Shown here: in pieces, positions 1 through 64,000 of the stretch
Layout of the letters: every line of letters begins with the position of its first letter
Numbering within the stretch: position 1 is the stretch's first letter
Translations under genes and position numbers: made by a program
The notes under the pieces: model-generated
Database searches by the model: none
The model's input: the letters and a program-made list of their open reading frames with translations, nothing else
Told to the model about the DNA's origin: nothing
Assembly: GCF_000787575.1 (NCBI RefSeq)
Contig: NW_012236527.1
Span: 1,193,195 to 1,257,194 of the forward strand
Source: Acytostelium subglobosum LB1
Taxonomy: Eukaryota > Evosea > Eumycetozoa > Acytosteliales > Acytosteliaceae
Direction of reading: 5' to 3'
Length of the DNA: 64,000 nucleotides

Positions 1-3000
1 CTCGATGGTTACCGTGGTCTCCATGGGCTCATTGACAATGGTCATCATTGTCTCGTTGGCGATGAAGTGGACCAGACGGTCGTCAGATGCTGAGCCATCA
101 CGCTTCATGAATCCAATCGAGAACTTGCCAAGTGTGCATGTTGTGATGCCCTTATAGTTGGCTTGGTTAACGTCTTCACCCTCATCTTGGTTTGGCATGG
201 GCTCTGGCGACAGCGGGCCCGGGTCCAAGTCCTCATCGGCCAATGTGTCACCTCGGACACTCGAGGAGAACTCTGAGAGGTTGCCATCGAGCAGGAGAAT
301 GAGACATTTTGACTCGTACTCACTAATGTCCAATTGGAATTGGGAGATGTCGCACGTTCGCTGCCAAGGTGGGAGTGTGCAGGTGCGGCTGGCTGCGGGG
401 TTCAGCAGCATCGGTGTGGCCAAGTGAAGATTGAGGTTCACATCCTTGACCAATGTTCCAAAAGTGCGCGACATTGTTCCCTTGGCTGACTTGGACATCT
501 TTGTGTTGAGACCTGAGAGCAGTTTGATGTTGTTGGCTTCGACAAAGATGTTCATAGTGATGAAGTGTTCCTTTTTCATTGTTGAAGACGAAGCTTCGCA
601 CTCATCACCACCGATGCCTTCCTCCAACTCACGCTCACGCTCGCTGCTGAGTACCATGGCTTCCATGTCGCTGCCATTGACTTGGCCATAGTCAAACCTG
701 TTGGATATGATGATCTTGCCCAGGTCTACGATGAAGACCTGATGCGAGAGTGACGAGATGGGCACGATGACATAGGGGTTATCCACCTCAATCTCGTAGA
801 GAAAGGTGGTACGTGCTTGATAGATTACAGTGGCCGCAGAGCTGATCGATCGCTTGAGGTAGTCACGCATTGTGTTGACACTGTTAAGGAAGTTCTGAAT
901 CTCGTCGATGAAGCGATGAAGGAATACGAAGCGGATGCTGCTCAGACTGCAGCGCAGGAAGTGGACGTTCTTGCGCGACTCAAACTGGAAGTGAACAAGT
1001 GCATTCATCGACTCGGGATGCTCCATCAGTGATGTGGACGATGATTGGAGGAGTGATGAGCGCATGCCAAATGACGACGAGAGTGACGGGGAGTCCGCGA
1101 TGACAAAGGTGTCCTCAGACTCGATGCTTAGACCGCCCGCTGAGGACATGGATGAGTCAGCATTGTTGCCAGTCTTTCGCTCCTTGGTCGTGAAGATTGT
1201 TCGGTAGTTCCTGCCTTCCAATGTCATGTCGTATACCTTTAGCTGGCCGACTTTGCCATTGGTGATTGAATGATAGGCGTTGATGTCTGTCGTGCATTGG
1301 AAGTCGACGATGGATGCCTTCATCAAAGGTGTGTTGGCCTCTGACGTCAGCAACAGTCGCACAAAGGTTACCTTCACCTCGAACCTGTTGTTGATCACTT
1401 GATTGGTGCATGGTGTTGTGCTTCGCCATGATGGTTGCATCATCGCCTCTGTCAAGAAGACATGCTCCTGCTCAGCCTTCTTGGAAGGGCTGCCTTGCTG
1501 GTCGTCTGCAGCACCAGCACCAGCACCTCCCTTCTCAGCCAACTTCTCAATCGTGAGGTTCTGTACAGAGTTGGAGAACTCAATCACACCAGCCACAGTC
1601 TTCTTGTTGAGTATTAGATTGAGTTGCGAGAACTCGATCTTGGAGTCATTGTCCACCTTCTTGTAGAAGGGTGACTCGGGTGAGATCTGTACGAGCGTGA
1701 AGTTGACCGGGTTGAGTGTGTGGACCGGTGCCTTGGCGATTGTGTCCAGTGTGACCTTGGCATTGGTGAAGGCCAGGTAGTTGCCATTACCAGGTGGCTT
1801 CTGGAAGCAGTCCTCCACCCAAAGACCCTTGACACTGAGCGCCATGTAGTTGTCGTAGTAGCGTTGGTTGAACACACCTTCGATACGCCGCAGGTATACC
1901 AGGGCCAGGTTCTGAGCCTGCTGCTCGTTCTCCATTCGCAGATGGACATTGAAACAGTCGACTGAGAAGCGGGCCTCGAGTAGATTGCAGTGCGCGATGT
2001 GTGCGGGGTCGCCCATTATCATCTCGATGGGCTCACCTCCGCTGGCTGCGACGGCGACTGGCGCACCAGCGGGCGTCGATGCTGCCTGGCCCATAGTGAT
2101 GGCCTGGATCACGTTGACAAAGTTGACGTATTGTTGTGAGGATAGATAGAACTCTACCAGGTCCACGCTGGCGTCCAGCTTTAGAGATGTGAGCATCTGA
2201 TTGCGCAGTTTGCTCAGCTTCATCATAAAGCTGGCGTTGAACGGGTTGGCGATGTTCATGCGATATCTGGTCACCTGCTTCAGGTCGGTCCAGTCCTGTT
2301 GTTGTCCGGCCAGCAGCACCTGAATGTGTCGCAGCTTGAAGTTGTACTCGTCGTACAAGTCCACGAGCCAATCGTCTTCGCTCTTGTTGTCATTGTTCTT
2401 GGGGTCGTTGTTGTTGTTGTTGTTGTTGTTTGGATCTTGTGAAGTCAGTGTGTTCTTTGATCGTGGCGTGTGATTGATTGAAAGATGACCAAGATCAAGT
2501 ATGAGTGTGTTGGCTCGATCATTGTTGTGAATGTCGTCGGGGATGAGGATGATGGGGGCCTCGAGATCCATCGTCAGGGACAGTGTGGTCTTGTGTGAGA
2601 TGGCCAGCAGCAATGTCTGCTTGGTCTGTGTCTTGATGTTCTGGATGGTGTCCTGTGCCATCTTGCCAATGTCCTCAAACACGTCGGCGGAAGTACTGTT
2701 TGCGCGGAAGAACTCGACGATCTTGCTAACAAACAATGGATAATATACAATAGTGAGTGGCTTGGACTGTATCGCCACCCTGCAATCAACCTCACTCCCA
2801 GGTGGCAGACTCTCGAACTGTATCTTGAAGAGTGATTGATGTTGCTTCTTTGATAATGATTGTGATTGTGGTTGTTGTTGATGAGGTGCACGTGACCTTC
2901 TGGTGCTCTGAGAGTATATCAACTTGGGGAAGTGTGTGTTGTCGGTGGAGTGATCGATCAGCTCCAGGTTATCGAGTTGTCCATCAAAGTGATAGGAGTC

Positions 3001-4922
3001 CTCCTTGGACTTGAGCGTCAGCTGCAGGTTGTTCAGCTGTAGGATGGCCAGTTCCTTCTTCCTGCGCTCCAAGTGCATCGACACCTTGGATAGACGCAGT
3101 ACAATCAGAGCCTGGAGATTGTTTGAGGTGGCCGCTGTAGATGATCGCATCGCCGCAGCCGAGTTGGCGTCACGGTTCATTGATTGATCGAATCCAATCG
3201 TGTCGTAGATCTCGTTCCATTCGTCTGGTGTCAGCTTCACCACGTCCTTTATGTTGCCCAGCTCATCCTTGGACTGCGCGGTCGTCTGTGATTGTAGAGT
3301 TGGGGATGGTCGCCACCATGATGAGAACCAGCCTCCGCCAGTCGCTGCCGCGACAGTGGGCGACGTCGCGCCACCCTGTTGCTGAAGTTGCTGTTGCTGC
3401 TGTAACTGCTGTTGTCTCAACGCCTCCTCTTTCTTCTTCTTTTGCTCTCGCTCCAGACTATCCTCCTTCTCCATCATCTTGTAGGCAAGACTGCGGAACA
3501 TGACGATGTGCTCGTGGGACAGCTTCCACTCGAGCGCGTTCATCCTGCTCTTCTCAGTCGTGTGCAATGTCTTGCGCTTATGTCGTTTGAACAGCTTGAT
3601 ATACTCCTTCTTGTCGTGCAGGAATTCGAATAAGTAGTCCCAAGACTTGCGGTACCGACTCTCATGGATCTTGCCCACGACCGAGTGAATGGCGTAGGTC
3701 CACCATTGGCGGGGGGCCTCCAACACGGCCTCGTCAGGTCGGTTGGCGCGGAACTCTATGCTCTTCTTGAACAGCGAGAAGCTCTCCATGATGTTGGTGA
3801 TGTCCTGGTATTGCGAGTCGGATAGCGTGACCTGTGCGTCGCGCAGGTCGAGCTGGACAGAGAGTCGCGCAGTCTGTTCGGGCTGCGGCAGGCCACTCTT
3901 GTTGATCGCTGCCTTTAGACATAGTGAAAGGTTTGGTAGGATGTATTGATTGGTGTCCAACGCGGCAACGGATGGTGATTGATCGATTGATTGAGATGAT
4001 GAGGCGTCCACAGGTATCATTGACTTTAGTTGATTGGAGAGATCGTCCAGTGATGTATATTGAAGTTTAGGAGAGTTTGAGTTCCAGTATATCGATAGAT
4101 CTTGTAGATTAATGATCTTATGAATGATTGAGCTTTCATTCTTCAAGAAAGATGGTGTCCAGTTGTCATCGGTTGACTCTGCTCCAAGTCTTCTCATCAT
4201 GATGCCCACTGCGAATGAACTCTGTTGATTGATCAGGGTCAGTCAATGAATGATCATTCATTCATTCATTCATTCATTCTAACTCATGATACATACATCT
4301 TCAAGTCTATCTTCAAACCTGATGTGTAGGGAGTTGATAAAGAGTTGTAGGTTGTCGACTACTGTGGCCAACAATCGACCACTGAATGATGAGTCGTCAC
4401 TGGTTGAGGTTGATGTTGTAGATGTTGATGATGTACCTGTGTTGGATGAAGATGTCATTGCAGAGTTCATCAACTTCTCTCTCAACATCTCTTGTAACAG
4501 TAACTTCTGTTCCTTCTCATCCTGGAACTTCTTGCGATAGTACTGTGCATCAAAGTCTTTACATGGTTCAGCCAGTACATATATTCCATCCAATGATATA
4601 ATAGCAGGTTTGTTCTTGAGCTACACGCAACGACGTAATAACAAGTTATTATGATTGATCGATTGAATGATCGATTGAATGATCGATTGAATGATTGGAA
4701 ACATACTTGATTCCAAGGTATGTGTAATGATAGCTTGCGTACAACAGCCTGTTTGACTATTATACTTGGGAATAGCTTTTGTAATGCAGTCTGTTTGATC
4801 TTGACATCATGGATCACTGCATCACCTGATAATAGACTGAGTTTGACATTATCCTTTGTTAGATCGTCTAAATATTCACCCAAGTATCTCGACAGCAATG
4901 AAGCGGCAAGATGTGACACCAT
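1..4922 (-). CDS. vps13: VPS13-family lipid transfer protein, N-terminal part (partial)
   Basis: VPS13 proteins are very large bridge-like proteins that carry lipids between membranes at organelle contact sites. Three exons are visible: 4922-4707, 4620-4297 and 4221 to the window edge. All join in phase 0, and the last frame stays open to base 1. The start MVSHLAASLLSRYLGEYLDD and the following residues (NVKLSLLSGDAV, LHIPWNQ) are the chorein N-terminal domain that opens the lipid groove. Exon 2 continues the domain (INSLHIRFED). A poly-Asn run lies near 2409-2432. About 1,580 residues are inside the window; family members usually exceed 3,000, so the C-terminal half lies beyond the left edge. 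Dictyostelids have several VPS13 paralogues (TipC among them) and I cannot say which this is. Confidence 0.9.
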
Positions 4923-5184
4923 TATAATTGCCTCTATCTATGTATATATGTTATGTTATTATATTATATTACACTTATTATCTACAGATATTATTAGTGA
5001 AGTGAAAAAGTGATTTGAAATGTAGTGAAGCGAGGTGAAGTGAAGGGTGGGGAATTGATGTGATGTGAGGTTGTTGGAATCGAACTTGATAATTTCAAAA
5101 AAAACAAGATATTTTGGTATCCAATCAATCAAACAATCGATCAATCATATTAAAAGAGTTTATTAAAGGTTTGATAGTATTTAT

Positions 5185-5388
5185 CTATGTGAATTGTTGT
5201 TGACACCATGCATCTCCACCTTGAAGATAACCTCTGTTGGCAACATTTTCTTCGCATTTCCAAAGATGAGCATTCTCCGGACTAGGCATACAATGTTGAC
5301 TCCAACTCAGTCCATACTTTGCTGCACCATTTCTCATTACAGCTGGAGTCCATACCAAATTCATATTACTTTGTAATTTACTCAGCAT
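5185..5388 (-). CDS. 67-residue orphan protein
   Basis: This is a single open frame with an ATG start in an AT-rich promoter-like setting (5389-5450). An AATAAA signal lies on the minus strand about 20 bases past the stop. The protein has four cysteines but no signal peptide or membrane segment. The C-terminal half is Trp/Cys-rich (WSQHCMPSPENAHLWKC, then GGDAWCQQQ). Codon use looks like that of real genes nearby. I do not recognise a family. The Cys spacing could suit a small mitochondrial or metal-binding protein, but that is a guess. Confidence 0.5.
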   Translation of the reverse strand: MLSKLQSNMNLVWTPAVMRNGAAKYGLSWSQHCMPSPENAHLWKCEENVANRGYLQGGDAWCQQQFT

Positions 5389-6121
5389 TATAATATTATT
5401 ATTTAATATATATAATTAATAATCTTAGTTAGTATATATATATTAATATCGGTCAACCAATCGAATCAATCAATCAATCAATCATTCAAATTATATCCAA
5501 TCTAATGTTTATTATTAAATTAGAACAATGAAATAACAGGCGCCAGTCAACTCCTATTGCAGTTGTACTCACCTCAGATCAAGTGAACCCGATAGACGAT
5601 CCAACTTTGATTAATAAATGTTCACCTTGAATTCAAAGTGTAGTTGGACTACAAACTCACACACATTCACACATACACTGAGATGATCGATCGTCAATGT
5701 GTTAGATCAAAGTATTAATTGAGGATGCTGTTGGTGGTGGTTGACGATATATATACTCTATCCTTACAATGGGATAACAGGCGAACTTTACTACATTGAT
5801 CAATACTACAACAATACCAAGTATTGGACACATTCATACTTGCTACAACCATCATTATTACAATATTCTTCTCGTCGACTCATTAATCAATCGTCATTCA
5901 TCATAATCCAAAATGGAGATGAATCAATCATGGTCAATGTTAATCATAGGGTCCTTCAAATTGACAACTTGACCATGGACATCTTAATGGGAAGTTCCCA
6001 AAATGGATGAGCCTTGTCAAGCCCTACTCGGGAGACGAATTTGTATTCTGAGCTGAGTCTGTCTCTTTGCAAAAGAGTCATGATCAATCAATCAATATCA
6101 TAGTTATAATATATATATTGA
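5389..6121. other. intergenic, no supported gene
   Basis: AT-rich spacer between the orphan (-) and the methyltransferase gene (+), so it probably holds two divergent promoters. The motif ATAACAGGCG occurs twice (about 5532 and 5772). The open frame at 5741-6010 begins with TTG and resembles no protein I know. Confidence 0.5.
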
Positions 6122-8369
6122 ATGATGATGATGTTGACAAGGAGTATTACACAACAACTTCATACAGGTTACAATAATAACTTGTTGTTATCAGTTGTGT
6201 TGCAGCAGAGTGGTAGTTTTAGACAACTTACACCTATTGTAGGATGGAGTGGAGTTGGTAGACTATATCAATCAACATCAAACACTGCTACAAAGTTTGC
6301 TTGGAAGGGTAAACACACCTCAGGCGATACCAATGACCTGGTCGTAGGTTATAGCGGATATACCAAAAATACTACAAATGATCATGGCATTGGCAGTGGC
6401 AGAGGCAGTGGCAGAGGTAGAGGCGGCGGCAGCAGCAACTATCGATCATCATCCTCATACGACATGGACGAGAGCAGCAGTGGAAGGGGTGGCAGCAGCA
6501 GAGGTGGCGGAAGTAGAGGTGGCAGCAGCATCTATCGATCATCATACGACGTGGACGAGAGTAGTAGTGGTGCCCGCGGTGGGTTTGGTGGCAGTGGAAG
6601 AGGCAGAGGCAGAGGTGGCAGCACCAGCAATTATCGTGACAGAGACGAGACTAGAGGTGATGGAGACCGTGGTGGCCGAGGTGGTCGAGGTGGAGGCAGA
6701 GGTGGAAGCACTACCTCTCGATCATCATTCAACAATGACATGGAAGAAGGAACACGCGAATACAACAGCAGCAACAGCAGCAGGCCAAGATTTCAAAGAC
6801 AGCCAGCAGAAGAGGAGGAGCGTAGTTCAGAGAGACAGTACAGGCCAGTGAGGGAGGAGCGACAGTCAGAACAGAAGTACTTCCGTCCACAAGAGCGTGA
6901 GAATAGTCGGTCAGAGTATCGATCAGATTATCAACGTCGTTCGCCAGAGTCTCATCTTGAAGAACAACGCCAACCACGCTATCCCAAAAAGACAGACACA
7001 TATGATCGTTTCCGTTCGGGCATTGCAACCCGTGGAGTTCCCAGATCATCACCGTCATCATCATCATCATCATCATACACTAGCAGAGGTGATGGTGGCA
7101 ATGGTCGATTCAATAAGAGAGTGGATAACAATGATCACGACGACAATGATTCAATGGACACGAACGAGGGATATGACAAGGATGCAGCGAGGGCATCCCC
7201 ATCAAAGACCTACATCAAGATGAGAGGAGAGGGATTGTTTGGACTGCATCCAGTATCAATTGCACTGACATCTGATAACAGAACGATACATTCACTCTTC
7301 ATTCAAGAGTCATTATACGGAAGACTTATGGAGAAGCAAGATATTAATGTTCAATTGATTGAACAGGATAATGATCAAGTGGAAGATGGAGCTGAGGCTG
7401 AGACACTGGCCGACATTGACATGGACAACGACATGGATGATGAGGACGATGGAGAAGACAACGACATCAGCACTGCCAATCGCAAGACAAGGCGACAGGA
7501 ACAAGATCAAGACCAAGACAACAATGGTCGATCAGCGAACAGCAGATACAGAGGAAGAAAGAACATGTAAGTCACTCAGATCACTCCAATCAATCACTCG
7601 CTCACTCACTCGATCAATCAAACAGTGATGCCTACCATGATGTACTGGCATCATGCAAGAGATTGAACATCAATGTGATCCCGATTTCCAAACAGATGTT
7701 GGATGTGTTCTCAAAGTTCAGACTACATCAGGGTTTGGTGCTGGACTGTTCTCCACTGACTGTGTATCCAATCAGTCGCCTGGAGACACCCACGCCTGAG
7801 CAGTACAAGAACCGCTATCCACTGTTTGTCGCACTGGATGAGCTGTGGGACCCGCAGAACACCGGTGCCATCATACGTAGCTGCCACTACTTTGGTGCCG
7901 ATGGCGTTGTGATCACCGATAAGGGCTCGAGCCCAATCACACCATTCGCTTCCAAGGCATCCAGTGGAGCCATCGAGGAATTCCCAGTATACAAGACACT
8001 ATCACTATCTGGATTCCTAAATGCTAGCAAGGACAAGGGATGGGAGATCATTGGTACATCGCTATCTGCCACCTCATGCGAGTTGTCGTCCACACAACTG
8101 ACCAAGCCCACCATCGTCGTCATTGGCAACGAAGGATTTGGACTCAAGGATAACGTTCAAAGGTATGTAACATTGTTTGATTGATTGATTGATCGATTGG
8201 ACACTGATCACCCACTCACAACACATTCATTCATTCACTTAGACAATGCGACAAAATGATCAAGATACCTCAGCGATCGGTACCAAGTAGCAAGGTCGAC
8301 TCGTTGAATGCTAGTGTGTCAGCTGGCATCGTTCTGTATCAACTAATGGAGTCCAATAAAGTGAAGTGA
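6122..8369 (+). CDS. mrm1: SpoU/TrmH-family mitochondrial rRNA 2'-O-methyltransferase (MRM1-type)
   Basis: The family methylates a guanosine 2'-OH in mitochondrial large-subunit rRNA using S-adenosylmethionine. Exons are 6122-7566, 7626-8162 and 8243-8369, giving 702 residues. The first 35 residues (Arg, hydroxyl and Leu-rich) look like a mitochondrial presequence. Residues about 80-330 are RGG/GRG/SR-rich low complexity, which is unusual for this enzyme. The substrate-binding domain follows (GEGLFGLHPVSIAL). The trefoil-knot SPOUT domain has all three motifs: NTGAIIRS, IGNEGFGL and LNASVSAGI. An acidic D/E/N stretch separates the substrate-binding and catalytic domains. Its stop lies 129 bp from the convergent syntaxin gene. 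Family assignment is firm; the MRM1 sub-assignment rests on the targeting signal and the GNEG motif. Confidence 0.88.
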
Positions 8370-8498
8370 GTCCATGCATGGCCTTGAGATAATAAGTATA
8401 CATTGTCTTTATCAATCGATCGATTATGATGTTGTTGAGATAGTAGTTGGATTCCAAACAGTCCGACAGGCACTTGCCTGTCAGGTCAGGCCAGCTAT

Positions 8499-9840
8499 CT
8501 ATACAAAGAATACTACAAAGATGACGATGAATATGATCAGAACAAGGAATATCTTGAAGATCAGACTTCGATTGGATGATATGTCGGTCAGGGTCTTGAG
8601 TAGGGAGTCATGTCCTCTGCCAATGTTGAGCAAGGAGTCGTCAATGTTGGAGTCGATACGCTCGATGACCTCGCCCTGCACCTGAACCAGGTTGGCCAGT
8701 TGATGGAAGATGGTCTCGAGTTGGTGGATTGTTGAAGAGATCGTCTCGGCAGTTCGCAGTCGCGACTGAGAGTAGTCATGTGTCTGGACGGACATTGGCA
8801 TCGCTATCTCCAAGTCGCCGCCTGTACCTTGATCATCCTGGTATTTGTACAATGCTGAGTCTATAAAGTGATGATGGTGGATAGTGATGTTAGTAAAGGC
8901 TGCGCGTCACGATCAAGGATGCGTGTGAAAGAGAGTGCGCGCAATGATGGATGAATGTCGGTTGGTTGGTAGGGCTGACGCCGTCCCATGGGGATGGAGT
9001 CGCGGTGAGGTGATGATGTGGGGGACAATGAATGAATGACAAGCAACGACAATCCAACCATCACGATTCATTGTGTTACCACGGTGGCGCATCTCTGACG
9101 ATGATTTGTTATTGGATGTGGCCGAACCTGAGTCTACGTCTTGCAGCAATGGCGTCATATGAGAGCTATTGTTGCCATTGCCATTATTGTTGTTATTGAA
9201 ACTGTAGCTAAACTTTTGCTTTTTCTCTTGTTGTGTCTTTAAGTTCTGTTGATGTGATAGATTGAGTGAGTAAGTATGATCATCTTCGTCTTCATCATTG
9301 TGATTGAATGAATGAATGAATGAATGTATGATAGACACATACCTCTGTTCTAACTTCTAATATATCTTTAAACTCCTTTGTAGTGTTGACAAGCTTTAGG
9401 TTGAGGAATCCTACAACAGTCTCTGAATGCTCTTCTGTCTGTTTGTTGTTCCTTGATTGCTTTGATAGTTGACCCAATGTCGATATCTCCTTGTTCAAAT
9501 TCTGTATATCTTGTTTAATGATGAATGTCAACTCCTCAATATCAGCCGATGGATCATTAAATATAGAGTTCTTCTTGGCCACTACATATCACAACACAAT
9601 CATGTAAGTTCATTCATTCATTCATTCAATCAATCTATTCGGATACATACACTTTGTCAACTTGTGTAACTTCTCTGATGTCTCATAGACACCTTTACTA
9701 ATATGTGCAGCAGCCATTGAGAATTGAGACAACTTCTGATGTGGATGTTGTTTCTTAATCATCTGTCCATTCTGTTCCTGTCTCTTCCTCAATGTCTCTG
9801 CCAGTGTATTAAACTCTGACGTACGATCTTTATGAACCAT
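8499..9840 (-). CDS. syn5: syntaxin 5 (Qa-SNARE, ER-Golgi)
   Basis: Syntaxin 5/Sed5 drives fusion of ER-derived and intra-Golgi vesicles. Four exons (9840-9651, 9581-9343, 9245-9080, 8860-8499) join in frame to 318 residues, the usual size. The first residues MVHKDRTSEF match the syntaxin 5 N-terminal signature that binds Sly1. Exons 1-2 give the Habc-region helices, including the family-typical LTKLAKKNSIFND junction. A poly-Asn linker precedes the SNARE motif (about residues 215-285), with the central-layer Gln in LVQVQGEVIERID. The C-terminus is one membrane anchor of about 20 residues with no lumenal tail. The start is the ATG at 9840; the frame extends upstream only through non-ATG codons. 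Confidence 0.92.
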
Positions 9841-10121
9841 TTTCAATTATACTATATTATCTATCTATCTCTATGTTATTATTAATGTTGTAGTTGTAGA
9901 ATGAATGCATTATTGAATGAAACTGTTAAGTGAAGTGAATGGACCACGTCGATGACTAGTGTGGTTCGTGAATCATCCAACAACCCCGTTGATTTGAAAC
10001 AGAACTTCATATTTGATGACTTACTTTGAAGATTGGAATTCGAAAAATATCTGGGATATCTTAACAAACTTAATTCATTTAACCATTCAATTGAATCAAG
10101 TTCTTATCACATGTAATAACA

Positions 10122-12503
10122 ATGTCTCAAACATATAATCAACAACAAATACAACATGTACCAATAATAAGAGTATTAACCAATAGGACATTGATTAAAT
10201 ATATCATTCAATCATTTTATAAAAGAAGAAGAGGTGGAGTTGATTATAAGTTACCAAAAGGTAATTTGATGCACTTACGTACAAAGTATCATCACTGGAC
10301 AGATATAGAATCATTGATCACTTATAAACATTTTGGTTTGATACGTGATCGCATCAAATGCAACTTGACATTATCATTCAATAATGCGATTGGCAATAGA
10401 GTCCCTTGCAACTCTGTTTGTGGATCAAGTCATATTGATCCAGATACATTCATGGCAGTCTACAATAAGTACCAAAGATACTTCACCGACAAGAGTGCTC
10501 TCAAGTTAGCGGTTAAAGCTGCTAACTTGGCTGCGGTGAAGGTGCTGCTCCATCAGACCGACCCGGTAGTGTGTGACCGAGGTGATGGTCTGCTCGTAGA
10601 CGCCATCATCAGTGGGTCATACCCCGTGCTCAAATATCTCTTGGACTCTGGCATGTTCAAAGGCATTGAACGTTTATGCAATCTCAAGAGTGCTGAAAGT
10701 CCTAGAACCTACTACACCATACCAAGATTCATTCGTGCCATGATGGATGACATGGAGTCCGTTCCTCAAGTACTCGTGGATCATGTCAAGTCACTGGCGA
10801 TTGTCTACCCCGATAAGATATTGGCGACGGGTGACCAACAACTCATTAATGAGTTCTTGTACAAGGATGGCATCAAGCTGTTCTGTGGTGGAATATCATC
10901 GTACATGATGATCCCCGACAAACCAACAACATGTATTGAACAGCTTGAACACATGGAGCGATTGTTGGGTATATCGGACGCAGCGACACACTACCCGCGT
11001 GTTCAAGAACAACTCAAAGTATCCAAGGAATCAGCTCAATCAATATTATCCGTCCATTCCTCGAGAGTGCCAGACAAGGACATTGCAGCTTCTCAGGACC
11101 TCGATGATCATCGACGTCTTCTCATTGCCAAACTACTTTCATTGCCCATTGAGTGGAGACTCGATCAAATCAAGACTTTGTATCACGAGTACGTCATCAC
11201 TGGCGACTGCTTGCTCATACCTTTGCTCATTGATCATTATAGTTTCGATGCGTGTCAGGGTATGATCAACCAAATAGTCCAACACGGCACCTTCACACAG
11301 GCAATCGTGACAATAGAGTACAAGCCAGACATGTTTCTATACAAACAGTTTAATGGTTTGTTCCATTCATTCTTTAAAGCTGACGACATGAAATGCAGCT
11401 TCGAAATCATCAAATATCTCGACAGCAAGAAGGTGACCATCACGCCTAGTTATTGGAACTTAGGTTTCAGAGCTTTCAGTGGCACGGCCGAGATGCTTGA
11501 GTTCATGCTCGCCAAGGATACCAAAAACATATTCTCCAAGCATATACGCGAAAGAAGTGAACCACTGGGGCTGCTGGATGTTGAGCATGTCAAGCTGGTA
11601 CTTCCATCACTGACCCGCGTTCATTTTGCAACCCTTCTTCGAGACGCCACCTACCAAGCGCGCATCGACACAATCAAACTATTGTTGGACCACAAGCCAA
11701 TACTTCAAAATGAGGAGACATACTTCAAGCCACATGAATATGCATTCCACAAAGTTAGAGATGGACAGCACAGAGAGGTGATCAAATTGTTGGTGGAGAA
11801 GGGCGAGCTCAAGCCACTTAACCCCTCCAGGATGTTTGAAATCATTGGAGAGCTCGGCGATATCGACCTGTTGGACTATGGATTCACTCACTTCCTTGAC
11901 GAGTCCGCAACAGATGATGATGAGTTCGAGAAACTATTGAACGTGTCAATCAAAGCTGCCATCGAACGACACAACGTGGACTTTGTCATCCATGTATATG
12001 CCCATCACAGAGACAAGATGTCCAAGAAGAAATCAAAGTACAAGATATATCACATTCAAGCAGTTACCTGTGCCAATGTGGAGATGTTGGAATGTCTGTT
12101 GCGAGTCGACCCACTCGAAACCTTTGACCAGGCCGATATGTTGTATAGCACTGCCATCAGTCATGTACACATTGAGGTGTTGGACTGGCTACTCAAACAT
12201 CTGGATGAAGAGCACAGTGCGAGGTTCATGAGGCGATCTGTCTCAATCAAACCATTGATTGAATCTAATCTTACTTCAATGTTACAACATCTATTGGACA
12301 TTGGTGTAAGGTTTGACATGAGCAATATACACAATCTAAAATCATACAAGAGTAATCAACGTGCTCAATCAATCGTCCAGCAATACAAGAGTACCTTGCC
12401 GGCATCCTCCTCTTCCAAGACTAAGCAACCCAATCTTAAGCGTGACAGTATTGATGACACTATGTCCTCATCTTCTCTACCCAACAAACGAAACAGGAAG
12501 TAA
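10122..12503 (+). CDS. ankyrin-like repeat family protein, paralogue 1
   Basis: A 793-residue single-exon protein, first of seven paralogues in the window. It opens with the family leader VLTNRTLIKYII. The block LRTKYHHWTDIESLITYKHF and the LIRDRIK helix follow, then about twelve degenerate ankyrin-type helical pairs such as AAVKVLLHQTDPV, PVLKYLLDSGMF and NVEMLECLLRVDPLETF. Near the end comes MLQHLLDIGVRFDM and the conserved tail SIVQQYKS. The last 30 residues are Ser/Lys/Arg-rich (LPNKRNRK), compatible with nuclear localisation. Ankyrin repeats bind proteins; no catalytic domain is visible and the cellular role is unknown. Intron absence contrasts with neighbouring housekeeping genes and suits a tandemly expanded family. 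Confidence 0.85.
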   Translation: MSQTYNQQQIQHVPIIRVLTNRTLIKYIIQSFYKRRRGGVDYKLPKGNLMHLRTKYHHWTDIESLITYKHFGLIRDRIKCNLTLSFNNAIGNRVPCNSVCGSSHIDPDTFMAVYNKYQRYFTDKSALKLAVKAANLAAVKVLLHQTDPVVCDRGDGLLVDAIISGSYPVLKYLLDSGMFKGIERLCNLKSAESPRTYYTIPRFIRAMMDDMESVPQVLVDHVKSLAIVYPDKILATGDQQLINEFLYKDGIKLFCGGISSYMMIPDKPTTCIEQLEHMERLLGISDAATHYPRVQEQLKVSKESAQSILSVHSSRVPDKDIAASQDLDDHRRLLIAKLLSLPIEWRLDQIKTLYHEYVITGDCLLIPLLIDHYSFDACQGMINQIVQHGTFTQAIVTIEYKPDMFLYKQFNGLFHSFFKADDMKCSFEIIKYLDSKKVTITPSYWNLGFRAFSGTAEMLEFMLAKDTKNIFSKHIRERSEPLGLLDVEHVKLVLPSLTRVHFATLLRDATYQARIDTIKLLLDHKPILQNEETYFKPHEYAFHKVRDGQHREVIKLLVEKGELKPLNPSRMFEIIGELGDIDLLDYGFTHFLDESATDDDEFEKLLNVSIKAAIERHNVDFVIHVYAHHRDKMSKKKSKYKIYHIQAVTCANVEMLECLLRVDPLETFDQADMLYSTAISHVHIEVLDWLLKHLDEEHSARFMRRSVSIKPLIESNLTSMLQHLLDIGVRFDMSNIHNLKSYKSNQRAQSIVQQYKSTLPASSSSKTKQPNLKRDSIDDTMSSSSLPNKRNRK

Positions 12504-12787
12504 TAATAAAGATCTTAATTGCCAATTTGTCAATCAATTGATTGACTCGAAGGGCCAAATGGAACGCCATTCCAGTTTGCTAGTCAATTTTTTGATTGAC
12601 GGTATTGACTGGATAATCAATCAATCAATTCTTGAGAGCAGGTTGATTAGTATATATTCAACTTTTAGTTCATTGTACAAGTTATTATACATCTTACCCT
12701 ACCCTTGCCCTCCCTTGCCGCAACCCTCACTCTAACCCTAACCCTCAACTTAAATATTCAATCACTCAAAATACTTCCACACGAACA
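12504..12787. other. spacer between paralogues with C-rich, telomere-like tract
   Basis: Contains CCCTACCCTTGCCCTCCC at 12697-12714, a G-quadruplex pattern on the minus strand. It is followed by CTAACCCTAACCCT at about 12732, which resembles telomeric repeats. The rest is AT-rich with short complementary CAATCAATTGATTG stretches. Confidence 0.5.
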
Positions 12788-15287
12788 ATGACAGATAGTA
12801 CAACATTTGTAGATTGTAGTAGTAAGAATGGTAGTAGACAAGTAGCAATAATACATGTATTGACTAATAGAACATTGGTCAGATCAATCATTAATACATA
12901 CTCTTTGAGGATTATAAATGATAGATCTTTGAGTCATTGGTTGAGCAATTGGCAGTTATGCTATGACGATGCATTACGTACTAGATACGATCAATGGACT
13001 GATGCAGAATCATTACTACAATATAAACATTACAACTTGTTACGTGATCGTATCAATAACAATCAATTAGTTACTTTCAATAGTGGAACTGTTACTGATC
13101 TGCATAGATGGGCACGAGACATAGATGATGTTACCTTCAACACACTGTACAACAAGTTCCAACGATACTTCACAGACAAGAATACACTCAAAATAGCAAC
13201 CACCGCCGGGAACCTGGGAATGGTACAGGTATTGTTGCACCAGACCGTGCCCATCGCCTATCAACTTCGTGATACAATGCTCGATACGGCCATTGGTTGT
13301 CCGCCATTCACTGTACTCAAGTATCTAATGGACTCTAAACTGTTTGATAATGCAAGTCTTTGGAAGCAGCGTGCGAACAGGTATGGTCAGTTACAACAGA
13401 CATTCAAGTCCTCACCTGCGGATATTAGATACCTGATCGATCCAGTCAACTTTTCCACAAGAACTGATTAGAATGATCAAGGTAGAAGCACCTGCGCATG
13501 TCAATGATATCATGGCCACAGGTGATCATCAACTTATCGATGAGTTGTTGTTCAAAGATGGTATCCCTAATCAGTTCTCTGTGTCTTTGACTTGGAAGAT
13601 GATGTTGCCACATGTGTCCCCAGTGCTTCAGCTGCAGCACTTTGAGAGATTGCATACTCGTCAACAACCACAAGACAAGACAGCAATGTGCATGGATAAG
13701 TTGACAAAGTCCAAGAACACAACCCAATCGATCTTGTTGGCAAATGGTACTATCACATCACATGGCTTGGACGTGGACATTGGAGACACCAATCGCATGG
13801 TATTCATCAAACTGTTTGAACTTGATATCTTGGATTATGTTCAACTACAAGTTGATAATCAGCAACATTATGTTGTACATGAATACATATTGACAGGCGA
13901 CTACAACCTCATACCATACCTATTGACCAAGACACCAAGCCCAGATGCGCAGATCAACTATATACGATACACATTCAATCTGATTATCAGACATGGCAAT
14001 GTCACCCAGGCCATCGTAGCACTCGGCAACTTGGACAACATGATACAACTAGCTCACAATGGTCACATAAGACGTGATTCATGCTTTGGTGACATGTTCA
14101 ATTCATTCATTGATGCCGACAATCCGGCCAACAGTCTGGAGGTAATCCAGTATCTAAACACAAATCGAGTTGTTCAACATGTTGATATACTCTGGAGTGC
14201 TCGCAGAGTGCCCCCTAGCACGATGGACACGCTTGTCTTCTTGATGTCCGATGAGAACAAGATATTCCCAATGTCAGTTCTCAAGGAGAGGTTGATGCTG
14301 ATCATTCCCCAACACATTGACTATGTGTTCAGTGTCAATCGATCATTCTTCATGGTGCAAGTTGGCCAGAACAAGCCATTGGACGTCGCATGTCTCGCCC
14401 ACTATGCCGTACACACTGCTCGATTGGACATGCTCACAATGCTCCTCTCTCAGACTCCACAACGAATACTTAACGGTGTATTGGAGACATGCTTTCACTA
14501 TGCGATTGCGAATGGACGTAAGAACATGGGCATCTTACGACTGCTCGTAGAGGGCATTCAGTTCAAACCACCTCTGTTGGTCTCTCGACAACTTGGACTG
14601 TTGGGCGATGTTGATATTCTGGAGTATGCTCTCAAGTATATACCAGGAGTACGATTAGCTGATGTGTTGGATGCGGCAATTCGAAGACATCAAATGGACT
14701 GTATCAAACATATATACGAACAGTATGAGGACAGAGTGCACATATCACATCGCGCACAGGCAGTGTGGCGTGGTGACCTGGACATGTTGGAGTATCTCAA
14801 CAGTGTGGATCCCTTGATCAATGGTGCCAACATGCAAGAGAAGATAGTGTCATTAGTTGTGGATTCTCTCAAGTATGGACATATTGAAGTATTTGATTGG
14901 CTATTTGACAATGTAAACGATGAACTGAAGACATATATCAAGAACACGGTGATACCAGAGAACACAAAGATGTTGATCAACAACAATGATGTGTACATGT
15001 TGAGACACCTGTTGGAAGTAGTTGGAGCAACGTTCGATCTAATGGGCCTGAACAACCTTGACAACTACAATGACAATCAAGCCATTCAATCAATATTCAC
15101 TCAATACAAGAAACAAAGGATAAATGAAGTGGCAGGTCATCGACAACTCCATCCACAACCTCAACCTCAACAACAACAACATATACAACAACATCAAGTG
15201 AAGACTTCATTGGAGGATGTAGCAACATATCGACCCTCATTAGCGTGCGAGTCAGTCTTCCAACCAAAGAAAAAGATGAAGCAATAA
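12788..15287 (+). CDS. ankyrin-like repeat family protein, paralogue 2 (one frame break)
   Basis: The family leader (VLTNRTLVRSIIN) and N-terminal blocks are encoded at 12788-13471. The rest is at 13473-15287 in the next frame, from IKVEAPAHVNDIMATGDHQL to the basic end QPKKKMKQ. Comparison with paralogues (NFPQ-LID-I) puts the break at the TTTT run 13451-13454; with one T fewer the frames join as NFPQELIRMIK. Apart from this the gene is full length (about 830 residues) and looks functional. A QPQPQQQQH low-complexity stretch lies before the basic tail. Either the break is a sequencing error or the gene is a very young pseudogene. No slippery-site and pseudoknot arrangement for programmed shifting is evident. 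Confidence 0.75.
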
Positions 15288-15475
15288 ACATCCTGTACAG
15301 TCTCGTCACTTTGCCAACCCTTTCTATCCAATGCTTCCACTATTGCCACACTTCAACAACAAGGTTCTAAGAATTTAGCTAAATTCTCATTAAACATCTA
15401 TCAGTCCCTCAACTTCTCCAAAGACTCCACATATAACATAACATTCACTACATCACCACATCATCATATTTATCT

Positions 15476-17608
15476 ATGGATATCAAGAATACAGCTTTGG
15501 AGTTGATACAACTCAAACAATTTGAATTATTAAGAGATAGAATCAATAACAACCAATTTATAAATATAAATTCAACTATTATAGCAACAATATGTGGATC
15601 ACCAGATATTGATAATGAGACATTCACTGTATTATACAACAAGTATCAAAGATACTTCACTGATCAAGATTTACTCAGGCGTTCAATCTGGTCCAACAAC
15701 ATACACATTGTAAATATTTTGTTGAAACAGACCTATCCCATCAAGTTGGAACGATGTGATAAATATCTCTGGGATTGCTTCCAGAGGAACAGTTTCCAAG
15801 TTCTCAAGTACCTCTTGGATTCTGGTCAATTCAACAACTCATACCTCTTGGATGGTAGACAATTGAACAGCTACCTCCATACTGTATTAAGTGGTACAAT
15901 TACATCACTTCGATATCTCTTTGATCCAAACAACTTTCCTCTGGAGTTCATTGAGTTGATAAAGCACACACTCAAGTCACCGGGCTATATTCCCTCAATC
16001 ATGGAGATTGGTGATCTTCAACTCATTGAACAGCTTAGTGCTCCACTAAAGACATTCTTGCTCAATGACAAGATAATATTGCCAAATGAGACACCAAAAG
16101 AAATACTGGAGCGCATTGATTTCCTACTCCCCTTCGATGCATCTTTTGATCAACGAGCCACAAACCAAATCACATCTTCAAAGAAGGATGCCAAGGCAAT
16201 CCTTTCATCTCAGTCCCATATGGTAACATGTTCCTCAACCATGAGCGATGATCAACTAAAGGACTACCTCAAAGTTATTGAACTACAAAGTCAATATTGG
16301 AGTTTCATCATTCAATACTTGGACAGTGGAGACTGCATGTTGGTTCCATACTTGTTGACCAGAGGTGGAGAGAGATTATTGAGCTACCAAAATTCATCAA
16401 AGATATTTGGAACAATAATCAAAAATGGCAATATTCAACAAGCCATCGTTGCCCTGGGATACCTCAACTATTTGCTTGAACAAAGTAGTAGTAGTCTCTA
16501 CTATGTCAATGATCGTTATCAAAACTTTGGACAAATCATTTGTGCTCTTAACAACACAGTCAACTTCTCCAAGAGTATGGAGGTGGTCAGATACCTCAAT
16601 GATCACGACGTGATTCAAAAGGTAAACAATTTTAATGAAATCATCATTCGTTCAATGGATCAATTGGAATTCATTCTCTCTGGTACCAACAAGATATTCC
16701 CAATTGGTAACAAGATAGTTGTCAATGACTTTGAGCAATTCCAATATATCTCAAAGACCAAGCCAGAAATATTTGGTCAATGTGTCAATATCATACCATT
16801 GATGGAGATGAGAGTTAGAGAAGGTAGACTTGACATTCTCAATGCCATCTTGGATATGTATCCAAAGAGTTGTACTAGTAAAATGGACCATTTATTGGCA
16901 TCATTATCTTATAATCTTAATAATGCAGTTTCAAGATGTGGCAGCATTGAAGTCATCAAATTGGTGGCTGAGAGAGGTTGGTACGCTCCCAACTTATCGC
17001 CGAACATTTTCTCTGGACATCGATATGATATGGAGAGGTTGGACATCTCCCTCCAGTACTTTGTAGACAGCAGCTCAAGAAACAAATACATTACCAATTT
17101 GTTGAATGAAGCTATTGACAAGGACAACATTATATTGATCAAACATATCTTTGATTATCACAGAGAGAGTGTGACATCAAAGCATCATATCCAAGCAACA
17201 AAGTCTAACAACGTACAATTGATGGAGTATCTGGCTAAAGTTGAACCGTTGGAGACCTATGAAGAGGTGGAGGCTGTGGCCTTGGCGGCGATTGATCTGG
17301 GCCACATCGAGACATTGGACTGGCTACTCAATTATGTTGATGAAGCCACCAGTACACAGATCAAAGCAGGACCAATTGAAATCAACTCATTGCTCAAAAA
17401 AACTCAAATGCCTATGCTTCAACATCTAATAGACATTGGCGCGACATATGACCTTAGAGGTGTAAACACACTCAACGTGTACAAGAATAATGCTTTCATT
17501 CGATCTCTAATCGAACAATACAAACAACAAAGGGCAAAGAGGGTGGCAGATACAAAGGAACTCAAACAATCAGAGAGGATGGCAAAGAAACACAAATCAA
17601 AGAAATAA
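15476..17608 (+). CDS. ankyrin-like repeat family protein, paralogue 3 (lacks leader)
   Basis: A 710-residue single-exon member that starts at MDIKNTALELIQLKQFELLR. It therefore lacks the VLTNR leader and the following Trp-containing block found in its neighbours. The 188 bp upstream do not encode them in any frame I can see. The remainder follows the family order: DIDNETFTVLYNKYQRYF, FQVLKYLLDSGQF, PMLQHLIDIGATYDL, SLIEQYKQQR, then a Lys-rich end (AKKHKSKK). Codon use is more A/T-rich than in paralogue 1. It may be a truncated but expressed copy, or a form with its own start. Function is unknown. Confidence 0.8.
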   Translation: MDIKNTALELIQLKQFELLRDRINNNQFININSTIIATICGSPDIDNETFTVLYNKYQRYFTDQDLLRRSIWSNNIHIVNILLKQTYPIKLERCDKYLWDCFQRNSFQVLKYLLDSGQFNNSYLLDGRQLNSYLHTVLSGTITSLRYLFDPNNFPLEFIELIKHTLKSPGYIPSIMEIGDLQLIEQLSAPLKTFLLNDKIILPNETPKEILERIDFLLPFDASFDQRATNQITSSKKDAKAILSSQSHMVTCSSTMSDDQLKDYLKVIELQSQYWSFIIQYLDSGDCMLVPYLLTRGGERLLSYQNSSKIFGTIIKNGNIQQAIVALGYLNYLLEQSSSSLYYVNDRYQNFGQIICALNNTVNFSKSMEVVRYLNDHDVIQKVNNFNEIIIRSMDQLEFILSGTNKIFPIGNKIVVNDFEQFQYISKTKPEIFGQCVNIIPLMEMRVREGRLDILNAILDMYPKSCTSKMDHLLASLSYNLNNAVSRCGSIEVIKLVAERGWYAPNLSPNIFSGHRYDMERLDISLQYFVDSSSRNKYITNLLNEAIDKDNIILIKHIFDYHRESVTSKHHIQATKSNNVQLMEYLAKVEPLETYEEVEAVALAAIDLGHIETLDWLLNYVDEATSTQIKAGPIEINSLLKKTQMPMLQHLIDIGATYDLRGVNTLNVYKNNAFIRSLIEQYKQQRAKRVADTKELKQSERMAKKHKSKK

Positions 17609-19137
17609 ACAGTGTATTGTGCTTATGTTCAACAGATCTGTGCCTGTACGTAAATCAAATTGAATGAATGAGTGATTGATTGCCTAATATAGTTATTCGA
17701 TTGATTGATCAGGACCAAAAGTAGGTGGAGGGGAGGGAACAAAGATGTAGAGTTATCACAAGTATAAACTATCTGACGAACTAACCTACAACTGCTTCCA
17801 CTCTCGCTCGATAAGTCGTACATGTTCTAAGATTGACGACACACAAATCCATTGGGAGATGTCAAAAGACAATGCTGCAAAGGGGGGCCATGGATGAGAA
17901 TGGCTTGAGCCAGGACCCTACCTGTCGTCTCTAAAGGTGGTTGGTTGCAAAAAAGATAGAATGACCAAAATAGGCAATATTGATATCAGTGTTTTGGGGG
18001 GTATAGTTTGGTTGGGTGAGTGAGAAGACCAACAACAATGGAGAGACGACAAAAATATCACCATATCGGGTTGTTGAAATAACCATAAAAAATGAGAACT
18101 CGCTCAACCTGGCCCAGGCCTCTGTCTCTAAAGTTTGTTTGGTTGAATTAGTGTTTGTTGCTTTGTCCAACTTCCAAAATTTGGCCTTCTGTCTATTAAA
18201 CGGCGGGGTAGACTACCTTGGCTATGTTAGGTGCTCTCATTCTCTCACATCCATCGATGGATTGGTGTTGTTGAGAAGACCAACAAAACTCTTTCTACTT
18301 ATGATATAAACTTAAACACAATAATAATCTATTAATCTCTATCTCTTTAGAAATAATATTACTATTACTATTACTATCACTTTGTAATTCTCTCAATCAA
18401 TCATCAAATAATCATCATGTAAGTTATATATTCATCATTCATTCATTCAAAAATCTATCTTCCAACCCTCATCAAACAAACAACTTATTATTTGTTGAAA
18501 CAACATCTTTATCTCTTTTGTTTCCCTTTTTTGGTTTGTATGATAAGTGTGAATCGGTTGCCTGTTAATGGGGGTTGGATGGATGGTCACGGCAAAGGTC
18601 ATGTGCCATCGATGGTGGTGTGTGGTTCGTTCAACTAATGCCCCTTTCTCCCCCACCCCGCAAAGATGGTAATCTATTCACTCTTTTGCTTTGCCTTGCT
18701 CTCGACACCATCGTCCTCGTCTGTTCACACACTTACTACATCTTAAGTTGTACTTTCTTTCTTTCTCTTTATAAATTTTATTAATTAATTAATTGTTTAC
18801 TTATTATTGTTATTACATTTTTAAGAAATATAGTTTCTTAGATATCATTATTAATAACAACTATTATAATAATAATCATCAATCATACAGATAAATAGAA
18901 ATAGATATAGTATTCAATCAAATACAGATAAAGATAGACAATTACAAAGTTAGGGTTCAACCAATCAACCAAACAAACAAACACAAACAACACAACACAA
19001 TCAAACATAGTACAACTTATTATTGATTAGCCACAAACAATATTAAGTTTGTTAATAATCAATAGTAGGTTAGTTCCAAAAAAGAAGATACAATCACGGA
19101 CTTTATACATTTGATGACAGATTTCTTATCACGTCTG
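17609..19137. other. intergenic region, cyclin Y 5' flank
   Basis: No ATG-initiated frame with protein-like composition. The words GTCTCTAAAG (17927 and 18124) and GAGAAGACCAACAA (18022 and 18273) each occur twice in the same order, suggesting an old, diverged direct repeat. GTAAGT at 18420 could be the donor of a 5'-UTR intron of the cyclin gene. Strongly AT-rich promoter-like sequence fills 18770-19100. Confidence 0.4.
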
Positions 19138-20550
19138 ATGGGGAACTGTTGTTCTTTCAAGAGAGGACGTCTAAATGGCGAGATAGACCCAGAGAGTGGT
19201 CTCCAACAACAACAACAACTAAAGATTCTTAAAGAGGACCCCGATGCACGTGGCGCTGGTGGCGCTGCCGGTGCCGCTGGCGGAGGCCCATCTAAGCATC
19301 ACCAGTCGTCCGGCACCGAAATGAAGCCAATGAACGATGCATTGAGACGAACCAACGCCCACAAACATCATCCAAAGAGCTCCATTGCCAACGCCGACTT
19401 CTCACTTACTGCGCCTGACGCAGACCATCACTCGCATCATCATCACCATCACTCATCGACCGATCACCATCTCTACTACACATCAAAATCCAGTCCAACC
19501 AAGACACATCAGCGACAAGTGTCAACGGAGCGAGCGGGCCTTGGACCACAGTTCAAGACGCCACACTCGGCCATCCCACCACACATGCGCAACGAGGGCT
19601 TCCAACGAATGAAGCACAACTCGACGTCATCACTATACATCAAGAGTACATTGTCAACGCCCGACAATGATGAGATACTAAGGTGTATGGCCAATGCACT
19701 ACTGTACCATATTGAGAGAGGAATACAAACACCTCAGAAGAACTATGAGATATTTAGCGAGGAGAAGTATCCAATCACTGTAAGTTATATTATACTTTGG
19801 GCCTGGCATGGCATCCATCAATCATACTTGATTTCTGACCTCGCTCACATGATCACAGAAAGGAAAGCTGGACTTGAAGACGACTCCAACAGTTGATACT
19901 ATATATAGATTTATTAGAGATATATTCAAGGCAGAGAGAGTATGTATACATCTAGATTGATTGGTATTCGTTTGATCACTTACTAATATTTGGAATGATC
20001 AATCAGTTGGATCCTGAATGTGGTATAATGTGTTTAGCATATGTAGAAAGAATAATTACCTTCTCTGGAGTAACCATCAACACAACCAATTGGCGAAGAA
20101 TTGTATTGTCTGCTCTGATCCTCGCTTCCAAGGTTTGGGAGGACCAATCAGTTTGGAATGTTGACTTCCTGCCAGTGTTTGATAACCTGACTGCCGCTGA
20201 CCTGAACAACCTGGAAAGACAATTCCTGTCACTCATCCAGTACAATGTCAGTTTGACTGCGAGCATGTAAGTACATTCATTCTATCAATCACTTATTCAA
20301 TCACACAATCAATACTAATACAATCTAATCCAATGATAATAGATATGCAAAGTACTACTTTGAGCTGAGAACGTTCTCAAAGCTGGACTCGTCACATTTC
20401 CCTCTCAACCCATTGGATAAGCTGGGCGCCAGACGTCTAGAGGACCACTCGCTGGCCTCAGAGAACAGAGTCAAGAAGTTCAAGCGCAGTGCGAGTGTTG
20501 ACCAAATCAACTCATCCGAGCCACATACTAGCCGTGCTGTATTGAACTAG
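19138..20550 (+). CDS. ccny: cyclin Y-type cyclin
   Basis: Cyclin Y recruits CDK14/PFTAIRE-like kinases to membranes. Exons 19138-19779, 19859-19939, 20007-20266 and 20343-20550 give 396 residues. I choose the ATG at 19138 because it yields MGNCCSFKRGR, an N-myristoylation and palmitoylation signal like that of animal cyclin Y. An in-frame ATG nine codons upstream (19114) would bury it. A low-complexity region (poly-Q, Gly/Ala, His runs) leads to the single cyclin fold, from about residue 185: STSSLYIKSTLSTPDNDE, DTIYRFIRDIFKAE, NWRRIVLSALILASKVWED, QSVWNVDFLPVF, LERQFLSLIQYNV and YAKYYFELR. The WED/WNVDF section is diagnostic of this subfamily. It converges on the GATA gene 280 bp away. Confidence 0.9.
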
Positions 20551-20830
20551 TTGAATGATCAATATGCTCCACCCTATCCAATGTATTAATAACCATTGGT
20601 TAGGTTTGGTCCACCAGTGGACCTTTCATGGACAATCCATGCTCCACCTGGGGACCGTAACAACAACATTAGATCAGTGACATGACGAGACGAGAAGAGG
20701 AGAGAAGTAAACACATCCACCTTGCTACAGCAGGACCAACAATCCTGCCGTTGGCCATTTGTAAATCTGAATCATCAACAATGCGTTAACTAGAATGATT
20801 GTTATATTATAATCGATAGCCTATTCTTTA
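20551..20830. other. convergent 3' spacer
   Basis: The 3' ends of the cyclin Y (+) and GATA (-) genes face each other here. Nothing further is visible apart from a short GGTCCACC/GGTGGACC-like complementarity near 20610-20625. Confidence 0.5.
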
Positions 20831-23218
20831 TTACATGATCGACTTTAGGTTGCCCTGTGAGTCGGTGACCATGTTGGTCGAAGAGGTGGTTGTAGTCGTC
20901 GTGGTCGTAGAAGTAACATAGTCTGACTTGTCATGCAACTTGCCCACATTAGACTCATATGTATCGATTGTCATGGGCTTGGCATTGTCATTGTTTGTGT
21001 TGGTGTTGGAGATGGCGTTGGTAGGGAACTCCCTGGACATAAGTGCAGGTCCACTTGATAAAGATGACTTGAGACGATCCAATGAGTGTATCAGTGGCTC
21101 ATGCTCGATAAGTTTCGAGTCCAACTCTTTCCTTAGGTCCTCGATGTAAGCCGTACTGCTCTCCTGTCCCTTCTTAACAAATACATCGATGTTGTTGCGC
21201 ATCTCTGTCATTGTTGAGTTCAAAGTGTCCATGGTCGAATCCATGTGCTCCAGTCTTCTCTTCTTCTTTGATGCCATCTCACTTCCCATCTTCTATATTG
21301 ATTGATTGATTGATTGAATGTGGTGTTAGTGTCATGCAATGATGGATGGTGGATGTCCAAACAACATACATTAATATCGTCTTTGATGTGAACAATGTCG
21401 TTTGGCTCAACAGCTTGGTTCTCAAGGATGTTGAGTAGTCTTGCCAAAAGTGGATTCTGTCCGCTGTTGTCATGTGACACAGCTGGCTGATTGCCACCAC
21501 CACCATACTTGGCAAACTCCCACAATGGTACTGCTCCATCATCGTCATCAAACATGCTTGTGCTTGGGCTCTTGCCTAATGGTCTTCTCATTAACATAGA
21601 GTCCACTATGTTGTGGGATGGATGCGTATGCGTTAGATTGATTGAATGATTGAATGAATGAGAGAGGGGACACTTACACTCTGCCTTTGACTTGCGAGAG
21701 CAGTTACTGCAATGTGCCCCAAACTGTTGACTATTCTTGAATGAGGATAGTGGCCAGTTCTTCTTGCAGTATTTACAAAAGTATCCACGGTCTGAATCAA
21801 GTCCAATTAGACTGCTTTCGGAGTGGGAGTAGGGCAAGCGTGGTCTGGTGCGCTCAGCTTTGAATGAGAGGTCGGGAGAGAGTGGCGCATCAATAACATC
21901 CTTCTTGACGGGCAGTGGCAAAAGTGGCTGTTGGGCGCGCTGTTGGAGAGGTGGCAAGGCCAGTAAGAAGTTTGGCTTGGCCTGTGATTGATTGTGTTTC
22001 TGCTGCGCCTGGAAGTTAGGCAGGGGCAGCAAGTTGGTGATCGAGTTGTCGCCTGGGCGTGACGACGATGAGGATGGCTTGGGGAGGTTTGGGTTCTTTG
22101 GATTGAATAGCACTGGACCTCCTCCATGCATTTGGCCCGACGATGATGATGAGCCGGGTGGCTGGTGATGATGGAACACAGGTGGCTGAGCCAGGTTGAA
22201 GTGGGAGAGCGAGGAGGAACCCGGCATCGTCTTGTGTTGTGACATGCCAGGTTTCACTGCATGTGGCAGGGTGGGCATGCTCTGGTGCGACTTGAGATGG
22301 TTCCTTGGCGTGTTCAGGGAGAATCCCATTGGGTCATTCGATGACGATGAAGATGAGGAGGTGGGTCTTGGGTTTCTTGTTGGACAGGCCATCCTTGCCC
22401 TTCAGACGCCACTTAATGCCACATGCATTGCAAAGTGATCCTTTGCCTGTGGGACCTCTACGCCATGTTGGAGTGGCCGTACATCCACAGAACTCACATA
22501 TCCTTACGCTTGGTGCCACTTTTTGATCGAAATATATTATATTACTATTGCCGCTGGATGAGGCGGTGGATGATTTCTTCTGGTGATCACCCGTGGAGGT
22601 GGTAGTGGCTGGTGTGGCTGTTGAAGAGGCGATTGGTCGTGGTGGTGTGGATGTCGTTTTGTTGACCTTGATTGTTGGTGGATGTATACTATATCTGATG
22701 GGCGCCTGTTGTGGCTTGGAGTTGTTTGTGGTACACGAGTTGTCCTCAAAGATCAATTGTTGATGTTGTTGTTGATTGTTTCTTGGTGATGGAAGATTGA
22801 GTGTACCTGTTGGGACAACACTTGAGTTGTCTGGTGGTGACAATGATGGTTGTGGCAATTGGAATGATGATTGATGACTATTGGAAAGTGACAATAAATT
22901 ATTGATACCCTTTGTTATTGATGTTGAAGACTTGTTGTTGGAAACTGGAATTGGAATTTGAATTAAATTTGTGCTGTTGCTGAGTTTTTCGAAGTTTTTC
23001 AAAGTCAACTGAGACGATGATGAAGTAGCTGAAGCGGAAGATGATGATGATGGAGTCGAAGAAATGGCAAATGTTGATGATGATGTAATATTATTATTAT
23101 TAATAATATTAATATTATTATTGTTGGACTTAATTGGAATTGATGCCGATGATGAAGATGTAACGCTAGAGTCTCTGGATTTGAGTGATTGCGATATTAT
23201 GAGAATATCTTCCTCCAT
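20831..23218 (-). CDS. GATA-type zinc finger protein (one frame break)
   Basis: A probable DNA-binding regulator. Exons are 23218-21678, 21605-21370 and 21291-20831; the start is the first ATG ([13 protein letters not shown]). A Ser/Asn/Thr-rich N-terminus of about 250 residues precedes a GATA finger of C-x2-C-x18-C-x2-C form (CEFCG, then [19 protein letters not shown]). Just after it (NKKPKT) the frame shifts; one extra C in the CCC run at 22363-22365 (GGG on the + strand) explains it. A second element, [13 protein letters not shown] then [11 protein letters not shown], has the same Cys spacing but no GATA core and may be another zinc module. The last exon encodes a nuclear signal (KKKRR), a predicted coiled coil and a Thr-rich tail. 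The first intron is 72 bp and has no stop, so its retention keeps the frame. Confidence 0.8.
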
Positions 23219-24943
23219 GGAAGAATGAGTGAAAGAGAGAGACACGGATGAGTATGGAAATGAGATTGGATCCCGGTGGTTCAATGAACAGTGTCATTTA
23301 AATCGCAGGTCATATGCAACTACACAAACAACACATACATACATGATGTTGACCAATATTGAATTATTGAATTGAATTGAATTGAATTGAATAGATTGAT
23401 TATTCAATTGGGATGGATTGTGTTGACCATGAATGGGAAGGGTAAGGGGAAGGGAAGGGATCAATATGGATTGATGGGGATGAACAGTAGTTGCAAACCC
23501 AGACAGTGGGTCAATCTAGGTTAACTAAAAAGCAGCGAACAGTCGGCATGTCACTGCCAAGTCCACATCCCCATCCACATCCACACATGTCCACATCATA
23601 TCATATCATATTCCAAATTCAATCACTCACTCACCACAACCAACCACGACGAATCTGATTGCATTGTGTTATGTGGTTGCGAAATTGATCACCTAGTATC
23701 CGTCTTTGGGGGACGAATTATACTATGGATGACACATGAGTTCTGACGCGTGTTGTTGACAATGACATTGCGCCATTCATCCACTACTCTCTGCTTGTGT
23801 CTTTAAATCATGTACTTTGTGTGTATGATGAGAATGAATGAATGATAGAATGAAGATAGAAATGGAGATATGGGATGATACTGATGTTGATCGGCTTACA
23901 CTTTGTGTGTATAGTGGTGGGTGAAGGTGTGGTAATGTCTACATCTGGAATTGATTGATTGATATGATGTGATGATGTGATGTGATGATATGTATGACTT
24001 ATCTATTATATCTATATATTTGTGTGTTCAGTATAAAAGTGATCACTGACGATTGTCAGTCAGCCAGTGTCAGTTCTGATCGCTGATCATGAAAAGTAAT
24101 TGATTAGATTCAATAAGTGAGTGGATCGGTGTGTGTGTATGTGTATGAATGTGTGATAACAACACTGTTTATTTCAATGTCATTGGTGTTGATCACGTGA
24201 GTAAGTAAGTGTATGTTTGATTGACTGATCGATTGTTGTAGAAAATTCCAATTCACACTCATTAATTCTTGATCAAATCTTTCATTCATTCAATTTGAAT
24301 GATTATCAAGATTGATTTATCCGTCATTATCTTGTCCGTCTCTTCTTTTTCAATCTTTGTTGTTATAATTGATTTCATGATTTCTGTTGGTCAATTTATT
24401 TCAAAGACCTGGATGTCCAATAAAAGTAGTGGACCATTGAGGAGTAGCTTCCAAAAAAGGTTATGATTTTGTTCATTCACACCTTATTTAATTAAAAAAA
24501 AATATCAAAGGGGGTGCATTGCTACCAATGGACACCTTGAAGTTTAAAGTTAGGTGTGGTGGTCACTTTCAAGGGTTGGCAACCCTACTCCTATCCCCCA
24601 CTTTATCTCTATCTTCTGCCTCCCTCTCTCTTTCTATCTATCTCTCACTGCAGTGCTCATTCTCACCCCCTACAAACACTATCAGCAGGGTCACATCCAT
24701 ACCCCAACAATTGGACTTCTTGAAACAAACAACCAACCAGATGGATGGCCCTAACTTAACCCAACCTTGGTACTAGTACCAACCAACCAACAACAACAAC
24801 AGCAATAACAAAACAAACAATACAACAAAGACAGAAGTTAGTGTAATTATTTGTTTGTTACTCACCATCTTATCTTACTTACACTTTACTATCTTATAAC
24901 AACATTACTTTCTATAACTATTATTTATTCATACATATAAGAA
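23219..24943. other. long intergenic region between GATA and stress-protein genes
   Basis: Divergent promoter region with no protein-like frame. A TATAAAA box at 24032-24038 (+) is followed 7 bases later by a perfect 6-bp hairpin (ACTGAC-GATT-GTCAGT, 24045-24060) and CAGTCAGCCAGTGTCAG direct repeats, with no coding region downstream. The section 24590-24660 is a pyrimidine-rich tract. Confidence 0.45.
24032..24090 (+). other. TATA box plus hairpin: possible small-RNA start
   Basis: TATAAAA is immediately followed by a 6-bp perfect stem with a GATT loop, then repeated CAGT units and TGATCGCTGATCA. No open frame follows within 800 bp. The arrangement could mark a non-coding RNA transcription start, but it matches no RNA family known to me. 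Confidence 0.2.
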
Positions 24944-25506
24944 ATGAAGTATTTATTATGTATAGATGGATCACCTTCAGGAAGGAAGGCAGCTGATAAG
25001 GCTCTGTCAATGGTTACCCCTGATGACTCTTTGATATTCCTATCTGTATGTATTCAATCAATCAATGAAATGAATGAATGAATGAATAAATGAATGTTAA
25101 CAAAATCTTCAACTAGGTATACCCTCCAACACCTTTAAATTCCGTTGAACCAAGTTCGACAACATTGTCTAGGATGATGTTGGAGATGTTCTCTGGTGTA
25201 CCAGACCTGGTCGATGCCAAAGAGGATCAGATCAAACAGATAAAGAGAGCAAACAAGAGGAAGTCAATAGCAGTTCAGGAGTTACAGCATTACAAGCAAA
25301 CACATGTCAAATGTCAGGATATCAAGTACCTGCTAGTGGCATCCAATGAGATCTCTGATGCAATCACAAATGTTGCCGAGAAATATGGTGCTGACACTGT
25401 TGTCCTGGGCTCACGTGGATTGGGATCGATCAAACGCATGCTGTTAGGATCAGTTAGCTCACAGGTGTTGCAAATGTCACACTGCTCCGTACTCATTGTC
25501 CGATGA
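24944..25506 (+). CDS. universal stress protein (UspA) family protein
   Basis: A small cytosolic nucleotide-binding protein of the UspA fold. Exons 24944-25045 and 25117-25506 give 163 residues, normal for the family. The first strand and loop are MKYLLCIDGSPSGRKAADKAL, with the Asp that contacts adenine. The middle holds the VYPPTP segment after strand 2. The C-terminal half has VVLGSRGLGSIKRMLLGSVS, the Gly-x2-Gly-x9-Gly-Ser ATP-binding motif, and ends on strand 5 (CSVLIVR). The motif is intact, so ATP binding is expected. The single intron carries an AATGAATG run. It is convergent with the tiny gene at 25807. Confidence 0.93.
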
Positions 25507-25806
25507 GCAGAGGATGGATCATTATAACACCATGTACATACATAGATATAGCATTAGTTACATTGGGGATTGATACCCAGTCGTACTAGTGCTATCCTTA
25601 ACCTACCGTCCACTACCATTTCCTCTCCAACACTGTACATATATTAAGCATACTCAGTCACAAACCCAACAAACAAGGAGGAGCAGGTAGCATTCCCCCT
25701 TTACATTTCCTTCGTGTCCAGTTCCAACTCGAGTCCGGACGATCAGTTACTCAATCACCTGATTATTATTTCCATAAAGATATAATAAATTAAATAATTA
25801 ATAATA
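25507..25806. other. convergent 3' spacer
   Basis: The 3' flanks of the stress-protein gene (+) and the tiny gene (-) meet here. An AATAAA-like ATAATAAATTAAAT stretch lies at about 25784-25797. No gene seen. Confidence 0.5.
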
Positions 25807-26073
25807 TTAATACAAGCGAGCACTGGATGGACCCAGGAAGAATGGTTTGGTTCTCTGCAAGTCCAAAGATGCTACATTATTTGTTGATGAAGTCCAACTT
25901 GATCTGGATACTCCACATATTTGATTATTACTTGATACAATTGAGCTGCTAGAGTTCAGACTGTTGGAAGTAGCTTGGAGATTTGATAGTATCCCTAATA
26001 ATGGAGTTGAAAGTACATGTTAGTGTCTATCCAATATTCATTATATTGTATTGATATACTTACTAATAAGCAT
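25807..26073 (-). CDS. 65-residue Ser/Asn-rich protein with a 10-nt first exon
   Basis: Exon 1 (26073-26064) encodes only MLI plus one base. A 69-bp intron (GTAAGT...TTATTAG) follows, and exon 2 (25994-25807) gives the rest. The protein starts MLIRILSNLQATSNSLNSSS, continues SSNNQICGVSRSSW, and ends with the basic LQRTKPFFLGPSSARLY. A TATA-like stretch (TATATTATATATTAA) lies upstream on the minus strand. The gene plan, a minute first exon and a Ser/Asn-rich product, recalls the small hssA/sigN-type genes of Dictyostelium. The Gly-rich segment of that family is missing, so the relation is only architectural. It is too short and split to stand out as an open frame, so support is moderate. Confidence 0.45.
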
Positions 26074-27018
26074 TGTTGTATATTATATATTAATTGTTAA
26101 TATCTGAACAGATGTAGAAGTGTAGACACCAGTCTGTGTCTGATTGTCCTTTTATATTGATTGATGAGAGAGAAAGGAGGTCATGATGGAATGTAAGCTT
26201 GGTCGATTAATAATTTAAAGGAATCATGGTATGTTAATATAGATCCACGTGGGACATTGCGGATATCTATTAGTCTGATACGTCCAACTGTCCAAAGTGT
26301 AGTCGACAACTCAAGTCAACGGCAGACCAGTTTGAATTGACTCATATATCCCAATCTACCTTTATCCTATTAATTGATCGGTTTCACAGTATATATTATT
26401 TTTATTATTATTATTAGATACATGCTCTCCTTCATCTAGCCATTACTCAATCATTTATACATTCACACAATCAATCATCCATTCACACAGCTTATCTATT
26501 CTTATCGACCAGTCATTCTTCGGCACATGCATCTCACATGTTGACATGCGGATCAATGTGATCAAAAGAGGCAGTTGATGGTAACAATAAATACGAATAG
26601 TTCCACATATGTACATTCCATCAATCATTCTACCAATCAATCAATTGAGTGAGTGTTAGGGAGTGGATGATTGTGTGAGATGGGTGATCATGTGATCGAG
26701 TGAGTGCGATCCGGTGAGGGGTGATGAAGAGTGTGAAAGTGCGTGGTTCTGATCTTGATCACTTCCAGGACAATATAAATTTAATGATATGTAACAAACG
26801 AATCCGAATCCAGCATGTCTGGAATTGTTGTTTGTGTGTGGACTATGGGAATAAATAACACGACGAATCAATCGTGATGGTTTATTGGTGGCCTTAGTAT
26901 TACAATAGAGGTTGGTTGGTTGGTTGGTTGGTTTGATTGATTGGTTGGTTTGGTTGGCTGGTAGGTTGATTGATTTGAAAAAAGTTTGGCGTGATTATGG
27001 ACAATATACAACTAACTA
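26074..27018. other. intergenic, no supported gene
   Basis: Spacer with GGTTGGTTGGTT and CATTCAATCA repeats (26920-26970) and AT-rich blocks. The minus-strand frames here do not look like protein and lack good starts. It includes the promoter of the tiny gene (-) and the 3' flank of the RhoGEF (-). Confidence 0.45.
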
Positions 27019-30000
27019 CTACTGCTCAGCATCATGATTGGATGATCCGAAAGCCTCGAGAATAGACGCCGTCGTTGGCTTCTTCTTCTTCATACGCAAG
27101 CTGGAGAACCATGATGACATCGTACCCTTCTTGTTGTTGTTGTCTAAATCGGCTAGTGCTGAGTCCATCGAAGTTGTCGACGTCATCAAATCCTCTTTGC
27201 TGTTCTTTGGCGTCACATTGGACACTGGTGCAATGACTGGTGAGGATGTGGTTGATGATGAGCCAGCGCCACCAGCACTGCCACTGTTGTTGTCGGTAGT
27301 TTGTTGTTCTTGTCCTGTTGTTATCTTTGTTGTTTGTTGTGAGCGTCTTGACATTGTCTGTCTCCTCAGTATCTGGAAGTCGCGCTCTGCCGCTGGACTG
27401 GCGAATCCCAATGGTAGTCCTGACGTCTGTTGTTGTGTCTGTGTCGTTTGTTGTTGTTTGTTTCGCTTTCCTCACCCTCAAGCTTCATGTCTGAGAGGGC
27501 AAAGTGGCGACCCACGGACTCTCAGTGTGGCGTACTGTTGGCTGAGGGCTGCCTTGGCCAGACCAGCCTTCTCCTGTGACCTCTTCATTGCCTCGTCATT
27601 GACGATCTTCCTCGTGTCCAAGTCGTCCATGACCTTCTTGAACTCTGTCAGCCAAGCTTGCTTCTCCTTCATGTTGGGACACAGCAGCTTGAGGATGCAT
27701 GTGCCAAACGAGTCGACCAGCTCAATCATCAGGTCTGGGGACTTGGGAGGCTCTTGCACGACTGGTGGCAGCACCAGAGGTTGGGCGTTGGGTGGGAGCG
27801 AGACGCCTCCAGGTGTGGACTGTGGTCCGATCGATGGTGAAAGTGGCTTGCCAAGTGATGAAGGGTTCAGTGGTGGCTTGGACGATGTGAGGGTGGGCGA
27901 TGACTTGGAGGCTGAGTTGGAAATGGTCATGTGTCTCTCCTTCCCCAATGTGAGTGGAGGGGAGCTTGTAGTGGTAGTTGATGTTCTGGTTCTTGTGTTG
28001 TTGGTAGGTGGTGTAGTTGTTGTCGTTGTTGAGGAGGAAAGGGGTGGTCGTGTCGAGGTGGTCGGGGCTGGTTGTCTTAAAAATGGTTGTGTAGTTGGTT
28101 GTTGTTGTGATGGGTTTATGGCTGGCTTGAATGTTGTGGCGTTATCTGGGATCTTTGGAGGAGGCTTGTTTGGTGGCTTGCTGCTGGATGTGGAGGTGCT
28201 GCTGGAGCTTGAAAGCAATGGTGATTGATTGCTGCTGCTGCTGCCGCTGCCGAGGTTGCCGCTACTGTTGGTGGCGGTGAGCGATGGTGAATGAGTGGTT
28301 GCGGCGGATGTCGATGTGGACGTCGTTGGCTTCTCCTGTGAACTGACGAGACCATGTGGTTTCTCTTGTGAAGAACTGAGCTGTTGCTGAGTACCTGTTC
28401 GCGACGACGTCGAAAAAGCTGTGTCTTGTGCTGTTGGCGACCTAACGGTTACCAAACTCATCCTGATCGACTCCTTAACCTTGAATGCATCCTTCTTCTT
28501 GACCAATCCGCTAGTTGTTGGCTTGGCGCCAATCAACACATCATTGAACAAGTAAAGCATTCTCTGTGACACCTTTCCATTCTGATCGATTACATTCAGT
28601 GGTCCCTCGTGGACGAATCGTCTATGTGGCTCAGCCAGTTTCTAAAGTGTGACGCTGGAGTTAGTGCCTGGTCCATCCCAAGGGCTACATTATCAATCAA
28701 CAACATACCTCAAACTTGCCAACAAAGCCATTCTGTATCTCTGTCACTTTTTGGATGTTCTCTGCCTCACGCTTCTTCTCGTTGATGGAGGTGGCCACCT
28801 CTTGCATGCGCTTGAGTGACTCGGAGAGGTCTTGGTAGTCGATGTGGTCGGTCCACGTGTTCTTGACGAGATCGGCGAGGAGCAGTGTGTATCTTGGTAT
28901 CCTCTGCACTGGTGTGATCAAGTAATCATTCATCCTTCGCGCATCAGTCAACTCGCGCTCACTAACAAACGCATCAAACTTGGAGTTTGACTTCCTCATA
29001 TTATTGATTGCCTCGAATGACACTGTATACTCCTTAACATACTGAGTGTATACCTTGAGCATCAATATCTATTTGATTGATTGAGTGTTAGAGTGTGAGT
29101 GGAATGATTCCCTAGGGGATGGCCCCTCAATCATGACACTTACAAAGTTGAGGAAGATCTTGCCGATGGTCTTGGCGTGTGACCAGTCATTGATCACGGG
29201 ACGGAGGTCGTCCAGGAGTGATCGGTTGTAGTTGCGAATGACTTCGACGTTGGAGAACATCTTCTTGAGCTGCTCATCGATGGCTGACTTGATGCCCAGT
29301 TTGTTGGCATTCTCCTGTATCTGCTCAAAGTAGTACTTGGACAGATGATCCAAGTTCTTCACGTAGATCTCCTCCGTGGACAGCATCTCCTTTACAATGT
29401 TCTGGCGATAGGCTGCGAAACGAACGCGTCTATGATACTCCTTCCTGGCCAGATGGCCCCTGACCAATGCCTGTATCCTTATCCACTTCTTCTCATGTGC
29501 ATGTGTTCTACCCTTTTGCACTGTGTTCGGTTGATTGATGTTAGTAATTGATTGGTTGAATGATTGAATGGCGAGTGGAGACATACTGATCTGAGCAGGG
29601 GAGAGTGATAGCCTGGATCTTGGAGCTAGTGATGGCTTGGATGCTGTGGATGTGTTGGGCGCAGAGGACGCGACGATGGTGGATTGAGTGAGTGGCATGG
29701 TAGAAGAGACGGGTCGCTGCTTGGGCTCGTTGGCAAAGAGTGCCTTCTTGCATGGCTGTCGCTTGACCATGTTGATGTGCAGACGCTTGAGAAGTTGCTC
29801 CGTGTCGGCTATCTCCTTGTCGCTAAAGTGTATGTCGGCTGCTTGCTCGTCGGTCAGGGACTCGACTGCCTTCTCGGGCTCATTGACGAGCAGCTCGGTG
29901 GTGGCAATGTCGGCCAGCACCTCGAGCGACTCGAGTACCTTGAGGAAGTTCTTCTTCTCGGTGAGGTCGGGCACGGCAAAAAGGTAAAAGCGCGATACGC

Positions 30001-30847
30001 CAATCTCCTGTAGCGCGTGCAGGAAGAACAATACATTCTCGCGTATCTTGAAGTTGAGCGTGGAGCCCGTGTGTATCTTGGGGATCGAGTTGGCCTTGAC
30101 CGCCAGCATCAGCTTACACAGCATTACGCCGTCCTTCAGGCTGCCAAACAGGTCGTCGCCCAACGACTCGCCAATCAACATCTCGATCCATCGTTTGATC
30201 GTGTAGGTCCTGAGCAAGAATGCCATCGTGCTCTGCATCGAGCCTCCCGAAGACGCTCTATTCAGTAACATCGATGAGCCCTTCCTCAACAGACCTGTCA
30301 TCTGATTGACTGTTGCTGTTGCTGCTGCTGCTGTTGTCGCCGCTGCTGTTGTTGTTGTAGATGGTGTTGTAGTAGATGATTGATGTGATGGTACAGGTGA
30401 GGGTGGTGTAGATGAGGTAGGTGTAGCCGTTGGTGTGGCTGTTGTTGAAGCTGAGGGTGAGGGAGTGAGTGAGGGCGAGGGCGAGGGTTGTGTCTCCGCT
30501 GGGGCGGGAACAACATTGACTGATGTTGTTGGCTGTTGCTCTTGTGTTGTGATCGATATGATGACCTCGTCTATACTACTGCTGCTACATCTACTACTCC
30601 TATTGCTGTTGCCATTGCCATTACTACTGATACCACTACTGATACTACTCATACTACTAACACTGCTAACACTGCTACTACTGCTTACAGTTATATCTGG
30701 TGTAGTTGTAGTATTACTAACAACTGTTGTAGGTTGAGGTGATGGTTGTGATGGTGTCGAGGGCGAGGGTGAGGGCGAGGGTGAGGGCGAAGGTGGAGAT
30801 GGTGAGGTGATGGTTGGTTGTGATGGTTGTTCCATCTTATCATCCAT
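27019..30847 (-). CDS. CH-IQ-RhoGEF-PH domain protein (RacGEF; one frame break)
   Basis: Such proteins load Rho/Rac GTPases with GTP and link actin or calmodulin signals to the cytoskeleton. Exons: 30847-29587, 29520-29144, 29068-28709, 28641-27476 and 27419-27019. A Ser/Pro/Thr-rich N-terminus of about 200 residues precedes one CH domain (FLLRTYTIKRWIEMLIGE to LEVLADI, about 30220-29900). An IQ motif follows (IRIQALVRGHLARKEY), then the DH domain (VKEMLSTEEIYVKNLDHL, NDYLITPVQRIPRYTLLLADL). The PH domain begins EGPLNVIDQNGK and resumes LVDSFGTCILKLLCPN after about 230 inserted Ser/Thr/Pro/Gln residues. A single extra G in the GGG (CCC on +) at 27511-27513 explains a frame break before GRHFALSDMKLEG. 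The 66-bp first intron is stop-free and contains TACTAAC. Confidence 0.82.
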
Positions 30848-31751
30848 GTCTCTATATTATATATATCTTATATGTATGTTTGGAATGAATGATAATAATA
30901 ATAATAATACAATGAGTATTTGAATGAATCCGTTAAGTTGACGATATACGACTCTTTGTGTTTGTGAGTGTTGTGTGTGTTTGATTGAGTGATTATGCAG
31001 AGTGTGATGCGAACGACTTGTTGGGCTTATTGCAAGGCAAATAGTGTTATCACCTTGAGCGCCATCATACACAACCCTAGAGTGAAAAAGGTTGACCCCT
31101 GCCTCCAAAAGTGAATAAAAAATATCGATCAGATTTTGTGTTTTGTGGGGGGCGATCAAAAAAAAAGTTAACCGACAAACCTTGAAGTCCAAATTTGGAC
31201 ACATTGTCAATTAATTCTTTTAAATATAAATATATATAATATGATCTATGAGGTCCACTTGATCGTCTTTGAAATTGTAGTCCTTCAATTTTTTATTAAT
31301 CGTTCAAACAAATTAGTGAAACCTTGTGATCACCCGATGTTTCAATGATACTTGATCAATGTCCTATTAGTCAACACACTCTTAATGATATTAGACCTAC
31401 TTGTCCATGCCTCTAAAGTTTTACCGCTTAAAACGGATATCTGATTCCTTTTGTTGTTAAATTAAGTGAATATCCATTTACCTTTTTTGGAATTCAATCA
31501 TTCTCTCCGGATTGATGTTCGTTCGTTCACACACCAATACATCAACCCCATGTCCTTCCTGACAACCTTACAATGAATAATACTGGATTGACACTTCTTC
31601 CACCCACTCACACACACTATCAATCAATCAATCAACATTCATTGTGTTGATTATTATTATTTTCCAACACATTAAATAATACTGCACTATACTATTTTGG
31701 AATACTATAATTACAATCAATCAATTATATTAAATTTCCAATATAAATAAG
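30848..31751. other. intergenic, divergent promoter region
   Basis: Lies between the RhoGEF (-) and a small secreted-protein gene (+). It holds AT-rich promoter-like DNA at both ends and poly-A/T runs near 31150. GCCTCTAAAGTTT at about 31410 resembles the repeated word seen at 18124. No frame is supported. Confidence 0.4.
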
Positions 31752-31949
31752 ATGACACTTTTTAAATATTATTTACCATTAATATTTGTATTTATATTAT
31801 TAATAGGATTTTCAGTTGGACAAGATATTTGCCAGGATTTCTGTATGAATGAATATCAAAAGTGTTTAAACGAAGGTACAGTACCCATTGAACAATGTAA
31901 ATTCCCTTTCTTCAACTGTGTCAAAGGATGTCCAATGAAGAAACAATAA
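31752..31949 (+). CDS. small secreted cysteine-rich protein
   Basis: A 65-residue protein from one exon, with a clear TATA-like AATATAAATAAG just before the ATG. Residues 1-23 (MTLFKYYLPLIFVFILLIGF) form a signal peptide, probably cleaved after SVG. The mature chain of about 42 residues has six cysteines (C-x3-C, C, C, C-x3-C pattern in DICQDFC, KCLNEG, EQCKF, NCVKGCP), consistent with three disulphides. It ends PMKKQ. The spacing resembles small helical hairpin peptides held by CxxxC pairs. Role unknown; secreted peptides of this size in amoebae include signals and antimicrobial factors, neither of which I can show here. Confidence 0.7.
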   Translation: MTLFKYYLPLIFVFILLIGFSVGQDICQDFCMNEYQKCLNEGTVPIEQCKFPFFNCVKGCPMKKQ

Positions 31950-31997
31950 ATATTTTAATTTGTTGGAATGACAATGGATGATCATTTAATATAATAA

Positions 31998-34220
31998 TTA
32001 ATTAATTAAACCAAGTACCTCAAGACATCTAAGTGTTATCATATCATTGTTTTCTTTCACTATATCCATGTTAATATTACAAGTCTTGATGAAGAGTTCA
32101 CGAGTCTCCTGATTTACCCGATTGAATAGCCATGTAATTGTCTCGTGATGTCCATTATTTGCAGATTCCTGGACCATTTGTTTGAGTTGATTTACATCGG
32201 ATATGGGATGATCTAAACTCCAGAGTAATTCCAACATCTCTATATTGCCACAAGTGACTGCATCCATGTATTGACTTCCATTCACCTTCAGTTTGTGTCC
32301 ATAGATATGTTTGACTAGTTTGACTTGATGTTTGGTGATGGCATGCTTCAGGATTGAACAAACAATGCTCTCACTGTTTTCGCTGGTTTCATGCTCGAGA
32401 ACACACTCAAACATCTCACAGTCGCCACGCTCTCCAATCTGTTGAGCCACCATCTTGGCATCGATCAATCTTTGTTGTGCCATCCACTTGACGACCTCCA
32501 GTGGGGCAATGGCCACAATGCTAGGGATCAATTCATTCTTGATCATATCGTTATTTGTTGGTGTGTTGATGACATTGGTGATGACTGATACCAGGTCCAT
32601 GCGTCCATATATTGAAGCAAGTTGTAACATTGGTACAACATCACTCACACTGATTCCATTGAATGAGTGAATGGACTTGACAAGTTGATCAATGTGATCA
32701 AGTCCAAGGATAAGGCTATCCATCACAACATGCTTTAGAAACATCTTGTTGTCATTCGATAAGAAGAAGTCCAACATCTGAGTGGTGCCGCGGAATACAT
32801 TGATTGTTTGATCGACATTATTACTAGTGGACACGATATTCCTGGAGTTGAAATACTTGATGATCTCGAAACTATGTGTCATGTCGTCAGCTTTGAGAAA
32901 GGGCATCCACAAGGGTACCATGAACCTGCTCCTGATCTGCCCCAAGGTCTGAACGACATTAGTTCGCTGGAGCGTGTCGAAGAAAGATGTGGCCATCATA
33001 GCTTGGGCCAAGTTTCCATGTTGGAGGATCATTGAATAGAGTCTTGAAACATCGACTTTGAAGTTTCTCAACGTATACCATGATGGGCCAGTGATAAAGT
33101 ATGGGATGAGCTTGCAGTCACCCGTCTTAATGTATTCGTACACCATGTAGTGAGTGAGCTCGATCGCATTGGGATCAGAAGCCCAATCAATTTCGAGTTC
33201 TCCAAGTTTGAGAAAGACCATCATCTGTTCTACATCAAAGTCGTCTTTGATATAGCGTGATGGGTCCATGTCTCGCTCCGTCATAAAGTCGTGAGTTGAA
33301 TCTGGGTATGCATATTTGGCCATCTTCTCCCGTGCGACCTCTTCAATCCATTCGTGGGGCGGGAGCATGCGTTTAAAGTGTGCCAGTTGCTCAGCAGGTG
33401 TGATACCAGGTATGATCATATATGTTGTGATCGGATCATCAAACAGCTTGACTGTTCCATCATCCTTGAACAACAGTTCATTGACCAACTGTAGATCACC
33501 TGTAGCCATAACCGACTTGACACAGCTAGTCGCATGTTTCTTGATCGCATCAACGAGTGGCTGAGGGAAGTTGTTGTGAGGGTCGAGTAGGAACCTGATG
33601 GATGACGATGATGTCTTGAACACCGAGTCCCAAGAATGATTGATGTTGTCCCATAGCTCGTTGTTGTTGAACAGGCCAGAGTCCAAGAGATACTTGAGCA
33701 CGGTGAAGTTTGGGGCCAAGGTTGCATTGCTGAGCACACCAAAGTCGCGATCGAATGCCACGGGTTCCCTCTGGTGCAACAGAGTCTTCACCACGACAAG
33801 GTTGTCATGTTTGATTGCTTCAATATAAGCTGCTCGCTGTGAGAAGTAAGATTGATACCGGTTATACACTGCAAGGAATGTGTCGTGATCAATGTCATTC
33901 GATCTACACAATTCCATCACAGCGTCGAATGAGAAGTTGATGTGAAGTCTACGTTTGATACGATCTCTCAACAGTCCATAATGTTTGTTATTGATTATAT
34001 GTTGAGCATCTACCCATTGATCATACTTGGTTGATAGGCCAACTATGACCTTGTTGTCTCTATTAAGTATGTGTGCGATGAACCTCCTGTATGTCTCTTT
34101 GGGCAATGTCACCTTGATGATTGTCCTGAACAACATTCGATTGGTGAGGACCTTCATGATTGGTCCATGATGATGATCATCTCTATTATGTATCTGTTGT
34201 TGTGCCATTCGCGTGTTCAT
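31998..34220 (-). CDS. ankyrin-like repeat family protein, paralogue 4
   Basis: A 740-residue single-exon member. I start at the ATG at 34220 (MNTRMAQQQIHNR); the frame extends upstream only to a TTG. It has the leader IMKVLTNRMLFRTIIKV, then TKYDQWVDAQHIINNKHYGL, LRDRIKRRLHINF, DIDHDTFLAVYNRYQSYF, LVVVKTLLHQREPVAF and FTVLKYLLDSGLFN. Later repeats include CGNIEMLELLWSLDHP. The protein stops at LRCLEVLGLIN, so the usual IQS-AQYK segment and basic tail are absent. Only about 150 bp separate it from paralogue 5 upstream, and both are read leftwards. No catalytic motif is visible. The role is unknown; ankyrin-type solenoids usually act as protein-binding scaffolds. Confidence 0.83.
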   Translation of the reverse strand: MNTRMAQQQIHNRDDHHHGPIMKVLTNRMLFRTIIKVTLPKETYRRFIAHILNRDNKVIVGLSTKYDQWVDAQHIINNKHYGLLRDRIKRRLHINFSFDAVMELCRSNDIDHDTFLAVYNRYQSYFSQRAAYIEAIKHDNLVVVKTLLHQREPVAFDRDFGVLSNATLAPNFTVLKYLLDSGLFNNNELWDNINHSWDSVFKTSSSSIRFLLDPHNNFPQPLVDAIKKHATSCVKSVMATGDLQLVNELLFKDDGTVKLFDDPITTYMIIPGITPAEQLAHFKRMLPPHEWIEEVAREKMAKYAYPDSTHDFMTERDMDPSRYIKDDFDVEQMMVFLKLGELEIDWASDPNAIELTHYMVYEYIKTGDCKLIPYFITGPSWYTLRNFKVDVSRLYSMILQHGNLAQAMMATSFFDTLQRTNVVQTLGQIRSRFMVPLWMPFLKADDMTHSFEIIKYFNSRNIVSTSNNVDQTINVFRGTTQMLDFFLSNDNKMFLKHVVMDSLILGLDHIDQLVKSIHSFNGISVSDVVPMLQLASIYGRMDLVSVITNVINTPTNNDMIKNELIPSIVAIAPLEVVKWMAQQRLIDAKMVAQQIGERGDCEMFECVLEHETSENSESIVCSILKHAITKHQVKLVKHIYGHKLKVNGSQYMDAVTCGNIEMLELLWSLDHPISDVNQLKQMVQESANNGHHETITWLFNRVNQETRELFIKTCNINMDIVKENNDMITLRCLEVLGLIN

Positions 34221-34368
34221 AAGATCAAATGACTGAATGCTGATCTTAAGATCGTTTTCAAATAGGCCCAAAGACTAGGTGTGGGTTGGGAATCATTCCT
34301 GAATGATTCCAGACCCTTACACAATCTAATTTATTCTAATTATTCTTATTCCTCTTGCAAATGTTGTT

Positions 34369-36717
34369 TTATGAGCCATCATTCATTCTCTTGAGGTTGT
34401 TATCTCTTTGTTCCTTGTATTGAGCGACTAATGATTGAATGCTTGGATTGTTCTGGTACTCTGGCAATTTGTCGACGGTGCTCAGATCAAGTGTAGCACC
34501 AATGTCAATCAAATGTCGCAACATATCAATGTAATGGTTGACTATTAGATCGTTGATATTGATGGGATGGGCCTTGATTCGATCATATGTCACCTTGTCA
34601 GCTTGATTGAGCAACCAGTCCAACGCCTGGATTTGGCCACCATTGATAGCATCTTTAGTCAACTTGGCCATCTCCTCATACTTGTCCACCTGCCAGAGAT
34701 ATGCCAACATCTCCATATTGCCATGAGCCGCTGTAGTTCCAATGTAAGAACGAGCACTAAGGACCAGATCTCCAAATTGTTCAAAGATATGCTTGACCAG
34801 TGCCATCTGATGTAGGTCAATGGCTTTTTCGAGAACTGAGGATATAAAGGATTGTCGGGTGGTCTCCAGGTCCTCGCCCTCTGGCGCGACAATATGTGCG
34901 AGCACAGCTTGGAATAGTGCTACATCTCCAACACGTCCCACCTTGGAGGCCACTTTATCTCGATTCAATTGGATCTTTTTGGCAATCACATTGATCAAGT
35001 CCAAGTTAGACATGGCTGATGCCACGATCGCGGTCTGTACGCGCCCCTTTGCAGAGTTGGCCAAGAGTTGCTCAGGTGTGAGGAGGTCCAGGAGCTGGGT
35101 GAGCAGTTCGTTGTTGGTAGGTCCAAAGAATGCCAAAAATAGAATGAGGTGATCGTTGTGATGAACCAATCGCATTATTTCTGGTCTGTTGCGGACGATG
35201 TACTCGATGTGACTGATGCCAAAGAACGTGTTGCTGATGATCAGGTCCTTTGAGAAGATTGTGCTGGCGTCGGACAATAGGAACTGTAACATCTCAGGCG
35301 TGCCAAGGAACTTCCTGCAGAGCACTCCCATATCAGTTTGGACGACGTGGCGTGCGTTGAGGTATCTGACGACCTGGAAGCTTTTGGCCACATCCTTGGC
35401 ACTGGCGAATGAATGGTACATCATTGTTGGATCGAAGAACACAGTCATGAGATCTTGCAAATGATTGGTCTGGAGCAGTTGTGCCAGCAATGTGTAGATG
35501 ATCGCTGTCTGTGCAACGTTGCCATAGTTGATGAGCAGGTTGAAAAGTCCAGAGATGTACTTGTGGAACTCGGAGGGGACGATCCATGGTGGCGAGTGGA
35601 AGAGCATGGGCAAGAGTTGGCAATCCCCCGTCTTCAGATAATGCCGTACGATGATTGAAACTAAGCTGTCACCAGAGATGTGATTCCTCCATTCAATTTC
35701 CATTTGGAAGAGCATCCTGTACACTAGAAGCTGATCGTGACTCAATGCCACAGCCTTTGTAGTCAACGTTGGATCAATCTGAATATACTCTGGGATGGAG
35801 TCCTTGACCATCGAAAGTATGTCATTGGAATTGACATCAAGCGGTACACTTGCTCGCTCAACTCTAGTGTTGTCCAGGGGGAGGAAGCGAAGGAAGTGCG
35901 CCAACTGTTCCTCGGGCGTGGCTTCAAGCAACATCATCTGACTGTTGATTGGTTGATCGCCAAACAATGGTTTGCCAAGTGCGTCAAACAATAGATCATC
36001 GATCAACTGCTTATCGCCCCTCATCATTATAAACTCGACATGTTGACATGCATTTCGTCGGACAAGGTCGATGAATGTTTGATCAAAGTTGCCAGGGTCG
36101 AGGAGGTATCTGACTGATTCAGGGGAGTTGGCAAACACTGAGCTCCAACTAACATGCTTGATTGAAGGGTCGTCCTCTTCCAGTTGTGGTCGATAGAGCA
36201 CTGAACAATCAAACAATCCCGAGTCGATGAGATACTTGAGCACGGTGTACGATAGCGACTTGGTGGCGTGAATCAGCAACTTATTGTTTCGCGGGAAGGC
36301 TACGGGATAGGTCTGATGCAACAGAGTCTTCACGACAACCAGGTTGTCCCACTTGATCGCCATCTTGTACTCTTTATAATGTTTGAAGTGTACTTGGTAT
36401 CTGTTGTACAATGCTGCGAATGTGTCGCCGTCGATCTTGTTGGCGCGACACACCATGTTGTTGGCGCGCTCGGGTGCGTACTTGATGTAAAGGTTGCGTT
36501 TGAGTCGGTCGCGTAGCAGACCAAAGTGATTGTACTCTATGATTTCGGCTGCATCGACCCAATGATCGTACTTCATCGCAATAGTTGTACGAACTGAGAA
36601 TGAAAGTTGAATGAACTTTATATCAGTAGATTTAGTCCAAAGCGTCTTGATTATTGTCCTGAACAACATGCGATTAGTAAGCACCTGTATGATTGGTCCA
36701 CGTTCTTGAGATGACAT
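34369..36717 (-). CDS. ankyrin-like repeat family protein, paralogue 5
   Basis: A 782-residue intact, single-exon member with a good ATG (MSSQERGPIIQVLTNRMLF). All family landmarks are present in order: KYDHWVDAAEIIEYNHFGLL, KIDGDTFAALYNRYQVHF, NLVVVKTLLHQTYPVAFPR, YTVLKYLIDSGLFDCS, the SVRYLLDPGNFDQTFIDL block, then repeats to MLRHLIDIGATLDLSTVDKL. It ends with SIQSLVAQYKEQRDNNLKR. Together with paralogue 1 it is the best reference copy for judging breaks in the others. Function is unknown beyond probable protein binding. Confidence 0.87.
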   Translation of the reverse strand: MSSQERGPIIQVLTNRMLFRTIIKTLWTKSTDIKFIQLSFSVRTTIAMKYDHWVDAAEIIEYNHFGLLRDRLKRNLYIKYAPERANNMVCRANKIDGDTFAALYNRYQVHFKHYKEYKMAIKWDNLVVVKTLLHQTYPVAFPRNNKLLIHATKSLSYTVLKYLIDSGLFDCSVLYRPQLEEDDPSIKHVSWSSVFANSPESVRYLLDPGNFDQTFIDLVRRNACQHVEFIMMRGDKQLIDDLLFDALGKPLFGDQPINSQMMLLEATPEEQLAHFLRFLPLDNTRVERASVPLDVNSNDILSMVKDSIPEYIQIDPTLTTKAVALSHDQLLVYRMLFQMEIEWRNHISGDSLVSIIVRHYLKTGDCQLLPMLFHSPPWIVPSEFHKYISGLFNLLINYGNVAQTAIIYTLLAQLLQTNHLQDLMTVFFDPTMMYHSFASAKDVAKSFQVVRYLNARHVVQTDMGVLCRKFLGTPEMLQFLLSDASTIFSKDLIISNTFFGISHIEYIVRNRPEIMRLVHHNDHLILFLAFFGPTNNELLTQLLDLLTPEQLLANSAKGRVQTAIVASAMSNLDLINVIAKKIQLNRDKVASKVGRVGDVALFQAVLAHIVAPEGEDLETTRQSFISSVLEKAIDLHQMALVKHIFEQFGDLVLSARSYIGTTAAHGNMEMLAYLWQVDKYEEMAKLTKDAINGGQIQALDWLLNQADKVTYDRIKAHPININDLIVNHYIDMLRHLIDIGATLDLSTVDKLPEYQNNPSIQSLVAQYKEQRDNNLKRMNDGS

Positions 36718-37042
36718 TGTATGTATGAATAAATGTATATGTAACTATTATGTGTAAGTGAACAGTGATGTTTATAACTACTTCATAATCTCAAACAACA
36801 CACTTAATCATATATATATATTAGTTGCCAGTAGTTGAGTGCGATGAACTTAAGAATTTAGCTCGCAAAGATTGATCTTCACCTAGGTTATCGCGAACCT
36901 TTGTAAACTTTAAAACTCGAGAAGTTAACTGGTTGATTCATTCAATATGCCTACAACGACGTGTCAATATCCTAATAAGGCTATCCAATTAATTAACATT
37001 ATCATAATTATAATTGCATGACAAACAAAAGTATAAGTTTGT
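36718..37042. other. spacer upstream of paralogue 5
   Basis: AT-rich promoter-like DNA for paralogue 5 and the 3' flank of the Uma2-like gene. GGTTATCGCGAACC near 36885-36898 is an imperfect palindrome. Nothing else is seen. Confidence 0.4.
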
Positions 37043-38034
37043 TTATTTATATATACGTATTTGTATCAAACTACATCCCTGAATAATAATGGTGTTTGAT
37101 TGATCATAGGGGGATTGTTGAAAGATTGATTTGGAGGCTCCATTATGGAATTTGGGGGCTCCATTAACAGCACCAACACAATGAATAATGATGTTCCTAG
37201 AATTGGGACCATTGAGTGAAATTTGTCGATAATAGACATAGGGGAACTGCTCGTTCACTTCGTGTTGAATGTTTCCACACTTAGAACAATCACACACGTA
37301 TCGATGATTGATTGAAACAACTGGAATTAGGTTGTTGAAATACTCATGTTGAAACTCTTGGAGTTGTTTGAGTTCTTGTTGAAGCCTTGTTAACTCTTTG
37401 ACACTCGCATTAGTGCTATGTGGTGGTAAACCAGGGAGTTCCAATTTCAATTGTTGGATACTATTGATGTATTCATTGATCTCCATGTTGACCTTTTCGA
37501 TATTATGGTTAACTTGTTGTATGATTGTGTCGGGGATTGCTCCACCATAGGCGTCACAATAGATATATGCACTTGGAGGAATATGTTCTGGATGATTGAC
37601 TTCTTTGTATCCAATATAATCAAACAGAATAACGGACTTGACACCAGCTTGGATCCATCGACACATCCTAATCTTTAGTTCTTGGAGAATGTCAATCTTT
37701 GATCTAACCTCAACAAGAAAGTCAGGAAGTGAGGTAGATGGCCAGTCATTATCTTTAATATCATTGGGGAGTGCTTGATACCTTGAATGCGATATGAATG
37801 CTGTCTCTGGTATACTGTTTTGCAAGTTAGTTATTAGTAGTAGTTGATATTAGTATTGAACATTAATACTACTTACCGAATGAAAAGAAATCGATGATTG
37901 TGAGGTGGTATCATCATTTCGATCCTGAAATTTGTCGCTTGACCTACAGTATGTCCTCCAATATTATTCTCTACATTCCATTGGGTAAGTTGTCGGTTGA
38001 ACTCAGACACTTGTACTCCCCTTGACAGTGACAT
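37043..38034 (-). CDS. Uma2-like (PD-(D/E)XK nuclease fold) protein, probably 5'-incomplete
   Basis: Exons 38034-37877 and 37814-37043 give 309 residues from the first ATG (MSLSRGVQVSEFNRQL). The pattern NRQLTQWNVENNIGGHTVG, IPETAFISHSRYQAL, LPDFLVEVRSKIDILQELK, KMxxW-like IRMCRWIQAGVKSVILFDY matches bacterial Uma2/DUF820 proteins, whose core is a restriction-endonuclease-like fold. The first metal-binding Asp of the usual PD motif is Glu here; the later D-x4-E (DFLVEV) is kept. After about residue 150 comes a coiled-coil-prone part (LTRLQQELKQLQEFQHEY) and a C-x-C-x2-C motif (VCDCSKCG). The frame stays open upstream of the ATG (LVEVDINLQTLQFYITIKD) up to the ankyrin junction, so the true N-terminus may be lost. 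Nuclease activity is not shown. Confidence 0.65.
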
Positions 38035-38084
38035 GTCTTTGATTGTAATGTAAAACTGGAGAGTTTGTAGGTTAATGTCAACCT

Positions 38085-40362
38085 CTACCAGTTTGACTGA
38101 TACTTTGGGAGTGTATGGACATTCATCAAATCAAGTGTTGCACCAATATTAACCAAATGACTAATCATTGCAATGTGATTCTTATCAATTAGATCATTGA
38201 TCTTGATTGGACCTTCCTTGAGTTTATCAGAAACAGTCCAATCATGAGTGATATTTGATTGATTGATCATCCAATCCAATGTCTCAATATGTCCAATATT
38301 GATTGCTTCACTAAATAATATATCAATATCTCGTGGGTATAAAGGATCGACATTCCAAAGATACTCCAGTAGTTCAATGTTGCCATACCTAACGGCGATG
38401 ATGTGATGTTGCTTGGTTCCCACGTACACTCTGTGTCGTGAGTAAATGTGCTTGACGAGGTCAACACGATGATTGAGGATGGCAGACTCCAACACAATGG
38501 TCACAAACAATCGACTTTGCGCCTTCTTGTCCTCCATGAAGTTGGCAATGTACTCCAAGATAATCAAACATGTCCAAATCTCCAAAGAGTCCACTTTTGA
38601 TCATATTCGTGTCAGTGCCAAACTTGAGCACTCGATGATTGCCAAACAGTTTGATGACATCCAAGCTACGACTTGTTGAATATTTGTCATTGGCCATTTT
38701 ATCCCCTATTGTCTTCTTGATACAATTATGTGGAGCACGATCAATGAGTGCCTGGAGCAAGTCGGCTCGACCATAGAATGCCACTACCTGAACCATGAGT
38801 GCAAAGTTGGTCCTGCCAAGAAGCTCGGGATGGTCTCGGATCAATTGTTCAATGTGGTGGAGCTGGAGGACGACATTTCCCATCTCGGTACATAGGCTAT
38901 GGTAGTTTGAACCAGACATTAAACAATATTTCAAACTTTGTGTTCCTCGGAAATAATCTTCTTCATGGTCCTTGGGAATTGGTCGATGATTCCTGTTCTT
39001 GCTGATGAAGTATTGGATGATTGGATGACTCTTTGTCATGTCATTGGCCTTTACAAAATTGTTGAACAATGAATAATAAAATGAATTTGATGGGAATGAT
39101 GATGCTGGTGTTGGACGATTCTCGTCATCTTGAGGCAGACTCTCAAACATATTGTTCAAGATCTCGTATGATACCAGTGCCTGGATAATATTGCCTTGTA
39201 TGATAATCAGCCTGAAAAGTTCATTAACATCTCCAACAGTATTGTGAAATCTTGTTGGGGGCCACTTGATGTGAGTGGATATCATGTGTGGCAAGAGCAT
39301 GTAGTCACCAGTGATGATGTATTGGGAGACGGTGTACGAGGCCAGTCCAAGTTCATCACGAATATCACCCTTCAAATCAATCGCCAGATTGTTGAGTTTG
39401 ACAAAGATCGTACGTGCATCATCGCCAATGTCCAGTCCATGATGATCAATGTACTCTTTCGGGATTGATATCTTCGTCACTCGCTCTTTTGACTTTGCAA
39501 TCACATCGCTCGTCTCGGCCGAGGTGGCGGTTGTGGAGTTTGGCAACATTCGTTGGAAGTGTGCCAGTTGCTCAGCTGGTGGGAAGTCGAAGGGCAACAA
39601 CATCTTACTTGTGATGGGTCCTCCAAACAGCCTGACTCCATCCTTGAACATTAGATCATTGATCAGTTGTAGATCTCCTTTCAACATCAGATCGAATACA
39701 TATTGATTGGCAAGTGACTTGATATGATCAATGAGTGGTTGTGGAAAGTGGCCTAGATCAAGTATATGTCGAATGGACGAGGGAGGTGCCCTGTACACTT
39801 TGTCCCAGTACATCTGATCACTTTCATTCACCTTCTGCCACAAGATGCTGTTGTTAAACAGTCCAGAGTCCATAAAGTACTTGAGCACACTGAAGCCATC
39901 GCCCAACAATGCAAACTTGAGTAACAGATCGACTCGTTCAAAGGTCACGGGATAGGTCTGATGGAACAATGTCTTCACGACAACCAAATTATCATGTTTG
40001 ATTGCATTGTAATATGAATTGCTCTTGTCAAAGTATGATTGATATCTCTTGTACACAGTGTCGAATGTATCCTGATCAATGTTTCTTGAAATACATATGG
40101 ACAAGACGGCATTGTGGTCAAAGTTGATGTGTAGGCCACGTTTGATTCGATCACGTATCAGACCATAATGTTTGTATTCGATCATTAGTTTGGCGTCCAC
40201 CCAGTCATTGTACTTTGTCCTAAGTCCACTGTTCTTGCTATGGATATATAACTTGTACCTCCAATGTGTAAGAATCGCGCGAATCGACTCAAAGATGGTT
40301 CTCACCAATGTTCGATTAGTCAACACATGAACTATTACACCTCGATCACCAATGCTGTTCAT
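38085..40362 (-). pseudogene. ankyrin-like repeat family, paralogue 6 (frame break and lost tail)
   Basis: It starts MNSIGDRGVIVHVLTNRTLV at 40362 (upstream frame is TTG only) and follows the family order through KYNDWVDAKLMIEYKHYGLI, NIDQDTFDTVYKRYQSYF and FSVLKYFMDSGLFN. At 38555-38562 the frame shifts by one base, within LDMFDY/LEYIANF, and continues in the next frame to 38085. The C-terminus ends abruptly after TLPKYQSN at a stop; the expected SIQS-AQYK-QR tail is absent. Directly beyond this point the DNA encodes Uma2-like sequence in another frame. Two independent defects make a pseudogene the best call, although the frame break alone could be an assembly error. Confidence 0.65.
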
Positions 40363-40586
40363 TATGTAAGTGTGATTGAGTGATCCAAGGATTGGTGTGA
40401 TCAAGTGATGGGTTGTGTTGTGATTGTGTGATTAATGATTGAGTGATCGAGTGATCAAGAGATTGAAATGATCAAGTGATTAGATTGATTCGAGAGTTAT
40501 TTGTTGTTGAAGCGGGTGATTGAATAGTCAGGGAGGGACAAACTTCGAAGTATAATATTTTTTGATCATTATTATTATTATCCATT

Positions 40587-43029
40587 TTATTTCTTTCTGG
40601 ATTGTTTACTTGGACGAGGATTTGAGCTGGACGATCGACGCTTGAGGGTATTGTTTTGCTGCGCCCTTTGATCCTTGTACTGCGCTATGAATGATTGAAT
40701 TCCTGGATTGGACTGGTATGTCTTAAGATTGTGAATGGACCTCAAATCCAGTACTCCACCATTGTCAATCAGATGACGCAACATTGGTATGTCATTATTT
40801 CCAATTGCTTCCTTAATGTTGATTGGACCTGCCATAAGCTGTGCACTTGTATCATCATCAACATGATTGAGTAGCCACACCAATGATCCAATTTGGCCAG
40901 TGTTGATGGCCTTGTTGAACAACTCCTCCACCTCTTCATAATTCTCTACTGGCTCCACTTCCCAGAGATAAGCCAACAGCTCGACATGGCCAAGACTAAC
41001 AGCAGTACTGTGATGTTTGATCAAATGGATCTTGCTGCCTTTGTGCGAGTAGATGTGCTTGACCATGTCAACCTGTCCCCACTTAATGGCTTGCTCGACC
41101 ACCACAGAGAATGGAATGACTGTGATTGGACCATCTGCTCCATTATTAAGTTGCTTATTGAACAAACTGGGCATGTTGGCCATGACGATATCCAATAGAC
41201 CACAGTCGCCACGCCTTGCCAACAGTTCAATGATTGATTTCTTGGGGATCAATCCTTTCTTGGCAAACATCTTGATCGCCTCGGAATTTCCAAATGTAAT
41301 GAGAGTGTAATTGAGTAACTTTCTCATTCGCTTAAGATTGGGAAGTGGGATTTGATTGAGAAGTGAACTAAGTATGTCCATGCGGCCATTGATCAACGCA
41401 CATTGTACCAGTGGCTCCAGTGATGTATCAAGCTTGAGTAGCGTGGGTTTGAACTTGAGTATGTACTCAATGTGGTTGATGTCCAGAACTAGATTGTTCA
41501 ACACCTGCTCCTTTGTGAATATCTTTATCTCATCAGAGAGCAGGAACCTGAGCACCCCAATCGGGCAGTGGAGTGCCTTGGGGTCGTCATGGCCCATACC
41601 GGCCTGCACCACCTTACATTGGTTCAACATAAGGATGACCTCTATGCTGCTGACCCAGTTGTCGGCCTTGATGAATGAGTTGAACATCTCACTGCCAAAG
41701 TAACTGTTTTTGTCTAAGGCCTCCCCGCCTGCCTCCTCAGTGTTCTCCACGATGTTTAAAATGCGAGCAAAAAATGGAAACGACCTGCTTGATGGTGCCA
41801 TGCTTGATGACCATTTCAATCAACTTTGCAGTGTCACTTTGTATGGTGGAAGTTCTTGCCCATTGTCGTCGGTGGATGAAGAAGTATTGGAGCATAGCAC
41901 AGTCTCCAGTCTTGATGTATTCGCGCATGATGTACTCGCCAAGCTTGTCAAAGTGTTGCGACCAATCGATAAGGATCTCGCTCAATTTGATGAAGACCAA
42001 TCGTTGATCAGGTCCAATGTCCACATGTTGTGTGCCCGGACACACATACATCTTCCACGCATCATTGAAGGATTCAAGTATCATCCTTGCCTGATCATTC
42101 AATTCCTCATCCTCGGGAATGATTCGTTCAAAGTGCGCCAGTTGATCAGCTGGTGTGACACTTTGTGGGTGCATCCAATCACTCGAGACTTGCGCCCAAA
42201 ACAGTTTCTTGCCATCCTTGAAGAGGAGTTTATCGATCAATTGCTGATCACCTTGGGCAATCAAGAGATCCGGGTGATGTGGTGCACGGGCTTTGATCTT
42301 GTCGATGAGTACTTGTGGAAAGTTGGCGGGATCCAGGATAAATCGGATTGCCGAGGGAGATGCACTGAACACCCAGTACCAAGAGTAGTTGCGTGTCCAG
42401 AGCACGCTATTGTCAAACAATCCCGAGTCCATAAGGTACTTGAGCATCTTGAATGTTTTATCACATGATAGTGCGGCATCCTCCAGTCGCTGAGGGTCCC
42501 TGTCAAAGGTTACAGGAACAGTCTGGTGCAACAGGGTTTGCACAACAATCATGTTATCACTTTTGATCGCCTCAGCATATGCCTCTGTCTTTATAAAGAA
42601 TGATTGATAGCGAGTGTAGACGGCCATGAATGTGTCCCTATCAATGTCCTTGGCGGCGCAGACGTCAAATGCTGAGTCAAAGGTGAAGTTTAGGGGATGT
42701 CCTTGTTGCATGCGGTAGCGTAGCAGACCCCAATGTTTGTGACGAATGATTGATGATGCGTCACGCCAGTGATCCATCTTTGTTCGCAGGCCATTGTCCG
42801 GGTCATTGATGTGTATTCTTAACTGTTTGTACAACGACTTGCTCTTGAATGCATTCATTATAGTCCTTATCAATGTACGATTTGTAAGAACATGCATGAT
42901 AACTCCACGATCATTGATATAATGTTGAGATGACTTTGACATTGTCGTTGTCGTTGTCGTTGTGGTTGGCATCATCAATGTAATATCATTGTTATTATTA
43001 CTATTAATATTTATATTATTATATGTCAT
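40587..43029 (-). CDS. ankyrin-like repeat family protein, paralogue 7 (one frame break)
   Basis: The upstream part (43029-41737) has a poly-N/T head, the leader VIMHVLTNRTLIRTIM, TKMDHWRDASSIIRHKHWGL, DIDRDTFMAVYTRYQSFF and the following blocks to HGTIKQVVSIF. The downstream part (to 40587) carries ARILNIVENTEEAGG through MLRHLIDNGGVLDL, SFIAQYKDQRAQQN and a basic end (RPSKQSRKK). The two overlap around an A run of six (41769-41774, + strand). With one base fewer they join as SIFARILNIV, as paralogues predict. Otherwise the gene is complete, about 810 residues. Sequencing error or recent inactivation are both possible. Confidence 0.75.
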
Positions 43030-43307
43030 GGAAATATATACTTATACTTATATGTATATTGGTGTGGAAACAAATAATAAGACGAATGACAAAAGGTGTG
43101 GAATTAATCATTCGTGTGATTGTGATGATCAACGGGTGTGAGGGGGACTGGAATAATTAATAACTTTTCATATTAATAAATATAATTAAGTTATTTACTT
43201 GAGGTGGAAGTACGTTTGTAAATCATGGACACAACACACAATCAAGCAGGGAATTGGAATAGTTCCAATCAATCACGAATGGTTTGACTAACTTAACTTA
43301 ACCTTAG

Positions 43308-46066
43308 TTAAGTTGGACACAGGTATGTATTTATAACATTGACCAGATTCTTAACTTTGACATTGGCATTGCTCAATGATGTCTGCTTCTGAGCCAGTAG
43401 GAGTGTGAGTTTGGTGGACGATCGGTTCTGTGCGGACAAGGGCTCGAGTGACCGACTGGTAAAATAGGGATGGGATGTGTATCGTGTAAAGATTGGCAGC
43501 TGTGACAGGGCGTTGATGATGAAGCTGACCCTCGTATGATGTCTGAGCACGCCACTGGACGGTGTCCTTGGATGCAACAGTCGTCGCCACTGATCCAAGC
43601 TGCTCTTGAGCAGGTCCAGCTGAATGTACAATGCTATCATCAACTCCTTCTTGTTCATAATGAATTGGAATGATGATAATGATGTTGCCGACGTTGATGA
43701 AGTTGATGTTGATGATGATGCTGATGAGATTGTTGACTTGGGCGAGAGTGAGCCAGAGGTGTATTGCTTGCGAGGTGATGTTGTTGGCGTGCTGTTGGTG
43801 CTGCTGTTGCTACTACTGCTGCCACTGTCGCCACCACCACCCATGCTACCACTTATGCTCATTCCAATGCTGCTGCCAATACTACTGCTTCCACCAAAGC
43901 TACCGTTGATCTCGCCCATGCTGTCGGCCACTGAGGACGATGACTCGTATCGATGCAGTGCCTTGGTCAACCGATTTAGGACTCGGGCAATGGTCACCAG
44001 ATCCTCTGATGCCGCCTTCTGATTGACCAGCATCAACTCGACCTCCTTGCACACAGCGTCAATCAATGAGTAGCCATCATACACCTCTTTGTACAGGTGA
44101 GTGGGGCGGCAGTGCTGCGCCTCAAACTCGATGATGGGCATCCACAGAAGGGCCAATGACTCCACGTGTCGACACAGGCGACGCAGCACCTTGGCGAGCT
44201 GAGAGAGTTTGCTGTTGGCCTGCTCGCTTTCCACGTCAAGGTCGCCCGCAATGTTGCCAGCGACGGACCGCAGGTCGCGGTCCAGGTAGCGACCCAGCAT
44301 GTGCAGGCGTGCTGTCAGGTCCTGAAGGGCCTCCTCGCCAAAGGGAGGAGAGTCGGGTGCTGTAGTATCCAGGATGGCAACGGGCGCCAGACATTCCTGG
44401 GCGGCCAGTCTTAGCTCGGGCGCCAGTGCCTCAGATGACAAGTCCTCGATCATCATGTCGGACAGCAAACCGACCATTTGGATCATGTCGCGAGGGCATT
44501 CATCATCGATGTGATGTGCCATTGACACAATGTGCTTGGAAATTATGCTGAGCTTGGCTTCCACCGACAACTTGAGCTTGAATCGTCGACGATCGATGTT
44601 TGAGTCGATGCAGGACTCGGTGTGGGGTGGGGCTGCCGCCGCGCCCTGCTGCTGATTACTGAAGCGTTGACAATTGTGCAGGAACTGGATCATCAATGAC
44701 AACTGGTTGTGATAGATGTACTTGTCGTAGTTGAATGGTTCGCGGATGTGGCTGTCCTTGAGCAAGTTGGAGTTGAGGTATATGTTAGAGAGACGCTGTG
44801 TGCTGGCCAGACACTGGCGGACCAGCAGTCTGGCGATGGCCATGTCGATTGCCTCGGCCTTGATGGACTTGTAGTGCGCGGGCCATGCGCCGCCGCTTGC
44901 GTCCTCATCGATGGCGACGGCCGTGTCGTAGAAGATGTGGTTTGATTGGCCGACCGACTCGGTATGTTTGAATGTGAGCGGGTCGCGACTGAAGCACGTC
45001 CTGTAGTTGTTGAGAAGCTGGATGATTACACTTCGAGATCGATGTTTATACTTGTTGGTACTATTGTTGTTGTTATCAGATGTGCGCAGTGATGATGAGG
45101 ATGAAGTTGAGCGCAGGGATGGCGAGGATGATGTTGAGCGAAGTGATGGTGAAGCTGAGGCTGAGGCTGAGGCTGACATTGTTGGCGAAGGCGTTGATGA
45201 GACCATGGATATCTCATCCTCAGACCTCTGGTGTTGTACTTGTTGTGGTAGTTGTTGTTGATGTGCCAGACTCTCAGCCTCACTCAATGGGAATATCAAT
45301 GGTGTGAATAGTTCTGCAACTGATGTGAGTGATGTCTAATTGATTGATCGTGTGCGTGTGAGTAGTTTGTTTGGTCCATGGACCATGGTCCAGGACCAGG
45401 TCCATGGCATCCATGACCTAGGGTACAATACTTACATTGGTATCCATACTGAATCGGAGGATAAAGGCAAAGAGATGTTCGAGTGCTGAATAGGAGTCGC
45501 GTGGTAAACTGCATAGGAGTGTTCTGATCACAAACAGATTGAGATTCTCATTGGTCCTGATGGCCATACTCATTATCAACATCTGGAATGTATTCCTATC
45601 GATTATATCACTTCGTCTCAATAATGTCTTTAGTATATTGACTACAAGATATGGATTGTTATCCAACTTTGCAAAGTCATCTGTGATTGATCAGGTGATT
45701 GTGAGTGTGTGAGTGTGTGAATGGCTGGGCTGGGGCGAGGAATCCCAGGACTAGGTCCAACTTACTTTGTTCGATAATCTTGTCAATTGTGACCTGTTGT
45801 TGTTGTTTGATTGTGGATGATGTGTCGACGAGTAGGATTCCACCAAGGTCTTTGGCTGCCTTGGTCTCAAGGTATTGTGTACAAGCGATTATCTGTGTCA
45901 ATGTTATATTTGCCGGTTGCTGCTGTTGTTGTTGAGAGAATGTGTGAGCCTCGGACAATGATGGACTGAGATTCTCCGCGGACAATGCCTTATTTGGTGT
46001 TTGCTGGCCTGACGATGATGATGATGATGTTGTCGACTTTGTCGAATGATAAAGTCTGTGTATCAT
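43308..46066 (-). CDS. RhoGAP-like domain protein
   Basis: RhoGAP proteins switch off Rho/Rac GTPases. Exons 46066-45766, 45680-45436 and 45335-43308 give 857 residues. After a Ser/Gln-rich start, residues about 60-200 resemble a divergent RhoGAP fold: LTQIIACTQYLETKAAKDLG, NNPYLVVNILKTLLRR, LNLFVIRTLLCSLPRDSYSA and LEHLFAFILRFS. The place of the catalytic arginine (GIFR in active domains) reads GILLVDT, so GTP-hydrolysis activity is doubtful. The long C-terminal part (AIDMAIARLLVRQCLAS and FNYDKYIYHNQLSLMIQFLH, then Ser/Gly-rich stretches) matches nothing I know. The third-exon start at 45335 is fixed by frame; two nearer AG sites would give an early stop. A 6-bp hairpin (43297-43312) overlaps the stop codon. 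Confidence 0.68.
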
Positions 46067-47333
46067 CTTATCTCCTCTCTCTCTCTCTGTATCTCTCTAT
46101 CTCTCGCAAATAGTATATCAAACTGTTTGTTTGTTAGTTTGTTTGTTTGTTAGCACACTGTTGCAATGTCACCTTTAGGTTAACAATAGGATTCTCATGA
46201 TGACAACAGATGAGGGGACCTCAGAGGCCCTTTTGTTGCAATGATGGTGAATTTTGATAATTTTGGAGGTATTTTTGATGGTGTGTTTGTTGCTAAATTA
46301 GGCCATCATGGGGTACCCCCCTTGATATCTGGGCGGGATCAGATCTACGCTTAGACCTCACAGTACGAATGATCATTCGTGCATCCCTCCTATCCTACCT
46401 CTCAGAGTACTCCTAATCGTTAAAATATATTAACAAACTAGTTTGCAAATATATTTTGAGGATTTGGACATGGACATGATCTTTGAAGTTCATGGTATGT
46501 CTGAGATACTATCAAAGAAGCGTCGATTCAACCTCAGTATTCTTATGAAATAAATCTTATTTCCAGAAGGATTTAGGCCATGTACCCTGTATCTTATCTC
46601 TGGAACATAATAGAATAATATTTATCTATATTCAAAATAAATGTTGAATCAATCAACTCACCCTTTATTTGATAATTGGGTGGCAATCCCTCCTTTGACT
46701 TAAAGTAGAGGTAGGTGTAGCTGATGACCCTATTAATCTACATTTACCCCAACGACCAGTCAACACAAGCATTGTGATTGGTGTAAGTGTGGGTGTGTGA
46801 TGATGAAATTAGAGATCAAAGTGGTAGAGGGGGCACAAAGCCAGCGTAGTGGCTACCAATTCTATTTCGTTGTAGGACATCAATTATACACCCTCTAGAG
46901 GTACAGACCTATACTATAATACCTTTAACAAACTGTTGTTGAGGTGGTAACCTTATGGATACCAGAAAGTCAATGGTAGGTATTGAGAGAGAGTGATCAC
47001 TGGATTAACAATAACAACGAGTATGATCAACTTTCCAACACACAACATAAATATTAAAGGAAGTATACACCTTCTATGGTTTGTATTGACTGTTTTGTTT
47101 AAAGGTTTGGGTAGGATGGTTTGGTTGTTTGAATACATGGTAGTGGTTGGCTGTATACGATGTGGATGATTGTTGGTTGGTTATGATTTATTGATTGAGT
47201 TCCATTTGTTACACAAGTGTATAATAATAAATATTATATTATATTCTTATCCTATAATAAACAAATAATAATAATACAACAATAATATATAAATATATTC
47301 CATACTTTATCATAATCAATCAAATAAAATAGA
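46067..47333. other. intergenic, divergent promoter region
   Basis: About 1.27 kb between the RhoGAP-like (-) and methyltransferase (+) genes. It includes CTCTCT and GTTTGTTT runs next to the RhoGAP start and a GGGGTACCCC palindrome at 46310-46319. An AT-rich block lies at 47220-47330 upstream of the methyltransferase ATG. No protein-like frame was found. Confidence 0.45.
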
Positions 47334-48053
47334 ATGAAGATTGAAGAGAGACATGTTTGGGAGGAGAAGGTCGCTGAGATGTTGAGAAAAGCTGGAGATC
47401 ATCAGAATATTTACTCAATGGATGTTGATGGATTAAAGATTAATATACATCCGAATGTATATTCTCCATTCTACTTCCCAGAGTCAGCTTGGTACTCTAG
47501 ACAATTGTTACAATTGGTTAAACCTGGAGACCGATTCCTAGAGGTTGGCATTGGCAGTGGTATCACCACTGTCTACATGTCAAGAGCTGGTGCCAAGACA
47601 ACTGGAGTTGACATTAACCCCGATGCAGTAGAGACCACCAAACTCAACTTGAGCCAGAACAACCTATCTGGACTTGTATTAGAGAGTGATGTATTCAATG
47701 CCTTGCCTGAGGGTAGCAAATTCGAGTGGATTTACTGGAACCATCCATGGCAGAACAACCCCAATGTGATCAAGGAGTTGCAAACGGAGAAGACCTTGGA
47801 CCCAGGCTACCAACTACTATCAAGATACATCAAAGAGTCGGAGAGATACTTGTCAGAGACCGGAAGGATTGTGATTGGTACCAGCAACTGTAGCAACTTA
47901 CAAGAAGTCAATTCTTTGGCTCAGAATCTTGGATATTCCACCAAGAGACTACTACGAGGTAGTGAGGAGCTTGCTGACAATGTTATGGAGAAATACTATA
48001 TCATGGAATTCATCAAGAACAAGAAAGAAGAGAGTGGAAATATGAGTGTCTAG
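47334..48053 (+). CDS. class I SAM-dependent methyltransferase, small-methyltransferase (MTS) type
   Basis: A 239-residue single-exon protein. The SAM-binding glycine-rich loop is RFLEVGIGSGITTVYMSRAG, followed by the acidic strand TTGVDINPDAVETTKLN and ESDVFNAL. The catalytic-site position, N-P-P-Y in HemK and related N-methylases, reads YWNHPWQNN. The preceding N-terminal segment (NVYSPFYFPESAWYSRQLLQ) matches the YxP..F.....S..L element of MTS-domain enzymes. The C-terminal strands include GRIVIGTSNCSN and YYIMEFIKNK. Substrate is unknown; relatives methylate glutamine, adenine, guanine or small molecules. Single-exon structure and a bacterial-looking core might reflect transfer, but base use does not differ from neighbours. 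Confidence 0.8.
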   Translation: MKIEERHVWEEKVAEMLRKAGDHQNIYSMDVDGLKINIHPNVYSPFYFPESAWYSRQLLQLVKPGDRFLEVGIGSGITTVYMSRAGAKTTGVDINPDAVETTKLNLSQNNLSGLVLESDVFNALPEGSKFEWIYWNHPWQNNPNVIKELQTEKTLDPGYQLLSRYIKESERYLSETGRIVIGTSNCSNLQEVNSLAQNLGYSTKRLLRGSEELADNVMEKYYIMEFIKNKKEESGNMSV

Positions 48054-48450
48054 ATCATCATATTATTACCAAGACTTACACCAAACTTGGTAAATTGAAA
48101 TTTCAAAACTTGTATGATTCTGATTAGATTAAAATATTATCCCAAGTGATCAAAAACAGATTGATACTATTCAATCACAATCAGACTTTATTGATTGATT
48201 AGTGGATTTAGTATAATTGATGGAATTGAACTGTTAATTGAAATAAGATAAGATATCTCCATGGATAAGTATAGACCAGTGATGATAATTGTCTTGGAAC
48301 AATGCCAAAAGTGTATTTTTTTTCAAGTTTGTGTCATTGATCAAAAAAAACACTCAAGTCGACAAAAGTTCAAGAACACACGAATGTTCTCATCATTCAT
48401 TCAATCACCAATCACTGTACACATAACTTATATATAAACAACAACAAACA
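48054..48450. other. intergenic, no gene seen
   Basis: AT-rich 3' flank and promoter, with a T8 run at about 48317 and an A8 run at 48343. TATATAAACA lies about 20 bp before the next ATG. Confidence 0.5.
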
Positions 48451-49767
48451 ATGAATAGATTAGTTGTACAGGGTGGCCAAGAATGGGGCACAAAACTGAT
48501 CCATCACAGAAAGATCATGCAGGCAGAGATGCGAAACAACTTAAAGCGACTTGCATTCTTGGCCGAGGAGCGTCATGTTCAGTACAAGAACGAGTTCATC
48601 GAGGACCGTCGCAAGAGAATCGAAGCCAACCACGCAAAGATGGCCGCAGAGAAGGCTCACATCAAGGTGGCACGCGAGCAGCAGAAGAAGTCGATGTTCT
48701 TGATTGACATGGGTTTCGAGAAGGCCCGTCAAGAGCAGGCCGCGCAGAAGCTGGAGCGTAAGCGTCTGGCCAAGTTGAAGCAGCAGAAGATCAGAGAGAT
48801 CCAGACAAAGGCGCGTCGCGAGTGGCTCGTCGAGATGAACGACAAGTGCATGGCGTGGAACAAGTCGCCCAACGAGATGCAGTTTGCCCAGTACCGTCTG
48901 TTTGACAAGACCATCCTCAACCGTCTGCCGCGCGATCGCAACCTGGTGCTGGACCGCCACGACGACATTCAAGAGGCCGTCATGGAGTTTGAGGACGGCA
49001 AGAAGGTCGACTTTGAGGCACAGCTCGCCACGCTTAAGCAGCAGCTCAAGACAGAGGGCGTCGACGTCGAAAACATCAACAACGTCTACGATCCCAACCT
49101 GAAACACGACACGCCATCATTCAGCAAGCACTTTGTCAGACCACCCTTGACGCCCAAGGAGAAGGAAGAGCAAGACAAGCAGGCACGTCTTGCCGCCCTC
49201 GAGAATGGCGAAGAACTGGCGGCCGCCGAGGACGAGCTCAAGGTGGACGAGGACAACGAGGACAACGAGAACAATGAGGACGATATTAACGAAGAGGATG
49301 AGTTTGGCGCACCAATCAACAAGAAGGGCACCAAGGTGCAGGCAGCTGACGAGACAGTGATTAGAAACGACGTTGGCGAGGACGTCCTGACGAGCAGCAG
49401 AAAGGCCAAGCCAATCATGGACGCCATCCAGCTCGACAAGGCCGCTGACGAGCTGACCGACGCTGAGCTGGCACAGCTCGAGAAGGAGTTCCTGCAGGAG
49501 TTGCAGGATCTGCCCACAGCCGGCATGATCAACGTGTTGGAGCAGGAGCTGCAGGAGCGATTCACTGTGCCACGCAAGGAGCAGGAGAAGGACGTTGCCA
49601 GCCAACTGCTGTCCGCCAAACAGACCACCATCTTGGCATCCAAGTTCGACGAGATTGTCAACATCAAGGCACAAGAAGATACAGTCGATGAGGACCTGGA
49701 GCACGACGAGGATCATGATGAGGACCAACACGAGGATGAGGACCATCACAACAACAACAAGAACTAA
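48451..49767 (+). CDS. charged coiled-coil protein of unknown function
   Basis: A 438-residue single-exon protein. Residues 15-150 are a long basic helix (KIMQAEMRNNLKRLAFLAEE, then KRKRLAKLKQQK-like repeats) ending in ARREWLVEMNDKCMAWNKSP. The middle has a conserved-looking NRLPRDRNLVLDRHDD and PSFSKHFVRPPLTPKEKEEQ. The second half is acidic (EDNEDNENNEDD), with a Leu-rich helix (LTDAELAQLEKEFLQELQ) and a D/E/H-rich tail. The lack of membrane segments and the basic N-terminal half would fit an RNA- or ribosome-associated protein, possibly mitochondrial, but I recognise no family. Coding sequence is markedly G/C-richer than flanks and biased in codons, suggesting high expression. Confidence 0.8.
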   Translation: MNRLVVQGGQEWGTKLIHHRKIMQAEMRNNLKRLAFLAEERHVQYKNEFIEDRRKRIEANHAKMAAEKAHIKVAREQQKKSMFLIDMGFEKARQEQAAQKLERKRLAKLKQQKIREIQTKARREWLVEMNDKCMAWNKSPNEMQFAQYRLFDKTILNRLPRDRNLVLDRHDDIQEAVMEFEDGKKVDFEAQLATLKQQLKTEGVDVENINNVYDPNLKHDTPSFSKHFVRPPLTPKEKEEQDKQARLAALENGEELAAAEDELKVDEDNEDNENNEDDINEEDEFGAPINKKGTKVQAADETVIRNDVGEDVLTSSRKAKPIMDAIQLDKAADELTDAELAQLEKEFLQELQDLPTAGMINVLEQELQERFTVPRKEQEKDVASQLLSAKQTTILASKFDEIVNIKAQEDTVDEDLEHDEDHDEDQHEDEDHHNNNKN

Positions 49768-49837
49768 AATCCCTGTTCCCAATAATAAACCAAAGGACCG
49801 TACATTGATAGCGAACTTGATGGTTAGATAGAGGTGA

Positions 49838-49858
49838 GGGTAAGGGCGAGGGCAAGGG
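49838..49858 (+). other. G-quadruplex-type motif in 3' flank
   Basis: Four GGG runs separated by exactly three bases (TAA, CGA, CAA) lie about 70 bp past the stop of the coiled-coil gene. More GAGGG and AAGG units follow to about 49885. If transcribed, an RNA G-quadruplex in the 3' UTR is possible. Confidence 0.45.
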
Positions 49859-49980
49859 CAAGGATAAGGAGTGAGGGTGAGGTCTACGATTGATAATCAA
49901 TCGATCGCATCCCCTTTATTACACACGCGCGTCCAAGGATCAATATCCAAGGTTAACAATCAATCAATCGATCAATCAAT

Positions 49981-51057
49981 TTACTTGGTCCTCATTGGGA
50001 TGAACTTCCTCTTTGATACACTTGCCTTGTTTCCACTGGAGTTGGACTTGCTTCCGCCACTGTTCGAGTTGGATAGTCAATCATTCATGTTAGTGCACCT
50101 GGACTAGTCTTGAATGAACAAGTATATGGAGAATGTAACTTACATTGCTGCAAGAACGGCAGAGGCCACCATAACAATGGCGATCAGACCAACGCCAAAG
50201 GTGTAGGTCGAGTTCATTTCAGAGGCCTGTGTGGTGAAGCTGATGTAACCAAGGAGTACCAAGAGACAGAGTGAAATGATCATGAGGACGGATGAGGCGG
50301 CTGGTGATGTCAGCAGCTGGAACACAGATGAGCTAGAATCTGATGATTTGCTGATGAATCTCTTGAGTTCGGACGACGTGTTGACTGATGACTCGAGCAG
50401 TTTCTCCTCCTCGCGCTGCTTGGCAAGCTTGATCTCTGCAAGCTGCTTGGCAGTGAGAACCTGTCTCTTCTTTTGCAAGGCCTGCTGGTTGGCCTTGGGC
50501 TTGTCCTTGTCGTCGACACCGGCGACGGTTGCCTCGCGCTGGGCTGATGTGTCCTCATCGACACCCAGAACTGAGATGAATGAATCGCCAGAGAATCTCT
50601 TGGTGGGCTGCACAGTGAAGGCGGCCTTTTGTGAAGCGGCAGCATTCTTCTTCTTGTCGTGGTCGCCTGACTCATTCTTTGATGATGATGTATCTGGTAC
50701 ACTCTTTGTCTCTGTCTCTGTCTTCTTGTTTGATTTGGCGGTTGGTGTAGTGGTGACTGGCTTCGTAGCGCTTGTTGTAGTTGTAGATGTTGTTGAGGCG
50801 GAAGGTGTCGAGGATGTTTGTTTGGCTGTGATTGTGGATACTGGTGCAGGTGTTGGGACTGGAGTGGCGACAACTGGTGCAGAGGTAGTAGTAGTTGTAG
50901 TATTGGTAGCAGGGGTAGTAGACTTCTTTGATGTGGCAGTACCCTTGGATGGAGCTGCAGCAGCCACTGGAGCAGTTTGTTCACCATTGCCAAAGTCGAC
51001 AGCCTCAGTCACTTCGAATGTCTTTGGCTTTGAATTCTGTTTCTTCTTTCCAGTCAT
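49981..51057 (-). CDS. Thr/Ser-rich membrane protein with C-terminal hairpin anchor
   Basis: Exons 51057-50144 and 50059-49981 give 330 residues. The N-terminus is basic (MTGKKKQNSKPK). A Thr/Ser/Pro/Ala-rich region of about 110 residues follows, then a charged segment (RFSGDSFISVLGVDEDTSAQ) and a helix (LTAKQLAEIKLAKQREEEKL). Two hydrophobic helices (VLMIISLCLLVLLGYIS and GVGLIAIVMVASAVLAA) form a hairpin. Exon 2 adds a basic cytosolic-type tail (SVSKRKFIPMRTK). If the intron is retained the protein stops at once after VLAAM, losing this tail. Most likely it is an ER or endomembrane protein with a large cytosolic N-terminus. I do not recognise the family. Confidence 0.7.
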
Positions 51058-51905
51058 TGTTTATTATATTATATTATATGTATATTGTATATATGTAAGT
51101 ATTAGTATATAAATGATTAAACAATAACAATCATCGATGATGCAGTAACCCCCAACATCCACAATGCAGTGCATCTTCAAAGTCAAACTCTGACTTTGTG
51201 TTGACCTCTTTGTTTGTTTGAGTTCGTCATGAAACACACTCTCATCAAAGCTTTGCAAAGGGGTTTATATGTTGTTTGTAAGTTTGAGAACTTCGCAAAC
51301 ATTTATAACTTCAACTATTACAATACAAATAATAATAACTTAATTAAGTAATCACCTATTGAATTGTTCAATCAAAATTGATCATTAACCAATCAACCAA
51401 CCTGGTGTTGTCAATCAATCAAACCAGTCAAGTTATGTGCCAGGTGATTGATCTCGGAAGTTCAAGATATGTCAATGAAAACACTGGTGTCTGGTCTTTG
51501 ATTTTTTTTAGTTGGACGCCAGACCTGGGCATCTTGAACCAGGACTTGACGGGATTCATTCATCCACAAGCACTCACCACACAACAAACACTCACATTGA
51601 TAATAAAGAATTTAATTATGAAAAAACAAATAATCGAGTCGAACGCTCCTTCACCAGTTCTTATCCATCATCCCAGTGACATTTTGGTCATCTCCACTCA
51701 CCCACTCTCATTCACCAACCCCTTACCACACACGACAATATTGTTGAGCGCACTCAGAAACAACTGACAGGCCTGTCTGACACACTACTGCTATCCCAAT
51801 CCAATCCCTTTGTTTTTTGATTTATTTGTATTCAGAACACTCCTCTTATTTAAACATTATATCTATTTATCTATCTATCTATCTATATACATTATTGTCA
51901 AAGAT
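51058..51905. other. intergenic, divergent promoter region
   Basis: Between the membrane-protein gene (-) and the V-ATPase gene (+). The frame 51378-51767 begins with TTG and is not protein-like. CTATCTATCTAT repeats precede the V-ATPase ATG by about 20 bp. Confidence 0.45.
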
Positions 51906-53211
51906 ATGGGTCTATTCAGCAGAAGAGTACATGGTGGAATGTTCACCTTCAACAAGGATGATGGATACTTGGAGGCTTTGCTCAGAGGTTTCAGAAAGGG
52001 TATCCTCACCGCTGCAGACTACTCCAACTTGCGTCAATGTGACAACCTCGAAGGTATGACTACCGCGTCCAAGATTGATTGAATGTTTTAATGATTGAAT
52101 GATTGAATGAGTGATTGATCACTAACCGACTCTCTACATCACTCACACATACACTCTTGAATGCAAACTCAATACTTGATATCTCGATTGATAATGAAAT
52201 GACGAATAATAACAGATATGAAGCTACATCTCAGCCAAACAGATTATGGCGATTTCCTCGCTGGAGAGCCATCACCTCTTCACACGACCACAATCGCCGA
52301 GAAGGCTACACAGAAGTTGGTCGACGAGTTCATGCACATCCGTAACCAGGCCGTCGAGCCATTGTCGACCTTTTTGGACTACATCTGCTACGGCTACATG
52401 ATTGACAACGTCGTCCTGTTGATCACTGGCACGTTGCACGAGCGCGACGTCACCGAGCTGGTGGAGAAGTGCCACCCTCTCGGCCTGTTCAAGTCGATGG
52501 CCACACTGTCCGTCGTGCACAGCGTTGCCGACCTGTACAACTCGGTGCTCATTGATACTCCACTGGCGCCATACATTCAGAACTGTCTCAGCGAGGAGGA
52601 CCTCGATGAGATGAACATTGAGATCATCAGAAACACCTTGTACAAGGCATACTTGGAGGACTTTTATGACTACGTCAACGAGCTCGGTGGTCAGACCTCT
52701 CTCATCATGAACGACATCCTCAAGGTATGTTTTAGGATATTGAAGACACAAGTGTTCTTGCAAGTCCTAGCAACTAACTAACTTAACTTATTCACAGTTT
52801 GAGGCTGACAGAAGATCGATCAACATCACTATTAACTCTTTTGGAGCGACAGAGCTGACCAAGGACGACCGTGAGAAGTTGTACCCAGGCATTGGCCTGC
52901 TCTACCCAGAGGGCACTGCCAAGCTGAGCAAGGCTGAGGACTCGGACAGTGTTCGTCAGATTTTGGAGGTCTACAGCTCATACAGATCATTCTTTGCCGA
53001 TGGCGTCAACGCCGAGTCGTCGCTGGAGGACTCGTTCTTCAAGCACGAGGTTCAGCTGAACCGCATGGCCTTTGAGGACCAGTACGGATACGGTGTCTTT
53101 TACGCCTACGTTAGATTGAGAGAGCAGGAGATCAGAAATATCGTTTGGATTGCAGAGTGCATCAGTCAGGACATGAAGCAGAAGATTGATCAGTTCATTC
53201 CAATCTTCTAA
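51906..53211 (+). CDS. vatD: V-type H+-ATPase subunit d
   Basis: Subunit d couples the V1 central stalk to the membrane c-ring on the cytosolic face of V-ATPase, which acidifies endosomes and the contractile vacuole. Exons 51906-52053, 52216-52724 and 52798-53211 give 356 residues, the family length. Diagnostic stretches are [23 protein letters not shown]-like [82 protein letters not shown] and [20 protein letters not shown]. No residues appear to be missing. High G+C at third positions suggests strong expression. Confidence 0.96.
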
Positions 53212-54004
53212 ATTGTTCTAAATTTAGTTTGTTAGAATAGTTAGTAGTAGTAGTAGCAAGTAGTAGTAGTAGAAGAAGAAACCAGAGTCAGTCAGTCAGT
53301 CTTGTAGTAGAGGAACCGAGTGTCCAATGGGTCGCATGCGTGCGTGCGCAGTAGTAATAATACCAAGCTAGCAAGCAAGCCAGCCATCCAATCAATAATC
53401 ATATAAACTAAAGAGGAGCTGCTGTCCATCCATCCATCAATCAATCAATCAATCAATCCATCAATTTATCTCACCTTAACCTCCTCCACCCTCACTAATC
53501 ACACACAAATAACAGACAGTGTCTTATGAGAATGATTAATAATAGTGATTATCTCTCCTCTAGTCTCATTTTAGCATCACACGTCACCCTGTGTGTGTCT
53601 TAATGTACCACCCACAACCTCTGGACCAATCATCAATGATCGATTGTTTGAGTGAGTGGTGTTGGGTGATCTCATCAGAGTGGGTGAGTGACGAAACACT
53701 GTTGTGCCCCAAAATATCACATCGATCGATGTGATCACGCTGGTACCTTCCTGTAGGAGTTGATGAATCGTCTAATGTGCAAATAAACTTGGTCATTCAA
53801 TCACACATTCATTCATATATTCACTCATTCATTCCATTTAGATTCAAATACTCAATCATCAACACTTCTCACTCACTCCATCACTCAATCACTTAATCAC
53901 TGCCACTGCACTCACTCGACTTTTAATCACTTAATCATTCACTCTCGACAATCACAAGATAATAGATAAAAGTTAGAAATATAGTTGAATACAGAGAAAG
54001 AGAT
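53212..54004. other. intergenic, no gene seen
   Basis: 3' flank of the V-ATPase gene with TAGTAGTAG and AATCAATC repeats, then the promoter of the CH-domain gene with CATTCATT runs. The minus-strand frame at 53584-53796 has no protein-like features. Confidence 0.45.
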
Positions 54005-56013
54005 ATGGGAGGAGAGATGTTGGACATTGATACATTTATATTCGATATGCAAAAGGATATTGCGAGGATGACAAAGGAGTTGGAAGTCGCCAATGATTCC
54101 TGTGTGGCATCCGAAGCCAGAGTACATTTGGATGGCGCGACGCCATCTTCTACATCTACTTCATCATCACGTCCAAGATTTGGAAGTGTAAAAGGATTGG
54201 ACAGCAGTTTACCATTTCTGGAGCAGGCCATTGGAGATGGTGCCGATACCAACAGCAATAACAACAATGTATTGCTAGAGTTCCTGTCACAATTAAACGA
54301 AGGATCCAACAGCATTAGACTTAAAACCAAGTCAGCGCTTGCCCAAAACAACTTTAACCAGTGGGCAGTCTCTGGAAATAACGTCAGTACTGTCAATCCA
54401 TCCCAACAACAAAATACAACAAACAGTGGATTGAATGGAATCAATCCAGAACTGTACAATACTGTTTCGGCAATGTATGGAAATGACGTTGTCAATGTAT
54501 TTGCAGAGTGGCGAGCGTTGATAGATGAGGAGATCACAGAAATATATACTTTGGTCAAGGACCTGAAGAAACAATGCTGCAACACTTGGAATTCCAGACC
54601 ATCAAGTGCCAGCGATACTATATATCCTCCATATGTATGTTTATTATATTGTCCTGCCTCCAGGAGGATGTCTAACTAGTTTGTTAACTCATCTCTCTTC
54701 AATCATAAATAGCTTGCCAGCAGGATTAAATGTCCAGAACTATATATGCACAACAATACCTTTACCAATATATTACAGTTAAAGAATGTAAGTAATGGTG
54801 TTGGACAGACAATATGCGAGAAGTTTGGTACTGATCCCCATCACCTTTCCAGGACCTGATCAATATTATCCAGGATATTGAACCAACCAAACCTCATCCA
54901 AATCAATCACAACAACCTATTATACATTTACCAACTCCACCATTATCCAAAGCATGCTCACATCCAGACCTGAGTGCTCATATGTCCAATGGATCACTGT
55001 CCAAGGCATATTCGCAACCAGACCTGCCTGGAATTTTGGGTCTGAAGGGTAGTAGTAGTGGCGGAGGTGTCAGTGCCAATATTAGTAATTATAATGGAAT
55101 GTCATCACCCACCAGCAAGCTATCAAGAGTCAGTTCACAACCACAATCACTACTTCACTCAATGTCATCAGTACCGACTGCCTCAACGTCAAAGATGGGC
55201 TTGGAGAGCGCATCATCATCAACCTGCCAATCCAAATCTACAACACCAGTGTCATTGTCGCCAGCCGACTCACCTGTAAATGCCAGAAGATCAAGTCCAG
55301 AGAGACGACAACTTAGAATGACAGTGGAGACACCCGATACAAAACCAAGCATCATTATCAATAAGGCTAATGGCCGAGCCAAGCTGGACCTGTCACCGAC
55401 CAAGGTCACTACCAACATCTTTGACATCAAACCTCTCTCTGTACTCGGACCCAAGAGCACGCCACCCAGGAGTAGCAGTTGTAGTAGCATTATCAGCAGT
55501 AGCAACAGCAGCCAGAGTAGTAACAGCAGAGGATTGTCGTTGAAGAACCCAGAGGAGATGGAGGGAGTTGTTCGAACATGGATACAGAAGGTGCTAAAGT
55601 GCGAGTTGAAGGATCTTGGATCGCATTTGCCCAACGCCTCACCTTTGGGTCACCACCTACGCTCTGGAGTGATTCTATGCCAACTGATCAATGCATTGAC
55701 CGAACCCAATCGCATACGGAAGATCAATCATACACCAATCGCTTTCCAACAGATTGAGAACATTGACAACTTCCTCAAAGCAGCCACGGCACTCGGTGTG
55801 GACAAGCGCGAGACATTCTTCTCAACAGATTTATCCAACCTGTCCAACATGAACATGGTCATGTCTACTATATATTCATTGGCTCGAGCTACCAATCATT
55901 TGGATGAACTAAGGACTATAGCGGCTGCCACTTCTGGGGTTACTCCTTCATCGATGAACTTAATAACAGTTCTTCAACAGGCGGCTACAGCAGGTCAACA
56001 ACCTCAGGCATGA
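54005..56013 (+). CDS. calponin-homology domain protein
   Basis: Exons 54005-54634, 54713-54787 and 54853-56013 give 621 residues. The N-terminal 210 residues begin with a short coiled coil (IDTFIFDMQKDIARMTKELE) and include a helical region (MYGNDVVNVFAEWRALIDEE). The middle 270 are Ser/Pro-rich, with two copies of a short motif (KACSHPDLSAHM and KAYSQPDLPGIL) that looks like a repeated docking peptide. One CH domain lies at about residues 465-590 (VRTWIQKVLKCELKDLG, LRSGVILCQLINALTEPNR, IENIDNFLKAATALGVDK, VMSTIYSLARATN), of calponin/transgelin type, near the C-terminus. A single CH domain of this type usually signals an actin-linked scaffold rather than an actin cross-linker. Confidence 0.82.
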
Positions 56014-56317
56014 AGAGTAGATCAAGTTGATTGAAGGATATTATTAAATATAACAAACCTTGTACATGACTACTATGGTCCACATTGGGCCATTCGCTTC
56101 CCTTCCTTTCTCCCTCACACACTTGATGACGTACATGCATTGGCTACTTGTCGCCACACTCACACCTTCACATATGTCTAGACAAGTCGCGGGGTGGCAA
56201 TGGGTTGGACAAATCTAGATTCCTTTGAAAGACAAGAATGTAGATTACTTATGACATTATAATATAATATATTTTATCAAGTTATAACATACTTATATAT
56301 ATATATTATAAACAAAG
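56014..56317. other. intergenic, no gene seen
   Basis: 3' flank of the CH-domain gene, then a strongly AT-rich TATATATATATTATAA promoter directly before the next gene. Confidence 0.5.
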
Positions 56318-56581
56318 ATGAAACATCATTATAGTCTTGTATTATTTGTTATGTTGATGTCAATGATGTTGTTGACTACATTTGCGAATGGATGTAATGG
56401 AGAAGTAGGAGAATCAAATGGAAAGCATCCAACATATAATTGTGCAATAGTTAAATGTTCTCATAGATATACACTAGATAATTGTCCTGGATTGTTCATT
56501 GCCAAGAATGAATCAAAAGGTCTATGTTGTGACCAGTGCATCCTACGTACAAGCGGAAATCAACAACTTGACTATCAATGA
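56318..56581 (+). CDS. small secreted cysteine-rich protein
   Basis: An 87-residue single-exon protein. Residues 1-24 (from MKHHYSLVLFVMLMSMMLL) are a signal peptide, probably cleaved after TFANG or nearby. The mature part has seven cysteines (NGCNGEV, YNCAIVKCSHRY, DNCPGLF, GLCCDQCIL), including a CC pair, and ends TSGNQQLDYQ. The CC-x2-C element and spacing recall small disulphide-rich secreted domains such as VWC-like modules, but it is too short to assign. An odd Cys count would allow dimer formation. The function is unknown. Confidence 0.68.
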   Translation: MKHHYSLVLFVMLMSMMLLTTFANGCNGEVGESNGKHPTYNCAIVKCSHRYTLDNCPGLFIAKNESKGLCCDQCILRTSGNQQLDYQ

Positions 56582-57023
56582 CCCAACATACCAACCTGGT
56601 CGAAACGAATAAATATATAATCTATTAATATATATCACCTTGATCCCTACCTATAGCACCTACTAAAGGACTTACTATAGTCCCTTCATTTGTTGTCTTT
56701 AGGAGGTATGTAAATGAGGGCTTGTCTCTTAGAATAGGCCTACTAATGATCTATTACAGGAGAAAGACAAGACAAAGACAAGGAGAACGAGTGAGATTAT
56801 TATAAATTCCGGAAGTGTGAAGCTCACATTCGTGATATTTGCAGGGACTAAATGATGATTTTGATTGGATTGAGACCCATCTGGAACCTACCATGTCCTA
56901 ACTTAATGGGCACGTCCCATCATATGTCGATCATTGACAACGACCAAGTCCAAAGATTTAAATAGTTATTTTCAAATACTAACATCCTAAATCAATCAAT
57001 CAATCAATCAAATATACTTAACA
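56582..57023. other. intergenic, no gene seen
   Basis: Contains ATAAATATATAA just past the stop, a weakly palindromic GGACTTACTATAGTCC at 56668-56683, and the AT-rich promoter of the BP74-like gene. Confidence 0.45.
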
Positions 57024-57422
57024 ATGAAGTCCTTCCAAATAATCTGCGCATTCCTCTTTGTCACTATCGCTTTTGCCGCCGCAACCAAGAGCGCCTACTT
57101 TGTCTTCTCCGATAAACGCAATGAGTTTACCATCAAGTTGTGCGATCCAGTGCTGATTGCCCACGCCCGTGGTCTTGCCAACGGAACCATCACCGACCAC
57201 AAGCACATCATGGGAACGATTGTCACGGAGCCCATCTGGTACAATCCACAGTGGAACTTCTACATGAACCCAACCACCATCTCCTTCTTTGACTCCGCCA
57301 CCGAGGTCTGTGATGCTTCCATCTCCATCACCGAGGGCCACCTTGCTGAGGTCGGTGGCTCATTCCTCCCGGACAACGTTTGGTGCCCATGGAAGTCATT
57401 CATCGTCCGTGAGAAGATCTAA
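57024..57422 (+). CDS. BP74 N-terminal domain-like secreted protein
   Basis: A 132-residue protein from one exon. Residues 1-19 (MKSFQIICAFLFVTIAFAA) are a signal peptide. The mature chain is one compact domain: SAYFVFSDKRNEFTIKL, LIAHARGLANGTITDHKHIM, GTIVTEPIWYNPQWNFYMNP, ISFFDSATEVCDASISI and SFLPDNVWCPWKSFIV. This pattern matches the BP74 N-terminal domain known from Dictyostelium BP74 and from secreted bacterial proteins. I am recalling the family and cannot align it. Three Cys in the mature part. Coding sequence is G/C-rich and codon-biased, pointing to high expression. It may be an extracellular matrix or spore-coat component. Confidence 0.65.
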   Translation: MKSFQIICAFLFVTIAFAAATKSAYFVFSDKRNEFTIKLCDPVLIAHARGLANGTITDHKHIMGTIVTEPIWYNPQWNFYMNPTTISFFDSATEVCDASISITEGHLAEVGGSFLPDNVWCPWKSFIVREKI

Positions 57423-57686
57423 ATGCAGTTCTGTCGTCCAATGTGACACTCTCTTTACCCTCAGTCATCCTATGTGACTCATTAATAAATATTCATTGCA
57501 CTTCTAATGGAGGCAATTTCTCCATACACTTGATTTATACCTATTCTGTCTCTTCAATTTGGGAAGTGTTTGAAAGAGTGAACATCAAAGTTTGTTTTGA
57601 TTGATTGATTCATTTCAATTACAAACATCACTACCTTGTACAAATAATTAAACAAATACATTCTCATATATACATACATACATACA
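57423..57686. other. intergenic, no gene seen
   Basis: 3' flank with TTAATAAATATT (polyadenylation-like) at about 57482, then the promoter of the Rpn13 gene with TATATACATACATACA just upstream of its ATG. Confidence 0.5.
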
Positions 57687-58842
57687 ATGAGTGTACGTAC
57701 AACTGTTGAGCAACAGGTATCATTTATCAATACCTAACAAGGATCAATTCAATCTACCAAACATAGATCAAGTCAATCCCACAACCTGTAGAGCTAAAGG
57801 CTGGCAAGGCCAAGTTGGAGAACAAGATGTTGGTTTCTGATACAAGGAAGGGTACACTAAAGTTCAGTATAGTATGTATAGATCAATCCAAGTGACTCAT
57901 CAACCCTTAATAACTTACTTTATAATCCATCCCAACAGCAAGATGAACTCATCCTCGTACAATGGTTCATTAGAGGAGAGAAGAACGCAGAAGATGTATG
58001 TTTAGACAAGTGTTATTTTGAAAGAATTACAATGAATACTGATCAACCAATCAATGTAGGAATACTATATCGTTCCTGGTGAGCTAGTTTTCAAGAAGAT
58101 CACTGCCTGCAAGGATGGCAGAATGTACTATCTCTATCTCAATACATCAGACACCAAAGAGTTCTTCTGGTTCCAAGAGGAGAACCCAGATGATGATGTA
58201 AAGATTGAAAAGTCTATCGATCTGATAGTCAAGTATAACCCTGGTAGAGAATCGCCATCTCCTCTGCAACTCTTTAAAAGTCTAGCAAGCGCATCCTACT
58301 TACCCTTCATCAATCCATAACCAACAGATGAAATCACTGAACCAACTCCAGCTACTCCAACACCTGTAACTACAACAACGACAACGACACCAGCCACTAC
58401 ACAACCAACTTCATCTCAATCTCGACCATCTGGAACAAGCAGCACCAATCCACAAGCTGGCATGTCAGAGTTCTACAACTTCCTTTCAAACTACAAGCCA
58501 GCTGCCAAGAGCAAGCTGACTCTGTTGGGAGTGTTGTCACCAGAGAACCTGGCGCCACTCATGAAGAACGAGGAGATACAGAAGGAACTCGCTGAGTACT
58601 TGCCCGAGAGCAACAGGAGCAGCTCAGACATCATGCACCTGCTTCACACTCCACAGTTTGCCCAGGCAATCGAGCAACTCAACTATGCCATCCACGAGGG
58701 ACATGGCAGCGACATTGTTGCACAGCTTGGATGCGAGCCATCGATGGCCGCATTGTCTGGCGTCGAGGGATTCCTCAATTGTCTACAAGAAGGTGTTGAC
58801 AAGCAAAAGAAGGCAAAGGATACGCAGCAGCAACCAAAGTGA
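57687..58842 (+). CDS. adrm1: proteasomal ubiquitin receptor ADRM1/Rpn13
   Basis: Rpn13 sits on Rpn2 of the 19S proteasome, binds ubiquitin through its Pru domain, and activates the deubiquitinase UCH37 through its C-terminal DEUBAD domain. Five exons (57687-57716, 57767-57871, 57939-57995, 58060-58243, 58328-58842) give 296 residues. The Pru domain is KAGKAKLENKMLVSDTRKGT, ILVQWFIRGEKN, IVPGELVFKKI and YLNTSDTKEFFWFQEENPDD. A Thr/Pro/Gln linker follows. The DEUBAD helices are LLGVLSPENLAPLMKNEEIQ, LHTPQFAQAIEQLNYAIHEG and VEGFLNCLQ. The fourth intron must be removed; reading through it gives an early stop at 58320. The first exon encodes only ten residues. Confidence 0.92.
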
Positions 58843-59101
58843 ACTGAGTTGGCCTAGCAATCCCTCTTCTGTTATCCTTTGGAGAATACACATACAATCA
58901 TTCGAATGACAACAACATAATCACCATGGCTATTGTATTTGATTTGTAAGTCCATTTATTTAGTACATGTTCTAGTTGTTTGGAAGGTAGTAATGTTATG
59001 TGGCAGTGTTGCTACGACAATGTCAAAGACTTCATCCTGCTCGCAATTGCAAGGCAGGGCAGCGCAGCGACAGATGAGTCCTGGGTCCTACTCCGACACA
59101 C
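58843..59101. other. convergent 3' spacer
   Basis: Lies between the Rpn13 stop (+) and the RPB1 stop (-). ATGGCTATTGTATTTGATTTGTAAGT at 58926 looks like a start plus donor site but no exon follows before RPB1. Confidence 0.5.
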
Positions 59102-62100
59102 CTACTTCTTGTTGTTGGTGTTGTTGTTGTAGGGAGCATAGCTTGGGCTGGTGGGGCTATACGAGGGACTGGTCGGGCTGTATGAAGGGCTGGTTGGACT
59201 ATACGATGGGCTGGTTGGGCTGTATGATGGACTGGTCGGACTGTACGACGGACTAGTTGGGCTATACGATGGACTAGTCGGGCTGTACGATGGACTTGTC
59301 GGACTATACGATGGACTGGTTGGGCTGTACGATGGACTAGTCGGGCTGTACGATGGGCTTGTTGGGCTGTACGATGGACTGGTCGGACTGTACGATGGGC
59401 TTGTCGGACTGTACGATGGACTAGTCGGACTGTAGTATGGTGACGTTGGGGAATAGCTTGGGCTAGTTGGTGAATAGCTTGGGCTAGTCGGTGAGTAGCT
59501 TGGGCTAGTCGGCGAATAGCTTGGACTGGTTGGTGAGTAGCTTGGGCTAGTTGGCGAGTAGCTTGGACTCGTTGGTGAGTAGCTTGGGCTGGTTGGTGAG
59601 TATGTGGGTGAGGCTGGGAAATAGGAGTACGATGATGAGCCTCTGTTGGCTGGAGAGTAGCCCGGTGAGAAGTCTCCTCTGTAGGTCTCGTTGAATGGCG
59701 AGAAAGGAGCATCCGATGGGCTGAATGGATGATGGTATGGGGTGCTTCCACCATCGTGCGAGGGAGTCTGTGCGCCTGGGGCGTCGTTGTAGCCAATCAT
59801 GGCGTTGGACTCTGGCATGGCGATGGAGTGGGCGTTCTTGATCATGTCTGAGTTGAGGAACACCTCGAAGCTTCCCGTTCCCAATGGTGGCAGCTGACCG
59901 AGAATGATGTTCTCAGTCACACCCTTCACCTCATCGGTCTCGGAGAACATGGCAGCGTCCATGAGAATCTCGACAGTCTCCTCGAAGGAACAACGCATCA
60001 AGGCACCGGACTCGACACGGTTGATACCGTGTCTGGTGATGGCCATCAGATGGCCACGGTAGGTCATGACGTCAGCAAGGATGGCCAAATGGCGGTAGTT
60101 GACGTAGGAACCGTCGAAGGAAATGACCGCTCTCAGCTCCTTCAGCAAGGCATTACGCACGGCCTCGATACCGAGCACCTGGATGATCTCAATGATGTCG
60201 TTGGACACTGTTCTGGAGAAGTCCACGTCTGGGTGGCTCATCACCTCGAGCAGGTTGACTCCATCGGTATCCAGCACCCACTCCTTCTCCTTGTCGAAAG
60301 ATCCATTGTCGTTGACCTTGATGATGTTGTCTTGACGCATGAACACCTTCTTGATGCCGGGTACACCACAGAGCACCATCTCACTGAGCATCTTGGCCTC
60401 AATACGACGCAGGAAGGTGTCGTCGTCGTCATTCTCGCTGTTCTTCATGTCCTCATCGATCGTACGAATACGGATGATAAGCTTGGGCGAGTTATCATCA
60501 CTGATGACACAGTCCAGCTTTCCAAAGTCACGCTTGATACACTGGGCAATGTCGGAGAGGTGCAGCCTCTTGTCGGTGATCATCTCTTTGTCCAGCTCGA
60601 TACGGAGCATCCATGGCGACAGGTTCTCCTCGCGCACATCCTCAAGGGCGTAGTGGAGCTTGACGTATTCCAAGTCCTCCTTGATGATGGTGGTCTGGGG
60701 ATCGGGGTCGTAGTAGATCTCTGTGGCAGCTGTCACGGTCTCCATGACTGTGTACTCAAGCTGACTCTGCACCGCTTTGGCCAGCTCACTGTCTCTGGAG
60801 AGCTCGGGTCTGAGGTAGATAGAGAGTGAGGGGGTCTTCACCTTCTTGGCCAAGTTGATAATCTCCTTGAGACGAGGCACACCGAGTGTGACGTTCTTTG
60901 AAGACACACCAGCATAATGGAATGTGTTCAGTGTCATCTGTGTGGCAGGCTCTCCGATGGACTGGGCTGCAAGGGCACCCACCATCTCACCTGGGTTGGC
61001 GAGGGCCAGCATGAACTTGCTCTCGATCTCACCGCACAGCCAGCTGAAGGCCTTCTCGTTCAGACGGTAGTCATTCATGACACGCTTCGAAGCGAGAGTG
61101 CTGCGGAGCAGCATGCTAAACAGCAGTGTGGCGTTCTGATGAGTCTCGTTCCAGGCCTTGTTGTAGTTGGCATCCTCGTCGTTGGTCTCGAGATGTGGGA
61201 TGATCTTTAGACGGCTGGCTAGACGCTCGATCGCTGTGACGACCGTGGCTGGGTTCAGGTCACTGATCCTCCTGTGGTCGATGCCAAAGAATCTCTGTGC
61301 GTTGGTGAGCAGACGAGCAAGGTTGACTGGCAATGGCCAGGTGGCCTCACCACTTGGGATGATCTCTGTGCGCAGCAGGTGGCGGTCGGACTCGAGTCTC
61401 TTGTACTCGCGGTCCAACGCCTCTCTGATGGTGGGGTCGTTGCGGATCTCCTCCACAATGAGTGGGTCGATCCAGCCATCGCCATAGTCGGAGCGATCGA
61501 TCTGGTGTCTGTACATGCGGGCAAAGGCGTTGTTGTCGACCTTGAGTGTGTCGATAGTCTGGTTCTCAAAGGACGTGCCGTCCAGACCGTCCTCACCGTA
61601 GGCGAATTGAATGACGTCGCCCAGCGAGTTACGCACTGTGGCGTCGTACTTGACCGAGACATCCTCCATGGCCTTGACCAGACGACGCTGGATGTAACCA
61701 GTCTCTGAGGTCTTGACGGCTGTATCGATGAGACCCTCTCTACCTCCCATAGCGTGGAAGAAGAACTCCTGGGGAGTCAGTCCTCTCAGATAGGAGTTCT
61801 CGACGAAACCTCTACTCTCTGGTCCGTTGTCGTCCTTTGTGAAGTGAGGCAACGTGCGATGCTGGAAACCAAAGGGCACACGCTTACCCTCCACGTTCTG
61901 CTGACCGACACAGGCCATCATCTGCGAGATGTTAATGAACGATCCCTTGGAACCGGCATTGACCATTGCCTTGACATTGTTGGACTCGGACAACGACTTC
62001 TGGGCGTTGGTACCGGCGTCATCTCTGGCTGTGTTGAGCACACGATTGACCTCCTTCTCGAACGAGTCGAGCATGGAACGTCCGGGCTGCGTCTCAAACT

Positions 62101-63971
62101 GGTTGGACTGCGCCTTGATGATCAGCTCCTTCACCTGCGACTTGGCCGATGTGATAGAGTTCTGCACCTTGACCATTGTGGCCGCATCGGCAATCGTGTC
62201 ACCGATACCCACGGTGAAACCGTGGTTGATGAGCCAATGGTTGACGACGGTCTGTGTCTGGTCGATGAAGAGACGTGTGGCCTCGTGTCCGTGCTCGGTC
62301 CACGTGACGTGGATGATTGATCCGTTGGTGTTACCCAGCGATCTCTTGTCGAGGATACCAGCCATGAGCTCACCACGGTCGATGATGACCATCGTGTCCG
62401 AGGCGTACTCTGACGTGTCCTTCTCCTTCTCTTTGTCACTGTATGTAGAGCACGGGCGCACCAAGTTGATGTTGGGGATGATGAGCGAGAACAGTTGTTT
62501 GCCGGTCCACATCTTCTTGGGCTTGAGGATGGCGGGCGCGGGGATCTTGCCATCCCAGGTTGGCAGCCACATCAGGATGTTCATCATGAGGTCACGCTCT
62601 ACCAGTGTGTCTCTCTTGGTGAACAGACGACTGGCGAGCAGACTGTCCTGCACGATACCCATGACGGGACGGTTACCCTGTGGCGAGACGATGCAGCGAG
62701 GCACCATCATGATCTCAATGACCTCGGCACGAGTCTCCACGGTCTGTGGCACGTGGAGGTTCATCTCGTCACCGTCAAAGTCGGCGTTGTATGGTGTGGT
62801 TACAGAGAGGTTGAGACGGAACGTGGAGTACGGCATAACCTTGATACGATGACCCATCATAGACATCTTGTGAAGCGATGGTTGACGATTGAAAATGACC
62901 ACGTCACCATCTTGAACGTGTCTCTCCACCTTGTAGCCGCACTCGAGATGCATGTCGCTGACCTTCTTGAGGAAACGCAGGTCGAAACGCTGGCCATCCT
63001 CACGGATGATGTACTTGGCACCTGGATGTTCGTTGGGGCCGTTGCGGATCAGCTCACGCATGCGGTCGATGTTGAATGGCGTCACTGTCTCGGGGTAGGT
63101 GAGGTTGAGTGCGATAGAGCGAGGCACACCCACCTGGTCAATGGAGAGGTTGGGGTCGGCAGTAATGACTGTTCTTGCGGAGAAGTCCACACGCTTGCCC
63201 ATGAGGTTACCTCTGATTCTGCCCTCCTTGCCCTTTAGACGCTGGCGGAGCGTCTTGAGCGGACGGCCAGAACGTTGCTGTGCCTGTGGCAGACCTGGCA
63301 GCTCGTTGTCGACATAGGTGGCAACGTGGAACTGGAGGAACTGTGTGGCCTCTGTGATGATGTGAGCGGGCGCACCGTTCTTCTCCTGCTTCTTGAGCTC
63401 CTTGTTTGCCTTGACAATGTCTGCCAGCTTGTAGGTCAGATCGTCCTCTCCTCTAGAGGCTGTGTCCATCATAATGGATGGGCGAACTGGAGGTGGTGGC
63501 ACTGGCAACACTGTCACCACCATCCAATCGGGTCTTGCCCACTCTGGGTTGAGTCCCATCGCCTTGCAGTCTTCATCTTTGATTCTCTTTAGTATGTTGT
63601 GAACCTGTGGAGTGTATGAATCAATGTTAGTAATTGTGATTGATTGATTGAATGATCACGTCATGTGTGAACAAACATACTCTCTCTGCAGACAGAATCG
63701 ACTTCTTCTCGACAGACTCGTCCTGGACCTCTTTGAACTCGACGATGAACTTCAACTCCTCCTTGGTAATCTTTGGCTGGAGGTTTCCACAACCGCCCTG
63801 CTTCTGCTTCTTCTCTTTCTCGCGCAGCTCCTCCTCAGTCTTTGACAGATCGTCCTCCTTATCCTCGGCGGCCAATGCGCAGACCTTCTTTGTTTTACAA
63901 ATATCGACCACAGCACCCAGTCGTCTCTTTGGATTCTTGATCTTTAGCGCCTGTCTAAAATGTACATCGTC
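59102..63971 (-). CDS. polr2a: RNA polymerase II largest subunit RPB1 (5' part missing)
   Basis: RPB1 forms the catalytic centre of Pol II and bears the CTD that recruits capping, splicing and termination factors. Exons 63971-63681 and 63604-59102 are visible, joined in frame (SAER to [18 protein letters not shown]). The start lies beyond the right edge. The metal-binding loop [14 protein letters not shown] is intact (about 62760-62790). Other landmarks are [15 protein letters not shown], the NRKFVxQ-type lid region [15 protein letters not shown], and the bridge/trigger region ([34 protein letters not shown] in part). The linker is followed by about 22 heptads YSPTSPS, almost all consensus, with one YSPTSPY. 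The end is [16 protein letters not shown] coding spans about 59146-59606. Confidence 0.97.
59146..59606 (-). repeat. RPB1 CTD heptad coding repeat (21-bp tandem)
   Basis: About 22 tandem 21-bp units encode YSPTSPS. Two blocks differ in codons. The first (C-terminal, 59150-59435) uses TAC AGT CCG ACT AGT CCA TCG almost uniformly. The second (59436-59606) uses mixed codons ending CCAAGCTA. The single variant heptad YSPTSPY lies exactly at the border. Confidence 0.9.
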
Positions 63972-64000
63972 CTATATATATATCATCCAATCATGAATGA
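63972..64000 (-). other. RPB1 intron, window edge
   Basis: An intron ends at 63972 (ATATATATAG acceptor on the minus strand). The preceding coding exon is outside the window. Confidence 0.7.

Follow-up and report, generated by a model that had tools for sequence, protein, structure and literature searches.

On the minus strand of a 64,000-nucleotide stretch of the Acytostelium subglobosum genome (hereafter the window; G+C content 44.1%), an ankyrin-like gene of an array is followed, two bases after its homology to its relatives ends, by a gene resembling the bacterial nuclease family Uma2. This arrangement raises the question of whether the two parts encode one ankyrin-nuclease protein, whether a mobile nuclease has settled in the array, or whether the locus records damage to its two genes. 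The last is the reading we favor, with a probability of roughly 0.75: illegitimate recombination damaged two neighbouring genes, leaving a 5'-truncated Uma2-like relic behind a frame-broken ankyrin-like gene.

The ankyrin-like gene and the junction

The span singled out by a sequence-only reading of the window (37043-40362) takes in the Uma2-like gene together with almost the full length of ankyrin-like paralogue 6, the ORF of which starts at 40404. The features of the locus are listed below in window coordinates.

38461..40404, minus strand: first of the two ORFs of ankyrin-like paralogue 6, in frame A; from the ORF list and tblastn with ank5, ank4, L012, L013, L015 and L016
38085..38594, minus strand: second of the two ORFs of ankyrin-like paralogue 6, in frame B, past the frame break; from the ORF list and tblastn
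38089..38090, minus strand: junction, two bases of neither gene family; from the limits of ankyrin and Uma2-family homology
38035..38088, minus strand: VEVDINLQTLQFYITIKD, formerly part of the Uma2-family coding region and now ahead of the first in-frame ATG
37877..38034, minus strand: what is left of exon 1 in the Uma2-like gene, starting at the first ATG
37815..37876, minus strand: 62-base phase-2 intron, GTAAGT...CAG; a phase-2 intron lies there in six of the eight other copies
37043..37814, minus strand: exon 2, with the rest of the Uma2-like domain, a coiled-coil-like region, the family C-terminal domain (...NIIIHCVGAVNG) and an aberrant extension
37129..37166, no strand assigned: a direct repeat of 17 bases in two copies, 21 bases apart, from a repeat search; the C terminus leaves the family pattern there

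Paralogue 6 could be aligned to its relatives across nearly its whole length; the Pfam ankyrin profiles remained below their curated cut-offs, with Ank_3 reaching 21.0 bits on the paralogue 6 tail (cut-off 22.3) and Ank_2 reaching 20.2 and 20.4 bits on paralogues 5 and 4, respectively (cut-off 27.3). A Pfam scan of the first ORF of paralogue 6 gave no ankyrin match. The gene occupies two frames that overlap, and is broken near 38,560, a feature absent from the sequence-only reading: frame A retains homology to the relatives until about 38,560, and frame B ends in TLPKYQSNW followed by a TAG at 38087-38085. Two ank5 alignments overlap at the break by about ten bases, so that there is no room for an intron. 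Within its own array family, paralogue 6 differs from paralogues 5 and 7, which possess a tail, by lacking the tail and carrying the frame break.

With three of the six ankyrin-like query relatives (ank5, L013 and L015) the alignments end at 38091 with ...TLPKYQSN, and paralogue 6 does match its relatives up to this motif and then stop, as had been proposed. The ank4 alignment ends earlier, at 38253, and those of L012 and L016 continue beyond the TAG with residues of low identity; an ankyrin tail extending past the junction was rejected, these residues being taken for chance. With paralogue 5 as a ruler, the last ~25 codons of paralogue 6 are lost. On the other side of the junction, the nearest Uma2-like paralogue, L003 on contig C54, aligns with its residues from 82 onwards, starting at 38088 (VEVDINLQTLQFYITIKD; tblastn E 6e-8), and the coding-like stretch noticed in another frame before the ATG at 38034 is thus real family homology. 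Measured against L003, about 80 codons of the Uma2-like gene are gone together with its upstream region. From these homology limits, a sharp junction appears to have taken off both the ankyrin tail and the Uma2 start. The insertion of a Uma2 piece into the ankyrin gene was rejected, as the tail would then be expected at 36.7-37.1 kb, downstream of the Uma2-like gene, where it was not found in a search that can miss a tail of 25 residues.

The earlier suggestion of a chimeric ankyrin-nuclease was not supported, as no continuous frame unites the two parts and no splice-joined one with a good donor was found. The ankyrin frame reaching the junction closes at the TAG, and the Uma2 frame is a different one, open upstream of its first ATG (38034) to a TGA at 38133. 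Across the junction, 45 frame-compatible GT-AG pairs were found, 40-259 bases apart, and the best donors among the best 25 of these are GTCATT and GTTAAT, unlike the GTAAGT/GTATGT-like donors of the family; fusion by splicing was rejected, as these 25 pairs include no good donor. The two parts do lie on the same strand with only two bases between their homologies, and the first ankyrin ORF (38461-40404) shares its frame with the ATG at 38034, although this ORF stops at 38461. Given the TAG and the poor donors, a chimera produced by splicing or frameshifting over the junction is highly improbable.

A bacterial-type Uma2 family in a social amoeba

On the minus strand, exon 1 of the Uma2-like gene runs from 38088, the intron from 37876 to 37815 and exon 2 to 37043, and the 309-residue product predicted by the sequence-only reading is obtained from the ATG at 38034 once the 62-base intron is excised. 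The spliced protein scored 24.4 bits (E 2.3e-5) against Uma2 (PF05685), which bears out the proposed similarity while falling below the curated cut-off of 27 bits. Among the other copies scanned, L007 (34.6 bits) and L004 (36.5 bits) passed the cut-off, L005 (25.7 bits) and L001 (23.4 bits) stayed under it and L003 gave no match. A six-frame genome scan with Uma2 returned L001 only, under the cut-off, and the window copy was absent from its results. A profile built from seven copies, including that of the window, matched the solved Uma2 protein 1wdj (TT1808) with an E-value of 2.7e-12. When L004 was compared with plasmid records, two matches were obtained, both cyanobacterial and annotated as Uma2 family endonucleases (28.2% and 30.9% identity); no match was found among phage records. 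In the available text of PMC1913061, DUF820 and 1wdj are tied to the PD-(D/E)XK nuclease superfamily.

The AlphaFold2 model of L004 (8 alignment rows) is of low confidence, with a mean pLDDT of 59. A Foldseek search with this model gave weak matches, in which Uma2-type structures came up amid unrelated chains, 9y1l at ranks 1 and 3 (E 0.08 at best) and 3ot2 at rank 11 (E 0.75), with none of 220 matches at E 0.001. The coiled-coil part of the window copy also matched the V-SNARE N-terminus profile (PF05008; 20.7 bits, E 6e-4, cut-off 25.9), which with exon 2 alone scored higher than Uma2 (21.1 versus 18.5 bits); a V-SNARE identity was rejected, the score being below cut-off and taken for coiled-coil likeness. 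Copies in which the residues are intact are probably PD-(D/E)XK-type nucleases descended from a bacterial Uma2. Compared with Uma2/DUF820 (PF05685), the amoeba proteins are longer at the N terminus by an added segment, contain a coiled-coil-like region and end in a NIIIHCxGxVNG domain, and most of their genes have a spliceosomal intron; the window copy further differs by its sub-threshold Pfam score and two altered active-site-like residues.

The genome (30.7 Mb in 56 contigs) is that of a dictyostelid, as shown by matches to the Dictyostelium STAT coiled-coil family at six places, all above the cut-off, against none in 14 control genomes. At least nine Uma2-like loci were found in it: the window copy, L001, L003-L008 (L008 and L009 being one locus) and L055. 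The N-terminal segment, with variants such as PVATPIDISP (L005), PVSTTINITP (L003), PVSCPMDVSP (L004) and PISSEIDVSP (L055), is present in all eight other copies and missing only from that of the window. The suggested loss of the 5' end of the Uma2-like gene at the ankyrin gene is thereby supported. A phase-2 intron just before the PD motif is shared by the window copy, L003, L005, L006, L007, L008 and L055; L004 has no intron there, and L001 lacks the region preceding the intron site. Signs of decay are found elsewhere in the family: L004 has an in-frame TAA, L001 has an internal loss, L055 changes frame late and lacks the Lys, and L003 has a gap of about 16 residues. In the Uma2-like copy on contig C56 (L059, 3351-3518 and 2307-3350, minus strand), an in-frame TAA separates the start from the remainder of the domain, and the intron before the PD motif is absent.

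Two genome searches with exon 1 produced no piece completing the window copy and left three weak matches (E 0.27-0.72). In the one of these examined, on contig C46, the ORF covers all of exon 1, including the part retained in the window. This ORF (L061, 1566-2063, plus strand) resembles only Uma2-like exon 1, by eye (E 0.29), and about 200 bases away lies an opposite-strand ORF (2268-3743, minus strand) that is ankyrin-like by eye. A comparison of the 4-kb L061 stretch with eight family proteins gave nothing at E 0.01, the remainder of a Uma2-like gene not being found, and we only tentatively regard L061 as a tenth Uma2-like place. The conserved C-terminal domain (YFxxLxP...NIIIHCxGxVNG) follows the coiled-coil-like region in L003-L008 and L055, and no Pfam family was found over it in the copies scanned (window, L001, L003, L004, L005 and L007).

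The idea of a mobile nuclease was likewise not upheld. In blastn comparisons of nine stretches of 3.2-4.0 kb, similarity was confined to the genes or to within about 12 bases of them, with no shared DNA flanks, and no terminal repeats were seen around the window copy (36.5-38.7 kb), where the one inverted pair (21 bases, 81%) has an arm within exon 2. A mobile element was rejected on both grounds. What is of some interest is that a social amoeba carries a bacterial-type Uma2 family of nine or more copies, dispersed and in part decaying, with a spliceosomal intron shared by most copies and extensions at both ends. No description of a social-amoeba Uma2 family was found among the open-access titles examined.

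Putative active-site residues and constraint in the window copy

Alignment with 1wdj identified four active-site-like positions: Glu (WER), Asp (PD), Glu (EVR) and Lys (KM). We take these columns to be the active site from that alignment and general knowledge of PD-(D/E)XK enzymes. The PD is present in seven of nine copies (exceptions: window, E; L008, S), the Lys in seven of nine (window, R; L055, missing) and the second Glu in eight of nine (L003, D). In the window copy, the first Glu lies upstream of the ATG, PD is replaced by PE, VEVR is retained and KM reads RM, with a Lys two residues before the altered position. The full set of Glu, PD, Glu and Lys expected of a PD-(D/E)XK active site is hence not found, and the window copy probably cuts no DNA. 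The upstream Glu (codon 38085-38083, within 38035..38088) is invariant in 7/7 sequences in one family alignment, the column match coming from this alignment only, as two others gap the window copy and L003 differently there.

The stretch before the ATG is 11/18 identical to L003, one pair being an unrelated leading residue, compared with 92/257 for the remainder (Fisher p 0.04; a match at least as good is found in 37 of 258 segments of 18 residues). This stretch has not decayed, which points either to a junction formed recently in comparison with the split from L003 or to continued translation of the stretch. For window and L003 we estimated dN 0.65 and dS 1.47, a ratio of about 0.44, and for the comparison pair L005-L006 a ratio of about 0.22, both rough with distances near saturation. 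Of the reference-invariant columns, 14/45 are changed in the window copy with 10 further gapped, a state like that of L003 (20/55), L004 (36/91) and L007 (25/80); fewer are changed in L005 (4/59) and L008 (9/64), two copies closely related to members of the reference set. Constraint has acted over most of the window copy's history. Its C terminus ceases to match the family past GAVNG, next to the 21-base-spaced duplication.

Origin of the junction

From the directly observed homology limits, absent N-terminal segment, frames and changed residues, we infer that a deletion took place, that it happened recently in comparison with the split from L003, and that it left the window copy as a non-functional or catalytically dead relic. 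Illegitimate recombination between co-directional neighbours, most simply a deletion, would have removed the last ~25 codons of paralogue 6 and the intergenic DNA, as well as the promoter and the first ~80 codons of the Uma2-like gene. The junction would then be an ordinary birth-and-death event within a gene array. Against a relic speak the frame from 38034, which is open through 309 codons, the window-L003 dN/dS, which indicates long constraint, and the likeness to L003, L004 and L007 at invariant columns. The best overall reading is a fairly young relic in a partly decaying Uma2 family.

The same observations bear on whether the truncated gene has kept its expression, driven by a cryptic promoter within the ankyrin gene or read as a second cistron, and yields a catalytically inactive 309-residue protein keeping its coiled-coil-like and C-terminal domains. 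The open codons, a normal-looking intron and a dN/dS below 1 against L003 count in favour of this. Genes in the array are tightly spaced (gaps of 97 and 182 bp), so that a distance of 50 bases from the ankyrin stop to the Uma2 start is small, though not implausible. The G+C content of these 50 bases is 34%, between the mean of the gaps (33%) and the lower limit seen in coding windows (34.6%), and does not discriminate for a promoter. However, the Uma2 frame is closed at 38133 and no earlier ATG was found up to 38034 (ATG codons only), the product would lack its first strand-like stretch and end in an aberrant C terminus, and all constraint may be older than the junction. We therefore consider continued expression unlikely. 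It is very doubtful that the junction now places a dead Uma2-like protein under the ankyrin-array promoter, as a regulator or decoy acting through its coiled-coil-like and C-terminal domains.

The deletion has also to be weighed against an assembly artefact, in which the ankyrin tail and the 5' end of the Uma2-like gene went missing through a collapse or misjoin. A misassembly of this kind would look the same as a deletion, and base errors might account for the frame breaks in both paralogues 6 and 7, whereas the completing 5' piece was not found elsewhere in the genome, two weak matches aside, itself a weak point since a dropped stretch would be equally unfindable. We regard an artefact as distinctly unlikely. 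Paralogue 7 likewise shifts frame mid-gene, on the minus strand near 41.7-41.8 kb (41,690-41,790), and the mid-gene changes in paralogues 6 (38,500-38,600) and 7 may be either decay or assembly base errors. A 17-base direct repeat (94%) occurs at 37610-37626 in Uma2 exon 2 and at 38554-38570 at the paralogue 6 frame break, which may be due to chance.
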